Assembly (NCBI GenBank): GCA_947624965.1
Contig: CANQMN010000004.1
Location: 1-64,000, forward strand
DNA: 64,000 bases
Reading direction: 5' to 3'
Origin: an uncultured Clostridia bacterium
GTDB taxonomy: Bacteria > Bacillota > Clostridia > Christensenellales > Borkfalkiaceae
Part shown: positions 1 to 64,000 of the stretch, piece after piece
How the letters are laid out: every line of letters begins with the position of its first letter
Numbering within the stretch: the stretch's first letter is position 1
Notes under the pieces: generated by a model
The model's input: only the letters and a program-made list of their open reading frames with translations
The model's database searches: none
What the model was told of the DNA's origin: nothing
Made by a program: the position numbers and the translations under genes

Positions 1-412
1 GCGCACGGCGGAAGTGAATTCCGCCTAACGCAAGGGGGTTTGAGGGATCCGCAAAATTCTTTCTTATCGGAGCCCCCTGCGGGGAGCATTCTGCGGGCAA
101 AGAATTTTCGTGAGGGGTCTGCTGTCAACATCTCACTTTCCTTTCGCCCGCCCGCCGCCTTGTCCTCAAAGACAACAAGCGCATGAATGCGCAAATTGGG
201 TCGCGCACGGCGGAAGTGAATTCCGCCTAACGCAAGGGGGTTTGAGGGATCCGCAAAATTCTTTCTTATCGGAGCCCCCCCCCTGCGGGGAGCATTCTGC
301 GGGCAAAGAATTTTCGTGAGGGGTCTGCTGTCAACATCCCACTGCCTTTTCGCCCGCCCGCCGCTTTGCCCTCAAAGACAACAAGCGCATGAATGCGCAA
401 ATTGGGTCGCGC
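1..412. repeat. Two tandem direct copies of a ~202-207 bp unit downstream of grpE
   Basis: 'gcgcacggcggaagtgaattccgcctaacgcaagggggtttgagggatccgcaaaattcttt...' at 1 recurs at 203; the shared end 'gcgcatgaatgcgcaaattgggtcgcgca' occurs at ~179 and ~385. Each unit holds inverted repeats (GCGGAA/TTCCGC, AAAATTCTTT/AAAGAATTTT, CCCC/GGGG). Confidence 0.9.
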
Positions 413-462
413 AGCGCAAAAACAGTTTTGCTCGCGCACACTATTTGGAAACTTTCGCCTGC

Positions 463-1032
463 TTACTTCACAACGACGACCTGCGCAAAGCGCAACACTT
501 TGCCGTTCTGCTCGTATCCTTTGAGATACACTTCGCGCACGATACCGCTCTCTTCGCCCTCCGCGGGGTCCACCGCCATCACGGCCTCGCACTTCTCCGC
601 GTCGAAGGGCTCGCCGAGCGGACAGATCTCCGAGATGTGCTCCGCTTCGAGCAACTTCTCGAATGCGGCGATAACGAGTTCGACGCCGCGCTTCGTTCCT
701 TCATCCTTACAGCTTTGCAGCGCGCGCCCGAGGTTATCCGCAATGGGAAACAGCCCTTTTACGACGTCCGCCCTGCCCTCCGCATACTTTTGCGAAGCGA
801 CCGACGCCGTGCGCTTGCGGTAATTTTCGTACTCCGCGGAGACCGAATACCACTTGCGCTTGAAGTCCTCCGCGTTCGCGTTCGCCTGTTCGAGTTCCGC
901 TTTGAGTTTTTCCTCCGCGCTCTCCTCGGGGACGGGCTCCGACGCGCACGCTTCGGCTTGTTTGCTCTCTTCCTCTTCGGAAACCGTCTTTTTCTTTTTG
1001 TCCACGTTTTTTTCCGCCGTTTCGGTTTTCAT
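463..1032 (-). CDS. grpE: Nucleotide exchange factor GrpE
   Basis: 189 aa; acidic N-terminus then 'EDFKRKWYSVSAEYENYRKRTASVASQKYAEGRADVVKGLFPIADNLGRAL', typical GrpE. Confidence 0.95.
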   Translation of the reverse strand: MKTETAEKNVDKKKKTVSEEEESKQAEACASEPVPEESAEEKLKAELEQANANAEDFKRKWYSVSAEYENYRKRTASVASQKYAEGRADVVKGLFPIADNLGRALQSCKDEGTKRGVELVIAAFEKLLEAEHISEICPLGEPFDAEKCEAVMAVDPAEGEESGIVREVYLKGYEQNGKVLRFAQVVVVK

Positions 1033-1121
1033 TCATCTTTAATATAAGGTAAATCGCCGCGCGTTAAACGGTTTTTCGGAAAAATTTCCCTTTTTTTGCG
1101 AAAAAACTTTTCCGCGCGCCC

Positions 1122-1150
1122 TTTACAATCGGGGAAAATTGTATTAAAAT
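1122..1150 (+). promoter_or_regulatory. Predicted sigma-A promoter TTTACA-N17-TAAAAT
   Basis: Motif directly upstream of the 1181 CDS, followed by an AAGGAGG Shine-Dalgarno. Confidence 0.5.
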
Positions 1151-1180
1151 AAAAAAAGACCCGCAAAAGGAGGGCGCACC

Positions 1181-1813
1181 ATGGAAACGAGAGCTTTCGA
1201 TCTCTTTGCAAAACGCAACCGCAGCGTGAGTATCCGCGTGATCCCCGGACACTTCGCGACCCAACACTCCCATGTGAATTACTGCGTCGATATGACCCGC
1301 GTAAAGACGGAGATGGTCGCCGCGCGCTCCGCGGCGCGTCTGTTCGCGGAGAGCTTTTCCAACGTCGCCGTGGATACCATCATTACGCTCGAACGCACCA
1401 AGATGGTGGGCGGCTTCATCGCCGCGGAATTCGCTTCCTCGACGGGGCTGAATATGAACCAGGACATCGCGGTCATCTCCCCCGAGATCACCGCGGACGA
1501 AAAATTAATTTTACGGGACAACCTCATCCCCTATGTGAAGAACCGCCGCGTGCTCCTTCTCGTCGCCACGGCGACGACGGGGCTCACCGCCGTCAATGCG
1601 ATCCGCGGGATCCGCTACTACGGGGGGGACCCCGTTGGCGTCGCGACGGTGTTCGGCGGCAAGTTCGAGATCCCCGGCATCCCCGTTGTGCGGCTCGTCG
1701 GCGTGGAGGACTTGACGGACTACCAGTCGTACCGCCTCGGTGAGTGCCCGCTCTGCAAGGAGGGCGTAAAAATCGACGCGCTCATCAATTCGTACGGTTA
1801 CAGCAAGATGTAA
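1181..1813 (+). CDS. Orotate phosphoribosyltransferase-like protein
   Basis: 210 aa; 'RRVLLLVATATTGLTAVNAIRGIRYYGGDPVGVATVF' resembles a PRPP-binding loop; PyrE-like layout. Confidence 0.7.
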   Translation: METRAFDLFAKRNRSVSIRVIPGHFATQHSHVNYCVDMTRVKTEMVAARSAARLFAESFSNVAVDTIITLERTKMVGGFIAAEFASSTGLNMNQDIAVISPEITADEKLILRDNLIPYVKNRRVLLLVATATTGLTAVNAIRGIRYYGGDPVGVATVFGGKFEIPGIPVVRLVGVEDLTDYQSYRLGECPLCKEGVKIDALINSYGYSKM

Positions 1814-1824
1814 GGAAAGAGCAA

Positions 1825-1862
1825 CGCGCCCGCGGCGAACGCCGCGGGCGCGTAATATTTTT
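1825..1862 (+). terminator. Intrinsic terminator
   Basis: CGCGCCCGCGGC-gaac-GCCGCGGGCGCG followed by taatattttt. Confidence 0.8.
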
Positions 1863-1919
1863 AAGGTTATCCACCCGCACAACGGGTGGTATTTTTTTTG
1901 GATGCTTCGGCAGATACGA

Positions 1920-2330
1920 ACAGCGCGGGAGAGTGAAAAACCACTCCCCCCACCCTACCCTCCCCCCTCGCACTGCGAGGGGGGAGGTAAAATAGAGACA
2001 ACGCGAGGGAAGTTAAAACTACACAAGAGAGCTAAAAAAGAAGAAATCGAGCAGATGAAAAGGTGAAATAAAAACAGGAGGAAAGACAACGCGAGGAGGC
2101 GGGAAGAATAACCAACTCACCTCCCCCTTTTAAGGGGGAGGGTTGGGTAGGGGTTAACGGAAGGGACGAAAACGTGGGGAAGAAGCCGCTCCCCCTACCC
2201 TACCCTCCCCCCTCGCTTTGCGAGGGGGGAGGTAAAATAAAGACAACGCGAGAAAACAGGGAGAATAACCAACTCACCTCCCCCTTTTTAAGGGGGAGGG
2301 TTGGGTGGGGGTTGACGGGAAGGAAGCAGA
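1920..2330. repeat. Array of G/C-rich hairpin repeats (4 copies)
   Basis: 'ccccaccctaccctcccccctcgcactgcgaggggggagg', 'cctcccccttttaagggggagggttgggtaggggtt' and two further copies. Confidence 0.9.
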
Positions 2331-2434
2331 ACGGGATCGCTGTGCGCGGCGGTACGCAAAAAAATGTCACCCGAAAGCCGAAAAGACGAATTTTCGCGTT
2401 ACAATAGGTTTGCGGCGGGAAAAGAGGCGATGTT

Positions 2435-2968
2435 ATGACGTTTTTACAATTCCTCTGCGCGCTTCGCCGGTACAAGGTGGACGTGCTGCTTCTCGCGCCT
2501 GCTGTGAGCTTGCTCACGGCGCTTCTCAAAAAGACGGCGCCCGAAAAGATCCCCAAAAAAGTTTTTGTGTTCGCGCCCTTCCTCATCGGGACGTTGGCGT
2601 TCGCGATCTATCGCATGATCGCGACCGCGAGCGTCTCCCCGCTCACGGAGACGTTCGGCGAGACGGCGGAGGGCGGACTCTCCTGCGGCAGTGCGGCGAC
2701 CATCCTCTATGTCGCCTACGAACAGTTTCTCCGCAGGAAGAAGAGCTCGCCCGTCGCGCCCTTCCTCGAAGGCGTCGTGCCCGAAGCGGAACGGCAACGG
2801 GTCGCGGAAGAACTTTTTGCGGGAGCGGCGGCGCGCGATAAAGACGCGCTTTACGGGTTTCTTCTCGAAACGCTGAAAAAGAGCGCGCTCCCCGCGTGCA
2901 CGGAGGAGGAACTCGCCGCCTGCGCGAAGGCGGTGGAACTCTTTCTCCTCTCCCTGCAAAAAGAATAG
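2435..2968 (+). CDS. Hypothetical membrane-associated protein
   Basis: 177-aa ORF with N-terminal hydrophobic segments; no family recognised. Confidence 0.6.
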   Translation: MTFLQFLCALRRYKVDVLLLAPAVSLLTALLKKTAPEKIPKKVFVFAPFLIGTLAFAIYRMIATASVSPLTETFGETAEGGLSCGSAATILYVAYEQFLRRKKSSPVAPFLEGVVPEAERQRVAEELFAGAAARDKDALYGFLLETLKKSALPACTEEELAACAKAVELFLLSLQKE

Positions 2969-3010
2969 CCGTCTTTTCCCCCTCCGCGGCGCGGAGGGGG
3001 TTTTCCGTTT

Positions 3011-3040
3011 TGTATAAAATTATTTCAGTTCTTCATACTT
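3011..3040 (+). promoter_or_regulatory. Predicted sigma-G-type promoter TGTATA-N17-CATACTT
   Basis: Close to the forespore consensus; immediately upstream of gerA. Confidence 0.5.
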
Positions 3041-3045
3041 TTTTT

Positions 3046-4476
3046 ATGAAAAACGTTACGGGCAATTTGCAACGCGATCTCGAAGCCCTCAAACGCATTC
3101 TCCCCGCGGAGGATATCCTCACATTCTCCTTCGCTTCGGAAGAGATCGATTTCGCGTGCGTATTTGCCGATCCCATTACGGATAAAGAGTTGTTGGGGGA
3201 ACAGGTCGTCCGCCCCCTTCTCCGCTATACGGGGGAGCGGAAGGCGGAAGCCGTGAAGAAAAAGCTCACTTCCCCCGAAGTCAAGACGGAAAGATCTCTC
3301 CAAACGCTCGCGGAAGAGGTGCTCGCGGGAAATCCCGTGCTCCTGTGGGAGGGCGCGGACGAGGGCATCGTCGCCGGCACGAAGAAGGTGTTCATCCGCG
3401 CGATCGCGGAGCCCTCGATGGACGTTGCGGTAAAGGGACCGCGGGAGGGATTCATCGAGGACGTGAAGGTGAACACGTCCCTCGTGCGCAGGCGGCTGAA
3501 AACGCCCGAACTGCGCATCGAGATGATGAAGCTCGGCAGACGGTCGGATACGTTTGTCGCCGTCTGCTATCTCGAAGGCACTTCCGTGAAAAAGACGGTG
3601 GAGGACGTGAAGAAAAAGTTGAGTGCCATCGACATCGACGTCATTCCCGACAGCTCCTATCTCACGCACTTTCTCTCCTCCCGCCCCTTCTCCCTTCTCA
3701 AACAGGTGGGGACGACGGAAAAGCCCGATATCTTCTGCGCGAAGATCGCCGAGGGAAGGGTGGGACTCATCGTGGACGGTTCCCCCATCGCGCTCACCGT
3801 TCCGTACCTGCTCGTGGAGGACTTCCAGTCGGCGGAGGACTACTTCGTGCCGCCGTACCGCGCGACGTTCACCCGTCTTTTGCGCCTTTTTGCGCTCATC
3901 GTCGCGGTGTATCTGCCCGCCTTCTATGTGGCGGCGCAGCTGTTCAAACTGCAACTGTTCCCCGTGCGCCTGCTCCTCACGATCGCGGGGAGCATCCGCG
4001 ATATCCCCCTCTCCCCGTCCCTCGAAATGCTGCTCGTTCTGCTCGTCCTCGAAGTTCTGAACGAGGCGAGCATCCGCATGCCCAAATACGTGGGAATGGC
4101 GCTCTCCGTCGTGGGCGCGCTCGTTTTGGGCGAGACGGCGGTCTCCGCGGGGTTCGTCTCCACGCCCGCCATCATCATTATCGCGTTTTCGGGGATCGGG
4201 CTGTACGCCGTGCCCAACCTCATCGAGCAGACGAGCGTCCTGCGCCTCGTCATGCTCCTCGTCGCGGGAAGCGTGGGAACGTACGGCATCATCCTCGTCA
4301 CCGCGTTTCTTCTGCTGTATCTTGCGACGGCGGAGAACTTCGGCGCGCCCGTGCTCGCGCCCTTCGCCCCCATGTTGGGGAGAGATCTGCGCGATTCCCT
4401 CGTGAAATACAACCTCGGCTCCCTTCCCATGCGCCCCAAGACGTTGAAGAGCCCCAACCGCAGGAGGCTGAAATGA
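3046..4476 (+). CDS. gerA: Spore germination protein, GerA/SpoVAF family
   Basis: 476 aa; 'LTSPEVKTERSLQTLAEEVLAGNPVLL', 'EPSMDVAVKGPREGFIEDVKVNTSLVRRRLKTPELRIE' and C-terminal TM block are GerA hallmarks. Confidence 0.95.
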   Translation: MKNVTGNLQRDLEALKRILPAEDILTFSFASEEIDFACVFADPITDKELLGEQVVRPLLRYTGERKAEAVKKKLTSPEVKTERSLQTLAEEVLAGNPVLLWEGADEGIVAGTKKVFIRAIAEPSMDVAVKGPREGFIEDVKVNTSLVRRRLKTPELRIEMMKLGRRSDTFVAVCYLEGTSVKKTVEDVKKKLSAIDIDVIPDSSYLTHFLSSRPFSLLKQVGTTEKPDIFCAKIAEGRVGLIVDGSPIALTVPYLLVEDFQSAEDYFVPPYRATFTRLLRLFALIVAVYLPAFYVAAQLFKLQLFPVRLLLTIAGSIRDIPLSPSLEMLLVLLVLEVLNEASIRMPKYVGMALSVVGALVLGETAVSAGFVSTPAIIIIAFSGIGLYAVPNLIEQTSVLRLVMLLVAGSVGTYGIILVTAFLLLYLATAENFGAPVLAPFAPMLGRDLRDSLVKYNLGSLPMRPKTLKSPNRRRLK

Positions 4477-5546
4477 AAAAAATATCCCCCCGTCAACTGT
4501 TTTTCTTCCTCGCCTGCATCGCGCCCGTGGGGAAGCTCGTGCTCATGCCTTCCCGCCTCGTCGTAGAGGCGAAGAACGATCTGCTCTTCCCCGCGCTCGT
4601 CGGATTCGCCGTGCAGACGGGCGTCGTATTTTGCGTACTGCTCCTCGCCAAGCGCGGCGAGAGCTTTGCGGACATGCTCGCCGCCACATTCGGAAAGATT
4701 GCGGCGAAGGTCCTCCTCTGCGTCTTTGCGGCGTTTCTGCTCTTTGCGGCGTTTCTTCCCCTGCTCGAACAGAAACTGTTCGTGCAGAGCGCGTTCTACG
4801 ATACGCTGCCTTCCGTTGTTACCTTCGCGCCCTTCTTCCTCTTTTCCGCCTATCTGTGCGCCAAGCCGCTCGGCTCTCTCGGACGGATATGGGATATCCT
4901 CGCGCCCGTCTCCATCGTCGGATTCGCGGGCATCATGCTCCTCTCGGTGGGGAGCGCGGACTACGGCGCGCTCCTGCCCGCGGGCGCGGCGGGCGCGGGC
5001 GGATTTTGGCGGGGGCTCGCGGCGGCGGCGAGCTGGTTCTTCGACGGCGCCCTCCTTCTCCCCTTCCTCGGCAAGATCGATTACCGCCGCGGAACGGCGT
5101 GGAAGGGCGCGCTCGCATACGCCGCGGGCGGGGTCGCCGTCCTCTTTTTCCTCGCTACGTTCTACGGCGTATTCGCCGAGATCGCGCTCAACCAGCCCTT
5201 TGCCTTTACCAAGACGTCCAAATATTTCTCCGGCATCACCGTGCTGGGGCGGATCGATTACCTCTTCTCGTATGCGCTCGCGCTCGTGATGGCGTTCTTC
5301 GTCGCCCTTCCCGTGCAGGCGTGCGTGGACTGCGTGAAGCAGGCGTTCGGCGCGCCGAAATATCTGCCCGCCGCCCTCTCCGTCCTCTTGAACCTCGGAC
5401 TGTTCTTTCTCGCGCTCGGGCTGGACTATCGGTTCGTCGAGATCATGCAGGTGTTTGCGCAGACGCTCTTCTGGATCTTCCCCGTTTTCTGCGTCGCCGT
5501 GCCCCTGCTCTGTCTGCTGTTAAGGAGGAGCCATGCGTCTCAATAA
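4473..5546 (+). CDS. gerB: Spore germination permease, GerAB/GerKB family
   Basis: Start ATGA overlaps gerA stop; 'MKKISPRQLFFFLACIAPVGKLVLMPSRL', polytopic. Confidence 0.9.
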   Translation: MKKISPRQLFFFLACIAPVGKLVLMPSRLVVEAKNDLLFPALVGFAVQTGVVFCVLLLAKRGESFADMLAATFGKIAAKVLLCVFAAFLLFAAFLPLLEQKLFVQSAFYDTLPSVVTFAPFFLFSAYLCAKPLGSLGRIWDILAPVSIVGFAGIMLLSVGSADYGALLPAGAAGAGGFWRGLAAAASWFFDGALLLPFLGKIDYRRGTAWKGALAYAAGGVAVLFFLATFYGVFAEIALNQPFAFTKTSKYFSGITVLGRIDYLFSYALALVMAFFVALPVQACVDCVKQAFGAPKYLPAALSVLLNLGLFFLALGLDYRFVEIMQVFAQTLFWIFPVFCVAVPLLCLLLRRSHASQ

Positions 5547-6711
5547 ATTTCTGAAAACGGTGCCGATGAAACTCTATGCCATCCTCGCCGCGATCGTGCT
5601 CCTCGCCTTCTTCTCCAACGATTTCGGGCTCGTGGACATCCAAAAGACGGCGATCATCCTCGCCGTGGGCATCGATAAGACGGAACAGGGGGTCGCGCTC
5701 ACGTCGCAGATCGCCGTGCCGAAGGGGAGCGACCGCACGACGGGCGGGACGTCCAGCGTGGAGATCCGCACGGAGAACGCCACCGTCTCCGACTGCATCT
5801 CCGATCTGCAAGCCCGCACGGGCTGGGTCCCCAAGCTCGTGTTCTGCAACCTCATCCTGCTCGGCGAAGAGGCGGCGCACGAGGACGTGGCGGAATACCT
5901 CAACTACTTTCTCCGCAACGAATATATGTCCGATTCCTGCCTGCTCGCCGTGTGCGAGGGGACGGCGGAGGAGGCGATCTCCTCGCAGAGCGCGCTGGAC
6001 GACGCTTCCTCGCTCGCCATCACCAAGCTGTTCTCCGATTCCTCCGAAAAATCGGGCACGGTGATGAAGAACACGCTCAAAGATTTTTCCATCGGCTATT
6101 ACGGCGTCTCGCAGAGCTCCTATCTCCCCTTTATCCGCACCTATGTGCAGGAGGGCGCACAGGGGGCGCAACAGAGCGGCGGGAGCGGAGGCGGCGGACA
6201 GGGCGAAGAGCAAAAGATATACGGCGCGGAGGAGACGGCGATCTTCTCGGCGGGCAGAATGGTCGCGCTCCTTCCCAAAGAGCAGACGCTCGCGTTCAGC
6301 ATGCTGAAAGGAAACGTCTATGCGGGGACGTTCAACACCGAGGAAAAGGGCGAGATCGTAACGCTCACCGTGCTCAAAGACGAGGGGAACGTCTCCCTCT
6401 CCATGGACGGCGCGCCGCAGGCGAAGCTGTCGCTCGACGTGCAGGTGCGCCTTTGCTGCCGCGGATCCGCCGCGCCCATCGAGGACGTCTCCACCGACCG
6501 CGTGCCCGACGAAGCGCTGAAAAATGCGGAAGAGACGCTCCGCGGTTACGTTGCGGATCTGTTTGAGAATTGCAAAAAAAGCGGGTGCGACCTGTTTGAA
6601 TTCAAGCGGATGCTGTACCGCTCCTCCCTCCGCAAATACGCGGAATGGAAGGATACCCTCCTCGCCTCGCTGACGGCGGCGGTGGAGACGCGCGTGACCT
6701 CGCTCAAATAG
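5533..6711 (+). CDS. gerC: Ger(x)C-family spore germination protein
   Basis: 392 aa; 'GLVDIQKTAIILAVGIDKTEQGVALTSQIAVP...' and third position of a gerABC operon. Confidence 0.88.
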   Translation: MRLNKFLKTVPMKLYAILAAIVLLAFFSNDFGLVDIQKTAIILAVGIDKTEQGVALTSQIAVPKGSDRTTGGTSSVEIRTENATVSDCISDLQARTGWVPKLVFCNLILLGEEAAHEDVAEYLNYFLRNEYMSDSCLLAVCEGTAEEAISSQSALDDASSLAITKLFSDSSEKSGTVMKNTLKDFSIGYYGVSQSSYLPFIRTYVQEGAQGAQQSGGSGGGGQGEEQKIYGAEETAIFSAGRMVALLPKEQTLAFSMLKGNVYAGTFNTEEKGEIVTLTVLKDEGNVSLSMDGAPQAKLSLDVQVRLCCRGSAAPIEDVSTDRVPDEALKNAEETLRGYVADLFENCKKSGCDLFEFKRMLYRSSLRKYAEWKDTLLASLTAAVETRVTSLK

Positions 6712-6749
6712 CCGCAAAAATTTTTTCCGAAAAATTTTTCCGAAAACTA

Positions 6750-6777
6750 TTGACAGACTGATTTTCCATGCTATAAT
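6750..6777 (+). promoter_or_regulatory. Sigma-A promoter TTGACA-N16-TATAAT
   Basis: Consensus hexamers at 6750-6755 and 6772-6777 in a gene-free region. Confidence 0.8.
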
Positions 6778-6968
6778 AAAGGTACAAAAGGAAAATAACT
6801 TACAGAAATTGTTATTTTCAAACAGGACGGAGACTCCGATGCACAGGTAAATTGATCCGGATAACGGGCAACAAAGTGAGAACGCGGACGGGAAAGTTCG
6901 CCATCGCAGGGAGGCAGGCAGAGGAAGAGACGTCTCCGCAAAAAAATCATATCGGGAGGTACGACGGT

Positions 6969-7004
6969 ATGAAAAAAATTCTTCGGGGCAGAAAGATCTC
7001 GTAG
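6969..7004 (+). CDS. Micro-ORF MKKILRGRKIS (possibly the end of a 50-codon TTG-start ORF from 6852)
   Basis: SD GGGAGGT at 6954-6960, 8 nt before ATG. Confidence 0.3.
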   Translation: MKKILRGRKIS

Positions 7005-7019
7005 AAGGAGGACAGTCCA

Positions 7020-7052
7020 ATGTACTATGATATGATAGGGGCGGAAAGATAA
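7020..7052 (+). CDS. Micro-ORF MYYDMIGAER
   Basis: SD AAGGAGG at 7005-7011 directly after the previous stop, 8 nt before ATG. Confidence 0.3.
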   Translation: MYYDMIGAER

Positions 7053-7165
7053 GTCGACCGAAACATCGCGCGGACGCAGGAAGCGCCGCAATGGGAGTAA
7101 CCCGCAAAAGGTCGAGAAGAGCCGAGGAAGGCTCCGCCCGACACAACAGAATAATGAAGATAGAT

Positions 7166-7197
7166 CCCCCGTGCGGTGGCGCGGGGGAGTTATTTTT
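7166..7197 (+). terminator. Intrinsic terminator
   Basis: CCCCCGTGC-ggtg-GCGCGGGGG then agttatttttc; a second CCGCCC/GGGCGG-TTTTTT hairpin follows at ~7200-7229. Confidence 0.8.
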
Positions 7198-7234
7198 CTC
7201 CGCCCTCCCCGCCGGACGGGCGGTTTTTTCGTTC

Positions 7235-7289
7235 TTCGACAAACAAAGACGCATTCCCCGCACGTTTTCCGCGGCGGATCTCCTATAAT
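7235..7289 (+). promoter_or_regulatory. Perfect Spo0A box (TTCGACA, 7235-7241) upstream of a TATAAT -10 (7284-7289)
   Basis: Exact 0A-box heptamer; poor -35; precedes spoIIE. Confidence 0.45.
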
Positions 7290-7317
7290 TTTCGCAAACC
7301 GTAAGGAGAACTCGTGC

Positions 7318-9603
7318 ATGAAACACTTTTCCGCTCGCCGCGGCGCTTTTTCGGCAAAGCGCGCGGCGCAGTACGCCGCGCTCTTCGCCGCCATGGCGCT
7401 CTTGAACTTTTCCCTCCCCTATCGGGAACCCGTCGCCTTTGCGCTCTTCTTCGCCGCGCTCTTCAACGGCATGCAGCCCTTTCTCTGCGCGGCGGGATAC
7501 CTCGTCTCCTCCGCCGCCGCGGTCTCGCTGTACGCGACGCTCGCGTGCGCGCTACAAGCGGTTTTTCTCGTGTTCGTTTGTCTCCTCTACCGCCGCTTCC
7601 CCCGCAAGCCGGGATTGGAGCGCGCGCTGTACGCCGCCGCCGCACAGCTCCCCTTTATTTTTCTTTTTTCGCACCCCGGGTACGGAATTTTTTCGTTCGG
7701 CGCGACGGGACAGAAGGCAGTGGAGTCCCTTCTTCTGTTTCTGCTCGCCATCCTCTTCGACGGCGCGCTTTCCGCCCTCCTGCACCGCGCGTTCCGCTGC
7801 CGCCTGACGGCGGGGCAACTCGCCGAGATCGCCGTGCTTTGGACTTTTACGGGACTCGGGGTCCTGCACGCGTTCGGGGGGCTCGCCTTTGAAGCCGTCC
7901 TCATCTTCGTTCTCCTGCTCGCCGTGCTCCTAATGAAAAGCGCGGCGGCGGTCCCCTTCGCCTGCGTGCTGTCCGTTCCGCTCTGTCTCGCGGAGCGGAG
8001 CGCGGTCCCCCTCGCGCTGTGCGCCGCCTATTCGTGCGTCGCGCTCCTTCTCTCCTCGTACGGGAAGATCCCCGCCGCGCTCGGGCTGTTCCTCTCCTTC
8101 CTCGCCGCGCAATACTTTTCGGGGCTGTACGGACGGAGCGCATGGGAGATCGCGCTTACCCTCTGCGTCTGCCTGCTCCCCTCCCTCGTCGCGGCGCTTC
8201 TGCCCGAAAAATGGTACCGCCGCGCGAAAAATACCCTTCTCTTCTACCGCGAACGCTCCCTGCCGCGCATCGCGGTCAACCGCAACCGCCGCGCCGTGGG
8301 CGAACAGCTCTACGAGGTCTCCGCCCTCTTCCGCGAGATCGAGACGGCGTTCGACTTCAAGGACCCGCCCGACCGCGCGGGCGAACAGCTCCGCGAAAAG
8401 CTCGTCTCCTCGCTCTGCACGGGCTGCCGCGGGCGCAGGAAGTGCGAGGAGGCGCACATCCGCGAGAGCATGGACAAACTGATCGCCGTCGGGCGCGCCA
8501 AGGGACGGGTCAACCTCATCGATCTGCCCGCCGAGCTCTCCTCCCTCTGCGTCAATTCCGCGGGGCTCCTCTTCGCGCTCAATAAAAATCTCGCCGAATA
8601 TCGCAGGTATACGGCGGAAATGGAGGCGGCGCGGGAGGGACGGCGTCTGCTCGCGCGGCAGGCGCGCGGCATCAGCGAGATCTTGCGCGACATCGCCCTC
8701 GAACAGAGCGAGGAATACGCCTTTTCGGAGGAGGAGAGCAAACTCTCCCGCGCGCTCACCGCTTCGGGGTATCTGTGTTCGGAACTCTTCATATACGGCG
8801 AGGGAAAATCGTTCACCGTGAGCATGACGATGGACAGCGGGGCGAGCGGCAAGACGCTCGCGGAAGTTGCGGGCAGCGCGCTGAAAACGCCCCTCGCGCT
8901 CTCCGAGAAAATTCCGCTCACCGCCGACCGCGCCTGTTTCGTGTTCAAGCGCAAGGCGGCGTTCGACGCGGCGTTCGGCATCGCGTCCTGCCCGAAGAGC
9001 GGACAGACGGCGAGCGGGGACACCCATTCCATTTTGAAGATCGACGAGCGGCGGTTCCTCGTCGCCCTCTCGGACGGCATGGGGAGCGGCGAGGAGGCGC
9101 GCGCCGTCTCCGACCACACGCTCTCCCTCATCGAAAGCTTCTATAAGGCGAAGATGCCCTCGGAGACGGTGCTCGGCACGGTAAACCGCCTCATCGCGTT
9201 TTCCTCGCAGGAGACCTTCTCCTGCCTCGATCTCGCGGCGGTCAACCTCGACACGGGCGTCGCCGACATCGTGAAGATCGGCTCGCCCGCGGGCTACGTG
9301 CTCTCGGAGGAGGAACTGAAAGTGCTCGAAGGCGAATCGCTCCCCATCGGCATGCTCGAAGCCGTCCATCCCGCCACCATGCGCGTGAGCATGAAGGAGA
9401 ACGACTTTCTCCTCTTCATGAGCGACGGCGTGAGCACGGCGTTCGGCTCGACGGCGGAGCTCTGCGCGTATTTGAGCAACCTGCGCCCGCTCAACCCGCA
9501 GTCCCTCGCCGAGGAAATTTTGAAAAACGCCCTCGGGCGGTACGGCGGGAAGGCGGAGGACGACATGACCGTCCTCGCCGTAAAACTCACCAAGGCAGCG
9601 TAA
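7318..9603 (+). CDS. spoIIE: Stage II sporulation protein E (PP2C phosphatase)
   Basis: N-terminal multi-TM region and C-terminal PP2C 'ALSDGMGSGEEARAVSDHTLSLIESFYKAKM ... DFLLFMSDGVSTAFG'. Confidence 0.95.
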   Translation: MKHFSARRGAFSAKRAAQYAALFAAMALLNFSLPYREPVAFALFFAALFNGMQPFLCAAGYLVSSAAAVSLYATLACALQAVFLVFVCLLYRRFPRKPGLERALYAAAAQLPFIFLFSHPGYGIFSFGATGQKAVESLLLFLLAILFDGALSALLHRAFRCRLTAGQLAEIAVLWTFTGLGVLHAFGGLAFEAVLIFVLLLAVLLMKSAAAVPFACVLSVPLCLAERSAVPLALCAAYSCVALLLSSYGKIPAALGLFLSFLAAQYFSGLYGRSAWEIALTLCVCLLPSLVAALLPEKWYRRAKNTLLFYRERSLPRIAVNRNRRAVGEQLYEVSALFREIETAFDFKDPPDRAGEQLREKLVSSLCTGCRGRRKCEEAHIRESMDKLIAVGRAKGRVNLIDLPAELSSLCVNSAGLLFALNKNLAEYRRYTAEMEAAREGRRLLARQARGISEILRDIALEQSEEYAFSEEESKLSRALTASGYLCSELFIYGEGKSFTVSMTMDSGASGKTLAEVAGSALKTPLALSEKIPLTADRACFVFKRKAAFDAAFGIASCPKSGQTASGDTHSILKIDERRFLVALSDGMGSGEEARAVSDHTLSLIESFYKAKMPSETVLGTVNRLIAFSSQETFSCLDLAAVNLDTGVADIVKIGSPAGYVLSEEELKVLEGESLPIGMLEAVHPATMRVSMKENDFLLFMSDGVSTAFGSTAELCAYLSNLRPLNPQSLAEEILKNALGRYGGKAEDDMTVLAVKLTKAA

Positions 9604-9630
9604 CCGCCCGCGCGGAAAGCCCCGTTTCTA

Positions 9631-9671
9631 AAAAGCGCGCGCCCGACGGATGCCGTCGGGCGCGCGCTTTT
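9631..9671 (+). terminator. Intrinsic terminator
   Basis: AAAGCGCGCGCCCGACGG-at-gCCGTCGGGCGCGCGCTTTT. Confidence 0.85.
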
Positions 9672-9726
9672 CGGGCGACTTGTCCGTAAATTTCCCGCTA
9701 TGGCGCTTGCCAAGCGTTCTGCATAA

Positions 9727-9761
9727 AACCGCCGCGCTTATCTCGGATAAGTGCGGCGGTT
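9727..9761 (-). terminator. Intrinsic terminator for the 9761-10261 gene
   Basis: aaccgccgc-gcttatc-tcg-gataagt-gcggcggtt hairpin next to the stop. Confidence 0.6.
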
Positions 9762-10261
9762 CAACCGATCTCTATCTGGCAGCTCTTCATTGCCGAGAGC
9801 GCCGCCTCGTGTCCGCGCGGCGTGATGCCCGCGCAGGCGCGCGCCGCGACGCGGATCTCCGCTTCGGGCAACAGCGTCCGCAACAGCACGGCGTTGGCGA
9901 GCACGCATACGTCGGTGCAAAAGCCGCACAGCGTGATGTCGCCGAACCCCTCCCGCGCGGCGTATTCGGCGAGCGGAAGGCTCCCGAACGTCCCCTTCTC
10001 AAAGATCGGGCTCCCCGCGCGGTATACCTCGGGCAAGATCTTCCAACCGTCGCTCCCCCGAAGCGCATGCGGCACGGGGAGAACGCGCCCCTCGCGCGTC
10101 TGCAAATAATTTTCGCCGTGCGTATCCTGCGTGTAGACGACGTGTTCCGCCGCCCGCACGAGCGACAGGATCTCCGGGAGCGCGGCGGCCGCCTCTGCCG
10201 AGCCGAGCGCGCCGTCCACGAAATCCTTCTGTACGTCTACGACGACGAGCAGTTTCTTCAT
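9761..10261 (-). CDS. Cysteine hydrolase, isochorismatase/nicotinamidase family
   Basis: 'MKKLLVVVDVQKDFVDGALGS...VVYTQDTHGENY...LCGFCTDVCVLANAVLLR'. Confidence 0.9.
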   Translation of the reverse strand: MKKLLVVVDVQKDFVDGALGSAEAAAALPEILSLVRAAEHVVYTQDTHGENYLQTREGRVLPVPHALRGSDGWKILPEVYRAGSPIFEKGTFGSLPLAEYAAREGFGDITLCGFCTDVCVLANAVLLRTLLPEAEIRVAARACAGITPRGHEAALSAMKSCQIEIG

Positions 10262-10863
10262 AAGACCTTCTTCAATTCCTTTACGACGAGGTCGGCGATA
10301 TAGCGGCATCCGCGGTGGGTGGGATGCACGCCGTCCGTCGCGAACTGCGCAGGATCGATATCCTGCGTGATCCCCGTGAAGATCTCGTCGAGCGGGATGT
10401 GCGCGAGCTGCCGCTCCTGCGCGAGTTCGTGGATGATCCCGTTGAACGTTTCGAGATAGGGGCGGAACCGCTTCTTATCGCTCATCGCGAGCGCGAACGG
10501 CTGGATGAGCAAGAGTTTCGCGCCCGTTGCGGAGATCTTATCGAGGAGGGCGGCGTAATTATTGCGGAACTCTTCGGGCGAGACGATCGCGCCGCCCGCA
10601 AAGCGCGCCCACACGTCGTTCACGCCCACTTGGAGCACGACGAAATCGGGCGCCTCGGCGACGACGTCCCTTTGGACGCGGGCAAGAAGATCCGCCGTCT
10701 TATCCCCACCCACGCCGCGGTTGACGATCTCGAACGGAGAATCGGGATAGAGCAAACGGAGCTTCGCCTCCGCAAACTTCACGTAACCCGTCCCGAGATC
10801 GTTCGGGTCCGAAAAATTTCTTCCCGCTTCGGTGATGGAATCCCCGAAAAATACGATTTTCAT
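10258..10863 (-). CDS. SGNH/GDSL hydrolase
   Basis: 'MKIVFFGDSITEAGR', 'VVLQVGVNDVWA', 'DGVHPTHRG' blocks. Confidence 0.9.
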   Translation of the reverse strand: MKIVFFGDSITEAGRNFSDPNDLGTGYVKFAEAKLRLLYPDSPFEIVNRGVGGDKTADLLARVQRDVVAEAPDFVVLQVGVNDVWARFAGGAIVSPEEFRNNYAALLDKISATGAKLLLIQPFALAMSDKKRFRPYLETFNGIIHELAQERQLAHIPLDEIFTGITQDIDPAQFATDGVHPTHRGCRYIADLVVKELKKVL

Positions 10864-10875
10864 AACATTCCCCCT

Positions 10876-11403
10876 TTAATGAAACTTATCCCGATATGCC
10901 TGCAAACATTTTTTGATGATCTCCACCGCCTCGTCGCGGTGGGCGATCTCCCGCACCGTCGTTTTCTTGTGTTCCAACGTCTTGTATACTTCAAAAAAGT
11001 GCATCATCTCGTCGAAGATGTGTTTGGGCAGTTCGTGGATATCGTAATATTCGTTGTAGGAAGGATCTTTCAGCGGAATGGCGATGATCTTTTCATCCAG
11101 CTCCCCGCCGTCTATCATCTTGATGACGCCGATAGGATAGCAGGAGACGAGCGTCATCGGAAAGATCACTTCGTTCGTGAGCACGAGCACGTCGAGCGGG
11201 TCTCCGTCGTCCGCCAGCGTACGGGGAATGAACCCGTAGTTGGAGGGGTAGACCGTGGAGGTGTAGAGAACGCGGTCGAGCCGCAACAGCCCCGTCTCCT
11301 TGTCGAGCTCGTACTTCGCCTTGCTCCCCTTCGGGATCTCGATGAGCGCCTCGAATTGGTTGGGCTTTATTCTGTTCTCCCCGATATCGTGCCAAATATT
11401 CAT
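10876..11403 (-). CDS. ppa: Inorganic pyrophosphatase
   Basis: 'EIPKGSKAKYELDKETGLLRLDRVLYTSTVYPSNYGFIPRTLADDGDPLDVLV'. Confidence 0.95.
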   Translation of the reverse strand: MNIWHDIGENRIKPNQFEALIEIPKGSKAKYELDKETGLLRLDRVLYTSTVYPSNYGFIPRTLADDGDPLDVLVLTNEVIFPMTLVSCYPIGVIKMIDGGELDEKIIAIPLKDPSYNEYYDIHELPKHIFDEMMHFFEVYKTLEHKKTTVREIAHRDEAVEIIKKCLQAYRDKFH

Positions 11404-11506
11404 GACAAGGCTCCTTTTCGTCTCTTTATTTTATCATACTTTCCCGTTCATCGCAAGGGCTCGCCGAAATTTTTCTCATTTTTTTTCTTTTTACGGAGAA
11501 TATACT

Positions 11507-11535
11507 TTGACAATTCCGCCGTTTTATGGTATATT
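11507..11535 (+). promoter_or_regulatory. Sigma-A promoter TTGACA-N17-TATATT
   Basis: ~145 nt upstream of tRNA-Ser. Confidence 0.6.
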
Positions 11536-11540
11536 GATAG

Positions 11541-11660
11541 GGCTTGCGGAACGAAGCCGCCGCAAGAGCGCATTGCGCCCGAGACGCTTTTGATCGAGGA
11601 AAGCGCAGGACAAGGGCGCACGCCGTAAACGGAAGATCTGCGATCCTCGCAAAAAAGATC
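11541..11660 (+). ncRNA. Candidate structured leader / small RNA before tRNA-Ser
   Basis: CTTGCGG/CCGCAAG (11543/11560); nested GCGCCC/GGGCGC (11575/11614) enclosing CGCTTT/AAAGCG (11585/11600). Confidence 0.3.
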
Positions 11661-11679
11661 GCGGAGCTTGCCGCGACGT

Positions 11680-11770
11680 GCAGAAGTACCCAAGAGGCTC
11701 AAGGGGCTCCCCTGCTAAGGGAGTAGTACCGTTACAGGTAGCACGAGTTCGAATCTCGTCTTCTGCGCCA
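11680..11770 (+). tRNA. tRNA-Ser (anticodon GCT), CCA encoded
   Basis: GCAGAAG/CTTCTGC acceptor; long variable arm; T-arm 'GTTCGAATC'; anticodon loop 'cctGCTaag'; GCCA end. Confidence 0.93.
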
Positions 11771-11803
11771 AAGCCGCCCGAGGTTTTTCCTCGGGCGGCT
11801 TTG
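11771..11803 (+). terminator. Intrinsic terminator after tRNA-Ser
   Basis: AAAGCCGCCCGAGG-ttttt-CCTCGGGCGGCTTT. Confidence 0.7.
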
Positions 11804-12090
11804 GCTTGGGACGAGAATGAACTCGTAGAGTTCGCGCGAGGCGAAGCCGACGCTTTCGAGCGCGTAGCGCGAAGAAAATCTCGTCCGCGGCGGAGAGGTC
11901 CCCTCTCCGCCGCGTTTTTTCAATTTACGTTCCATTTGGTACGCCACGGAAAGGCACCCATTGCGGGTGCCTTTTCTCGTGGCGCGGAAGACGAGCAGAA
12001 AAGAACCCGTATCCCACGAGTGCGCCCCGAGCGAGGTTTCTTTTATTATATCGAAGCTCGGCACAAGTTCCCCATCGGGGAACGAAGTAC

Positions 12091-12108
12091 TCTCGTCTTC
12101 TGCGCCAA
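12091..12108 (+). repeat. 18-bp exact duplicate of the tRNA-Ser 3' end
   Basis: 'tctcgtcttctgcgccaa' at 11754-11771 and 12091-12108. Confidence 0.85.
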
Positions 12109-12202
12109 GTGGGACGTAAGTTGAACGACTTACGTCTCATTCTTCTATGCAAAAGGCGAGGACAAACGCCCTCGCCTTCCTTGTATTCCGCTATATTGAA
12201 AT

Positions 12203-12691
12203 TTAGCTTATGAATTTTTGATAAGCCTTTCTCGGACTTCCATCCTCCACATAAATGATGCCACACTCCTCAAACCCGTTTTTTTCGATTAGGTGTTGCA
12301 TGATTTTGTTATCTTGGTGCGTATCAATTCGGATATTCGATATTTTGCTTTCGCAATATTTCAGGCACAACTCGAAAATCCCTTTTTCTTGCCCATTACT
12401 TGCTATCCTATGGATCGTGCCGTATTTATTGTTGTTTTTCCAACTGCCTTCAATTCTCTTGTATGTGGGTTCATCTCCAATTATGAAAGTGAATACGCCG
12501 ACAATCACGTCATCTCGTTCAATCACATAGCTATGATTGCAATCTATATCGTCAGAGATCGTACTTGCTTCGGGAAATTTGTCATACCACTGATTTGGGT
12601 TGCCGCTTCGCCGCATTTGTTCCCTTGCATAACGATAAATTTCCATGACAGTTTCAAAGTCATGCTTTTTTGTCAATCTTATTTTGAGCAA
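12203..12691 (-). CDS. GNAT-family N-acetyltransferase
   Basis: 162 aa from TTG with GGAGG SD; 'IRIDTHQDNKIMQHLIEKNGFEECGIIYVEDGSPRKAYQKF'; visibly AT-richer than neighbours; TATAAT -10 at 12730-12735. Confidence 0.75.
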   Translation of the reverse strand: MLKIRLTKKHDFETVMEIYRYAREQMRRSGNPNQWYDKFPEASTISDDIDCNHSYVIERDDVIVGVFTFIIGDEPTYKRIEGSWKNNNKYGTIHRIASNGQEKGIFELCLKYCESKISNIRIDTHQDNKIMQHLIEKNGFEECGIIYVEDGSPRKAYQKFIS

Positions 12692-12785
12692 AGTATCCTC
12701 CGCTAAATTCCTGTTTATCAGTATTATGATTATACCATAAACCAACATGAAATTCAAGCGGTCAAAAAGTGATTTTGGCATTTAG

Positions 12786-12854
12786 GCGTGAGCCTGTCTA
12801 TGACAAGCGGGGCGCTACGCGGTGCGGAAAAACTCACGCTTACAACCGCACCGC
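12786..12854. other. Interleaved inverted repeats (H-type pseudoknot topology)
   Basis: GCGTGAG (12786)/CTCACGC (12833) interleaved with GCGGTGCGG (12819)/CCGCACCGC (12846). Confidence 0.5.
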
Positions 12855-12893
12855 ATAGCAAAGACGCCCAAAAAGCCTGTTCATACCACGCCG

Positions 12894-12930
12894 AGCGGGG
12901 CGTAAACGTCGGCTTACGTCCCGCTTTTTT
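12894..12930 (+). terminator. Terminator-like hairpin
   Basis: GCGGGGCGTAA-acgtcggc-TTACGTCCCGC-TTTTTT. Confidence 0.6.
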
Positions 12931-12972
12931 GTAAAAATATGTAAAAGAGAGAAATTTTCACGGCGTCGGGGC

Positions 12973-13105
12973 TTGCTTTTCCCGCATCCCTGTGCTATAA
13001 TATAAGAAAGGCGCGGGGTTTTTCCGCAAGCGGCAGGAAGGAAGTACGGTAGCCTCCTCGCCCGCCGTTTTGCCGCAAATTCTTGCATTTTCCCTCTTTT
13101 TTTGA
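12973..13105 (+). ncRNA. Candidate small RNA (promoter TTGCTT-N17-TATAAT, then ~100 nt to a T-run)
   Basis: -10 at 12996-13001; GCGGCA/TGCCGC helix; ends near ttttccctcttttttt; no same-strand ORF follows closely. Confidence 0.25.
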
Positions 13106-13144
13106 AAATTAAGCGCAGATCTTCGTTTGTCCGCTTTCCGCGCG

Positions 13145-13360
13145 CTATATCGGATATCGCTTTTCAAGATCGCGCGGGAGCTTCTTCCGCAACGTTTCAT
13201 CCTGTTCTTCCAATAGTTCCAAACACTCGACGAACGCCGTCTTTTCTCCGTGCACGAATTCGCTGTTCGGATATGCGTTGAGCGGCAAATTGAGTTCTTC
13301 CAAATTTTCGAGAATGCTTTCGACGAAATCATCCAATGTCGGACGTATGCTTTTTTTCAC
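13145..13360 (-). CDS. Small hypothetical protein
   Basis: 71 aa, acidic, protein-like composition; no family recognised. Confidence 0.45.
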   Translation of the reverse strand: MKKSIRPTLDDFVESILENLEELNLPLNAYPNSEFVHGEKTAFVECLELLEEQDETLRKKLPRDLEKRYPI

Positions 13361-13466
13361 GGCTTCTCCCCTCTTTTCGGATCAACTGTAATTTTACACG
13401 ATATCGGGAGAGGTTTTTGACAAAGTTTGTCGAAAATACGCCCTGCGATCCACTGTTTTTGCGGCG

Positions 13467-13865
13467 ATGAAGACATATCATATCAAAAGGATTGAAAAAT
13501 TGATCCTCGCGGAACTCGACAGAGGCAACTTTTGCGTGCACAACGCTTTGAGCAACGCCGTGCGGTATTTTGCGATCTTCGACAAGTTGGAACATACTCG
13601 TCATTCCGAACTCATGCGCAAGCTGTACTGCACCCCTCCCCGCATGCGCCGCTCCATCCTCAATCTCTCCTTGGAGGAACATTTGAGCGACCGCACGCTG
13701 TACCGCTACCGCGAAAAATATCTCAACTGTCTGATCGCCTTTCTCCGCCTCGAAGCGGAGCGCAACGCCGCCGCGGTCTCCACGCTACGCGCGCTCAACG
13801 AAGCGCGCACGATATCGCTTGACAAAGAGGAAGCGGGCGAATATAATTCTTTTGAAATAAGATAG
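13467..13865 (+). CDS. Hypothetical protein with a possible HTH-like C-terminal half
   Basis: 132 aa; 'LSLEEHLSDRTLYRYREKYLNCLIAFLRLEAE' resembles sigma-like / ArpU-like regulators. Confidence 0.5.
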   Translation: MKTYHIKRIEKLILAELDRGNFCVHNALSNAVRYFAIFDKLEHTRHSELMRKLYCTPPRMRRSILNLSLEEHLSDRTLYRYREKYLNCLIAFLRLEAERNAAAVSTLRALNEARTISLDKEEAGEYNSFEIR

Positions 13866-13878
13866 CGGGAGCGGGAAC

Positions 13879-14598
13879 ATGTCCGACAGGTTTTCACGGG
13901 AAGAGTTGCTGCTCGGGCGGACGGCGTTGGAGCGGCTGAAAGCGAGCCGCGTGGCGGTGTTCGGCGCGGGCGGCGTGGGCGGCTATGCGATAGAGGCGCT
14001 CGCGCGGGGCGGCGTTGGCGCGCTGGATATCTTCGACGACGACAGGGTGAGCCTCACCGATATCAACCGCCAGCTCTATGCGACCGAAAAAACGCTGGGG
14101 CGTTACAAAGCGGACGTCGCCGCGGAGCGCGTGCTCGACATCAATCCCGCGGCGAAAGTGAACGCGCAAAAGCTGTTCTTTTTGCCCGAGACGGCGGATC
14201 GGGTGGATTTTACGCAGTACGACTACGTGGTGGACGCGATCGACACCGTGGCGGGGAAGATCGAGATCGTTTTGCGCGCGCAGGCGGCGCATGTCCCTGT
14301 CGTGAGCTGTATGGGCGCGGGGAACAAGACGGACGCGACCGCCTTCGAGGTTGCCGATCTCTTCCGCACGTCCGTATGCCCGCTCGCGAGGACGATGCGT
14401 TCGGAACTCAAAAAGCGGGGCGTTACGGCGCTGAAAGTCGTCTATTCCAAGGAGCCGCCCCTCTCGCCCGCGCCGTCAGGCGAAGCGAGCCCGAAACGGC
14501 AGGTCCCGGGGAGCCTCTCCTTCGTCCCCTCCGTCGCGGGGCTCATCCTCGCGGGGGAAGTTCTGAAAGACCTCGCCGCCGCCCCTTCCAAACCTTAA
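13879..14598 (+). CDS. tcdA: tRNA threonylcarbamoyladenosine dehydratase (ThiF family)
   Basis: 'VAVFGAGGVGGYAIEALARGGVGALDIFDDDRVSLTDINRQLYA'; 'SCMGAGNKTDATAFEVADLFRTSVCPLAR'. Confidence 0.92.
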   Translation: MSDRFSREELLLGRTALERLKASRVAVFGAGGVGGYAIEALARGGVGALDIFDDDRVSLTDINRQLYATEKTLGRYKADVAAERVLDINPAAKVNAQKLFFLPETADRVDFTQYDYVVDAIDTVAGKIEIVLRAQAAHVPVVSCMGAGNKTDATAFEVADLFRTSVCPLARTMRSELKKRGVTALKVVYSKEPPLSPAPSGEASPKRQVPGSLSFVPSVAGLILAGEVLKDLAAAPSKP

Positions 14599-14600
14599 AA

Positions 14601-14632
14601 CCCCTGCGAAGATCCTCGCAGGGGCTCTTTTT
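14601..14632 (+). terminator. Intrinsic terminator
   Basis: CCCCTGCGA-agatcc-TCGCAGGGG-ctctttttg. Confidence 0.75.
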
Positions 14633-14724
14633 GTATATTCGCGAAACGGGTCATCCGGAAAACCGACCCCATTTGCGCGTTTTTCCGCAATATGCTTGCG
14701 CGGCGGCAATCCTTGCGCGCCCTC

Positions 14725-15987
14725 TTATACGCGGTCGAGCGCCCGTGAAAGGTCCTCGATCAGATCGTCCGCGTCCTCGATCCCGACCGAGAGACGGACG
14801 AGGTTGGGCGCGATGCCCGCGGCGATGAGCGCTTCCTCCGAAAGTTGGCGGTGCGTCGTGGAGGCGGGGTGGAGCACACAGCTCCTCACGTCCGCGACGT
14901 GCGTCTCCTGCGTGATGATCTTCAACGCTTCCATAAAGCGGGCGCAATCCGCGGCGGATCCCTTGATGCCGAAGCTCATCATGCCGCCCGTGCCGTCGGG
15001 GAGATATTTCTTTGCGAGCGCGTGGTGGGCGTCCGTCTCCAAAGAGGCGTACCGAACCCACTCGATCTTGGGATGCGCGGAGAGGAAACTTGCGATCTTT
15101 TCGGCGTTGCGGCAGTGCTTTTGCATGCGGAGCGCGAGCGTATCGCACCCGAGGAAGGTGAGAAAGGCGTTCTGCGGGCTCATGATGGCGCCCGTGTCCC
15201 GTATCATCTGGGCGCGGCACTTCGTCCCGAACGCGACGGGAAGATCGGAATACACGAGCCCGTGATAGCTCTCGTCGGGAAGGTCGAAGGAGGGATAGCG
15301 GGGGTTCCCCTTGAAGCGGAAGTTCGCGCCGTCTACGATCATGCCCCCGAGCGCGGCGGCGTGCCCGTCGATGTATTTGGTCGTGGAATGCACCACGATG
15401 TTCGCGCCCCACTCAAAGGGGCGGCAGAGAACGGGCGTCGCGAGCGTGTTGTCCACGACAAAGAGAAGGGAATGCCGCTTGCAGATTGCGGCGATCTTCC
15501 CGAAGTCGAGCACGACGATCGCGGGGTTGGCGACGGTCTCCGCAAAGATGAACTTGGTGCGGTCGTCCACGAGTTTTTCGATCTCCTCCGCGGGCGCGTC
15601 CGCCTCGAAGAAGCGGCACTCCACGCCGAGGCGGGGCAGCGTTACCGCAAAGAGATTGAACGTGCCGCCGTACACCTGCGACGCGCAGACGATGTTGTCC
15701 CCCGCGCCGCAGACGGTGAGCGCCGTCAAGAGAATGGCGGACATGCCCGAGGCGCACCCCAGCCCGTATGTCCCGCCTTCGAGCGCGGCGATCTTCCGTT
15801 CGAGCGCTTCCACGGTGGGATTGGCGAGACGGGAATAGAAGAAGCCGTCCGATTTGAGGTCGAAAAGGTCCGCCATCTTCTGCGAATCGCCGTAATAGAA
15901 CGTCGTGCTCTGGCAAATTTGCGGAATGCGACTCTCGCCCGTCTCGGGGCGGTAGCCCGCCTGTACGCAAAGCGTTTCTTGTTTCAT
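14725..15987 (-). CDS. metY: O-acetylhomoserine sulfhydrylase / PLP-dependent Cys/Met metabolism enzyme
   Basis: 'ETLCVQAGYRPETGESRIPQICQSTTFYYGDS', 'VVHSTTKYIDGHAAALGGMIVDGANF'. Confidence 0.88.
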   Translation of the reverse strand: MKQETLCVQAGYRPETGESRIPQICQSTTFYYGDSQKMADLFDLKSDGFFYSRLANPTVEALERKIAALEGGTYGLGCASGMSAILLTALTVCGAGDNIVCASQVYGGTFNLFAVTLPRLGVECRFFEADAPAEEIEKLVDDRTKFIFAETVANPAIVVLDFGKIAAICKRHSLLFVVDNTLATPVLCRPFEWGANIVVHSTTKYIDGHAAALGGMIVDGANFRFKGNPRYPSFDLPDESYHGLVYSDLPVAFGTKCRAQMIRDTGAIMSPQNAFLTFLGCDTLALRMQKHCRNAEKIASFLSAHPKIEWVRYASLETDAHHALAKKYLPDGTGGMMSFGIKGSAADCARFMEALKIITQETHVADVRSCVLHPASTTHRQLSEEALIAAGIAPNLVRLSVGIEDADDLIEDLSRALDRV

Positions 15988-16021
15988 TCGTATGTTCTCC
16001 TTTGGGACGTCCGTCCCGCGA

Positions 16022-17191
16022 TCATAAACTCTTTTCGAGAATTTCGAGGATCTCTTCCCGCGTGAGCGTCTTGTAGCCGCCGTCCATGACGAGCGTGCTC
16101 GCCGCGATCCCCTCCAACATATCGCGCGTTACGCCGAGCGCGCCGAGGGACATCGCGAGCCCCAGTTTGCGCATCCACGCCTCCATCGCGTCCAGCCCGC
16201 GCCGCGCCGTCTCCTCCTCCGTCTCTCCCGCGGGGACGTTCCAGACGTTTGTCGCATAGCGGGCGAATTTGTGCGTTCCGTACGGGAGAATGTGGCGGTA
16301 ATACGCCATGGAGACGGCGGAGAGCGTCATGCCGTGCGTCGCGTCGGTGTGCGCGCCGACCGCCTGCCCGAGCATGTGCACCTCCCAGTCGGTATCCTTT
16401 CCCTTCGCGACGAACGTGTTGAGCGCCCACGTCGCCGTCCACATGAGGTTGGAGCGCGCCTCGTAATCGAGCGGGTCCTCCGAGGCGATCTCCGCGCTGT
16501 GGATGAGCGAGCGGAGCAGTCCCTCCATCACGTAGTCGGAAGTGTTGTCGTCCGTGCCCGAAAAATATTGTTCGAGAATGTGCGACATGATATCGTAAAT
16601 GCCCGCGATCATCTGATAGCGGGGAAGCGAATAGGTAAATTCGGGGTCGAGCACGGAGAACTTGGGATAGACCGCCTCGCCGAATACGTGCCCGATCTTC
16701 ATCTTCTGCGCGCGGTTGGTGATGACGGAGCCCCCGTTCATCTCGCTGCCCGTTCCCACCATCGTGAGGACGCACCCCACGGGGATGAGCTTCGCGTCCG
16801 CGGAGGGCTCCTCGAAGCGGATGAAATATTTCTCCCACGGATCTTCCCCGCAATAGGCGGACACGGAGACCGCCTTCGCATAGTCGCAGACGGAGCCGCC
16901 GCCCACGGCGAGAATGAGATCCGCCCCGGCGCGCCGCGCGCGTTCGCACCCCTCGGCGAGCTTTTCCGTCGTGGGATTGGGCATCACGCCCCCGTCCTCG
17001 AAAATATTCTTGCCGCATGCCCGAAGGAGCGCGACGACCTTATCGTAGATCCCGTTCCGCTTGATGGAACCGCCGCCGTAGACGAACAGAACGTTCTTCC
17101 CGTATTTGGGGAGTTCCTCTTTGAGCCCATCGAGCGCGTTCTTCCCGAAATAGAGTTTGGTAGGATTGCAATAGGTGAAGTTTCCCAGCAT
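16022..17191 (-). CDS. Iron-containing alcohol dehydrogenase (BdhA/YqhD-like)
   Basis: 'MLGNFTYCNPTKLYFGKNALDGL', 'FVYGGGSIKRNGIYDKV', 'AVGGGSVCDYAKAV'. Confidence 0.93.
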   Translation of the reverse strand: MLGNFTYCNPTKLYFGKNALDGLKEELPKYGKNVLFVYGGGSIKRNGIYDKVVALLRACGKNIFEDGGVMPNPTTEKLAEGCERARRAGADLILAVGGGSVCDYAKAVSVSAYCGEDPWEKYFIRFEEPSADAKLIPVGCVLTMVGTGSEMNGGSVITNRAQKMKIGHVFGEAVYPKFSVLDPEFTYSLPRYQMIAGIYDIMSHILEQYFSGTDDNTSDYVMEGLLRSLIHSAEIASEDPLDYEARSNLMWTATWALNTFVAKGKDTDWEVHMLGQAVGAHTDATHGMTLSAVSMAYYRHILPYGTHKFARYATNVWNVPAGETEEETARRGLDAMEAWMRKLGLAMSLGALGVTRDMLEGIAASTLVMDGGYKTLTREEILEILEKSL

Positions 17192-17238
17192 AGCCGCCTC
17201 CGTGCGGGACGTCCCGTCCCGCGCTTTTTTACGGTAAT

Positions 17239-17268
17239 ATTATAAGATGATTTGTGGGCGCAAGTCAA
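17239..17268 (-). promoter_or_regulatory. Sigma-A promoter TTGACT-N18-TATAAT for ADH-metY
   Basis: Reverse strand of 17239-17268. Confidence 0.55.
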
Positions 17269-17329
17269 GAAATTTTTTCAAAAAACCGCCCGCACAGCAG
17301 GCCTTCTATTCTGCTCTCGGCTGTTTTGC

Positions 17330-17850
17330 ACCTTTCTCCCCCCTCCCCTATCCCTCCCCCTCGCGTTGCGAGGGGGAGGGTAAGAAGGGACAAAGAGGGA
17401 AAGAAAAGAGACAAACAAGGAAGAGGGCAAAAACGGAGAGCAAACACAAGTTCCACTCCCTCCCACTCGCGTTGCGAGTGGGAGGGTAAAAAACAAAGGG
17501 AGAACAAAAATAGACACCTCCCCCTTGGAAAGGGGGAGGGTTGGGTGGGGGTTGAAATGTGCCGCGGTGTTTCTCTGTCCGCTCCCGCTCCCGCTCCCCC
17601 TCCCCCCCCACCCTACCCTCCCCCCTCACGATGTGAGGGGGGAGGTAAGAGAGACAACACGAGGGGGTGGGTAAGAAAGGAAAAAACGTGCGGCAGGAGA
17701 ACAAGAGAGACGGCGCGACGGGAAAATAGGCGCTTATCCCCTTTCCAAGGAACGAAAAACAACAAGGAAAAATAAAAAACAGAGAGCAAAAATAGACACC
17801 TTCCCCCTTTCCAAGGGGCGAAAAACAAGGGAAAATAAAAGGAAGGTAAA
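17330..17850. repeat. Array of G/C-rich hairpin repeats
   Basis: Copies near 17338, 17456, 17514 and 17595, plus degenerate copies near 17740 and 17800. Confidence 0.9.
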
Positions 17851-17872
17851 AATGGGACAGCGGAGATCCTTA

Positions 17873-17912
17873 TAAAAAACCGACCGTGCGGACGGTCGGT
17901 TTTTTTATTCTG
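17873..17912 (-). terminator. Intrinsic terminator
   Basis: AAAAAACCGACCGT-gcgg-ACGGTCGGTTTTTTT. Confidence 0.75.
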
Positions 17913-17920
17913 TTTTCTCT

Positions 17921-18772
17921 TCACGATTCCGTTTTCTCTTCCGCGCGATGGAAGTATCGCAGATACGCCTTGCGGCAATATTTGCAGACCTGTCCGTCGT
18001 CGGCGGGAACGCCCGCGAATGAATACGCGCCGTTGACGCGCCATCCGTTGAGAAGGGAAATTTTGAGGGCGTCCTTGGGACAGCTGAACGCGCAAGCCAT
18101 GCACCCCGCGCACGAATGCGCGAAAAAGGGCTTCCCGTCCTTCATGGAGATATTCCCCTGCGGACATTTCTTTTCGCATGCGCCGCACCCGACGCATGCT
18201 TCCGTCGGCTTGAAACGGTGTCCGATGACGGGCATTGCGGTGTGTTCGATGCGGAGCGTAAACGCCGCCATGCGCTTGAAAACGTTGACGCCCTTTTTGT
18301 TGCGCGCCCCCTCCGACATTTCCCGCGCATACCTTGCGGCGAGCAATTCGGCGTCTCGCCACATGCGCGCTGCCATCTCGTCCGAGTGGCGGAATATGAT
18401 ATTATAGGGCATGACGAAGTGAAATTCGCCGCGCACGTCGTACCCTCTCCGCTTCAAGATCCTGCGGGGAAGAATGACGGAAGCGTCGTTCATCGTTACG
18501 GGCTCGCCCGACGTCTTGAAGAAATACACGGGCTTTTTCGCCGAACGGGGCATTTTTTTACAGAAGGCGAGCACGGGCGCGGGCGCGTTGAACGCATGCA
18601 CGGGATAGCCGATCGCGAGAAGATCGTACGCCGCCGCGTCGGGATATTCGCTCCCCGCGCGGATGAGCGCGACGTCCGCCTCGTGTCCGAGCGCGCGCCA
18701 CTCTTCGGCGAGCCGTTCGGCGACCTTCTTCGTGTTCCCCGTGCCTGTAAAGACGTAGAAAAGAGCTCTCAT
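17921..18772 (-). CDS. EFR1-type flavodoxin-like domain fused to 4Fe-4S ferredoxin
   Basis: 'FYVFTGTGNTKKVAERLAEEW'; 'CVGCGACEKKCPQGNI' and 'CAGCMACAFSCPKDAL'. Confidence 0.9.
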   Translation of the reverse strand: MRALFYVFTGTGNTKKVAERLAEEWRALGHEADVALIRAGSEYPDAAAYDLLAIGYPVHAFNAPAPVLAFCKKMPRSAKKPVYFFKTSGEPVTMNDASVILPRRILKRRGYDVRGEFHFVMPYNIIFRHSDEMAARMWRDAELLAARYAREMSEGARNKKGVNVFKRMAAFTLRIEHTAMPVIGHRFKPTEACVGCGACEKKCPQGNISMKDGKPFFAHSCAGCMACAFSCPKDALKISLLNGWRVNGAYSFAGVPADDGQVCKYCRKAYLRYFHRAEEKTES

Positions 18773-20313
18773 TGCGCGTCGTCAAGCCGCCTCATGACCG
18801 ACTTGCCCTCGTCGTCCAGATCGTAGACATAGTTCTCCTCCGTCCCGTGGGAATCGTACCACACCTGCGCGAAGAAGGGGACGTGTTTGGAGAGGCGGTC
18901 GAAGTCCCACGGCGTGGGCTGGCAGCAGACGGGACACCAGTGCCCGCCGCGCAGCACGGTGTAGGGGCTCGCCTCGAATTCGTGCCCTTCGTGGCACTTC
19001 CACAAGATCTTGCGGTACGCCGCGCCCTTTTCCATCTCCTCGGTGAGCGTCTCGCCCCCGCGGAAGCGCGCCGCTTCCCGCATGTCCTCGATCGTCCACT
19101 CCGAAATGTCCTTGCTCTCGTCGTACCCGTGGTCGAGGAGGGCGGCGTTCTCCGTCTTTCTCATCTCGTCGTAATCGCCGAAGTCCCCCTTTGCGATGAG
19201 TTTGAAGCCCTCCCACTTGTCGGGCAGAGCCTTCGCCTGCTCCATGCTGCCGAACGTCGCCGTAACGCGCGCCGTGTCGCCGTTTTTGACCCAGCGGTAG
19301 GGCGAATTTTTATGGTTGCGGAGCTTGCGGAAGAGGAAGAGATCGATGAGCCCCTTGGGCACGAACCGCCCCAGCTTGTACAATTTGTGCTGTGAACCGA
19401 TCCACTTCCAATACTCATGCACGTCGTCGCGCTGGTAGTGGAAGAGCTCTTCGAGTTCGCCGCCGTCATAGAACCACAGTCCGTGAAAGTTGCGCGAGGC
19501 GAGGTATTTGGGCTTGAAGAACTTTTCCGCCGAGCCGCCGATGATGGCAAACCCGTCGTTAAACGTATCGTAGCCCGTCTCCATGCCCTTGAATCCCGCG
19601 CCGATGTTGTAGATCTTTTTCCAAAATCCCGGCACCTCGCCCGCGTCGTCCCGTTCCAAGATGCGCTTGATGAGGTAGCCGCTGTCGCGCGAGCTCACCC
19701 ATTCGAGGGGAGCGTTGGGCGCGGTGTGGAACATGAGCCCGTCGGAGATGTTGTCGTGCATCATGTTGGGATGGAGCATCGCCGTCTGGCGGAGCACCGC
19801 CCAGCAGTCGAGCCCCGCGTCGAGACAGTACCGTTCGCCGTACAGTTTGTGCATGGCGTAGTGGTCGAAGGGGCTCACGAGCAGGGGATCGCCCACCCGC
19901 CCGAAGGGATGCTTTTCGTTGCGGTTGCCGTAGAGGGCGACCGTGGAGATATGGATATATTTGGGCTGCGGCGAACACCGTTTCACGGCGTCCACCAGCG
20001 CGACCGCGCCGAGCAGGTTGCACGCGTAACTCGCCGCGGGGCTCGCGTCCGAGCGGGGCGGAATGACCGCCGCCATGTGCACGACGTGCGTTACGTCCTT
20101 TACGAGCGCATCGCAGACAGCGGCGTCCGCAATGTTCCCGCGCACAATCTCGATGCGCTTGCCGTATTTCTTTTTGAGTTGTTTCGCGAGCTTATCGTTC
20201 TTGCTTTTATCGGAAAGAAGCACGCGCGCAAGCTCGACGCATGCCAGTTCCATACTCTGTGCAAGCGCTTCTCTTCCCATGTTCCCGCTCACACCCGTCA
20301 TTGCGACTTTCAT
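18769..20313 (-). CDS. NAD-dependent epimerase/dehydratase with C-terminal Zn-finger-like domain
   Basis: 'MKVAMTGVSGNMGREAL', 'YAMHKLYGERYCLDAG'; C-terminus 'ILWKCHEGHEFEASPYTVLRGGHWCPVCC'. Confidence 0.85.
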   Translation of the reverse strand: MKVAMTGVSGNMGREALAQSMELACVELARVLLSDKSKNDKLAKQLKKKYGKRIEIVRGNIADAAVCDALVKDVTHVVHMAAVIPPRSDASPAASYACNLLGAVALVDAVKRCSPQPKYIHISTVALYGNRNEKHPFGRVGDPLLVSPFDHYAMHKLYGERYCLDAGLDCWAVLRQTAMLHPNMMHDNISDGLMFHTAPNAPLEWVSSRDSGYLIKRILERDDAGEVPGFWKKIYNIGAGFKGMETGYDTFNDGFAIIGGSAEKFFKPKYLASRNFHGLWFYDGGELEELFHYQRDDVHEYWKWIGSQHKLYKLGRFVPKGLIDLFLFRKLRNHKNSPYRWVKNGDTARVTATFGSMEQAKALPDKWEGFKLIAKGDFGDYDEMRKTENAALLDHGYDESKDISEWTIEDMREAARFRGGETLTEEMEKGAAYRKILWKCHEGHEFEASPYTVLRGGHWCPVCCQPTPWDFDRLSKHVPFFAQVWYDSHGTEENYVYDLDDEGKSVMRRLDDAQ

Positions 20314-20499
20314 ACCGTCCTCCGTGTTTCATTGGCGTCGTATTTCAGTATAAAATGTTTGCACGAAAATGTCAACCGCTGTAATGAATTTATATGACGG
20401 AATTTCGCTTTTTTCCGCCTATCGCGCCCGCGCGGAGGAAAACTCCGCCCGCCTGTTGTGCGGACGGTTTTTATTATCCTTCGCCTTTTGGCTGTTTTA

Positions 20500-21095
20500 C
20501 GCCTTGTTTGTCCTCTTCCCCTCGCGTTGCGAGGGGAAAGTGAAACCACCCCCCCCTCCCCCTCGCAACACGAGGGGGAGGGGAGAGAAAGGAAAAGCGC
20601 GGGAGGGTACCAACTTACCTCCCCCTTTCCAAAGGGGGAGGTAAAAAAGACGAGCGAGCGGGAGAGTAAGATAAGACCATAGAGGGAAAGAGGAGAGACG
20701 AACGAGGGGGAGAGGAACAAGAACAACAAAGCGACAAGAGAAAATAGACACCTCCCCCTTTCCAAGGGGGAGGGTTGGGTGGGGGTTGAGACTGCCGCGG
20801 CGTTTCTTTGTCCGCTCCCCCCCTCTCTATCGTTCGCACGTATTGTGCCGCCGAAGGGCGACACGAGGAGCGAAGCGACGAAGTACCCCTCCCCCCACCC
20901 TACCCTCCCCCCTCACGATGTGAGGGGGGAGGTAAAAAAGACGAACAAGGGGAAGGGGAACAAGAACAACAAAACGCAGGGGGAAAGTGAAACCCCTCCC
21001 CCCACCCTACCCTCCCCCCTCACGATGTGAGGGGGAGAGGTAAAAAGACGAACGTGCGGGAGCGGAACAAGAACAACAAAGCGACAAGGGACAAT
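20500..21095. repeat. Array of G/C-rich hairpin repeats
   Basis: Copies near 20515, 20545, 20615, 20745, 20885 and 20992. Confidence 0.9.
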
Positions 21096-21211
21096 AAGTA
21101 TTTTCCGCTTTGAAAAAACCGCGCGGCGAGCGCGCGGTTTTCGATTGGGTAAAAACGGGGAAATGCCGTCTGCCCCCGAAAATTTCCGTGCCGAAAGGCA
21201 AAATTTCCCGC

Positions 21212-23389
21212 CTACCGCTCCCCGCGCCGATCCTTGCGCATCGTGAGCGAGATCCTGCCCTTCTTTTCGTCCGCTTCGAGCACCCAAACGGTTACGACCT
21301 GCCCCACCGAGAGCGCCTCCGAAGGGTGTTTGAGAAAGCGGTCCGAGATCTGCGAGATGTGGACGAGCCCGTCCTGATGTACGCCGATATCCACAAACGC
21401 GCCGAAATCGATGACGTTGCGCACCGTCCCCGTGAGCTCCATGCCCGGTTTCAAGTCCTTGATTTCGAGCACGTCCGTGCGGAGAAGAGAGGCGGGCAAC
21501 TCCTCGCGCGGGTCGCGCCCCGGTTTTGCGAGCTCGGCGGCGACGTCCGCGAGCGTGGGTTCGCCCACGCCGCACGCCTGCGCCGCGCGCGCCCTGCCGT
21601 ATTCCCCGATCCGCGCGGAGATGTTCCCGAGCCGCCCCGCGCGCACGTCGTCCACGGTATAGCCGAGCAGGGAAAGCAACTTCTTCGCCGCGCCGTAACT
21701 TTCGGGATGGACGGCGGTGTTGTCGAGCACCTCGTCGCTCTCGGGAACGCGCAAAAAGCCCGCGCACTGCTCGAACGCCTTCGCGCCCAGCCCCTTCACG
21801 TTGAGAAGTTCCCCGCGCGCGCGGAACAAGCCGTGCTCCTCGCGATATTTCACGACGCGCTCCGCCGTGGCGGCGTTCAGCCCCGAGACGTGCGAGAGAA
21901 GGGAAGCGGAGGCGGTGTTTACGTCCACGCCGACCGCGTTCACGCAGTCCTCCACCACGCCGTCGAGCGCGGCGGAGAGGCGGTTTTGGGGCATATCGTG
22001 CTGGTACTGCCCCACGCCGATGGACTTGGGGTCTATCTTCACGAGCTCGGCGAGCGGGTCTTGGAGCCGCCGCGCGATGGAGACCGCCGAGCGGAGATTT
22101 ACGTCGTATTCGGGAAATTCCTTCGCGCCGAGCGGGGACGCTGAATAGACGGACGCGCCCGCCTCGTTGACGATGGCATAGGAGACGTTCGCGTCCTTGC
22201 CGAGCTGTTCGATGAGCTCCGCCGTCATGCGCTCCGTCTCGCGGCTCGCCGTGCCGTTCCCGATCGCGATATGGGAGACGCCGTGCTTTTTCACGAGACG
22301 GGTGAGCGTTTGGATACATTCCCGCTTCTGCCGCTCGCCGTGCGTGGGATAGACGACCGCCGTATCCAGCACCTTGCCCGTTCCGTCCACGACCGCCACC
22401 TTGCACCCCATGCGGTAGCCGGGGTCCAGCCCCATCGTTACAAATCCCTTGACGGGCGGTTGCATGAGAAGGGGCTTCAAGTTGAGCGCGAACTGCCCGA
22501 TGGCGCCCTCCGCCGCGCTCTCGGTGAGCATGGCGCGGACTTCGCGCTCCGCCGAGGGTGCGATGAGGCGGTCGTAGGCGTCCTCCGCCGCCGCCCGCAC
22601 GAACGCCGAGGACGCGCAGGGCGTCCGCTTGACGACGCGGCGGCACACGATCCCGACGGCGGCGTCGCGGTCGGCCTCCACCGTAACTTTCAAAACGCCC
22701 TCCCTCTCGCCGCGGTTGACGGCGAGCACCTGATGCCCGCGGATCGCGCTCACCGCGGAGGAGAACGCGTAATAGTTGCGGTACACGGTGTCCTCGGGGT
22801 CCTTTTTTGCCGCGGAAGCGGAGAGCCGCCCGTATTTCGCCCAAAAGTCGCGGACCGCTTTCCGCACGGCGGCGTCGTCCGAAATGCGTTCGGCGACGAT
22901 ATCCGCCGCACCGCCGAGCGCGGACGCCGCGTCGGGGACGCCCGCCTCCGCGTTCACATATGCCTCCGCCGCGCGGAGAGGATCGGGACAGGAGGGCGAC
23001 TGCGCGAACAGCGCGTCGGCGAGCGGCTCCAATCCCCTTTCCCGCGCGACCGTCGCGCGGGTGCGCCGCTTTTGCTTGTAGGGGCGGTACAGGTCCTCCG
23101 TCTCCGCGAGCGTGGGCGCGTCGTCGATCTCCTTTTCGAGCGCGGGCGTGAGTTTGCCCTGCGCGGCGATCGCGCTCTTTACCTCCTCCTTGCGCGAGAC
23201 GAGGTTGCGCAGATAGACAAGGCGGTCGGCGAGTTTGCGGATGGTCTGGTCGTCCATCGCGCCGTGCATCTCCTTGCGGTAGCGCGCGATGAAGGGAACG
23301 GTGTCCCCCTCGTCGAGCAGGGAAACGATGTTTCCCACATATTCTTCCTTGACGCCGAATTCGGCGGCGAGCGTTTTACGGATATCCAT
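21212..23389 (-). CDS. tex: RNA-binding transcription accessory protein Tex
   Basis: 725 aa; 'VPFIARYRKEMHGAMDD', 'LGLDPGYRMGCKVAVVDGTGK', HhH region, C-terminal S1 'GTVRNVIDFGAFVDIGVHQDGLVHISQIS'. Confidence 0.96.
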   Translation of the reverse strand: MDIRKTLAAEFGVKEEYVGNIVSLLDEGDTVPFIARYRKEMHGAMDDQTIRKLADRLVYLRNLVSRKEEVKSAIAAQGKLTPALEKEIDDAPTLAETEDLYRPYKQKRRTRATVARERGLEPLADALFAQSPSCPDPLRAAEAYVNAEAGVPDAASALGGAADIVAERISDDAAVRKAVRDFWAKYGRLSASAAKKDPEDTVYRNYYAFSSAVSAIRGHQVLAVNRGEREGVLKVTVEADRDAAVGIVCRRVVKRTPCASSAFVRAAAEDAYDRLIAPSAEREVRAMLTESAAEGAIGQFALNLKPLLMQPPVKGFVTMGLDPGYRMGCKVAVVDGTGKVLDTAVVYPTHGERQKRECIQTLTRLVKKHGVSHIAIGNGTASRETERMTAELIEQLGKDANVSYAIVNEAGASVYSASPLGAKEFPEYDVNLRSAVSIARRLQDPLAELVKIDPKSIGVGQYQHDMPQNRLSAALDGVVEDCVNAVGVDVNTASASLLSHVSGLNAATAERVVKYREEHGLFRARGELLNVKGLGAKAFEQCAGFLRVPESDEVLDNTAVHPESYGAAKKLLSLLGYTVDDVRAGRLGNISARIGEYGRARAAQACGVGEPTLADVAAELAKPGRDPREELPASLLRTDVLEIKDLKPGMELTGTVRNVIDFGAFVDIGVHQDGLVHISQISDRFLKHPSEALSVGQVVTVWVLEADEKKGRISLTMRKDRRGER

Positions 23390-23407
23390 ATTTCTCCTTT
23401 TTTGCGT

Positions 23408-23438
23408 GCAAAACGCCCCTTCCCGATGGGAAAGGGCG
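23408..23438 (-). terminator. Intrinsic terminator of the pfl operon
   Basis: Minus strand CGCCCTTTCCC-atc-GGGAAGGGGCG followed by TTTTG. Confidence 0.5.
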
Positions 23439-23444
23439 GCTTGG

Positions 23445-23729
23445 TCAGGACCTCAAAACGACGAGCGCGACGATGACGGCGACGACCGCCGCCGCGCCGA
23501 ACACATACCCCGCGATCTTCCACTTTTTGCGAAGCTTTTCGTCCATGGGGCGGTACCCGAGCGGCGTAAGTTCCCCGCCGCAGTGCGGGCACTTCGTCAT
23601 GTGGTCGAGCGCGTCCCCGCCGCAGTGCGGACAGACGACGACATGCTTTTGCATGCGCGCCCGCTGTTTTTCGGCGCGCTTCGCCCGTTTTTGCTCCTCG
23701 TCCTCGCGGACGGTCGTTCCCTTTTTCAT
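23445..23729 (-). CDS. Small Zn-ribbon membrane protein
   Basis: 'VCPHCGGDALDHMTKCPHCGGELTPLGYRPMDEKLRKKWKIAGYVFGAAAVVAVIVALVVL'. Confidence 0.7.
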   Translation of the reverse strand: MKKGTTVREDEEQKRAKRAEKQRARMQKHVVVCPHCGGDALDHMTKCPHCGGELTPLGYRPMDEKLRKKWKIAGYVFGAAAVVAVIVALVVLRS

Positions 23730-23966
23730 TTACATCGTCTCGTGGATGGTGCGGGCAATGACGTCGTTCTGCTGTTCGCGCGTGAGCTTGATGAAGTTGA
23801 CGGCATAACCGCTCACGCGGACGGTGAGCTGGGGATATTTTTCGGGATGCGCCTGCGCGTCCAGAAGCGTGTCGCGGTTGAATACGTTCACGTTGAGATG
23901 ATAGCCGCCGTCGCTCACATAGGCGTCGAGCATGTTGACAAGATTTTCGGTCTGCTTTTCGGACAT
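23730..23966 (-). CDS. Free-standing glycyl-radical domain of pyruvate formate-lyase (GrcA/YfiD-like)
   Basis: 78 aa ending '[57 protein letters not shown]'; own SD AAGGAG. Confidence 0.9.
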
Positions 23967-23991
23967 ATTCGTTTTCTCCTTGATTTTATCG

Positions 23992-26031
23992 TCAGTCGTC
24001 TTTCCCGAGGGAATCGGGCGTAACAGAGAAGGTGTTGGAAATGCCGTCCCGCGCGTGGTCGTAGGGAAGTTTCGCGACCGATTCGAGCGAGGCGAGCGCG
24101 CCGCTGCTGTCCCTTCCGTGCATGGGATTCGCGCCCGGGGCGAGCGGCTCGCCCTTTCTGCGCCCGTCCGGCGTGTTGCCCGTGTTCTTCCCGTACACCA
24201 CGTTGGACGTGATCGTGAGAATGGACATCGTGGGAATGGAGCCGCGGTAAGTCGTGTGTTCCTTGATCTTATCCATGAACGTGCGCACGAGCCAGACGGC
24301 GATGTCGTCCGCGCGGTCGTCGTTGTTGCCGTACTTGGGGTAATCCCCCTCGATGCGGAAATCCACGACGATGCCGTCCTCGTTGCGCACGGGATAGACC
24401 TTTGCGTATTTGATCGCGGAGAGCGAATCCGCCGCGCAGGACAGCCCCGCGATGCCCGTCGCGAAGAAGCGGCGCACCTGCGAATCGTGCAGTGCCATTT
24501 CGAGCGCCTCGTAACAATATTTATCGTGCATGTAGTGGATGACGTTGAGGGTGTTCACGTACAGCCCCGCGAGCCAGTCCATCATGCAGTCGTACTTCTT
24601 CACGACGGTCTCGTAATCGAGCGCGCCGTCCCCCGAGACGGGCGTAAATTCGGGCGAAACTTGCAGGGGGGCGTTCGTTTTGGGGTCCTTCAAGAGCTCG
24701 TCCTTGCCGCCGTTGATGGCATAGAGGAGACACTTCGCGAGGTTGGCGCGCGCGCCGAAAAATTGCATGTCCTTGCCGACGCGCATGCTCGAAACACAGC
24801 ACGCGATGCAGTAATCGTCCCCCATTTCGGGACGCATCAGATCGTCGCTCTCGTACTGGATGGCGGACGTCTTGATGGAGGTCTCCGCACAGAATTTTTT
24901 GAAATTATAGGGGAGCTGTTTGGACCAGAGCACCGTGAGGTTGGGCTCGGGCGCGGGTCCCAAATTTTCGAGCGTGTGGAGCACGCGGAAGCTCGATTTC
25001 GTTACGAGCGTCCTGCCGTCCAGCCCCATGCCGCCGATGCTCTCGGTTACCCATGTGGGGTCGCCGCTGAACAGCTCGTTATAATCCTTCGTGCGCATGA
25101 ATTTGACGACGCGCAGTTTCATCACGAAGTGATCGATGAGCTCCTGCGCCGCCTCCTCGGTGAGCGTTCCCTCCGCGAAGTCGCGCTCGAAATAGATGTC
25201 GAGGAAGGTGGAATTTCTGCCGATGCTCATCGCCGCGCCGTTCTGATCCTTCACCGCGCCGAGATAGCCGAAATACAGCCACTGCACCGCCTCCTGCGCC
25301 GTCTCCGCGGGGCGGGAAATATCGAACCCGTACATCATCGCCATCTCTTTGAGCCGCCCGAGCGCCTTGATCTGCTCGGCGATCTCCTCCCTGTCGCGGA
25401 TCTTATCGGGCGTCATGTCCCCGTCGAGGAGCGTCTTGTCCTTCTGCTTGCACGCGATGAGATAGTCCACGCCGTAGAGGGCGACGCGGCGGTAGTCCCC
25501 CACGATCCTGCCCCTTCCGTACGTATCGGGCAATCCCGTGAGGATGTGTGCGTGGCGGGCGCGGCGCATCTCGGGGGTGTACACGTCGAACACGCCCTCG
25601 TTGTGCGTCTTGCGGTATTTCGTAAAGATCTCGCGCACCTCGTCGTCCAGCTCGTATCCGTACATGTTGAGCGCCTCTTCCGCCATGCGGATGCCGCCGA
25701 ACGGTTGGAGCGCGCGCTTGAAGGGCTTGTCCGTTTGAATGCCGACGATCTTTTCGAGACTGCGGTCGAAATAGCCCGCGTCGTGGCTGTTGACGCGAGA
25801 AACGATGTCCGTATCGGCGAGATACACGCCGCCGCGGGCGCGCTCCTCCTTGGAGAGCTCCATCACCATGTTCCACAGCTTTTTCGTCGCCTCCGTGGGG
25901 GGAGCGAGAAAGGAGCCGTCTCCCTCGTACGGCTTATAGTTGCGCTGGATAAAATCGCGCACGTTTACATTGCCTTCCGACCACTTTCCTTCCCGGAATC
26001 CGCGCCATGCCTTTTCAAACATTTCCATCAC
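23992..26031 (-). CDS. pflB: Pyruvate formate-lyase core lacking the glycyl-radical domain
   Basis: 679 aa; active-site '[29 protein letters not shown]'; ends '[26 protein letters not shown]'. Confidence 0.93.
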
Positions 26032-26053
26032 CCGTAAAAATATATAGTATCGT

Positions 26054-26332
26054 CTATGCCCGCGCCTCCGCGAGCTTTGCGTCCAGCCAAAGTCCGAGGA
26101 TCTCCTCGGGCTGATATCCCGTCGCCACGGCGAAGGGCGCGCCGTCTTTGAGCACGACCGTCGCGGGGACGCGGTCCACGCCGAGCGCTTTTATGCGCGC
26201 CGCCGTCTCCGCCGAAGCCTCGATCGTCTGCAATTCCACGCCCCGTTCGCGCGTGAGTTTTCTCAAAAGGGGAAGCATCGACACGCAGTTCGCGCATCCC
26301 TCCCCGCTCACCGAAAGTACGACGACGTTCAT
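26054..26332 (-). CDS. Thioredoxin-like protein
   Basis: 92 aa; '[24 protein letters not shown]', '[13 protein letters not shown]'; overlaps pflA by 4 bp. Confidence 0.7.
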
Positions 26333-27060
26333 GATCCCTCCGCATATTTCCCGCAGCGCAGGATGCGCCGCGCGTTCTCCACCCGTTCCCGCGCGGGAGG
26401 GGCGACCCCTTCGAGCGGGTACGCGATGCCCAAACGGCGGTATTTTTCCACGCCCAGCGTGTGATAGGGCAAAACTTCCGTCCGCTCCACGTTCGGAAGC
26501 GTTTGGATGAACGCCCGCGTGCGGGCGAGCGCACCGTCGTCGTCCGTGATCCCCGGAACGAGCACGTGCCGTATCCAGACGGGCACGCCCTGCTCGCAGA
26601 GATATTCCGCGAAGGCGCGCGGCGCCTCCCCCGAACAGCCCGTGAGCGCCCTGTGCGCCTGCTCGTCGATATGCTTGATATCGAGGAGAAACAGGTCGGT
26701 GAGCGAGACGAGCCGCCCGTAGCGCGCGTCGCCGCGGCGGAAGCAGATCCCCGAGGTGTCCACGCAGGTGTGCACGCCGTTCGCTTTGAGCAGGGTAAAG
26801 AGCTCGATGAGAAAGTCTATTTGCAGCAGCGGCTCGCCGCCGCTCACGGTAACGCCGCCCTTCCCCGCGAAATAACTGCGGTATTTGAGTGCTTCCCGCG
26901 CGACTTCCTCCGCGCTCTTCTCCGAGCCGCCGCCGATCTCCCACGTATCGGGATTGTGGCAATACTTGCAACGCATGGGACAGCCCTGCATGAACACGAC
27001 GAAGCGGATCCCCGGTCCGTCCACCGTGCCGAACGATTCGTACGAATGAATGCGCGCCAT
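26329..27060 (-). CDS. pflA: Pyruvate formate-lyase activating enzyme (radical SAM)
   Basis: 'MARIHSYESFGTVDGPGIRFVVFMQGCPMRCKYCHNPDTW' (CxxxCxxC). Confidence 0.95.
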   Translation of the reverse strand: MARIHSYESFGTVDGPGIRFVVFMQGCPMRCKYCHNPDTWEIGGGSEKSAEEVAREALKYRSYFAGKGGVTVSGGEPLLQIDFLIELFTLLKANGVHTCVDTSGICFRRGDARYGRLVSLTDLFLLDIKHIDEQAHRALTGCSGEAPRAFAEYLCEQGVPVWIRHVLVPGITDDDGALARTRAFIQTLPNVERTEVLPYHTLGVEKYRRLGIAYPLEGVAPPARERVENARRILRCGKYAEGS

Positions 27061-27222
27061 GTCCCCTCCGCGAGGCGTTCCGCCGTACCGATAATAAAAA
27101 GGCAATTTCTATCTTTCCCCCGATAAAAATTGCCCAGACGAACGGCGAAAAACGCGTCCTGCGGTCTCACGCGGTGCTCCGCTTTGTATCGTCAGATCCC
27201 GCAGGCGTTTCAAGTTGTATCT

Positions 27223-27251
27223 ATCATATCACCGATATGGGGGTTTGTCAA
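27223..27251 (-). promoter_or_regulatory. Sigma-A promoter TTGACA-N17-TATGAT for the pfl operon
   Basis: Reverse strand; ~165 nt upstream of pflA. Confidence 0.6.
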
Positions 27252-27470
27252 GCGAAAATCCGAATATTTTGTGGAAATTTTTTGACGCAACCACTAAATA
27301 TTGTGGTTCAAATAATTTTGAACACAATTTTCGGGCACGCGAAATTCGGGAAAACGCCTTGGACGGGCAAAGTTTCCGCGGCTTGAAAAAATTTCCGCGG
27401 ACGGTTTTTTTCGTAAAAGTCTTTACAAAAACGAAAAATGCGTGTATTCTTATAGTACGCGAGGCGAACG

Positions 27471-28505
27471 ATGAAAAAAAAGAAACAGCAGGCGGCGGAA
27501 GTTCAAACGCCCGAAACGGAAGAAAAGAAAATGACGATATACGAGTACGAGCAGAAGTACTCCAAACCCATGAACGCGCGGGGGGCGAAATTCCTCGTGC
27601 GGTTCCTTGCCGCCATCATCGGCATCTTCCTCTTTATCTGTCTCTTCTTCGTTACGATGAAGGTGTACGACATGAACGAGTACGCGGGCTACGCCGTGGG
27701 CGCCGTCGCCGTCCTCATCTTTATTTTCTTCTATATCGTACCCCTCGTGAGAATTATGCGGCTGGGACACTTCGTCACCAACGTGAACGCCTATAACGCC
27801 CGCAGCGCGCAGAAGCACAACAGGAAGGTGCGCCGCGACGTAGCCGAGAAAATTATCGACTTTACGGCGAAGGTGGAGGGCGTGGGCTGGTACGATTCGG
27901 AAGTCGTGGGGCGGCTCGCCATCGCCGTGAACACGAACGACGAGGAGAACATAAAATCTACGCTCACCGAACTTTACAAGGGCTGCGTGAAAAAATCGGC
28001 GAAACGGCTCATCGCGAAGAGCTCGCTCAAATCCGCGGCGTATTCCGCGATCTCGCAGGCGGCGAAAGTGGACACCATCCTCGTCATCGTCGTCAATTTG
28101 CAACTCATCAAAGATATCGTGTTCCTGTACGGGTTCCGCCCTTCGGACGCCCGCCTCGTGAAGATCTTCGCGCGCGTTTTGCAAAACTCCCTCATCGCCT
28201 ACGGCTTGGGCGGCGTGAGCGTGGGGAACAGCGTCGTAAAGACGATGGGCGACGCCGTGAAGGGCATCCCCCTCCTCGGCTCGGCGATCTCCGCCATCGT
28301 CGATTCCTCCATCCAGGGACTCGTGAACGGCACGCTGACGACGGTCATCGGCTACCAGACCATCCGCTACCTCAACGAGGAATACCGCTTGCAGGACATC
28401 CTCGACGGCGTGGACGTCTCCGAGACGCCCGTCGAATTGGAGGAGGCGTGCTCCGAGCTCGAAACGCAGCTCAAAAAGAAAAAGAAGCTCGCCGAAGCGA
28501 GCTGA
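27471..28505 (+). CDS. DUF697-like membrane protein
   Basis: 344 aa; two N-terminal TMs and 'LVIVVNLQLIKDIVFLYGFRPSDARLVKIFARVLQNSL...GIPLLGSAISAIVDSSIQGLVNGTLTTVIGYQTIRYL'. Confidence 0.65.
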   Translation: MKKKKQQAAEVQTPETEEKKMTIYEYEQKYSKPMNARGAKFLVRFLAAIIGIFLFICLFFVTMKVYDMNEYAGYAVGAVAVLIFIFFYIVPLVRIMRLGHFVTNVNAYNARSAQKHNRKVRRDVAEKIIDFTAKVEGVGWYDSEVVGRLAIAVNTNDEENIKSTLTELYKGCVKKSAKRLIAKSSLKSAAYSAISQAAKVDTILVIVVNLQLIKDIVFLYGFRPSDARLVKIFARVLQNSLIAYGLGGVSVGNSVVKTMGDAVKGIPLLGSAISAIVDSSIQGLVNGTLTTVIGYQTIRYLNEEYRLQDILDGVDVSETPVELEEACSELETQLKKKKKLAEAS

Positions 28506-28535
28506 ACCGCGCAGAAATTTCCAAACGCAAAATTC

Positions 28536-28566
28536 AAAAAGGGAGGCTTTTTCGCCTCCCTTTTAT
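28536..28566 (+). terminator. Intrinsic terminator
   Basis: AAAAGGGAGGC-ttttt-cGCCTCCCTTTT. Confidence 0.8.
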
Positions 28567-28585
28567 CTGTTTTTTGCCCGACGCG

Positions 28586-29578
28586 TCAACGCATCGCGAT
28601 CTTATCGAAGAGCGCGGCGTTCCCAAGCGCCCTTCCGCCGCCCAAAACGATGGACATCTGCGCGTCGCCCAAAACGTGCGTCTCCATTTGCAGTTTCTTC
28701 GAGAAATAATCCTCAAACCCCGCGAGCGCCGCGACGCCGCCCGAGACGTAGATGCCGCTCTTGTAGATGGCGGCGGACACCTCCGCGGGCAGTTTTTTGA
28801 GAATGAGTTCGGTGTATTCGAGGATCTTGTCCACATACACCTGCACGGGGAAGAGGATGTTCTCCGACGAGACGAGCACGGAGCGCGGCTTCCCCGTCGT
28901 AACGTCCCGCCCGTTGACCGCCGTGCTCTGGTTGTCGTTGGGAATGAGGCTCCCCACCGTGTTTTTGAGTTTTTCGCTCGTCTGCGCGCCGATTTTGAGA
29001 TTGTAGCGGTCGGCGATATGGTCGATGATGTGCACGTCCATGTTCGAGCCGCCCACGTTGATGGTGATCCCCGCGATGATGCCGTCCAGCGAGAAGGCGG
29101 CGACGGACGTCTTCCCCGCGCCGATATCGACCGTGAACACGGGGTTGCTCTCCGAGAGGGGGACGTCCTGCCCGAGCGCGACGAGATAGGGCGTCTCGGC
29201 GAAGTTCACGCGGGAGATGCCCGCCTCCTTCGCGACGCGGTAATATTTTTCGCGCGCGCTCTCCGAAAAGCCGCAGGGGACGCAGAAGAGCGCCTCCACC
29301 GCAAAGCTCCGCCGCGTGATTTTGGAAAGAAAGTATGAAAGGAGCGCGGCGGCTTGCTTCTCGTTTGCGATCTCTCCCTCGTATACGGGGAAATTTACGT
29401 CGGTGAGTTCCGCCGTCTTGCCGAGCAGACGCTTCGCGTCGTTGCCGAACGCGCGGATCTCGCCCGTATCCCTCTGCACCGTAACGCACGTCGCCTCGGC
29501 GAGCACGATGCCGCTCCCGAGCTTGTAGATTTTCGTGACAGATGTGCCGAAATCGATGGCAAGTTTCAACATTTGCAT
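28586..29578 (-). CDS. mreB: MreB/Mbl-family actin-like protein
   Basis: 'LKLAIDFGTSVTKIY', 'VFTVDIGAGKTSVAAFSLDGI', 'VNVGGSNMDVHI', 'YVSGGVAALAGFEDYFS'; start could be 29572. Confidence 0.8.
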   Translation of the reverse strand: MQMLKLAIDFGTSVTKIYKLGSGIVLAEATCVTVQRDTGEIRAFGNDAKRLLGKTAELTDVNFPVYEGEIANEKQAAALLSYFLSKITRRSFAVEALFCVPCGFSESAREKYYRVAKEAGISRVNFAETPYLVALGQDVPLSESNPVFTVDIGAGKTSVAAFSLDGIIAGITINVGGSNMDVHIIDHIADRYNLKIGAQTSEKLKNTVGSLIPNDNQSTAVNGRDVTTGKPRSVLVSSENILFPVQVYVDKILEYTELILKKLPAEVSAAIYKSGIYVSGGVAALAGFEDYFSKKLQMETHVLGDAQMSIVLGGGRALGNAALFDKIAMR

Positions 29579-30135
29579 CCTCCGAACGCCCTTTTCAGCA
29601 TGGCGTCCACTTCCCGCGCGGGCAGGCCCATGACGTTTTCGTATCCCCCCTCCTCGCACCGTACGAACGGGGAAAGATCCTGTATCCCGTATGCGCCCGC
29701 CTTGTCGAGCGGGCTCCCGCTCGCGCAATACCGTTCGATGAGCTCCTCGCCGAGCGGGGCGATCTCGACCTTCGTTTTCACGACCTGTTCCTGCCGCCCC
29801 TCCGCGGAGAGCAGACAGACGCCCGTGTACACAAAATGTTCCCGCCCGCTCAAAAAGCGGAGCATGCGGCGCGCGTCCGCCCCGTCCTTCGGCTTGCCCA
29901 AGATGCGCCCGTCCGCCTCCACGACGGTGTCCGCGCCGAGCACGAGCGCGGACGGAAAGCGGGAGAACACCTCCTCCGCCTTTCCCCGCGCGAACGTGAG
30001 GACGGTATCGCGCGCAGAGAGCCCCTTTGCCGATTCCTCGAACAAAGAGGGCTCCACGGTAAATTCGTATCCGAGTTTTCCGAGCAGTTCCCGCCGCCGC
30101 GGCGACGCGCTTGCGAGAACGAGCGCGCGCCTCAT
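29566..30135 (-). CDS. maf: Maf family nucleotide pyrophosphatase
   Basis: 'LVLASASPRRRELLGKLGYEF', 'LGADTVVEADGRILGKPKD', 'DKAGAYGIQ'. Confidence 0.94.
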   Translation of the reverse strand: MRRALVLASASPRRRELLGKLGYEFTVEPSLFEESAKGLSARDTVLTFARGKAEEVFSRFPSALVLGADTVVEADGRILGKPKDGADARRMLRFLSGREHFVYTGVCLLSAEGRQEQVVKTKVEIAPLGEELIERYCASGSPLDKAGAYGIQDLSPFVRCEEGGYENVMGLPAREVDAMLKRAFGGCKC

Positions 30136-31646
30136 AGAATTTCGAGATTCTTGCGGAAGGCGCGCTTGAATTCCGCGTTCGCGAGCATTGCCTGCCTGAT
30201 CTCCAACGCGGCGTCGCCCGCGAGCTCCGTCTTCATGATGACGGAGTCGCCCAAAACGTCGCAGTTGATGCCGGTTACCATGCCGAGCCCGTCGCGGTCG
30301 AGACATTCCGCGATGCGCAGGAGCACGCCGAGCTTTTTCACGATGTCGAGATCCTCTTCGTTTACGATGTCCTTGTACTTCGCCCACTCGGAGAGGTTGA
30401 CGTCCTCCTTGCGGTGGCATCCCGCAACGAACGCGGCGAGAACGATCTCGCGGTGGGTCGCGCCGTAGATGCCCGCGTTGAGGATCATGTAACGGCTGTG
30501 GTTCTGGTGGTTATAGTAGCGCACTTTCAAGCCGCAGTCGTGCAGGCTCGCGGCGATTTTGAGCACTTTGAGATAGATGCGCGGGAACTTGTGCAGTACG
30601 CGCAGCTGTTTGAAGAGCTGGATGGAGAGATGGACGACGTGCTCCACGTGCTTTTCGTTGCAGCCGTAGTATTTTACGAGCGTGTTGAGCGAATAGGACA
30701 AGACGTCCGAAATAGGGCGCTCCACGGTGAGCGGGATCGCCTGGTTGAACATGATGCCCTCCCGAAGCCCGCATCCGCCCACGGTGAACGATTCGATGTG
30801 CAGATAGTCGGTGAACGCCTTCACGATGGCGAGCGCGGCGGGCATGATGTCCGCGCGGGCGGGCGACAGCCCGCGGATGCGCTTGCGCTTTTCCACGTCC
30901 AGAACGCGCACCATCTCGTAGATGGAGCGAAAGTCGTCCGTCGCAAACTGGTAATTGTGCACCGTATCGAGCGGATATTTGCGCACGATGCGGTTGATCT
31001 TGTAGAGATTGCGGAAGGAACCGCCGACGCCGATCATCTGGGTGTCCGGTTCCACCTCGGAGAGCCACTCTATCTTTTTGAACTGCTCGGTGAAAAATTC
31101 TTCGATCTTCGCCGTTTGCTCCTCGGGCGAGACGCCGTCGTCCGCAAAGAGATCGGTCAGCGTTACCGCGCCGAAGGCAAGCGTTTCGTGGTGCAACACG
31201 CACCTACGGTTGTAATAGATGATCTTCGTGCTCCCGCCGCCGATTTCGAGGATGATCCCCTTGGGAATGTCCATCGAATTGATGACGCCGCGGTAGACGA
31301 GGGTCGCCTCTTCGTCCTCCGAGAGAACGTCCACGCGGATGCCGCAGGTCGCCTGGATCTCGTCGAGGAAGGAGCGCTGGTTCTTCGCGCGGCGGACCGC
31401 CGCCGTCGCGACCGCGATGATGCGCTCCACGCCGCTCGCGTCGCAGAGCCGTTTGAACATTTTGAGCGTGCGGATCGTCTCCGCAACCCGCTGGGGTTTG
31501 AGGAAGCCGTCCCTATCCATGTCGTGCCCGAGCCGCACCGTCTCTTTGAGCTCGTCCTCTACCATGAAATGCCCCTCTCCGAAGAGCTGCACGATGACCA
31601 ATCGCGCGGAATTCGAGCCCAGGTCGATGATCCCGATTTTCTCCAT
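30132..31646 (-). CDS. ppx: Ppx/GppA phosphatase family protein
   Basis: 'IGIIDLGSNSARLVIVQL', 'ILEIGGGSTKIIYY', HD-like C-terminal half. Confidence 0.9.
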   Translation of the reverse strand: MEKIGIIDLGSNSARLVIVQLFGEGHFMVEDELKETVRLGHDMDRDGFLKPQRVAETIRTLKMFKRLCDASGVERIIAVATAAVRRAKNQRSFLDEIQATCGIRVDVLSEDEEATLVYRGVINSMDIPKGIILEIGGGSTKIIYYNRRCVLHHETLAFGAVTLTDLFADDGVSPEEQTAKIEEFFTEQFKKIEWLSEVEPDTQMIGVGGSFRNLYKINRIVRKYPLDTVHNYQFATDDFRSIYEMVRVLDVEKRKRIRGLSPARADIMPAALAIVKAFTDYLHIESFTVGGCGLREGIMFNQAIPLTVERPISDVLSYSLNTLVKYYGCNEKHVEHVVHLSIQLFKQLRVLHKFPRIYLKVLKIAASLHDCGLKVRYYNHQNHSRYMILNAGIYGATHREIVLAAFVAGCHRKEDVNLSEWAKYKDIVNEEDLDIVKKLGVLLRIAECLDRDGLGMVTGINCDVLGDSVIMKTELAGDAALEIRQAMLANAEFKRAFRKNLEIL

Positions 31647-31788
31647 TCTGTCCCGTCCTTTTCGGCTTATTTTCTTTTCGGTCCGATATCTCCCTACTAT
31701 AAACTATCCTGTTGACATTTTAGCATATGAAATGCCGTTTGTCTATACCCTTTGAAAAAATATTTCCCCTTTCGCGGGAACTTTTTCC

Positions 31789-32199
31789 CTATTTCGGACG
31801 TTTTTCGGGAGCGGAGCAGGCGCGGCTCTTTTCTTTCGTCTGCGCGAGCGCGCCGCGCAGTTCAAAAAAGGACAAAACGACGAGAAAAACGCCGAATCCC
31901 TTTTTCAGCGCGGCGGCGGGCAGCGCGACGGCAAGAAGGGAAAAGAGCGCGGAAAACAGCAGTGCGGGCAGGACGAGAAAGGCGACGCCCTCCCGTCGCA
32001 CGAGCCCGTTTTTCGCGTGCACGGCGAGCGCGGCGGTCGCCATGGGGAGAAAGGACAGAAGATTGACCCCCTGCGCCGCCGTCTGCGGGACGCCGCACGC
32101 AAGGGTGAGGAGCGGGATGAGCGCCGCGCCGCCGCCCATTCCCATTCCGCCCAGCGCGCCGCCCGCGACCCCGCACAAAAAGAGCACGATGAAGGACAT
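31789..32199 (-). CDS. TSUP (TauE/SafE) half-permease
   Basis: 136 aa; 'GVAGGALGGMGMGGGAALIPLLTLACGVPQTAAQGVNLLSFLP'. Confidence 0.75.
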   Translation of the reverse strand: MSFIVLFLCGVAGGALGGMGMGGGAALIPLLTLACGVPQTAAQGVNLLSFLPMATAALAVHAKNGLVRREGVAFLVLPALLFSALFSLLAVALPAAALKKGFGVFLVVLSFFELRGALAQTKEKSRACSAPEKRPK

Positions 32200-32552
32200 C
32201 AGAACACGCTCCAAAGCCCCGCGGCGAGCATGAGCGCGGCAAATGCGAAGCGGAGCGCGGGCGCGGGCAGACGGGGTAGGAGCCGCGCGCCGACCGATCC
32301 CCCCGCAAAGACGCCGAGCGCGACGGGGACGAGCACCGCGACCGGGACGAACCCCGAGAACAGATAGATCGCCGCGCTCACGCAGCAGACGGGAAAAATT
32401 ACGGCGAGCGCGGTCGCATGCGCGCTCGCATCGGAGAGCGCAGCGCGGCGCAGGAGCGGGACGGCGACCATTCCCCCGCCGCCGCCGAAGAGCCCGTTCG
32501 CCGCGCCCACGAGCGCGCCGCCCGCGAGAAAGCTCTTTTTTTGCGCCGTCAT
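32199..32552 (-). CDS. TSUP (TauE/SafE) half-permease
   Basis: 117 aa; 'GALVGAANGLFGGGGGMVAVPLL ... SAHATALAVIFPVCCVSAAIYLFSGFV'. Confidence 0.75.
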   Translation of the reverse strand: MTAQKKSFLAGGALVGAANGLFGGGGGMVAVPLLRRAALSDASAHATALAVIFPVCCVSAAIYLFSGFVPVAVLVPVALGVFAGGSVGARLLPRLPAPALRFAFAALMLAAGLWSVF

Positions 32553-32776
32553 CCGTCCGCACCTCCTTTTTTGCCGCTTTTCGCGCGCCCGCAAGCGCGC
32601 TCACGCGTGGCAGTTCGCTTGCAGTTTGCCCGAAACGCAAAAATTTTTGCTTTTTTTCGGCGATTTCACGCGGAATTGCTTGCGTATCCTCGCAAATTAT
32701 ATTAAAATAGACGTATCTGTGAAAATTTAACTCGGGTCGGCGGCGTTTTGCGCGCCGCCCGCAAAAGGAACGTTCT

Positions 32777-35700
32777 ATGGCAAAACTGTTTCAAAAGGGT
32801 AAAGGCAGAAAGCGCGCGATGACCGCGCTCTCCGCGCTCTTGGCGGTCTCCCTTTCGTTGGGAGTCGCCGCGGCGTGCTCCACCGCCGCGGAGAAAAGCG
32901 ACGACGACGCGGACACCGCGACGTTGCCCGTCGATTCCCAACTCATCAAAAACGGAAACTTCGAGTTCTACGACGAAGTCGTAAAAGAGGAAGTGAAGGA
33001 GAAGAAGAACCTCATCTCCACGCCCAACAGCTGGACGTTCTATTCGGGCTCCCCTTCTTCGGACACCGCCTCCGGCATCGTCGACGCCGAGGAGTGGGGC
33101 TACCTCTCCGCGACGGGCGGCAGGACGCTGCAATCGATCGACGACGCCGTCGCCCACTGGAACGACGACGACGTTACGGCTTACGACCGCCTCAAATTTT
33201 ACCGCGATTTCAAGACGGACATCGATGCGCTCGAAGACGGGTCCGAGGCGAAGGAGCTGTTCGACGAATACAGCTTCCGCGTCGATTTCGAGGACCTCGA
33301 ATATCTCAACGAAGCGGGTACGGAGCTGAAACTCCACAACGACGCCGCCCAGCGCCAAAACGGCGACACAAGCGTTCTCATGATCCACAACCGCCGCACG
33401 TCCGAGAGCGTGCGCGGCACCGCGCAATATTATAATTCGAGCACGACCGTCACCCTCGAAAGCGGCACGGCGGCGGAGCTCTCCGTATGGGTAAAGACGG
33501 CGGCGCTCTATCACTACAAGGCGAACGCCGATCCCGAGGACGATATCTCCGTCAGCCGGCGCGCGGGCGCCTATATCGGCGTTACGCAGACGGTGGGCGG
33601 CACGACGCTCGAAGAGATGCGCGTGAAGAACATCAATACCGACGGCATCGTGAACGACAACGGCTGGCAGCAGTACACGATCTATATCCGCGCGAGCTCG
33701 TATGCGACGAGCACCTTCCGCATCAAACTCGGGCTCGGGCTCGGCTCCTCCGACGACAGATACGAGGCGGTGGACGGCTTCGCCTTCTTCGACGACCTCG
33801 AATGCAAGCTCATCTCCTCCGCGGAATACGATAAAAAGACGGCGACGACCCTCGTCCCCGAAAATCACCAGTGCTCCATCTTCTCGCGCGTTACCTCGAA
33901 GATCAACGAGAAGGAATTCGATATGGACACGGTGGAGGGCATCCCCGCGTTCGCGCTCGATCTCGACGGTGCGAGCTCTTACGACACCTATTCCATTGCG
34001 GACATCACCGACGCCGACATCACGCTCACCGAGGAAAAATCGGGTAGAAAGACGTGGACCTCCGCCGACAACGGCGCGCCCGACAACCGCACCGAAGCCT
34101 CCGTCCCCGAGAACGAGCGCAACATCGCGACCAAGACGACGTTCGCCGACCTCGCGACCATGGAAAACGGCTACCTCGGCTCCATCTACGAAGAGTCCCT
34201 CGCGGACAAGTTCCCCTTCTACGATGAGGCGACGGGCGATGTGAACGAGGACGAGGACATCATCTTCATCCTCTCGGCGAACGGCGCGGCGTACACCGCG
34301 AAGCTCCCCACGATCACCCTTGCGGCGGGCAAGAACATGCTCCTCTCCTTCTGGGTGAAGACGGGCGACCTCCCCTCCGACAAGAGCGGCGCGGGCGCCA
34401 TCCTCGTGGACGGGGAGAACAAGACCATCGTCTCCCCCTTCGACACGAACGACCTTGCGACCGTCGATCTCGACGACGAACATAAGGACATCTATCTCGG
34501 CTGGACGCAGTGCTTCTTCTTCGTTTCCAACGAGACGGAGACCGCCAAGACTTTCCACATCGAACTGACGTACGGTCCCACCTCCCTCGCGAGCGCGACA
34601 TCCGAGAGCTTTGCGGGCGGCTGGGCGGCGTTCACGCGGTTCCGCTGCCATACGGACTTCTCGGATACCCTCATGAGCTACGCGCCTTCGAGCGGCGACC
34701 GCGCCAAGAAGGTGAGCCTCAAAGGGACGGTGGACCCCGCGACGCGGTTCGACACCGTGAAGGCGGGCGAGGACATCGAGCACGATCTCGCGCTTCCCAC
34801 CAACTTTACGGGCATCGTCTCGGGCAGCCGCTATGTGGATCCCGAGGGCAGCGCCGAAAACGTGCGGCCGGAGGGGCTCTACGCAGGGCTTCTCAACAAG
34901 GGTTACGCGGCAAACTATGCGGAGACGACGGGAGACACCCCGGAGCAGACGGCATGGAAGTCCAAGCTCGGGCTCACGGGCGGGACGGACGGCGCGGCAT
35001 GGTGGACGAATACATTCGGCAACGCGAGTCAGCCGCTCGCGATCGTAAACACCGCGGAAACGCCCGTCGCCTCGTACGGTTTCTTCGCCAACGAGAGCAC
35101 GATCGCGGCGAACTCTTACCAGAGCGTCTCCGTGCGCGTGAAACTCTCCGAGGGCGCGACCGCGTACGTCTATCTCACGGATAAGTCCGATCTCAAAAAG
35201 GGCTTCGGGACCCGCCTTTCCACCAACCTGCCCGCTACGACCTACTGGTACGACGACGAGGGCAACGTGTGTGCGAAGGATCCCGCGGACGACGCGTTCA
35301 ACGCCGAAACGGATATCCTCTACTATCTCGAAGAGAACGGTCTGTACACCAAGAAAGGGGATACGAGCGGCGACTACTATGCCAACCTCGCCAACTACGA
35401 GGTGAAGAACGGCAACCTCGTAACGAAGGACGGCGCCGACGCGTTCTACGGCAAAACGGACAACGGCACGACGACCTACTACGCCTATTACGACAGCGAC
35501 ACGAAGGAATATTCCCTTCCCGTGAAGCCTCTTCCCGTCGTGGACGAAGAGGGCAACTCCATCACGCGTTACGCCTATACGTCCGCGAACACGAAGGAAG
35601 CCGTCATCAAGGTAACGGGCGGCGCGACCGAGGAATGGGTGGACGTCCTGTTCTACGTGCATACGGGCAACGAAGCCAAAACGTACCGCCTCGAAGTTTG

Positions 35701-36427
35701 GGCGGGCGCGCGCACGGACGATCCGACGACGACGGAGAACGAGGCGCAGATCCCCGCGGGGAGCCATGTGTTCTTCGACAACTATAAGACGCCCGACGTC
35801 TCCTCCGACTTCTCCACGTTGCAGCAGGAAGCGGTAGACGCGCTCATCGGTAGCGGCGCCGCGACGGACGAGGACGACCGTCTCACCGACGGGAACATCG
35901 CGCTGTATTACACCTATACCTTCTACGATTCCCCTTCCTATCTCCGCTACGACAAGAACGAAGATACCGAGGAGCGCGGCAATCCCTGGATCGACTACAA
36001 GCAATCCGACTATTCGGAGACGCTCGTCTACCTCTACTGCGCGGACGCCGACGGTTCCCTGCTCGGCGCGGGCGCGTCCCATTCCATCTTCCTCGACTAC
36101 TCCGCCGTGGACTTCAAGCCCGATGAAGCGGAGCTCGACGACGCGGATGCGGAAGAGGACGAGGAAGAGGCGACCGAATCGGAGACGAACATCTGGCTCG
36201 TCATTTCTTCGGGCGTGCTTGCGTTCGTGCTCATCTTCGCGGTGTTCGCGGTCGCGATCCGCATGATCCTCAAAAAACTTCGCAAGAGCGGCAAGATAAA
36301 GCCCAAGCAGCCCAAGGCGAAGAAGAGACCCGCGCCGCAGAAACAGCAGCCCGCGCCCGAAGAGGAAAAGGCGCCCGAAGCGCCCGAAAAACCCGCGGCG
36401 GACGAGGACGATCCTTACAACGAATAA
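32777..36427 (+). CDS. Large lipoprotein-like surface protein with C-terminal TM and Lys/Pro-rich tail
   Basis: 1216 aa; 'LLAVSLSLGVAAACSTAAEK' lipobox-like; 'LIKNGNFEFYDE', 'AELSVWVKT', 'NMLLSFWVKTGD'; TM 'WLVISSGVLAFVLIFAVFAVAIRMI'; tail 'KPKQPKAKKRPAPQKQQPAPEEEKAPEAPEKPA'. Confidence 0.7.
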   Translation: MAKLFQKGKGRKRAMTALSALLAVSLSLGVAAACSTAAEKSDDDADTATLPVDSQLIKNGNFEFYDEVVKEEVKEKKNLISTPNSWTFYSGSPSSDTASGIVDAEEWGYLSATGGRTLQSIDDAVAHWNDDDVTAYDRLKFYRDFKTDIDALEDGSEAKELFDEYSFRVDFEDLEYLNEAGTELKLHNDAAQRQNGDTSVLMIHNRRTSESVRGTAQYYNSSTTVTLESGTAAELSVWVKTAALYHYKANADPEDDISVSRRAGAYIGVTQTVGGTTLEEMRVKNINTDGIVNDNGWQQYTIYIRASSYATSTFRIKLGLGLGSSDDRYEAVDGFAFFDDLECKLISSAEYDKKTATTLVPENHQCSIFSRVTSKINEKEFDMDTVEGIPAFALDLDGASSYDTYSIADITDADITLTEEKSGRKTWTSADNGAPDNRTEASVPENERNIATKTTFADLATMENGYLGSIYEESLADKFPFYDEATGDVNEDEDIIFILSANGAAYTAKLPTITLAAGKNMLLSFWVKTGDLPSDKSGAGAILVDGENKTIVSPFDTNDLATVDLDDEHKDIYLGWTQCFFFVSNETETAKTFHIELTYGPTSLASATSESFAGGWAAFTRFRCHTDFSDTLMSYAPSSGDRAKKVSLKGTVDPATRFDTVKAGEDIEHDLALPTNFTGIVSGSRYVDPEGSAENVRPEGLYAGLLNKGYAANYAETTGDTPEQTAWKSKLGLTGGTDGAAWWTNTFGNASQPLAIVNTAETPVASYGFFANESTIAANSYQSVSVRVKLSEGATAYVYLTDKSDLKKGFGTRLSTNLPATTYWYDDEGNVCAKDPADDAFNAETDILYYLEENGLYTKKGDTSGDYYANLANYEVKNGNLVTKDGADAFYGKTDNGTTTYYAYYDSDTKEYSLPVKPLPVVDEEGNSITRYAYTSANTKEAVIKVTGGATEEWVDVLFYVHTGNEAKTYRLEVWAGARTDDPTTTENEAQIPAGSHVFFDNYKTPDVSSDFSTLQQEAVDALIGSGAATDEDDRLTDGNIALYYTYTFYDSPSYLRYDKNEDTEERGNPWIDYKQSDYSETLVYLYCADADGSLLGAGASHSIFLDYSAVDFKPDEAELDDADAEEDEEEATESETNIWLVISSGVLAFVLIFAVFAVAIRMILKKLRKSGKIKPKQPKAKKRPAPQKQQPAPEEEKAPEAPEKPAADEDDPYNE

Positions 36428-36429
36428 GC

Positions 36430-36458
36430 AAAAAACGGCAACGCAAGTTGCCGTTTTT
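36430..36458 (+). terminator. Intrinsic terminator
   Basis: AAAAACGGCAAC-gcaa-GTTGCCGTTTTT. Confidence 0.85.
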
Positions 36459-36470
36459 CATCGGTGGAAC

Positions 36471-37181
36471 ATGAAAGCATTGAAAGCGTTTTTCCGCTCG
36501 TTCACCCCTTTTGAATATGCGCTGTGGGTCGCCTCCGTGCTCGCCATCGTGCTCTCCTTCGTACTGTGCGGAAATTCCGATTGGCTCAATCTCGCGGGCT
36601 CCCTGCTCGGCGCGACGGCGCTTATCCTCGTCGCCAAGGGGAACGTCGCGGGGCAAATGCTCTGCGTCGTGTTCGCCGCGTTCTACGGCTACGTCTCCTA
36701 TGCCATGCGCTATTACGGGGAGATGATCACCTATCTGTGCATGTCCGCCCCCATCGCGCTCGCCGCTGTGATAAGCTGGCTGAAACACCCCTTCCGCGGC
36801 AAGAGGACGGAGGTCGCCGTCGCGAAGCTCAAACCGCGCGATCTCCTCATCGTGTTCGGGCTCGCCGCCGCCGTCACCGTCGCGTTCTACTTCATTCTCC
36901 GCGCGCTGGACACGGCAAACCTCCTATGGAGCACGATCTCCGTCGCCACAAGCTTTACCGCCGTCGCGCTCACCTTCCGCCGAAGCCCCTACTATGCCGT
37001 CGCCTATGCGTGCAACGACGTCGTGCTCATCGTGCTCTGGTCGCTCGCCGTCGCCGAAAACAGGGAATACGTCGCCCTCGTCGTCTGCTTCTGCGTCTTT
37101 CTCGTGAACGACGTCTATGGGTTTATCAACTGGCTCCGCATGCGGAAGAGGCAGAGTGAGCCCCCCGATCCCGACCGATGA
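36471..37181 (+). CDS. pnuC: Nicotinamide riboside/mononucleotide transporter PnuC
   Basis: Polytopic; 'DTANLLWSTISVATSFTAVALTFRRSPYYAVAYACNDVVLIVLW ... FLVNDVYGFINWLRM'. Confidence 0.88.
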   Translation: MKALKAFFRSFTPFEYALWVASVLAIVLSFVLCGNSDWLNLAGSLLGATALILVAKGNVAGQMLCVVFAAFYGYVSYAMRYYGEMITYLCMSAPIALAAVISWLKHPFRGKRTEVAVAKLKPRDLLIVFGLAAAVTVAFYFILRALDTANLLWSTISVATSFTAVALTFRRSPYYAVAYACNDVVLIVLWSLAVAENREYVALVVCFCVFLVNDVYGFINWLRMRKRQSEPPDPDR

Positions 37182-37218
37182 AAAGGGAGCGGCGAAGTTC
37201 GCCGCTCCCTTTATTTTA
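37181..37218 (+). terminator. Bidirectional intrinsic terminator
   Basis: AAAGGGAGCGGCGA-agt-TCGCCGCTCCCTTTATTTT. Confidence 0.8.
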
Positions 37219-38494
37219 TCGCTCTCAATCCCTTCGGGAGATGGTTTTTGATGACCCCGTGTACGCATTTCCCGAGCCCGAGGGGGAATTCCTCCACGCA
37301 GACGGCGCACCAACCGTCGGCAAGGTCCGAGGGGACGGTCTCCCCGCGGAGATATGCGAGGCTCGCCGCGCGCGAGAGATGTTCCTGCCGCTTCGCCTGC
37401 GCGCCGAACGCCATCGCGAGCGCATGGGCGGGCTTGAACACCCTTCCGTCCCATTCCCCGAGTTCCACGCCCAGCCGCAAAACGTGCGCATCGAGCGCGG
37501 GCATCCCCGCGGGAACGAGATACATCCTTCCGTCCGCGAGCGTTGAGATCTCCCCTTGCGGCGGCGTCCCGAAAAAGTCCTCCGCGAACGTTCGGAACGC
37601 TTCCTCCGCCGCGCGGTCCCGCCGCACGGGGAACGGCTTCGCCCCGCGCGTCCCGCCGCCCTTCTTTTTGAGGAGCGCGATGAAATGCCCTTCGCCGCGC
37701 ACCTCGTGCGGATAGTAATAGCGGGCGCAGACGAGTTCCGCCGTCCCGTCGCGGTCCGGCTCGATCACGCGCTCCATCGTCTCCTCCTCCGCAAACGTGC
37801 AGGTGGAATAGACGAGTTCGCCCCCCTCGCGGAGCATCGCAAACGCGCTCGCGAGGATCTCTTTTTGCCGCGCGGCGCACAGTTTGACGTTCGCCTCGCT
37901 CCAATGGGAGAGAGCCTCGGGCTCCTTGCGGAACATGCCCTCGCCCGAGCAGGGCGCGTCCACGAGGATCTTATCGAAATAACAGGGAAGGCTCTTTGCG
38001 AGCTTTTCGGGGGAAGCGCTCACCACGGCGCAGTTTGTGATGCCCATCCGCTCGACGTTCTGCGAAAGGATCTTCGCGCGCGCGCCGTCTATCTCGTTCG
38101 CGACGAGCACGCCCGTGCCGTTCAGATCTGCCGCGAGACGGGTCGTTTTTCCGCCCGGCGCGGCGCACAGATCGAGCACGCGCTCCCCCTCGCAGACGCC
38201 GAGAAGGGGGGCGGCGCTCATCGCAGAGGGCTCCTGCAAATAATAGAGCCCCGCAAAGTGATAGACGTCCCCGCCCGCCCGCTCTTCGCCGTGATAGAAG
38301 CCGTTCTTTTCCCACGGGACCTTTCCTCCGAGCGGAAAGGGCGAAACGGCGCAAAAACGCTCCGCCGAAATTTTCAGCGGATTGACGCGGAGCCCCTTTA
38401 CGGGGGGCTCTTGAAAAGCGGCGAGAAAAGCGGCGTATTCCTCTTCGCCGAACCGCCGCTTCATGCGCTCCGAAAATTCTTCGGGTAAATTCAT
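37211..38494 (-). CDS. RsmF/NOP2-Sun family rRNA (cytosine-C5) methyltransferase
   Basis: 'VLDLCAAPGGKTTRLAADL', 'ILVDAPCSGEGMFRKEPEA', 'LVYSTCTFAEEETMERVIE'. Confidence 0.93.
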   Translation of the reverse strand: MNLPEEFSERMKRRFGEEEYAAFLAAFQEPPVKGLRVNPLKISAERFCAVSPFPLGGKVPWEKNGFYHGEERAGGDVYHFAGLYYLQEPSAMSAAPLLGVCEGERVLDLCAAPGGKTTRLAADLNGTGVLVANEIDGARAKILSQNVERMGITNCAVVSASPEKLAKSLPCYFDKILVDAPCSGEGMFRKEPEALSHWSEANVKLCAARQKEILASAFAMLREGGELVYSTCTFAEEETMERVIEPDRDGTAELVCARYYYPHEVRGEGHFIALLKKKGGGTRGAKPFPVRRDRAAEEAFRTFAEDFFGTPPQGEISTLADGRMYLVPAGMPALDAHVLRLGVELGEWDGRVFKPAHALAMAFGAQAKRQEHLSRAASLAYLRGETVPSDLADGWCAVCVEEFPLGLGKCVHGVIKNHLPKGLRAIK

Positions 38495-39447
38495 ACCGTC
38501 TCCAAAGATTCGGCGATGCTTTCGAGCGAAACGAACGCCGCGCCGCCCGCGAGGGCGTTTTTATAGCGTTCGCCCCCCTCGCCGCGCGCGATATACACGT
38601 TGCATTGCGCGGGGTGGGATGTATATTTCCCGCCCGAATCGAAGATCGCCTTCACGAGCTTGACGGAGACGTCCACGTCGTCCTCGACGTCGCGCGCGAA
38701 ACAGAATACCTTGCCTTCGAGCGCGCCGCCCTTTCTGCGCCGATCCTTGTGCTTGTTCACGAAGCGGTAAAACTGCTCGTGCGCGCGGAAATGCGCCTCC
38801 TTCTCCTCGTTTTTTTCTGCATAATATTTGCGCTGACCCGCGGAAGAGGGCTGGCGGATCTGGTAGTTTTCGAGCCTGCCCGCCTTGATGCGGTACCGCT
38901 CGACGAGCCCCTTCACATCCGTTCCCTCCCGCCGGCACAGCGCTTCGCATACGCGCATGGTCGCGTACGCGTCGTCCACGGCGCGGTGCGGCGTAAATTC
39001 CACGCCGAGCGCCTCCGCCATCGCGCCGAGCCCGAGCTGCTGCCCGTACTTCCCCTCCGTGTTCATCCAGAAAAACTGCGTATCCAGCCAGTCGAAGCGG
39101 AAAGAGGGAAGGCGGTAACGTTTGGTTTCGAGGTTGAGATAGTTCACGTCGTTGAGGGTCGCGTGCCCGAGGACGACGGCGTCCTTCTCTTCGAGGATCG
39201 CCTTGATACGCCTGTATTCCGCGGGGAAGATCGGGTACTTCTTAAAATCTTCATACTCGTAGGGAAGCACGAGCCCCTCGTGCCCCTTGCGGTCGGTGAG
39301 ATGAAATTTCCCCTTTGGGTTGAGGAGAATGTCCTCCCGCGCCAGCAGGTTGAACTGTTCGTCCGTTACGACGTACCCGAAGGCGCAGATCTTCGCGACG
39401 CTCTTGAAAACGCACGCGCATTCGATATCGAAAAATACGTATTTCAT
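38491..39447 (-). CDS. DnaQ-like 3'-5' exonuclease with C-terminal BRCT-like region
   Basis: 'YVFFDIECACVFKSVAKICAFGYVVTDEQ', 'HRAVDDAYATMRVCEAL'; C-term 'EGKVFCFARDVEDDVDVSVKLVKAIFDSGGKYTSHPAQCNVYIA'. Confidence 0.8.
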   Translation of the reverse strand: MKYVFFDIECACVFKSVAKICAFGYVVTDEQFNLLAREDILLNPKGKFHLTDRKGHEGLVLPYEYEDFKKYPIFPAEYRRIKAILEEKDAVVLGHATLNDVNYLNLETKRYRLPSFRFDWLDTQFFWMNTEGKYGQQLGLGAMAEALGVEFTPHRAVDDAYATMRVCEALCRREGTDVKGLVERYRIKAGRLENYQIRQPSSAGQRKYYAEKNEEKEAHFRAHEQFYRFVNKHKDRRRKGGALEGKVFCFARDVEDDVDVSVKLVKAIFDSGGKYTSHPAQCNVYIARGEGGERYKNALAGGAAFVSLESIAESLETV

Positions 39448-39454
39448 GCGGGAA

Positions 39455-40738
39455 TTATTTTACCGAAATTTCCGTCTTGCCGCCCATGTACGGGCGGAGA
39501 ACTTCGGGAACGGATACGCTGCCGTCGGCGCGGAGATGGTTTTCGAGGAAGGCGATGAGCATTCTCGGCGGCGCGACGACCGTGTTGTTGAGGGTATGGA
39601 CATACGCGCTGCCCTTCTCCGTTTTATAGCGGATATTGAGCCGCCGCGCCTGCGCGTCCGTGAGGTTGGAACAGCTTCCCACCTCGAAATATTTCTTTTG
39701 GCGGGGAGACCACGCCTCCACGTCCACACTGCGGTATTTGAGGTCGGCGAGATCCCCCGTACAGCATTCGAGGGTGCGGACGGGGATCTCCATGGAGACG
39801 AACAGCTCCACGGTGTAGTGCCACATCTTGTCGTACCACGCCTCGCTCTCCTCGGGCTTGCAGAGGACGATCATTTCCTGCTTTTCAAACTGGTGGATGC
39901 GGTAGATGCCGCGCTCCTCGATGCCGTGCGCGCCCTTCTCCTTGCGGAAGCAGGGGGAATAGCTCGTGAGCGTTAAGGGGAGCTCCTTTTCGTCGAGCGT
40001 CTGCCCCATGAACCTGCCGATCATGGAGTGCTCGGAGGTGCCGATGAGGTACAGATCCTCCCCCTCTATCTTGTACATCATGCCGTCCATTTCCTCGAAG
40101 CTCATCACGCCCGAGACGACGGAGGAGCGGATCATGTACGGCGGAATGCAGTAGGTGAAACCCTTATCTATCATGAAATCGCGCGCATACGTGAGCACGG
40201 CGGAGTGCAGCCGCGCGATGTCGCCCGTGAGATAGTAGAAGCCCTGCCCGCTCGTGCGCCTTGCGCTGTCGATATCGATGCCGCCCAGCTTTTCGAGGAT
40301 ATCGAGATGGTAAGGGACCTCGAATTCGGGCACGCGCGGCTCCAAAAACCGTTCGCGCTCCACGTTCTCGCTGTCGTCCCGCCCGACGGGGGTATCCTTG
40401 CTGACGATGTTGGGAATGCGCATCATCACGGCTTTGAGCGAGCCGAGGACTTCCTCCGTCTCCCGCTCGACCGCGGCAAGGCGCGCCGCGTCCGCCGAGA
40501 CCTGCGCTTTCGCCGCCTCCGCTTCCTCGCGCTTGCCCTCGCGCATGAGCTGCCCGATCTGTTTGGACAGCGTGTTGCGGGAAGCGCGGAGCGCGTCCCC
40601 TTCTATCTGCAATGCGCGGCGTTTCGCGTCCAGCGCGAGCGCCTCGTCCACGAGGGGAAGTTTGCCTTCCTGAAATTTTTTCCGAATGTTTTCGCGCACG
40701 AGTTCCGGGTCGTTGCGAAGAAGCGCGATGTCGATCAT
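39455..40738 (-). CDS. serS: Seryl-tRNA synthetase
   Basis: 427 aa; 'MIDIALLRNDPELVRENIRKK', class II motif 'CFRKEKGAHGIEERGIYRIHQFEKQEMI', 'EVGSCSNLTDAQARRLNIRYK'. Confidence 0.97.
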   Translation of the reverse strand: MIDIALLRNDPELVRENIRKKFQEGKLPLVDEALALDAKRRALQIEGDALRASRNTLSKQIGQLMREGKREEAEAAKAQVSADAARLAAVERETEEVLGSLKAVMMRIPNIVSKDTPVGRDDSENVERERFLEPRVPEFEVPYHLDILEKLGGIDIDSARRTSGQGFYYLTGDIARLHSAVLTYARDFMIDKGFTYCIPPYMIRSSVVSGVMSFEEMDGMMYKIEGEDLYLIGTSEHSMIGRFMGQTLDEKELPLTLTSYSPCFRKEKGAHGIEERGIYRIHQFEKQEMIVLCKPEESEAWYDKMWHYTVELFVSMEIPVRTLECCTGDLADLKYRSVDVEAWSPRQKKYFEVGSCSNLTDAQARRLNIRYKTEKGSAYVHTLNNTVVAPPRMLIAFLENHLRADGSVSVPEVLRPYMGGKTEISVK

Positions 40739-40852
40739 GCGGTCACCTCTTTGATTTTCTCCATTATACAACTTTTTGCGGAAAATGGCAACGCTTTGTC
40801 CGCTCCATTCGGCGCAGACACGGAAAAAATTCGCAAACTGCGCACGGTTTTT

Positions 40853-40881
40853 TTGACTTTTCCGCTCAATGCGTGTATAAT
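40853..40881 (+). promoter_or_regulatory. Sigma-A promoter TTGACT-N17-TATAAT
   Basis: Between divergent serS and the P-type ATPase. Confidence 0.65.
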
Positions 40882-40921
40882 AGGGAATAGTAGGCGGTAT
40901 TTTCGCCGAAAGGGGAAAATT

Positions 40922-43501
40922 TTGGATAATAACATACCCGTTCCCGAGGAGGCGGGCGAAGCGCAGGAACTCCGCGCCGAGCCGCACGAGCCGAAGCGCA
41001 GGAAGTTCGCGGCGCGCGTGCTCGAACGCCCTTCCGCCGAGCTCTCCGAGACGAAGGAACGCAAAAAACTTATGAAGCGCTTCAAGAAGGCGAAGGAGAT
41101 CCCCTCCGAGACGGACGTGGAGCGGTTTACGCCGCCCGTGGACAGGGGGCTCACCGCCGATCAGGTGAAGACGCGGTTCGATCAGTTCCTCTTCAACGAC
41201 GTCAACAAGCGGTATTCCAAGTCGTACGCCGCCATCTTTATCGGCAACATCTGCACCTTCTTCAACCTGCTGTGCGTGATCGTCGCGGTCATGCTCGCCA
41301 TCGCGCATGCGGGCATCACGCAGTTCCTCTTTGTGGCGATCTTCGGCGCCAACCTCTTTATCGGTATCTTGCAGGAGATCCTCGCGAAGCGGCAGATAGA
41401 CAGGCTCTCCGTCCTCGTCTCCGCGACGGCGAAGGTCGTCCGCGACGGCGTGGAGACGGAGATCCCCGTGCGCGACGTCGTGCTCGACGACGTCATTCTC
41501 CTCGAAGCGGGCAAGCAGGTCCCCGCCGACTGCGTCCTTGCGGACGGCATCGTGGAGGTGAACGAATCCCTCCTCACGGGCGAATCCGTGCCCATCAAAA
41601 AGCAGATCGGGGAGACGCTGTACGCGGGTTCCTTCATTTCCAGCGGCGCATGCCGCGTCCGCGCAGACAAGGTGGGCAAGAACACCTACCTCAACTCCCT
41701 CACTTCCAAGGCAAAAAAGTATAAGAAGCCGCGCTCGGAGATCATGAACTCCATCCGCCTCTTCATCCGCGTCATCGGCGCGGTGATCCCCGTCATCGCG
41801 GGGCTCATGTTCTGGGTGAACTGGGAACAGACGGGGCACCTCTTCGACGAATCCGTCCAGCTCACGGGCTCCATCGTCATCGGCATGATCCCCTCGGGAC
41901 TTCTTCTTCTCACCTCGCTCGCGATGGCGATCGGCGTACTGCGGCTCGCGAAGAAACATACCCTCGTGCAGGACCTCTACTCCCTCGAAATGCTCGCCCG
42001 CGTCAACGTTCTGTGCCTCGACAAGACGGGCACGATCACGGACGGCAGAATGACGGTGAACGACTGCATGATCCTCAACAACTTCACCGAATATTCCCTC
42101 GACGACATCATGGGGAGCATGCTCGCCGCGCTCGACGACAATAACCAGACATCCATCGCGCTCAACGCGCGGTTCGGACACTCTGGCGCCCTCTCGGCGA
42201 CCGCCGTTCTGCCCTTCTCCTCCAAGCGCAAGCTCTCCGCCGTAACCTTCGGCGAGATAGGGACTTTCGTGATGGGCGCGCCCGAATTTGTGCTCCGCCC
42301 CATGCCGCCCAAGGTGGACAGGATCGTAAAACAATATGCGCAGATGGGGTTGCGCGTGCTCGTGCTCGCCTATTCCCCCAACGCTCTCAACGGAGACAGG
42401 GTGCCCGCGGTGCTCCGCCCCGCCGCGATCATCACGCTGGCGGACAACATCCGCTCGGACGCCGCGGAGACCATCAAATGGTTCCGCGACAACGACGTGG
42501 AGATCAAGATCATCTCGGGCGACAACCCCGTTACCGTCGCCGAGGTCGCGCGCCGCGTCGGCGTGAAGAACGCGGGTTCCTACGTCTCTCTGGACGGGCT
42601 CACCGACCTCGAAGTGGAGAACGTCGCCAACCAGTATACCGTGTTCGGGCGGGTCACGCCCGAGCAGAAAGCCATCCTCGTGCGGGCGATCAAAAAGCAC
42701 GGGAGCACCGTCGCCATGACGGGCGACGGCGTGAACGACATCCTCGCGCTCAAAGAGGCGGACTGCGCCGTCTCCGTCGCGTCCGGCTCGGAAGCGGCGA
42801 GAAACGTCTCCCACCTCGTGCTCCTCGACAACAACTTTCTCTCCCTTCCCTCCGTCGTCTACGAGGGCAGGCGGGTGATCAACAACATCAAATCGTGCGC
42901 GTCCCTGTACATCATGAAGACGCTGTTCACGACGCTCCTCGCCATCATCTGCGCGTGCATGTCCTCGCCCTATTTCTTCCGCACGAACAACATGCTCCTC
43001 TTCGAGGTGCTCGTTGCGGCGGTCCCCTCTGCGGTCATCGCACTGCAACCGAACAGCAACCGCGTGCACGGGAAGTTTATCCTATATGTCCTATCCCGCG
43101 CGATCCCGGGCGCCATTACGCTCATTTTGTGCGTGATGGGCATGTATCTCGGCGTGCAGTTCATGCCGCAGTCGCTGGGCACCGCCATGTGGCTCGGCGA
43201 TGTGGGCGAGAACATCTCCCCGCTCTTCGTGCTCGCCGTAACGTTCGGCGGCGTGGTGATGCTCTACCGCATTTTGCAGCCCTTCAATCTCATCCGCGCC
43301 GCGGTATACGCGCTCTCGCTCGGCGTGTGTATCCTCGTGTTCGCGGTGCCCGTGCTGGGGAATATCGTCTACACCGACTGGACGGCGGCGCGCGAGACGC
43401 TCACGCTGACACAGCTTCTCTACCTCATCTGTTTCCTGCTCGCGGCGTTCCCCGTCTCCAAGGCGCTCACGAGACTCTGCGACCTGATGAACCCCGATTG
43501 A
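40922..43501 (+). CDS. Cation-transporting P-type ATPase (HAD-IC, possibly CtpE-like)
   Basis: 859 aa from TTG; 'VNESLLTGESVPIKKQ', 'VLCLDKTGTITDGRM', 'AMTGDGVNDILALKEADCAVSV'. Confidence 0.9.
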   Translation: MDNNIPVPEEAGEAQELRAEPHEPKRRKFAARVLERPSAELSETKERKKLMKRFKKAKEIPSETDVERFTPPVDRGLTADQVKTRFDQFLFNDVNKRYSKSYAAIFIGNICTFFNLLCVIVAVMLAIAHAGITQFLFVAIFGANLFIGILQEILAKRQIDRLSVLVSATAKVVRDGVETEIPVRDVVLDDVILLEAGKQVPADCVLADGIVEVNESLLTGESVPIKKQIGETLYAGSFISSGACRVRADKVGKNTYLNSLTSKAKKYKKPRSEIMNSIRLFIRVIGAVIPVIAGLMFWVNWEQTGHLFDESVQLTGSIVIGMIPSGLLLLTSLAMAIGVLRLAKKHTLVQDLYSLEMLARVNVLCLDKTGTITDGRMTVNDCMILNNFTEYSLDDIMGSMLAALDDNNQTSIALNARFGHSGALSATAVLPFSSKRKLSAVTFGEIGTFVMGAPEFVLRPMPPKVDRIVKQYAQMGLRVLVLAYSPNALNGDRVPAVLRPAAIITLADNIRSDAAETIKWFRDNDVEIKIISGDNPVTVAEVARRVGVKNAGSYVSLDGLTDLEVENVANQYTVFGRVTPEQKAILVRAIKKHGSTVAMTGDGVNDILALKEADCAVSVASGSEAARNVSHLVLLDNNFLSLPSVVYEGRRVINNIKSCASLYIMKTLFTTLLAIICACMSSPYFFRTNNMLLFEVLVAAVPSAVIALQPNSNRVHGKFILYVLSRAIPGAITLILCVMGMYLGVQFMPQSLGTAMWLGDVGENISPLFVLAVTFGGVVMLYRILQPFNLIRAAVYALSLGVCILVFAVPVLGNIVYTDWTAARETLTLTQLLYLICFLLAAFPVSKALTRLCDLMNPD

Positions 43502-43511
43502 CATCGGCGAC

Positions 43512-43542
43512 AAAATGCCACCCGCTCGGCGGGTGGTATTTT
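43512..43542 (+). terminator. Intrinsic terminator
   Basis: AAAATgCCACCCG-ctcgg-CGGGTGGtATTTT. Confidence 0.75.
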
Positions 43543-43554
43543 AATATGCGCCGC

Positions 43555-43740
43555 TTTTGCGCCTACCCCCTCCCCTACCCCTCCCCCCTTACAAAGGGGG
43601 AGGGTAAAAGGGGAACTCCTCCCCCGACGGAAAACAGAACACCCCGAGGAGAAAACGCCCCGAGGGGAACGGAACGCCTCTAATAAAGGGGGCGAAGATC
43701 CCCCTCGCTTTGCGAGGGGGGAAGTAAAAACACAAAGGGC
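43555..43740. repeat. G/C-rich hairpin repeats
   Basis: 'cccctccccccttacaaagggggagggtaaaa' and 'cccctcgctttgcgaggggggaagtaaaa'. Confidence 0.85.
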
Positions 43741-43760
43741 GAAACCGAATTGCTTTCCCA

Positions 43761-43788
43761 AAAAAAAGAGACCGTGGGGTCTCTTTTT
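43761..43788 (-). terminator. Intrinsic terminator
   Basis: AAAAAAAGAGACC-gtg-GGGTCTCTTTTT. Confidence 0.75.
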
Positions 43789-44584
43789 ATCGCTCGATCG
43801 TGATGATGGGAACGTGCGGACGGTTGTTGAAACGGAAGGGAAATTCGCTCTTCCCGATGCCGCGCGATACGATCATGCGCGTGCGCTCCGTGAGGCGGTA
43901 CATGCCCGACGTGTATTTGGGAAACAGTCCCTGCCCGGGCGCATACAGCCCCCGTCCGAAAAAGCGGAACTGCCCGCCGTGCGCGTGTCCGCAGAGGACG
44001 ACGTCGGGTGAGAGCGCGCCGCTCTGCACGATGCGCGCCGCGCGCTCGGGGCGATGGATGAGGAGCACGACGCAGTCCTCCTGCGCGAGCGCGGGAAGTT
44101 CCGCGCGCTCCGATACGCCCGCCAAGACGATCGTGCCCGCGCCCGTCTCCACCCGCTCCGCGCGGTTGTCGAGCACGTGTACGCCCGCCTGCATAAGCCG
44201 CGAGAGGATCTCCTCCGACGAATCGTTCTTCGCGTCGTGGTTCCCCTGTACGAACCAGACGGGAAAGCGCGCGCACAGCGCTTCGATGAAACGAAACGCG
44301 CCGCTTTTTTCCGCGTCCGTGCTCCGCACGACGAGATCGCCCGTGAGCGCAACAAGGTCGACGTTTTCCCGTTCGAGCGCGGCGAGCAATCCGTCCGTAT
44401 CCACCGCCTGTTTGGGAAAATGCAGATCGGAGAGATGCGCGATACGGACGCTCCCCCGCTCCGTCCCGAGGCATATGCGGAACCGCTCGTACGTTATCGT
44501 TTTATTGTCCGCAAAGACGATGAGGAGCACGGCGACCGTGACGGCGAGCGCGCCGACCGCGCCGAGCGCGATGTACCACCCCAT
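43787..44584 (-). CDS. Metallophosphoesterase
   Basis: 'VRIAHLSDLHFPKQ', 'LVALTGDLV', 'VWFVQGNHDAK', 'DVVLCGHAHGGQ'. Confidence 0.93.
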   Translation of the reverse strand: MGWYIALGAVGALAVTVAVLLIVFADNKTITYERFRICLGTERGSVRIAHLSDLHFPKQAVDTDGLLAALERENVDLVALTGDLVVRSTDAEKSGAFRFIEALCARFPVWFVQGNHDAKNDSSEEILSRLMQAGVHVLDNRAERVETGAGTIVLAGVSERAELPALAQEDCVVLLIHRPERAARIVQSGALSPDVVLCGHAHGGQFRFFGRGLYAPGQGLFPKYTSGMYRLTERTRMIVSRGIGKSEFPFRFNNRPHVPIITIER

Positions 44585-44624
44585 AGAGACCTCCCGAAAG
44601 CATATGCGGCGCGGCGGAAAACGG

Positions 44625-45536
44625 TTACCCGCCGAGCGCGATCATGGCGTCCACGCACCTTATCGCCTCTTTCGCGACGCGCTCGTCGAGGACGATCTCC
44701 GCGCGCTCTCCCCGCAGGCAGGCGAGCGCGTCCGTCAGCGTGGCGAGCCGCATGTTGTGGCACACGAGATCTTTACACAGCGGATAGAAAGACTTCTCCG
44801 CGCAGTCCAGTTGCAGATGTTCGAGAACGGTATTCTCCGTCCCGATGATAAATTCGCGGGCGGGGCTGTTCTTCGCGAACGCCATGATGCCCGTTGTGGA
44901 GCCGACATAATCCGCCCGCTCCCAAACCTCGGGCAGGCACTCGGGGTGCACGAGAAGGAGCGCGTTCGGATGCGCCGCGCGCGCCGCCTCGACGTCCGCC
45001 CGCCGCGCCCGCAGATGGGTGGGACACCCCCCGTGGACGAAGTGAAACGTCTTTTCGGGGAGCTTTTTCTGCAAATATCTGCCGAGGTTGATGTCGGGCA
45101 CGAAGAGAATTTCCTTCTGCGGAAGGCGCGCGATGATCTTCTCCGCCGAGGAGGACGTAACGCACACGTCGCACACCGCCTTCAATGCCGCGGACGTGTT
45201 GATGTAGGCGACGACGGCGGCTTCGGGGTATTCCTCTTTGAGCGCCGCCAGCTCCTCCGGCTCGATCTGTTCCGCCATGGGACAGCCGGCGTTCTCGTTC
45301 GCGAGATACACCTTTCTCTCCGGCAAGAGAAGTTTTACCGTCTCCGCCATGAAGCGCACGCCGCACACGACGACGTCGCCCTGCGCCCCCGCCGCATACC
45401 GCGCGAGCGCGAACGAATCGCCCGTAAGATCCGCAACTTCCGAGAGTTCCCGCTTCGCATAGGTGTGCGCGAGGAGCAACCGCCCGCGCGCGCGTTTTTC
45501 CCGCACGATCTCATCCTGTAATTCCCGAATCGTCAT
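44625..45536 (-). CDS. nadA: Quinolinate synthase
   Basis: 'LLLAHTYAKRELSEVADLTGDSFALARYA', 'VCGVRFMAETVKLL', 'ENAGCPMA', 'VHPECLPEV'. Confidence 0.95.
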   Translation of the reverse strand: MTIRELQDEIVREKRARGRLLLAHTYAKRELSEVADLTGDSFALARYAAGAQGDVVVCGVRFMAETVKLLLPERKVYLANENAGCPMAEQIEPEELAALKEEYPEAAVVAYINTSAALKAVCDVCVTSSSAEKIIARLPQKEILFVPDINLGRYLQKKLPEKTFHFVHGGCPTHLRARRADVEAARAAHPNALLLVHPECLPEVWERADYVGSTTGIMAFAKNSPAREFIIGTENTVLEHLQLDCAEKSFYPLCKDLVCHNMRLATLTDALACLRGERAEIVLDERVAKEAIRCVDAMIALGG

Positions 45537-45609
45537 AGTTCCCTTCCCGAATAACTTCGCGAAAATTATACTCCCGCGCCGCCCCTTTGTCAAACGATTG
45601 CGCGGACCC

Positions 45610-45970
45610 CGCAAAAAAACGCCTCTCCCCCCACCCTACCCTCCCCCCTCGTTCCGAGGGGGGAGGTGAAACAGAGCGTCCTCTCCTTGCAAGGGTGCAT
45701 GTAATAAGCTTTACCCCCCTCCGTTCCGAGGGGGGAGGTGAAACAGAACACCCCTTGACGAGGGGGAAACACCGCTCGGTGAGGAGTTAAAAAAACGCCC
45801 CTTGGGCGCAAATTGCCCCCCTCATAAAAGGGAAATACAATAACGTCCTCCTTTTACAGTCGCGTTACTTCTTGCGAGAGGGATACAATAAGTCCCCTTC
45901 GCAAGGGGGACATGCCATAGCGTTACCCTCCCCCTTTGCAAGGGGGAGGGGTTGGGGAGGGGGTAGAAAA
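45610..45970. repeat. Array of G/C-rich hairpin repeats
   Basis: Copies near 45615, 45710, 45895 and 45920. Confidence 0.88.
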
Positions 45971-45981
45971 CAGAGGGCGAA

Positions 45982-46012
45982 AAAAGCGGGGACGGCGATC
46001 CGTCCCCGCAGG
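45982..46012 (-). terminator. Intrinsic terminator of the glycan locus
   Basis: Minus strand GCGGGGACGG-atc-gCCGTCCCCGC-TTTTTT. Confidence 0.75.
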
Positions 46013-46014
46013 TC

Positions 46015-48165
46015 CTATTTTTCCTCTTCGAGCGTCCATGTCCACGCGCAAAAATCTTTTTGCCGGGGAAGCGGCAAGCCCGCGTTCATGAGAGTCGCCC
46101 CCGAATAGGTCTCGCCCCGCTCCGCAACGCGGTATCGCTTGTCCGCGTTCAGCCCCTTCAACCGAAGCCGCCGCGCGACGGGCGTCGCTTCGGCGTGCGC
46201 CGTCATCCCCGCGACATAGGCGCGGGCGGCGTCCGCGGAGACGAGTTCCTCCGCAAACCAATTCCCCTCGAAGGGGTCCAAAAGGCGGTAGAGGTCGCCC
46301 GAAAGGAGCAGAGGCTCCACGGCGCGGTAGCGCGCGATCTGCGCGGGAATGCACGCGCGCTCCTCTTTGGTAAGTTTGGCAAAATCGAGTTCGTACCCCG
46401 TCGCGCCGAGGGACGCGATCGTCCCGCGCGTTTCAAAGGGGGTGATGCGCCCCGTCTGGTGGTTGGGACAGGCGGAGACGTGGCAGCTCATCGCCGAAAG
46501 CGGATAGGCGTACGAAGTCCCCCACTGGATCTTGGCGCGGTCGTACGCGTCGGTATTGTCGCTCGTCCAGATCTGCGGGAAATAGAAGAGCATGCCCGCG
46601 TCGAACCTTCCGCCGCCGCCCGAACAGCCCTCGAAAAAGACGTTCGGAAATTCCGCTTTGAGCGCGGCGGCGAGCCCGTACACGCCCAAGACGTAGCGGT
46701 GCTGAAATTCGCCCTGCTGTGCGGCGGGAAGCCCCTCCGAATAAAATTCGGTGAGGTGCCTGTTCATGTCCCACTTGACATAGGAGATATCGTTTTCGCG
46801 GAGAAGCGCCGCAATGCGCGAGTAGATCTCTTGCACGATCTCCCCGCGGGAGAAGTCGAGCACGAGCTGGTTGCGGCTCTCGCAGCGCTCCGTCCCGCAT
46901 TTTCCCACCGCCCAATCGGGGTGCGCGCGGTACAGATCGCTGTTTCGGGAGACCATCTCGGGTTCGATCCAGATGCCGAATTTTATCCCCCGCGCCTTAC
47001 ACCGTTCGATGAGAGGGGTAAGCCCGCCCCGCAATTTTTCCCCGTTCACGAACCAGTCGCCGAGGGCGGAGCGGTCGTCGTTGCGCGCGCCGAACCAACC
47101 GTCGTCGAGCACGAAGGTGTCCGCGCCGAGACAGGCGGCTTCGTCAATGAGGGAAAGGAGCTTGGGCGTATCGAAGTCGAAATAGGTCGCCTCCCAGTTG
47201 TTCGCTACGACGGGACGGGGGCGTTTCGCCTCGGGCGGGGAGACATACTCCCGCAGAAAGTCCACCGCCTGCCGCGAGAGCTTTCCGAGCCCGCCGTCCG
47301 AATAGAAGAGCGCCGCCTGCGGCGTTACGAACGTTTCGCCGCCCGACAGTTTCCACGAAAAGTTGCATTCGTTGATGCCGCCCTGCAACCGCGCGCAGTC
47401 CGTCTGCGTGCGCTCCGCCGAGAGGCAGAAGGAGCCGCTGTACATGAGTTCCGCGCCGTAGCATTCGCCGAAGTCCTCGCAACAATCCTCTTGCAGGAGC
47501 GCGAGAAAGGGATTACTCTGGTGGGAAGAAGTTCCCCGCGCGGACTCCGCGCGGAACGTACCGTGCGCAAGCGGGATACGCTCGGGCGCGCGTTCGGCGC
47601 AATGCCTGCCGTGCAGGAAGAAAATATCCCGCCGCCCCGCGGGGAGGTCCAAACAAAAGGAATACGCCTTGCGGAGCACGAAGGGCGCATCGCCCGTGTT
47701 TTTGATGCGCGCGTGGCGCACGAGCGCATCCTTGCAGACGGTATAAACGAGAACGATCTCCGCGGGGGAGAGCGCGTCGGTCAACGTGATTTCGAGGGTC
47801 TCTCCCCGCCGCGCATGGGGCAAGACGCCCATCTCGGGCGGCGCGGGCAAAATTTGGTGGGAGCGGTACAAAAAGCGGCTCGCTCTCCCCCCGTCCTCCC
47901 GTTCGATGAGAACGGAAGGCGTGCGGAAATCGCCCTGTCCGTAGCCGCCGTATTCGGAGGCGGAGATTTCAAGGGAAAACAGTTCCTCCCCCGGCGGCAT
48001 CGCGATGAAGGGGAGAAAGTACGGCTCGGCGAGCGCGGACAAATCGTCCCCGCCGATCTTTCCGCCGAAGTGGAGATGTTCGAGATAGCCCGCGGCGTTG
48101 ACCCGCATAACATAGTCGAAGGTCTCGCCGCGCAGGAAAAAGCGTTCCCCGTCCCAAGCGATCAT
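46015..48165 (-). CDS. Alpha-galactosidase, GH36
   Basis: 716 aa; 'VVANNWEATYFDFDT', 'FVLDDGWFGARNDDRSALGDW', 'GIKFGIWIEPEMVSRNSDLYRAHPDW', 'YVKWDMNRHLTE'. Confidence 0.95.
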   Translation of the reverse strand: MIAWDGERFFLRGETFDYVMRVNAAGYLEHLHFGGKIGGDDLSALAEPYFLPFIAMPPGEELFSLEISASEYGGYGQGDFRTPSVLIEREDGGRASRFLYRSHQILPAPPEMGVLPHARRGETLEITLTDALSPAEIVLVYTVCKDALVRHARIKNTGDAPFVLRKAYSFCLDLPAGRRDIFFLHGRHCAERAPERIPLAHGTFRAESARGTSSHQSNPFLALLQEDCCEDFGECYGAELMYSGSFCLSAERTQTDCARLQGGINECNFSWKLSGGETFVTPQAALFYSDGGLGKLSRQAVDFLREYVSPPEAKRPRPVVANNWEATYFDFDTPKLLSLIDEAACLGADTFVLDDGWFGARNDDRSALGDWFVNGEKLRGGLTPLIERCKARGIKFGIWIEPEMVSRNSDLYRAHPDWAVGKCGTERCESRNQLVLDFSRGEIVQEIYSRIAALLRENDISYVKWDMNRHLTEFYSEGLPAAQQGEFQHRYVLGVYGLAAALKAEFPNVFFEGCSGGGGRFDAGMLFYFPQIWTSDNTDAYDRAKIQWGTSYAYPLSAMSCHVSACPNHQTGRITPFETRGTIASLGATGYELDFAKLTKEERACIPAQIARYRAVEPLLLSGDLYRLLDPFEGNWFAEELVSADAARAYVAGMTAHAEATPVARRLRLKGLNADKRYRVAERGETYSGATLMNAGLPLPRQKDFCAWTWTLEEEK

Positions 48166-49319
48166 AGATCCAGCCCCCTTGCGCGGTAGACGACTTCCCC
48201 GCCCACGACGGTGAGAAGGACTTCGAGATCCTCGTTCACGACGGCAAAATCCGCGCGCTTCCCCGCGCGGATGCTGCCGATGGACCGTTCGAGCCCCAAA
48301 TTGGTCGCTGGGACGATCGTCGCGGCGTCCACCGCCCGCGGGAAGGTCGCCCGCACCTCGCGGCGGAAATTGCGGACCGCCTCGTTCATTTTGAGCACGC
48401 TGCCCGCGAGCGTGCCGTTTTCGAGGCGCGCTTCGCCGCCGCGCACGATGACCTTCTGTCCCCCGAGCTCGCTCTCCCCGTCGCCCAGCCCCTTGGCGCG
48501 GATGGCGTCCGTAACGAGCGCGATCTTTCCGCGCGGCTTACAGCGCAAAAGGACCTGCATCGCGGGCACGGAGACGTGGACCGTATCGCAGATGAGTTCA
48601 CAGCAGAGCTCGTCCGAGAGGAGCGCGCCGCCTGTTGCGCCGACTTCCCTGTGATGGAAGGGCGTTTGCGCGTTGAAGGTGTGCGTAACGCTGCGCGCGC
48701 CCGCCGCGACCGCCCGCCGCATATCGCCGTACGACGCCGCGGTGTGCCCCAGAGAGGCGACGATCCCGTGCGCGGAAAGATAGGAGACGAGCTCCTCCGC
48801 GCCCTCCCTTTCGGGCGCGAGCGTAACGATGCGGATGCGCCCGCCGCTCTCCTTCTCGAACACGGAAAAACGGGAGACGGAGGGCGGTTCGATGCAATTT
48901 TGCGGCTGTGCGCCCGCGTATTTTTCGGAGATGAACGGACCTTCGAGGTGCACCCCGAGCAGTCTCGCGCCCCTCTGCGAGGGACGTTCGCCGCTCTCCC
49001 GCACGGCGCGGAGCGCGCGCAGGATCTTATCCCCGCTCTGCGTCATCGTCGCGCCGACGAAGGAAGTCGTTCCCTCCTTCACGAGCGTCTCGGCGATCTT
49101 CGCGAGCGCCTCCTTCGTGCCGTCCATGACGTCCGCGCCGCCCGCGCCGTGGATATGCTCGTCCACGAACCCCGGGAGCACGACGGCGCGCTCGGGGAGC
49201 GCGATCTCCTCCGCATCCTCGCGCGCGTCCATCGAGACGACGTTCTCGCCGAACGTGAGGTCGCAACGCCCCGGGAGCCGCCCGCCGAAATAGACGGGAA
49301 CGTTTACGAATTTTTTCAT
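48162..49319 (-). CDS. nagA: N-acetylglucosamine-6-phosphate deacetylase
   Basis: 'VLPGFVDEHIHGAGGADVMDG', 'LGVHLEGPFISEKYAGAQ', 'SLGHTAASYGDMRRAV', 'LVTDAIRAKGLGDG'. Confidence 0.94.
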   Translation of the reverse strand: MKKFVNVPVYFGGRLPGRCDLTFGENVVSMDAREDAEEIALPERAVVLPGFVDEHIHGAGGADVMDGTKEALAKIAETLVKEGTTSFVGATMTQSGDKILRALRAVRESGERPSQRGARLLGVHLEGPFISEKYAGAQPQNCIEPPSVSRFSVFEKESGGRIRIVTLAPEREGAEELVSYLSAHGIVASLGHTAASYGDMRRAVAAGARSVTHTFNAQTPFHHREVGATGGALLSDELCCELICDTVHVSVPAMQVLLRCKPRGKIALVTDAIRAKGLGDGESELGGQKVIVRGGEARLENGTLAGSVLKMNEAVRNFRREVRATFPRAVDAATIVPATNLGLERSIGSIRAGKRADFAVVNEDLEVLLTVVGGEVVYRARGLDL

Positions 49320-50053
49320 GACGCTTCCTCCTTCAAAAGGCTCGCCGCCGCCCTGTCCGCAATGAGCGTACAGTCGGGATGGGTGCGCAAAATGCTTGCA
49401 GGGAGCGATTCGTTCACGTCGCCCTCGACGAGGGCGCGCACCGCGCGGCTCTTGTTCTCCCCACTCGCGAGAATGACGATATGCTTTGCCTCCATGATGC
49501 TCTTCAAGCCCATCGTGAACGCACTGCGCGGCACCTCTTCCTCACAGGAAAACAGGCGCGAATTGTCGCGGATGGTGCTCTCCGCGAGGTCTACGACGTG
49601 CGTCGTGGAGGAAAACGGCGTGCCGGGCTCGTTGAACGCGATGTGCCCGTTGGAGCCGATCCCCAAAATTTGCAGGTCGCGGGGGAGCGAGCGCAGGAGC
49701 GCGTCGTAGCGGGCGCACTCCCCCTCCCGCTGTTCCGCCTTCCCGTTCGGAATGTGCGTGTTTTTGAGATCGACGTCCAGAAAGCGGAAGAGGTTCTCCC
49801 GCATGAAGCGGGCGTAGCTCTGCGCGTCGTTCGCGCCGAGCCCGACGTATTCGTCGAGATTCACCGTCTTGACGTCCCGATAGGAGACGCCGCCCGCGCG
49901 GTGATCGCGCGCCATGAGTTCGTACAGCCCGAGCGGAGTGCTCCCCGTCGCGAGCCCGAGCACGGCGTGCGGGTTCTCCGTTACGACCGCGCGCAGAATG
50001 CCGAACGCGCGGCTGCTCATTTCCTCGTAATTTTCCGTGATGATGACCTTCAT
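49316..50053 (-). CDS. nagB: Glucosamine-6-phosphate deaminase
   Basis: 'VLGLATGSTPLGLYELM', 'VKTVNLDEYVGL', 'ILGIGSNGHIAFNEPGTPFSS'. Confidence 0.95.
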   Translation of the reverse strand: MKVIITENYEEMSSRAFGILRAVVTENPHAVLGLATGSTPLGLYELMARDHRAGGVSYRDVKTVNLDEYVGLGANDAQSYARFMRENLFRFLDVDLKNTHIPNGKAEQREGECARYDALLRSLPRDLQILGIGSNGHIAFNEPGTPFSSTTHVVDLAESTIRDNSRLFSCEEEVPRSAFTMGLKSIMEAKHIVILASGENKSRAVRALVEGDVNESLPASILRTHPDCTLIADRAAASLLKEEAS

Positions 50054-51426
50054 ATCTCTTCTCCTTCTTCCGCGGGTCCCTCGGGAAGGGACGCCGCGGC
50101 GATGCACTGTCCCACGCGGCGCCCCTTCTCGGACGGAAGGTGCAGGCGCGCGGTAAATTCGGGATAGTCCGCCGCAAGCGTCTCTTTGCAGGCGGAAAGA
50201 ATGAGCTCCCCTCCCTTGCCGCTCATCACGCGCCCCAACAGGAGCACGTGCGACACGGGATAGAAGAGCGCGTAATAGGGCAGGGTATGTCCGAGGTAAA
50301 CGCCCAAATCGGAAAACACCTGCGCCGCGAGCGGCGAGCCTTCCGAGAGCATTTTCTGCACTTCGGAGAGCTTCTGCGCGGGCGTGAGCCCCGCCGCGAA
50401 CGCGTGCCCGCCCAGCTCCGCGAGGCGGATCACGGCGTCCTGCGAAAAATACTTGCACCCGACGCCGAGATCCCCGCTCCACTCGTCGCGCGCGGCGGAC
50501 GCAGAGACGTCCGCGGGCGCGAAGGCGAGCTCGGAGAGCCAACCGTTGAGCCCCATCTCTTCGTTGATATATCCCGCCGCTTCGCTCGTCCCCATCGCGA
50601 TGCCGAGCACGCGCCCCTCGCCCAGTTCGAGACTCCCCGCGAGCGCGGTAACGTCGCCGTCGTTCGCGACGACGATGGGCGCGCGAAACTCCTTCGCGGC
50701 GTCGAGATAGATGTTTTTCACCTCTTCGCCGTGCACGCTCTTATCCACTTTGAGGAAGAGGGACGCCTCCATTGCGCGGTTTCCGACGTAAACGCCCGCG
50801 GAGGAGACGCCGATGCAGTCCACGCGCGGCATCTTGCTCGCGGCGGTGCGGAAGGCTTCCGCGATCTCGCGGCGGTGGTAGGCGGGGTCGCTCTCCGTTT
50901 TGGGGTTCCAGACGACCTCCTCGCTGTATACGACGTTCCCGTCTATCACGGCGGAGACCTTTCTGTCGCTCCCGCCCGCGTCGAACCCGATGCGGCACCC
51001 GCGGGTAAACCCGCCCGCCCGCAGGAAGGGACGGACCGTCTCCGTGGGCGAATCGCAGAGAACGACTTCAAAGGGGCGTTCGTACACGCGGCTCATGAAC
51101 GCCGCGTCGAACGCCCGCGCGCCGCCTATGCGGTAGTCCTCTTTGAGACGGCGGTAGACCGCCTCGCTCCCGCATACTTCGATCCGATAGCCGCCGTAAG
51201 CCCAGAGGAGCGTCTTGGCGATGCGCTCCGCAACGCAGCAGGCGCGCGCATCGCCCACGCCGTCCGCAAACGCCTCGAAGGCGAACGCCTCCGCGCCCTC
51301 CGTGCGCCTTACGCCGAGCACGACGGTCGTTCTCTGTTCGCGCGGGAGCGCGGCGACGTCCCGCCCGTACGCGCGCCAAACCGCGACGGCGGGGACAAAC
51401 GTTTTGTCCAATACAGGTAATTTCAT
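50050..51426 (-). CDS. ROK-family sugar kinase-like protein
   Basis: 458 aa; 'IGFDAGGSDRKVSAVIDG', 'PIVVANDGDVTALAGSLELGEGRVLGIAMGTSEAAGYINEEM'. Confidence 0.75.
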   Translation of the reverse strand: MKLPVLDKTFVPAVAVWRAYGRDVAALPREQRTTVVLGVRRTEGAEAFAFEAFADGVGDARACCVAERIAKTLLWAYGGYRIEVCGSEAVYRRLKEDYRIGGARAFDAAFMSRVYERPFEVVLCDSPTETVRPFLRAGGFTRGCRIGFDAGGSDRKVSAVIDGNVVYSEEVVWNPKTESDPAYHRREIAEAFRTAASKMPRVDCIGVSSAGVYVGNRAMEASLFLKVDKSVHGEEVKNIYLDAAKEFRAPIVVANDGDVTALAGSLELGEGRVLGIAMGTSEAAGYINEEMGLNGWLSELAFAPADVSASAARDEWSGDLGVGCKYFSQDAVIRLAELGGHAFAAGLTPAQKLSEVQKMLSEGSPLAAQVFSDLGVYLGHTLPYYALFYPVSHVLLLGRVMSGKGGELILSACKETLAADYPEFTARLHLPSEKGRRVGQCIAAASLPEGPAEEGEEI

Positions 51427-51437
51427 GGCTTTCTCCC

Positions 51438-51470
51438 TAAAAAACTCGGGCGCGGAACACCGCGCCCGAG
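51438..51470 (-). terminator. Intrinsic terminator between nanE and the ROK gene
   Basis: Minus strand CTCGGGCGCGG-tgtt-CCGCGCCCGAG-TTTTTT. Confidence 0.7.
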
Positions 51471-51480
51471 CGGATAGACG

Positions 51481-52191
51481 TTATACGCCCTCTGCGGAGA
51501 GCAGGTCTCGGCGTTCTTCAAACACTTTCACGTAATCTCTCGTGATGTTCTGCGGGCGCGTGATGGCGCCGCCGATGATGACGTGCCGTATCCCCGCGTC
51601 GAGCACGGCGCGCAGTTCCTCGAAGGTGTGGATGCCTCCCTCGGCGATCGCCACGGCGCGCGTGAGCCGCTGTTTCAGCTCCCTGCAAAATTCCGCGTCG
51701 GGGATCTCCGCGCCCGCCGTCTCTTCCGTGTACGAGCGGAGCGTCGTGGAGACGTAATCGAACCCCATCTGCTCTGCCGCGACCGCCTCGTCGAGCGTCG
51801 CGATGTCCGCCATCAGCGCCTTGTCGCAGTTTTCGCGCAGGAAGTTGACGATCTGCGCCGTCGTTACCCCGCCCGGACGGCGGCGGAACGTCGCGTCGAG
51901 GGCGATCACCGAACAGTCCGCCTTCGCGAGCGCGCGCGCCTCCCGCAGGGTGGGCGTGATGTATACGGACGAATCGGGATAGTCCCGCTTGATGAGCCCG
52001 ATGATGGGGAGTTTCCCGCCGATATAGCGATGGATCGCATTGATATCGCGCACGGTGTTCGCGCGGATCCCGACCGCGCCGCCGAGAAGCGCCGCCGCCG
52101 CCATTTTGGGAATGGTGTTCCCGCCGTACATCGGTTCGTTGCGGAGCGCCTGACAGGAGACGACAAGTCCCCTCGGAATAATTCCATTCAT
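51481..52191 (-). CDS. nanE: N-acetylmannosamine-6-phosphate 2-epimerase
   Basis: 'VVSCQALRNEPMYG', 'GIRANTVRDINAI', 'VIALDATFRRRPGG', 'HVIIGGAITRPQNIT'. Confidence 0.92.
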   Translation of the reverse strand: MNGIIPRGLVVSCQALRNEPMYGGNTIPKMAAAALLGGAVGIRANTVRDINAIHRYIGGKLPIIGLIKRDYPDSSVYITPTLREARALAKADCSVIALDATFRRRPGGVTTAQIVNFLRENCDKALMADIATLDEAVAAEQMGFDYVSTTLRSYTEETAGAEIPDAEFCRELKQRLTRAVAIAEGGIHTFEELRAVLDAGIRHVIIGGAITRPQNITRDYVKVFEERRDLLSAEGV

Positions 52192-52225
52192 AACATTCTT
52201 TTCCTGTTTTTTTATTGCACGAGCG

Positions 52226-54232
52226 TCAGTGTTGCGCCGCGAAGCCCGCTCTGAACGCCTCGTGCGTGGCGCTCAAATCGTCGTAGCTTTCGCCTCGTTG
52301 TCCTTCGGGATCCGCAAAGCGGAGACGGTTGGTGATCTGCGTACCCGAATAGTCGTTGCAGTTGAACCAGACGTATCCCTTGATCTGCTTGACATAGGGT
52401 TCGGGCGAGGCGGCGTTGATGGCGTTGAACATATCGGTTACCCACTTCGCCTGCGCGCCGGCGTTGCGTCCGAGCGCACCCGAAGCGTTGCCGCCCGACC
52501 CGCACGCAAACTCGGAGAGAATGACTCCCCACCGGGAGAAGGCAGCCTTGTTCTTGTTGTAGAGGTTGCTGTAATGCGCCTGGAACGTCTTCATGCTCGC
52601 GAGCGCCGCCGTGTTGGTATCGTAGTTGTTCATCTCGTAGCTGGTGCCGCCGAGGAACTGCACGTAGTCCTTGCCGGGGAAATAGCAGAGGTCCTCGCCC
52701 CAAGAGGAATAGGGGCAGGAATCCGCGATGGGGTTCCAGATCCAAATGCAGTTATCCACGCCCTCCTCGCGGAAGATATCGTAGAGACGCTGCCACGTCA
52801 TCACGAAGATATCGGGGTCGAGCAGGCTCATGATGCCGCTGTAACTCGTCCAGTCCGTATTCATCTCGTTGTTGAGTCGGAAGAGAACGGGCTTGCCGTA
52901 TTCCTTGATGCCCTGCGCGAGCGCTCTGAACTTCTCGTCGTACTTGCCGCGGAGAATATCGAACGCGGGCGTAACTTCGCCGTCGACGAGGTTATTGTTC
53001 GTCGTGTACTGGTAGGTGAATTGCAGGACGGGCTTGTCGTTTTTGCCGTTCCCGCCCGCGAGCTCCTTCGCCATGTCCGTGGGGAAGGCGTGCTGGATGT
53101 GGGTGTACGTGGGATAGATATCGTACTTCTTGCCACCCCAGATCGTATTCTCGATGTACTCCTGCATTTCCTTGCTCTTGCGGAGATACTCGTCGTAGTT
53201 GGGCTGCCCCGCGTGGAGTTCGTTCTCGCCCCCGGGCATCGAATAGGAGAACACGCCCCAGCCGCCGAAATCCTGCGCCATGAGCTGGTCGAAGTATTCC
53301 TTGGTCTCCGTATTCCAATCGGGATCGGCAGTGGGGCTGCCCGCATCGAAGTAGTTGCGCGTTACGCCCTGCGCCCTGATCTTGGAATAGCTCTGCACGA
53401 TGGCGTCCATCTCCTCGGACTTGTTCGACTTGGACTTCATCACAAAGAGCGCGAAGTTGATGGGGTCGTTCGCCTCTCGCACGATGGCGATGTTGTAGTA
53501 GGGACGCTCGATCTCGTCGTCGCCCTCATCCGTATCGATGCGAAGGTCGAAGCGGTACACGTCGTAGCCCGGCTTCACGGTGAGATTGCCCCTGTTCGCC
53601 GTGGGATAGCTGTGCGAGCCGTCGCTTCCCACCTCGAAGTCGAGCGACTTCAACCGCGTGATGCCGTTGTTGTTCATGAAATTGTCGTTGATGAGGTGGC
53701 GGTACAGCCACTCGTTGCCGTAGACGTGCCACGGGTCGGAGTTCTGCCCGTAGGGGTTGCCCGATTCCGCGCTGAACGTGAGAATGCTGTCCCCGAACGT
53801 GTACTTCGTACGGTACTTCGCGATCGAGTAGTCCGCCGAGAGCGAAGCCGTGGAAAGGGTGAACGCCATTCCCGCGGGCGCGTTGACGATGCGCGTCTTT
53901 GTCCCGTTGTAGAGTTCGAGTTTGAGGTCGTGGCGGGAGGAAAATTCGGTGTAGGTCTCCTTATATTTCCCGTTCAGGCAGAAGCGCGCGCCCGTGATGT
54001 CGCCCGCGGCGGAGAAGCCGTTCGCCTCGTCCTTCAACTCGCCCTTATCGTACATGTCGTTGAACACATAGGAGATGGATGCCGTGTCCGTAACGATCTC
54101 GTCGGAGACCGTGTCGTTCGGCGGCGTCGTCGACGACGGATCCTCGTCGTTCTTCTTGTCGCCGTCGCACGCGGCAAGGCAGCCCGTTCCGAGCAGCATC
54201 GCGCTCATTAAAATCGCCAAAAATTTTTTCAT
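52226..54232 (-). CDS. Lipoprotein glycoside hydrolase, GH26-like
   Basis: Lipobox-like 'LLGTGCLAAC'; 'KPVLFRLNNEMNTDWTSYS', 'WQRLYDIFREEGVDNCIWIWNP', 'VILSEFACGSGG'. Confidence 0.7.
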   Translation of the reverse strand: MKKFLAILMSAMLLGTGCLAACDGDKKNDEDPSSTTPPNDTVSDEIVTDTASISYVFNDMYDKGELKDEANGFSAAGDITGARFCLNGKYKETYTEFSSRHDLKLELYNGTKTRIVNAPAGMAFTLSTASLSADYSIAKYRTKYTFGDSILTFSAESGNPYGQNSDPWHVYGNEWLYRHLINDNFMNNNGITRLKSLDFEVGSDGSHSYPTANRGNLTVKPGYDVYRFDLRIDTDEGDDEIERPYYNIAIVREANDPINFALFVMKSKSNKSEEMDAIVQSYSKIRAQGVTRNYFDAGSPTADPDWNTETKEYFDQLMAQDFGGWGVFSYSMPGGENELHAGQPNYDEYLRKSKEMQEYIENTIWGGKKYDIYPTYTHIQHAFPTDMAKELAGGNGKNDKPVLQFTYQYTTNNNLVDGEVTPAFDILRGKYDEKFRALAQGIKEYGKPVLFRLNNEMNTDWTSYSGIMSLLDPDIFVMTWQRLYDIFREEGVDNCIWIWNPIADSCPYSSWGEDLCYFPGKDYVQFLGGTSYEMNNYDTNTAALASMKTFQAHYSNLYNKNKAAFSRWGVILSEFACGSGGNASGALGRNAGAQAKWVTDMFNAINAASPEPYVKQIKGYVWFNCNDYSGTQITNRLRFADPEGQRGESYDDLSATHEAFRAGFAAQH

Positions 54233-54278
54233 GGTTTTCTCCTTATCATGGTTTCTATGCAAGACGCCGTACGGCGGC

Positions 54279-56246
54279 TTATCCGTAAATGTTTTTTTGT
54301 CCAAAGTGCACAACGGCGTACGCCGCGCGCTTTTCGTTGCGCAGTTCCCGATGGGAATGCTCCGACCACGAGAGGGAGATCTCGTTGCCGAGATCGTCCT
54401 CGAAGTCGAACCGCCCCTCTCCGCTCACGAGGAAGGTGAGTTCGCGGTAGCGGGAGAGATCGTTCCCCACGTCCGAACACAGCTTCCCGCCCGCGAGATC
54501 GAGCGGAACGCATTTCCCCTCCCGCAGGAACACGGGCAAATGCCGCTCTTGGAGCGTTACTTCCGTCCAACCGCCCTCGTAGGCGCGCCCCGAATACAGG
54601 TCGAACCACTTTCCCTGCGGCAGATAGACGGCGCGGCGGTCGCAATAATCGCGGAGCACGGGGGCGATGAGAAGCGCGTCGCCGAGCATAAATTCGTCCT
54701 CGACGCCGAGCGCCTCGTCGTCCTCGGGAAACTCCAACGCGAGGTGCCGCATTGCGGGCGTTCCCGTTCTCGCCGAGCCGAGCATCAGAAGATACTGGTA
54801 GGGCAGAAGGTTGTAGTGCAGGAAGAACTGTTCGCGCAAGATCTCCAACAGTCTCCCGTCCTTGTGGTAAGCCGCAAGATTCCACGGACTTCTGTCGTTG
54901 CACGTCCATGCGCCCGTGAAATCGCACCTGCCGTTGGAGACGGGGTCGCTGTGCCACTGCATGACGGGGAGGAACGCCGCCGTTTGGACGGCGCGCAGAT
55001 ACAGTTCCCTGCTCGGGAGATATCCCGAAAAGCCCGCGATGTCGAACCCCCAACAGCTGATGCCGGAGAGCCCCGCCGAGAGCCCCGCCTTGATGACGGC
55101 GCGGAACTCCTCCCACGTGGACTCCTGATCGCCCGCCCAGACGACTGAAAAGGACGGGGTCCTCTGTCCGCCCGCGCGGGAGAAAACGATCCCCTCCTCG
55201 CCGATAAAGCGGGCGAACGCCTCCGTATACAGTTCGCAATATCTGTTCTGTCCTTCGAGCCCCGTCGTCCCGTCCGAAAACAGAACGCCGCGGTCGTGGA
55301 TAAATTCGCCGCCATCCGTTTTGAACCCGTCTATGCCGAGCTCTTTGAGATAGGCGAACCGCTCGAACCAGCGCGCCGTCGCGCGTTCGCTCGTGAAGTC
55401 GGGTACCATGCTCCCCACGCACCACGTGTGCGGGATCTCATAGGGAGAGCCGTCCGCGTTTTTTACGCAGTCCCCCTCCCGTTTCACCGTCTCGTTCTCC
55501 CGAAGGCAGAGCGCTTCGTTGCAGCGCGTTTCCAAGTTGTCGCCCTGCGCGTAGACGGGGACCGTCCAGAGAAGGACGCGCAGCCCGTCCGCATGCAGGC
55601 GCTCGATGAGCGCGGCGGGGTCCCGCCACGGCTCACAAAAACGCAGCTCCTCCCGCGCGAACGCGGCGCGGTCGCGCGCGGGCGCCTCCGTCCCGTTGAA
55701 CAGGCAATGCGTCGTGAGGTCGCTCCACGGCTCGATCACGAGCACGTTGTGCGGGAAGTTCAGCTCCTTGGCGAGCCTTCTCTGCTCCTCCACCTCGTCC
55801 TGCGTGTGCCAGCGGTTGGCGCTCATCCACGCGCCGAGCGTCCACTTCGGGAATACGCGGGGCATCCCCGCGAAGGAGCGGAACTGAAAGAGAATTTGCT
55901 TGGGCGTTCCCTCCGCGAGGTACACGGCGGGCACGCGCCCGTCGCTCTCCGCGGGGAAGGAGATCTCTGCCTGCCCCTCTTTCGTGAAGTCGAAGTCCAC
56001 TTCGACATAGGTATCCACATACAGCCCGAACCCGTCCGGCGTGAGGAAACAGGGCATGGAGAGATAGGTGTATTCCCCTTGGCGGAAGCACTTCTCCCGC
56101 ACGCAAGCCCGCACAAACTTTCCCGCTTGGTCGACGGCGTCGAACTTCTCGCCGAAGCCGTACGCGGCGCGGTATGCGCGGACATGGGTGTAGGAAAACT
56201 TCTCGCCCGTCCGTTTTATCAGGTTTTCGGGAATGCGTTTCATCAT
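54279..56246 (-). CDS. Glycoside hydrolase family 31 (alpha-glucosidase/xylosidase-like)
   Basis: 'FPKWTLGAWMSANRW', 'LGIDGFKTDGGEFI', 'VWAGDQESTWEEFRAVIKAGLSAGLSGISCWGFDIAGFSG'. Confidence 0.93.
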   Translation of the reverse strand: MMKRIPENLIKRTGEKFSYTHVRAYRAAYGFGEKFDAVDQAGKFVRACVREKCFRQGEYTYLSMPCFLTPDGFGLYVDTYVEVDFDFTKEGQAEISFPAESDGRVPAVYLAEGTPKQILFQFRSFAGMPRVFPKWTLGAWMSANRWHTQDEVEEQRRLAKELNFPHNVLVIEPWSDLTTHCLFNGTEAPARDRAAFAREELRFCEPWRDPAALIERLHADGLRVLLWTVPVYAQGDNLETRCNEALCLRENETVKREGDCVKNADGSPYEIPHTWCVGSMVPDFTSERATARWFERFAYLKELGIDGFKTDGGEFIHDRGVLFSDGTTGLEGQNRYCELYTEAFARFIGEEGIVFSRAGGQRTPSFSVVWAGDQESTWEEFRAVIKAGLSAGLSGISCWGFDIAGFSGYLPSRELYLRAVQTAAFLPVMQWHSDPVSNGRCDFTGAWTCNDRSPWNLAAYHKDGRLLEILREQFFLHYNLLPYQYLLMLGSARTGTPAMRHLALEFPEDDEALGVEDEFMLGDALLIAPVLRDYCDRRAVYLPQGKWFDLYSGRAYEGGWTEVTLQERHLPVFLREGKCVPLDLAGGKLCSDVGNDLSRYRELTFLVSGEGRFDFEDDLGNEISLSWSEHSHRELRNEKRAAYAVVHFGQKNIYG

Positions 56247-57757
56247 CGGGGGGTCCGCAGTTCGAGCACGAGATCCGCCTCGAACGTTCTGTTCCACGGG
56301 AGCGTGAGGGAGAGATCTTTCACGCGCGCCGCGCATCGGGGGTAGCGCGCCTGCATGAAGCGCAACAGTTCCTCCCGCGCCGCCGCCGCGCACCGCCCGT
56401 TCTCCCCGTCGAGAACGAACACGCTCTCGGCAAAGGCGGGCACGGCGTTGATATCGATATAGGTCCGCGTGTGGGAGCAGTATCCCACGTCGTCGTAATA
56501 GCGATGAAGAAGAAAATATTCGTTGCCCGCTTGGTCCCCTCCCGCAAGGTAGAGACAGCTCTCGGCGAGCACGGTCCCTATCGTGTTGGAACAGGTGTTC
56601 CAGCCCGCGTAGGCATGGATGCGGAACAGCAACCCCTCGTCGTGCATGAGGTCCATGAGTTCGAGATCGCTGTGCGAGGGATAGGCGACGTCCGCAACAG
56701 CGACGATCTTTCCCGCCGCGAGCGCGTCCGAGAGAAAATCGACGAAGGCGGGGAGATTTCTCTCCACATCGTAGGCGTTCGCCGTCTGCTCCCGCGTGCC
56801 CTCGCGGAACATCTCCGCGGCGATATTGACGGCGAGCACGATGTCGCATTCGGGTAGAGAGAACACGCGCGCGCACCCCGCGGCGCGGATCTGGCTGTTT
56901 ACCGTCGCGTCCGCGCTCCTGTCCTCGAAGGAGGGAACGACGAGCGGTCCCCGCGCGCACGCATAGTGGACGAACACCTTCGGGCGGACGCCCTTCGCCT
57001 CGTTCGCCGCCCGCGCAAGGAGGGTGAGCCCCGTGTCGTCGGCGGCGGGATAGACGGGCACTTTCATGAGGAGACGCTTCTCCTCCAACGTCCTTCTCAC
57101 CCGCTCCTGATCGAGCGCGGTGAATCCGTAGGGCGCGCTGTCGTCCTGCGGGACGATGAAGGAATTTACGACCCCCGTCTCCACCATGCCGAGCACGTGC
57201 GTCAGAACGTCGAGATTGACGGCGCGCCTCTCTGTATAGTCCGCGAGAACTTCCGCGGGGATCGCCGCCTTGATGCGGACAAGCTCCGCTTTTTCCCGCT
57301 CGTCCGCAAGCCCGAGCCGCTCCCTGTGCAGGTATTTCCCGTAGAGGTGGATCTCCGCGCCGTACTGCGCGTAATATTCGGGTTCCTCGTCGGAGAGGGA
57401 ATAGAAGGGACAGCGCATGATCGTCTCGAACGCGTAAATGCGGGCATCGGGACGGACGGCGCGGAGCCTTCGCAAGATATCCGCCCGCGCGTACAGCGTT
57501 TCCCGCGATTCGCGGTGCAGGCGGGAGGGAATGAGCCCCCCGTACACGAGCGTATCCATGGAGAGCACGAACGCGTCCGCGTCCTCCGCCGCGCGCAGGA
57601 GCCATTCGGCGAGTTTTTCCGTATCGGCGGGGCGTTTTTTCGCCCCCATGAGCGCGCGGGGCGGGAGCGTGAGCTCGAACCCCGCGTTCGGCATGATGCA
57701 CGGAAAGCGGGAATTGCAGGGCCGCTCGTCGAGCGGGACGAAAACGATGCGCTTCAC
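56243..57757 (-). CDS. DUF4127 family protein
   Basis: 504 aa; 'MKRIVFVPLDERPCNSRFPCIM', 'GAKKRPADTEKLAEWLL', 'DAFVLSMDTLVYGGLIPSRLH'. Confidence 0.85.
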   Translation of the reverse strand: MKRIVFVPLDERPCNSRFPCIMPNAGFELTLPPRALMGAKKRPADTEKLAEWLLRAAEDADAFVLSMDTLVYGGLIPSRLHRESRETLYARADILRRLRAVRPDARIYAFETIMRCPFYSLSDEEPEYYAQYGAEIHLYGKYLHRERLGLADEREKAELVRIKAAIPAEVLADYTERRAVNLDVLTHVLGMVETGVVNSFIVPQDDSAPYGFTALDQERVRRTLEEKRLLMKVPVYPAADDTGLTLLARAANEAKGVRPKVFVHYACARGPLVVPSFEDRSADATVNSQIRAAGCARVFSLPECDIVLAVNIAAEMFREGTREQTANAYDVERNLPAFVDFLSDALAAGKIVAVADVAYPSHSDLELMDLMHDEGLLFRIHAYAGWNTCSNTIGTVLAESCLYLAGGDQAGNEYFLLHRYYDDVGYCSHTRTYIDINAVPAFAESVFVLDGENGRCAAAAREELLRFMQARYPRCAARVKDLSLTLPWNRTFEADLVLELRTPR

Positions 57758-57761
57758 GCGA

Positions 57762-58676
57762 TCACCCCTTCACGGAGCCGATGGCAAGTCCGCTTCGGAT
57801 ATACCGCACGACGTAGGGGTAGAGCAAAAGGATGGGGATGATGCTCATCACCATCGCCGCCGCCTCGACGTTGCGCTGGTTCATAACGAGCCACGGGTTA
57901 TCCTTGTTGAGCGCGGACCGCTGCAACAGCAGGTAGATATAGTAGGAGAGCGGCTGTGCGTCCTGTCCCGCGGCGGAGCCGGAGATGAACAGCATCGCGG
58001 TGCCGTAGCTGTTCCAGGTACCCACGATGGAGAAGAAACAGCAGCTCCCTATGATGGGCAGAGACATGGGCACGACGATGCGGAAGAAGAGCGCGATGTC
58101 GCTCGCGCCGTCCAGCCGCGCCGCCTCCTCGATGTCGGTGGGAATGCCCTCGAAGAACGTCTTGAAATAGAGCAGGTGGGTAACGTTGCTCACCGAGACG
58201 AGGATGATGGACCAAATGTTGTTCAACAGCCCGAAGGTGTGCATGACGAGGTAGATGGGAATGATGCCCGCGGAGAACAGCATGGTGATGATGAAATACA
58301 TCATGATGGTGCCGCGGAAGGGACAATCCCGCTTGGAGAGCGGGTAAGCCGCCATCGCCTCGACGAGGTTGGACATGATGGTGACCGCCGCCGTGATGAT
58401 GACGGAGTTGCCGAAGGAACGCCAGAAATGCTTGGAGATCTCGCCCGCAAGCACGTAGTCGAACGCCTCAAACGAGGGATGGACGGGGAAGAGCACCACG
58501 TCGATGTTGAAATTCCCGTCGTTGAACGCGAGCGAAAAATAGTTGAGGAGCGGGAAGAGCACGACGATGACCATCGCGGACAACAGCACGATATTGAGGA
58601 TGTTGAGCCCGACGTCCACACGGCTCTCGTGGATCTTATTGGGATTCTTTTTGAAGAGCTGTTTCAAACTTTTCAT
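57762..58676 (-). CDS. Carbohydrate ABC transporter permease (MalG-like)
   Basis: 304 aa; 'EAARLDGASDIALFFRIVVPMSLPIIGSCCFF' EAA loop. Confidence 0.93.
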   Translation of the reverse strand: MKSLKQLFKKNPNKIHESRVDVGLNILNIVLLSAMVIVVLFPLLNYFSLAFNDGNFNIDVVLFPVHPSFEAFDYVLAGEISKHFWRSFGNSVIITAAVTIMSNLVEAMAAYPLSKRDCPFRGTIMMYFIITMLFSAGIIPIYLVMHTFGLLNNIWSIILVSVSNVTHLLYFKTFFEGIPTDIEEAARLDGASDIALFFRIVVPMSLPIIGSCCFFSIVGTWNSYGTAMLFISGSAAGQDAQPLSYYIYLLLQRSALNKDNPWLVMNQRNVEAAAMVMSIIPILLLYPYVVRYIRSGLAIGSVKG

Positions 58677-58686
58677 CGCCGCCTCC

Positions 58687-59697
58687 TTACCACAAGCCGC
58701 GCTTCATCGTCTTCGTCGTGATGGCGTTGCCGATGAGCATGAGCGCGAGCGCGATGAGACCGTTGAATACGCCGAGCCCCGTCGCGAACGGGATATTCGT
58801 GCGGTTGACGACGGAGATCTCATACAGGTAGGTATCGAGAATGATCTGCGAGTCCACGAGGTCGGATTTCACCTGCATCATCGTATACACCTGCTCGAAG
58901 CCGACCGCCATCATGCCGCTGATGTTGAGCACGAGCATGAGCGCAATCGTCGGCATAATGGAGGGAAGCGTGAGATACCACGTCTTTTGCAGTCTGTTCG
59001 CGCCGTCGAGCGTCGCGGATTCGTAATACGTCTTATCGATGGAGGCGATCGCGGAATAGAACAGGATGCACCCCCAGCCCGCGCCCTTCCACGCGGAGAG
59101 GAACACGACGAGCGGCTTGAACCAGCTGTCCTCCGCCATGATGTGCCCCGTAAAACGCCCCAAAACGCCCACGTCCGGATCGAGCAATCCCGACCACGTC
59201 CCCACGACGATCGCCCACGAGAGGAAGTTCGGAATGGAGATGATGATGAGAATGGCTTTCGCGAGCTTCTGGCTCTTCAATTCGGAGAGCTGGATGGCGA
59301 TGACGATGGAGAGCGGGAAACAGATGAGCAGGCGGAACACGTTGATGATGAGCGTGTTCGCGATGGCGCGGTAGAAGGAATCGTCCACGAAGATATCGAG
59401 ATAGTTCTGGAACGTCCAACTTCCGTGCGTGAGGTTATAGAGCACGTCCGCCTTCGTAAGGTCGAATTCGGGACCCTTGAAGGAGAAGAGCACGCCGAGC
59501 ATGGGGAAATAGGAGAACACGAGCGTAAAGAGCGCGGCGGGCAGGATAAACCACAGGAGCCGTTTATACCGCTTCACCTGTTTCCACTGCGTTTTCCAAT
59601 ACCCGCCCGAGGACTTTTCGTCCTTGCGGGTCTTTGTCTGTTTGACGGGGACCGCCTGTTCGGCGGAAGCGGTCTCCTCACGAACGCCGCTTTGCAT
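58687..59697 (-). CDS. Carbohydrate ABC transporter permease (LplB-like)
   Basis: 336 aa; 'YESATLDGANRLQKTWYLTLPSIMPTIALML' EAA loop. Confidence 0.93.
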   Translation of the reverse strand: MQSGVREETASAEQAVPVKQTKTRKDEKSSGGYWKTQWKQVKRYKRLLWFILPAALFTLVFSYFPMLGVLFSFKGPEFDLTKADVLYNLTHGSWTFQNYLDIFVDDSFYRAIANTLIINVFRLLICFPLSIVIAIQLSELKSQKLAKAILIIISIPNFLSWAIVVGTWSGLLDPDVGVLGRFTGHIMAEDSWFKPLVVFLSAWKGAGWGCILFYSAIASIDKTYYESATLDGANRLQKTWYLTLPSIMPTIALMLVLNISGMMAVGFEQVYTMMQVKSDLVDSQIILDTYLYEISVVNRTNIPFATGLGVFNGLIALALMLIGNAITTKTMKRGLW

Positions 59698-59713
59698 AAT
59701 TTACCTCTCTCGG

Positions 59714-61534
59714 TCAGCTTCTGTTGAGTTTGACTTCCCTGTACCAGTTCGTCATTTCGGCGACGATGGTATCGCTCCAATAGTAGTACCTTTCGTTGTT
59801 CTTCTTGGCGGAAGTCGTCCTCATGCCCTCGCGGGTATTTGCGATGGCGGCTTCGGGATCCGTCGCGTCGATCGCCGAGGCGATGCCGCGCTTCGCGGTC
59901 GTCCGCGCGAGGATGGAGATGGGCGCCCAGTGTTCCAGAGGCGGCGCCATCGTCATGGGGTTGGTGATGATGGTATCGTCCTTCACGGTTACGACCTGCC
60001 ATCCGTCGAAGCCCGTCTCGCGGAGATGGAAGAGCGAATTCGCCTCCACCGCGTTGGTGCCGTTGCAATACTGCGAGTTGTTTACGATGTGGTCGATATA
60101 CCGCTGGGTGAGTTGGCACCAGAAGCCGCCGCCCGAAACGGATACGGGATGGGGATCTTCCGCGGTGCCGTAGTCGTAGGTGTAAGAATAGGGACGGACG
60201 AAGATGATCTTCTCCGCGTAATTTTCGTGCGCGGTGAACTCCGCGTCCCGCTCCTCTGTGTATTCCTCGGCGGCGGGGGCGGAAGCGTCGAAGTCGGCGG
60301 GGGTGAGTTTGTTCCAGTGCGTGCCCTCTGTGCCGCCGTAGAACTGTGCGAAATGCTCCATCTTCTTGCCGAGGAAGTCGATGACATACAGCGCATCCTC
60401 CGCCATGTATGCGGGAATGACGGTGTAATAGCTCACGCCCGCGTCGTCCCCTTGGATCATCGCCTTTTCCTGTACGGGCGAACCTTCCGTGCCGTCGCCC
60501 CGCACGCGGAGCTGATAGCGGAGCACGTGGTCGCGCACGTTCTCGTATGTATTTTCCATGCCCATTGCCGCGGCGATCTTCTTGTTGCTCACCACGGAGT
60601 TCGCGAGCGGCGTAACGTACCAGTAGGGCTGGTAGGTGCAGGAGATGAGCTCGTTGGCGAACTTGCTGCAATTATCTTCCGAGGACGATTTTTGCCATGC
60701 GTCCGAAATGATTTTTTTCCGGCGAAGTCCGTTCATGTACTTCACGTACTTGGTTACGCCCTCGTGGAACACATACTGCTGGATGTTGCCGTCGGCGTCG
60801 ACATAAAATTCGAGCGGGCAGCCGAACGCGGACATGATGGGGTTGATATTGCTCGAATTGGAGCCGGGAATGCCGAGCGCGTGATAGGTGGCGTTGTCCG
60901 CGCCGAACAGCGCCTGCAACTTTTCGAGCGCATCGGTAACCTCGCCCAACGTTTCGGGAATTTTGGCTTCGCCGTCCTCCTCGTATCCGATCTTCTTCAA
61001 GTGATCCGCGTTCCAGATGAGCGCGCTGTCCACCATGACGGAATAGCCGAAGTCCGGAATGCCGTACAGGTGCCTCACGCCGTCCTTATCCACATAGGCG
61101 GCGGCGTCCCAACCGTAATCCATGAGGTCGATGAGCGCTTTCAGCTTTCTGCCCGATTCCGTCTTTTCGAGGAGTTCGGTGAGGTCGAGGAAGGTCCCGT
61201 TCGCAAGATAGGGATGATATTGCGCCTCGGTGAGCTTCATGAAATGGAATTTTTCCTGCGTGGACAGATAGCCGTTTACCTCGTTGTCCTCGTTGAGCCC
61301 GAGCTCCTGATATTGGATCTGGTAGCCCGTAACCTCTTGGATGATGGCGGCGGTGTCGTCCGAGCCGAACGACGGCATGCCCGTCGTAGGATATAGCCCT
61401 TTCAGGGGAATGGGTTTGGAAAGATCCACGTCCCAGTTGATTTCGTGTTGATAGAGTTCGCCGCATCCCGCAAGAGCCGCCGCGCCCGAGGCGAGCATCG
61501 CTCCCGCAAGAAGGACGGAAATGATACGTTTCAT
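59714..61534 (-). CDS. Extracellular solute-binding lipoprotein
   Basis: 606 aa; 'LLAGAMLASGAAALAGCGELYQ' lipobox; adjacent to two permeases. Confidence 0.9.
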   Translation of the reverse strand: MKRIISVLLAGAMLASGAAALAGCGELYQHEINWDVDLSKPIPLKGLYPTTGMPSFGSDDTAAIIQEVTGYQIQYQELGLNEDNEVNGYLSTQEKFHFMKLTEAQYHPYLANGTFLDLTELLEKTESGRKLKALIDLMDYGWDAAAYVDKDGVRHLYGIPDFGYSVMVDSALIWNADHLKKIGYEEDGEAKIPETLGEVTDALEKLQALFGADNATYHALGIPGSNSSNINPIMSAFGCPLEFYVDADGNIQQYVFHEGVTKYVKYMNGLRRKKIISDAWQKSSSEDNCSKFANELISCTYQPYWYVTPLANSVVSNKKIAAAMGMENTYENVRDHVLRYQLRVRGDGTEGSPVQEKAMIQGDDAGVSYYTVIPAYMAEDALYVIDFLGKKMEHFAQFYGGTEGTHWNKLTPADFDASAPAAEEYTEERDAEFTAHENYAEKIIFVRPYSYTYDYGTAEDPHPVSVSGGGFWCQLTQRYIDHIVNNSQYCNGTNAVEANSLFHLRETGFDGWQVVTVKDDTIITNPMTMAPPLEHWAPISILARTTAKRGIASAIDATDPEAAIANTREGMRTTSAKKNNERYYYWSDTIVAEMTNWYREVKLNRS

Positions 61535-61703
61535 AACTTTCTCCTTTTTCCCTCTATCCTCAATCGCGACCCCTTCCTCTCGGAAGAGGTCGCAAAGAGG
61601 TTCTCATCCTTCCGCGCAAGGGGGGTGGCGCGGGAAGGAGCTGCGAGTTGGTTCTCCCCCACGCCCGCCCTGCGGGCGCGGGGGCATCGGCTGTTTGCCG
61701 ACG

Positions 61704-64000
61704 TTAATTCGATTTTGCGATCGTGCCGTCCGTTACCTTCCAGCCGCTCGCGTCCACGGTGCAGCCGTTCTGTTCGAGGAACGCTTTCACGACGCCGATG
61801 TAGTCCTTCATCTTAAACGGCTGGCTGTCCTCATCGGTCGTGAGCGTTCCGCCCGCGAGGGAGACGATCTTGCCGACGCGTTCGCTGAAATAGTCCTCAA
61901 ACTGATGACCGCTTTCCCAGTTCCACTTGATGAGACCGTTGATGTCCTTCGTCCAGTAGGTGTTGAGGAAGGTGATGTCCTCGTCGGCGAGGTCGTCGAA
62001 CGTCGTATAGGTGTTGTCCTTGATCTTCTGCGCGAGCTTCACGGTGCCATAGAGCTCGGTATACGCTTCGACGAAGCCTTCGTACCCGATCTGCGTGAGC
62101 AGGTCGTCTGCGAATTGCGGAAGATCCACATGCGATTCGTCGAGCTTGGATTTGAGAAGGTGGATATAGATCGCAACGAACCAGTTGTTGTCGCCGCTGA
62201 TCACCTTCGTATGCGCCGTGTTCGCATCGTCGTTCTCCTCGCCCGTCCATTCGTCGCCGCGCGCGAGCCTATAAGCGTACTTCAACATTTCCTCGAAGAT
62301 CTGCTCGCCGTTCAACGTCGTCGTATCATCCTTCCTGGGCTTGGAAGAGATGGAGAATTCGGAAATTTCCGAAAGTCCTTCGATCTCCGCGATCGTCGCG
62401 GGGATATCGGACGCCTCCGCCATCTTCACCCATGCCTTGATGGAGGTCTCGCTCACCGCGGCGTAGAGCTTGGCGAGCTTTTCGGGTTCGTTTTTCACGA
62501 GCTCGTACTTGGGCAATACGTTCGTCTTGAAATCGGACAGTTCGGAGTAGAGATACCCGTGATGATCGGTATCGGACGCCGTCCAGCCCTTATAATCGTA
62601 CTGCGTGGGGTCGAAGTAGCCTTGGAACGCTTCTATCACGTCCTGTACTTCCTGCGGAACGGAGAAGTCGGGTTTTGCGTCGAGCTTGGTAACTTCCGCC
62701 GTTACGCCGAGCCCGTTCGCCGTGAGGACCGTTTCGGGACGGTCGCGCTTCACGATGTCGAGGATGACGTTGACGTTGGCTTTCCAGCTATCCTTATCCG
62801 TCGCGCCGAAGTAAATTTCGTAGTTATGAGCGGTGTCGCGGAGGTCGCCGTTGCCGTCGTCGCCATTACTGCCCGAATGGCAATTCCACATGAACCCTTC
62901 CTCGTTGAACCGGAAGTTCAAAAGATGGGTGTTGACAACGTTCTCCATCGTCTCGTCGAGCCACGCGTGATCGCTCTCATTGGTCTTTTCGATGCGCGCG
63001 ACTTCCGTCATAATTGCATAGATGGCGTTGAAGTCCGAAACGAAATCACCTGCGCGTTTATCCTGCGAGCCGCGGTACGAGTAGAGCGTTTCGAGCGCAT
63101 CGGGAAGATCGACTTCCTGCTTTTCAAATTCCTTTTGGAGGAAGAGCACATGGAAGGAACGCTCGAAGTAGCCGGTCTCCGACTGGAAGCCTTTCTCGGC
63201 GAGCTGCGTGCTGTACAGCACCTCGAACGCCTTTTCGATCGCCTGCAAGCCCGTGTACGTAACGGTGTTGTCCATGTCGATGTTGCCGAGCTTGAACGTC
63301 TTTTCCGCCATGGAGGCTTCAAGCGCGAAGAGCTGCGTTGCGAACGTATCCCACGCCGTGATCTCTTCCTCGGTGTACAGCTTGTGGAGGAGCGTCTTGT
63401 TGGGCGCGTCTACCGTATCGTACTTCGCCTTGACGCCCTGATCGCGGTAGTATTTCGCGGAGGCATAGAGGTATCCTTTGAGGTTCTCTTCGCCCACCGT
63501 ATCCCAGCCGAGCCAAGCGTAATTGTTGTCGAGCTTGCCGATCTTATCCATCGCGTCCTTCACTGCCTGCGCTTCTTCGGAGAGCTCGGGTTCCCAAGGT
63601 TTCTCCACCGCCTCGACCTGTGCCGTAAAGCCGAGTCCGCAGTCGTTGAGCCCGGAGGCGTTTTCGGAATCGCGCTTCACGATCTCGCCGAGATAGCGGA
63701 GCGCCTCGTGGAGCGTGGGCATATCGGTGCCGAAATAGTTCTTATAGATGGTATCGCGTCCGTTTTCGCCTGCGTTGGGACGCTGTTCGCCGCCGCCGCC
63801 GTTGCCCCAGTTCCAAATAAGTCCGCCGTCGTGGAAGTTATCCCAGCCGACGTACTTGTTCACGACTGCGGTGAGCGCTTCGTCGAGGAAGGGCGTCGTG
63901 CCCTCCACGTCCAGCTTGTGGAGACGGGCATATTGTTCGTAGATGTCGATGAGGTAGGTCGCGTCCTTCACGAAGCCGTCCGTTTCCACGCAGTTGACCG
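61704..64000 (-). CDS. Large tandem-repeat extracellular-type protein (5' end beyond window)
   Basis: At least 761 aa open to the window edge; recurring 'G-[LF]-[IM]-[WK]-WN', 'IVKRD', 'GLG[FV]TA[QE]V' blocks; no TM seen in the visible part. Confidence 0.75.
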   Translation of the reverse strand, partial: VNCVETDGFVKDATYLIDIYEQYARLHKLDVEGTTPFLDEALTAVVNKYVGWDNFHDGGLIWNWGNGGGGEQRPNAGENGRDTIYKNYFGTDMPTLHEALRYLGEIVKRDSENASGLNDCGLGFTAQVEAVEKPWEPELSEEAQAVKDAMDKIGKLDNNYAWLGWDTVGEENLKGYLYASAKYYRDQGVKAKYDTVDAPNKTLLHKLYTEEEITAWDTFATQLFALEASMAEKTFKLGNIDMDNTVTYTGLQAIEKAFEVLYSTQLAEKGFQSETGYFERSFHVLFLQKEFEKQEVDLPDALETLYSYRGSQDKRAGDFVSDFNAIYAIMTEVARIEKTNESDHAWLDETMENVVNTHLLNFRFNEEGFMWNCHSGSNGDDGNGDLRDTAHNYEIYFGATDKDSWKANVNVILDIVKRDRPETVLTANGLGVTAEVTKLDAKPDFSVPQEVQDVIEAFQGYFDPTQYDYKGWTASDTDHHGYLYSELSDFKTNVLPKYELVKNEPEKLAKLYAAVSETSIKAWVKMAEASDIPATIAEIEGLSEISEFSISSKPRKDDTTTLNGEQIFEEMLKYAYRLARGDEWTGEENDDANTAHTKVISGDNNWFVAIYIHLLKSKLDESHVDLPQFADDLLTQIGYEGFVEAYTELYGTVKLAQKIKDNTYTTFDDLADEDITFLNTYWTKDINGLIKWNWESGHQFEDYFSERVGKIVSLAGGTLTTDEDSQPFKMKDYIGVVKAFLEQNGCTVDASGWKVTDGTIAKSN

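Follow-up and report, generated by a model that had tools for sequence, protein, structure and literature searches.

Does the spacer between the GerC-type gene at 5533-6711, in which Pfam recognises GerAC domains, and spoIIE (~7320 onward; Pfam SpoIIE) hold an RNA gene of its own, and, if it does, what could such an RNA do? The question was raised by a sequence-only reading of the 64,000-nucleotide stretch of DNA analysed here (the window), whose host genus, Candidatus Gallimonas, an uncultured gut bacterium, we take to be placed in Borkfalkiaceae, order Christensenellales. That reading proposed a transcription unit of about 410 nt with its own promoter, two terminator-like hairpins and no ORF of normal size, regarded it as more than the leader of spoIIE, and left open whether any of it is coding.

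The transcription unit and its distribution

The proposed elements of the unit that were checked are all present (Table 1), giving an inferred transcript of 412 nt that out-folds 100/100 shuffles (z = -5.9) and whose counterparts in relatives measure 390-920 nt. The plus strand contains no normal-sized ORF, as had been claimed, and a 207-aa minus-strand ORF overlying the unit has no Pfam match. The promoter, described earlier as near-consensus, agrees with the consensus at every position and carries a TG extended -10, and no other such site occurs in the region. Among 56 distinct homologs the -35 TTGACA and the N16 spacer are identical in all 56, the TG recurs in 55, and the -10 element reads TATAAT in 51 and TATACT in 5. 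Since collection of these homologs demanded TTGAC[ACT]-N16/17-TATA[AC]T, the absence of promoter-less homologs cannot be shown; what is still informative despite this preselection is that the spacer is always N16, that TTGACA always ends in A and that the TG is kept. Similar A/T tracts occupy the same place in the homologs and are also found upstream of the relatives' rRNA promoters. High expression and abundance of the RNA are inferred, no transcript data being available. At the 3' end, the second terminator-like hairpin was not found as a consistent feature among homologs.

Table 1. Positions in the window of the features of the RNA gene, with the basis of each assignment
Feature	Coordinates	Strand	Basis
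A/T tracts 5' of promoter (UP-element-like; function inferred)	6715-6749	+	sequence
Promoter TTGACA-N16-TGNTATAAT with TG extended -10	6750-6777 (-35 TTGACA 6750-6755; -10 TATAAT 6772-6777)	+	12/12 consensus matches
Inferred transcript, ~410 nt	6784-7195	+	promoter and terminator positions; no RNA-seq
5'-terminal hairpin GAAAATAAC/GTTATTTTC	6791-6819 (arms 6791-6799/6811-6819)	+	re-pairing test
Micro-ORF O1, ATGCACAGGTAA (MHR*), 3 codons	6839-6850	+	recognised in 45/56 homologs
Palindrome GAGACGTCTC	6927-6936	+	sequence
Hairpin CATATCG...CGGTATG, O2 Shine-Dalgarno in loop	6948-6971	+	re-pairing and covariation
Micro-ORF O2, MKKILRGRKIS*, 11 codons	6969-7004	+	indels, synonymous bias, O2-O3 fusion
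O3 Shine-Dalgarno AAGGAGGA, beginning directly after O2 stop	7005-7012	+	homolog spacing
Micro-ORF O3, MYYDMIGAER*, 10 codons	7020-7052	+	10-13 codons in 56/56 homologs
Long-range helix, 5' strand GGGCGGA (O3 codons 7-9)	7039-7045	+	pairs with 7133-7139
Internal stem-loop domain closed by TCGACC/GGTCGA	7054-7115 (7054-7059/7110-7115)	+	sequence
AGGAA hairpin	7121-7132	+	sequence
Long-range helix, 3' strand TCCGCCC, just 5' of 3' motif	7133-7139	+	re-pairing tests
3' motif ACAACAGAATA (ACAACAGAAUA; consensus ACAACUGAAUA)	7143-7153	+	near-invariant 5' of terminator in homologs
First terminator hairpin, then GTTATTTTTC	7165-7188	+	sequence; CCCCCGTGCGGTTGCGCGGGGG-type hairpin in most same-genus homologs
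Second terminator-like hairpin with T-run	7209-7223	+	sequence

The unit could not be assigned to a described family. At gathering score Rfam gave no match over the RNA and none in the loci of 16 relatives, and raiA, OLE, ROOL, GOLLD and the other Rfam families all remained below the gathering threshold; a relaxed scan yielded chance-level scores only. One of these, RsmY (17.6 bits against 57), was rejected as an identity together with any role as a CsrA sponge, the score being sub-threshold and CsrA (PF02599) not being found in the genome by a search that was positive in three control genomes. Models of tmRNA and 6S RNA do not match here, and both of these RNAs are encoded on other contigs of the same genome, which rejects them as candidates; the sequence-only reading had recognised no tmRNA, RNase P, SRP or 6S signatures. 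No account of this RNA was found in the literature. The sole riboswitch detected in the window is a ZTP riboswitch (RF01750, 47.4 bits) at 27125-27209 on the minus strand.

A DNA search matched nearly all genomes of the same genus significantly and gave no convincing match outside it. A model, R1, was built of the 125-nt O2-O3 core and was kept sequence-only because RNAalifold gave no consensus pairs for that core. R1 matches 97/103 same-genus genomes (95 with E < 1e-7, counted from the table) and 35/40 genomes of a second genus, g26, with weaker-scoring matches in many genomes of g28, g36 and further genera of the family. Across the order the tally of R1 matches consists mostly of near-chance scores; two loci from other families (G436 and G044, E ~2e-4 and ~3e-4) resemble the unit in layout when inspected. 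When a DNA pattern built on the surroundings of the O3 start was run against 84,980 species, it found 67 loci; slightly fewer than half are this RNA by anatomy, and the others either match by chance or are short ORFs with no clear relation to it. A pattern of the O3-start type matched 17 of 391 Clostridia genomes, three of them of the same genus, against a chance level of 8/391, none in the genus, set by an off-by-one-spacing pattern; outside the genus this is near chance, and the pattern therefore provides no good evidence for the RNA across Clostridia. The distribution is most aptly summarised as that of a family-level gene, with probable outliers elsewhere in the order. The sequence-only reading had named a match to a known RNA family and a lack of conservation in relatives as outcomes that would refute it, and neither was encountered.

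Conservation of the unit does not depend on its neighbours. In Gallimonas gerC mostly lies upstream of the RNA, as it also does among relatives from g26 and g32. Five loci (L036, L037, L042, L052, L059) have the unit in inverted orientation with respect to gerC and/or spoIIE, and two more (L043, L044) with respect to spoIIE, about seven genomes in total, and in g28, f13 and f9 it stands amid unrelated, often convergent genes, whose identities were read from translations and not from domain searches. Because relatives keep the unit and its promoter in these inverted and unrelated contexts, it is not the leader of spoIIE, any cis action on that gene is unlikely, and the proposal that it is a gene in its own right is supported.

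Several further observations concern a second copy and look-alike loci. One genome, G005, has a second, paralogous copy on a separate contig (G005:C36; L065 ~2060-2520), and its peptides (MILQGFIKA*, MYYYMIGAEN*) are of the same type as those of the G009 copy (L050). Loci from Oscillospiraceae (L157, L162, L180) and Lachnospiraceae (L159, L189) show a promoter-like site and a strong Shine-Dalgarno followed by an ORF of 2-3 codons (MY* or MYS*); L159 and L189 also have a second ORF of eight codons (MKLLNIHR*, MKLQIIHL*) before a terminator-like hairpin. The relation of these loci to the RNA is unclear. The sole exact ACAACTGAATA in the genome (L217 position 1501, minus strand; G000:C2:50866-50876) directly follows an HTH regulator gene, and in G010, G031, G033 and G026 the RNA itself directly follows a gene whose end is of a similar HTH type; the L217 match is possibly a remnant of an RNA copy.

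Three micro-ORFs and their coding signatures

The question of coding, left open by the sequence-only reading, can be answered in part: the unit contains three conserved micro-ORFs that had been missed, each preceded by a strong Shine-Dalgarno site, and is at least partly coding. O1 is mostly three codons long (range 2-11), is unrecognised in 11/56 homologs and has no conserved peptide. Alignment gaps in O2 and O3 are mostly multiples of three, and among single-base codon differences the synonymous fraction is 0.43-0.50 for O2 and 0.34 for O3, against 0.18-0.22 expected. For O3 the +1 frame scores nearly as high (0.33), which may reflect the use of these bases in the long-range helix described below. 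The O3 stops TAA, TGA and TAG (36, 14 and 6 of 56 homologs) are swapped at the same place, and its starts are ATG, GTG and ACG in 44, 9 and 3. The ACG starts are confined to three genomes (G001, G027, G035; L055, L057, L063) in which the O2 stop has been lost and O3 has changed its ATG, fusing O2 and O3 in frame; the fused peptide is MTNFIPREARKISDKEDRPTYNFTEGAQS in G001, a 29-residue product, with close variants in the other two. The similarity of these sequences suggests that the three fusions probably represent one event. From the O2 stop to the GGAGG of O3 the distance is 2 nt in 38/56 homologs, from which we infer a layout for re-initiation.

Taken as comparative evidence, these patterns show O2 and O3 to evolve as coding sequence, with a bias that is clear for O2 and weaker for O3. 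We are accordingly confident, in the absence of transcript or ribosome-profiling data, that the locus is an independent conserved RNA gene whose O2 and O3 are translated, as far as alignments alone can establish translation. The locus illustrates that conserved coding units of only 3-13 codons can reside in intergenic DNA that looks devoid of ORFs.

The second codons of O1 and O3 form a separate observation. Codon 2 of O1 is NAC (His, Asp, Asn or Tyr) in 38 of the 45 homologs with O1, and codon 2 of O3 is TAC in 45/45 ten-codon forms. Tyr, His, Asn and Asp are the four queuosine codon boxes, and queuosine sensing was considered; the nearly constant NAC second codons, always C-ending within these boxes, are left as an unexplained observation.

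Conserved helices and the 3' motif

The RNA structure was evaluated by re-pairing tests, in which native pairs of strands compete with strands exchanged among homologs; these tests ignore the shared ancestry of the sequences. The 9-bp hairpin that had been noticed near the 5' end is supported by this comparison, as 0/2000 arm re-pairings match the native pairing (56 homologs, relatedness not removed). A hairpin that places the O2 Shine-Dalgarno in its loop gave the same result (0/2000 as good, relatedness not removed), with 86.6% of cells paired against 82.7% in shuffles and a covariation score that 5/500 shuffles equalled or exceeded. The long-range helix joins the end of O3 to the segment just 5' of the 3' motif. 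Re-pairings as good as the native one numbered 2/2000 in the genus set and 0/5000 over 16 other-genus sequences; the helix has at least 5 bp in 66/72 sequences, through 49 distinct sequence pairs that include GGAGCGT/ACGCTCC, GAGGTC/GACCTC and AGGAACG/CGTTCCT. In the predicted fold of the window's own RNA, 5/7 of its pairs have a pair probability of ~0.99, and the predicted helix disappears when O3 is forced unpaired. A control pairing of the O1 region with the O3 region was negative in the re-pairing test.

The structural elements listed by the sequence-only reading were all present where checked, but not all are conserved, and the supported long-range helix was not among them. The compact hairpin with an AGGAA loop is there as described. 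The palindrome exists in the window but was not seen as such in relatives, and the TCGACC/GGTCGA pairing likewise exists but has weak comparative support (64/2000 re-pairings as good). Weak support (8/2000) was also obtained for a helix between the O1 Shine-Dalgarno region and the segment before O2. A hairpin between O1 and O2 (of GGACGGGAAAGTTC type), conserved by eye, was set aside as unsupported by the re-pairing test.

An 8-bp perfect complement, ATCATATC/GATATGAT at 6946-6953 / 7029-7036, is a potential competitor of the O2 hairpin. Among homologs the native pairing of the broader regions around it beats 2000/2000 re-pairings, and it is possible that this pairing represents an alternative fold. 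Some homologs among L032-L064 have insertions of up to ~500 nt between O3 and the 3' motif, with both ends and the helix kept; in L047 the distance is 574 nt.

The 3' motif resembles rRNA signals. In three relatives (G449, G019, G172) a motif of the 16S-23S spacer matches ACAACUGAAUA at 10/11 bases, a level reached by 5/400, 2/400 and 6/400 shuffles. The relatives' 16S leaders have a weaker form (8-9/11) in a mostly constant place, individually not or barely significant. No 16S gene was found in the window's own assembly, and the rRNA similarity depends on a single 11-base motif. Stretches like the boxA core, such as UGUUCCUUACAACUGAAUA, occur in some genus-g26 RNAs, not throughout, at a position unlike that in rRNA. 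As the 3' motif adjoins the terminator, it may merely assist termination. The NusA ligand of M. tuberculosis is said to resemble this motif. In rRNA, boxA binds NusB-S10 and NusA binds boxC, and in M. tuberculosis rRNA boxA and boxC are reported to be sequestered in stem-loops, with NusA-boxC binding associated with opening (PMC6614801).

A possible mechanism and its relation to known systems

The anatomy of the RNA gene is well supported; its mechanism is inferred. What homolog comparison shows is an independent unit, coding signatures in O2 and O3, and a helix that pairs the end of O3 with the segment just 5' of an rRNA-like motif. The best explanation overall, which in the absence of binding data we rate somewhat below an even chance, is that ribosome loading governs the exposure of an rRNA antitermination-like signal; it is supported by the conserved O3-end helix, the coding signatures, the rRNA-like 3' motif and the sequestered boxA and boxC of M. 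tuberculosis. An abundant RNA would be transcribed from the consensus promoter, ribosomes would load on O1-O3 and run from O2 on to O3, and a ribosome on O3 would open the long-range helix, thereby exposing a boxA/boxC-like segment to which Nus factors, or a different partner in rRNA processing, may bind. If no ribosome initiates on O3, this segment would remain masked. The RNA would in this manner report ribosome activity, acting in trans. Translation-controlled folding as the working principle of the RNA remains a tentative proposal. Nus factors are an improbable partner, with an RNase or mRNA targets as alternatives, and the further step to a hitherto undescribed class of RNA that senses ribosome activity, in which micro-ORF translation unmasks a site titrating Nus or rRNA processing factors, is more speculative still. 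If it were true, rRNA synthesis in this order of gut Clostridia would be tied to free ribosomes through a trans-acting feedback loop.

It is unlikely, though not remote, that the RNA is a polycistronic mRNA for bioactive micropeptides (MxxFxxGLKIS-like O2, MYxxxxGAEK-like O3) whose structure only tunes translation. O2 and O3 are indeed constrained as peptides, and their fusion retains both parts in one product; however, O1 ranges from 2 to 11 codons without a conserved peptide, both the length and most residues of O2 and O3 vary, the bases of O3 are constrained as a helix strand, and the layout 3' of O3, with helix and motif, is itself conserved. We consider it rather unlikely that the unit is a small RNA base-pairing through an unpaired 3' motif, with micro-ORFs serving chiefly to stabilise it: stability alone would not call for conserved signatures of translation or for the pairing of an ORF end, even if a near-invariant motif beside the terminator, a strong promoter and the lack of fixed neighbours are what such an RNA would have. 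A sink, in which the short ORFs tie up 30S subunits or NAC-codon tRNAs and slow translation in certain conditions, would fit the strong Shine-Dalgarno sites, the mostly three-codon O1 and the NAC and TAC second codons, but it is very doubtful, as the long-range helix and the 3' motif are left unexplained and O2 and O3 are rather long for peptidyl-tRNA drop-off of the minigene type. A cis-acting attenuator, in which translation of the micro-ORFs would govern the terminator and through it spoIIE or some other gene downstream, shares its leader ORFs, alternative helices and terminator with ribosome-mediated attenuators but is largely refuted and retains only the slimmest chance, the required fixed same-strand upstream position not being met by a unit that is inverted in relatives and whose downstream genes vary, often convergent, in other genera and families.

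Whatever its mechanism, we have little doubt that the RNA gene is real and conserved, that it has not been described before, and that its coding and structural design is unusual. Found in nearly every genome of the gut genus and in much of the family, and absent from Rfam, it constitutes a new RNA family. The widespread structured RNAs of Bacillota include raiA/ModT, OLE, ROOL and GOLLD, from which the Gallimonas RNA differs in having no Rfam match and in carrying micro-ORFs that appear translated. With CsrA sponges of the RsmY/CsrB type it shares hairpins with GGA in their loops and the weak RsmY score, whereas its genome lacks a detectable CsrA. It is closer to dual-function small RNAs such as VcdRP of Vibrio cholerae, which has one 29-aa ORF (PMC8672173), in that one small transcript is both a structured or regulatory RNA and a messenger for small proteins. 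Two criteria for such RNAs are met: an independent small unit with promoter and terminator, by sequence and comparison (the transcript has not been seen), and a translated small ORF, by the comparative coding signature of O2 and O3 (without ribosome data). On the further criterion of regulation in trans at the RNA level, by base pairing or protein binding, the observations consist only of the conserved structure and motif. Here, in contrast to VcdRP, there are three micro-ORFs of 3, 11 and 10 codons and a helix between an ORF end and the 3' domain, and no sequence relation is known. The likeness to the boxB-boxA-boxC signals of rRNA lies in the spacer match of the 3' motif and in the fact that stem-loops can sequester signals of this kind (PMC6614801); the motif of the RNA, however, is 3'-terminal before a terminator and not ahead of rRNA, and a boxA core is not clearly conserved. 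Ribosome-mediated attenuation leaders and uORFC motifs (PMC8632094) likewise have short translated ORFs able to switch folding near a terminator, whereas the Gallimonas RNA is free-standing, has no fixed downstream gene and is inverted in several relatives. Its layout of three micro-ORFs, with an ORF end paired before an rRNA-like motif, predicts translation-controlled RNA folding outside any leader.
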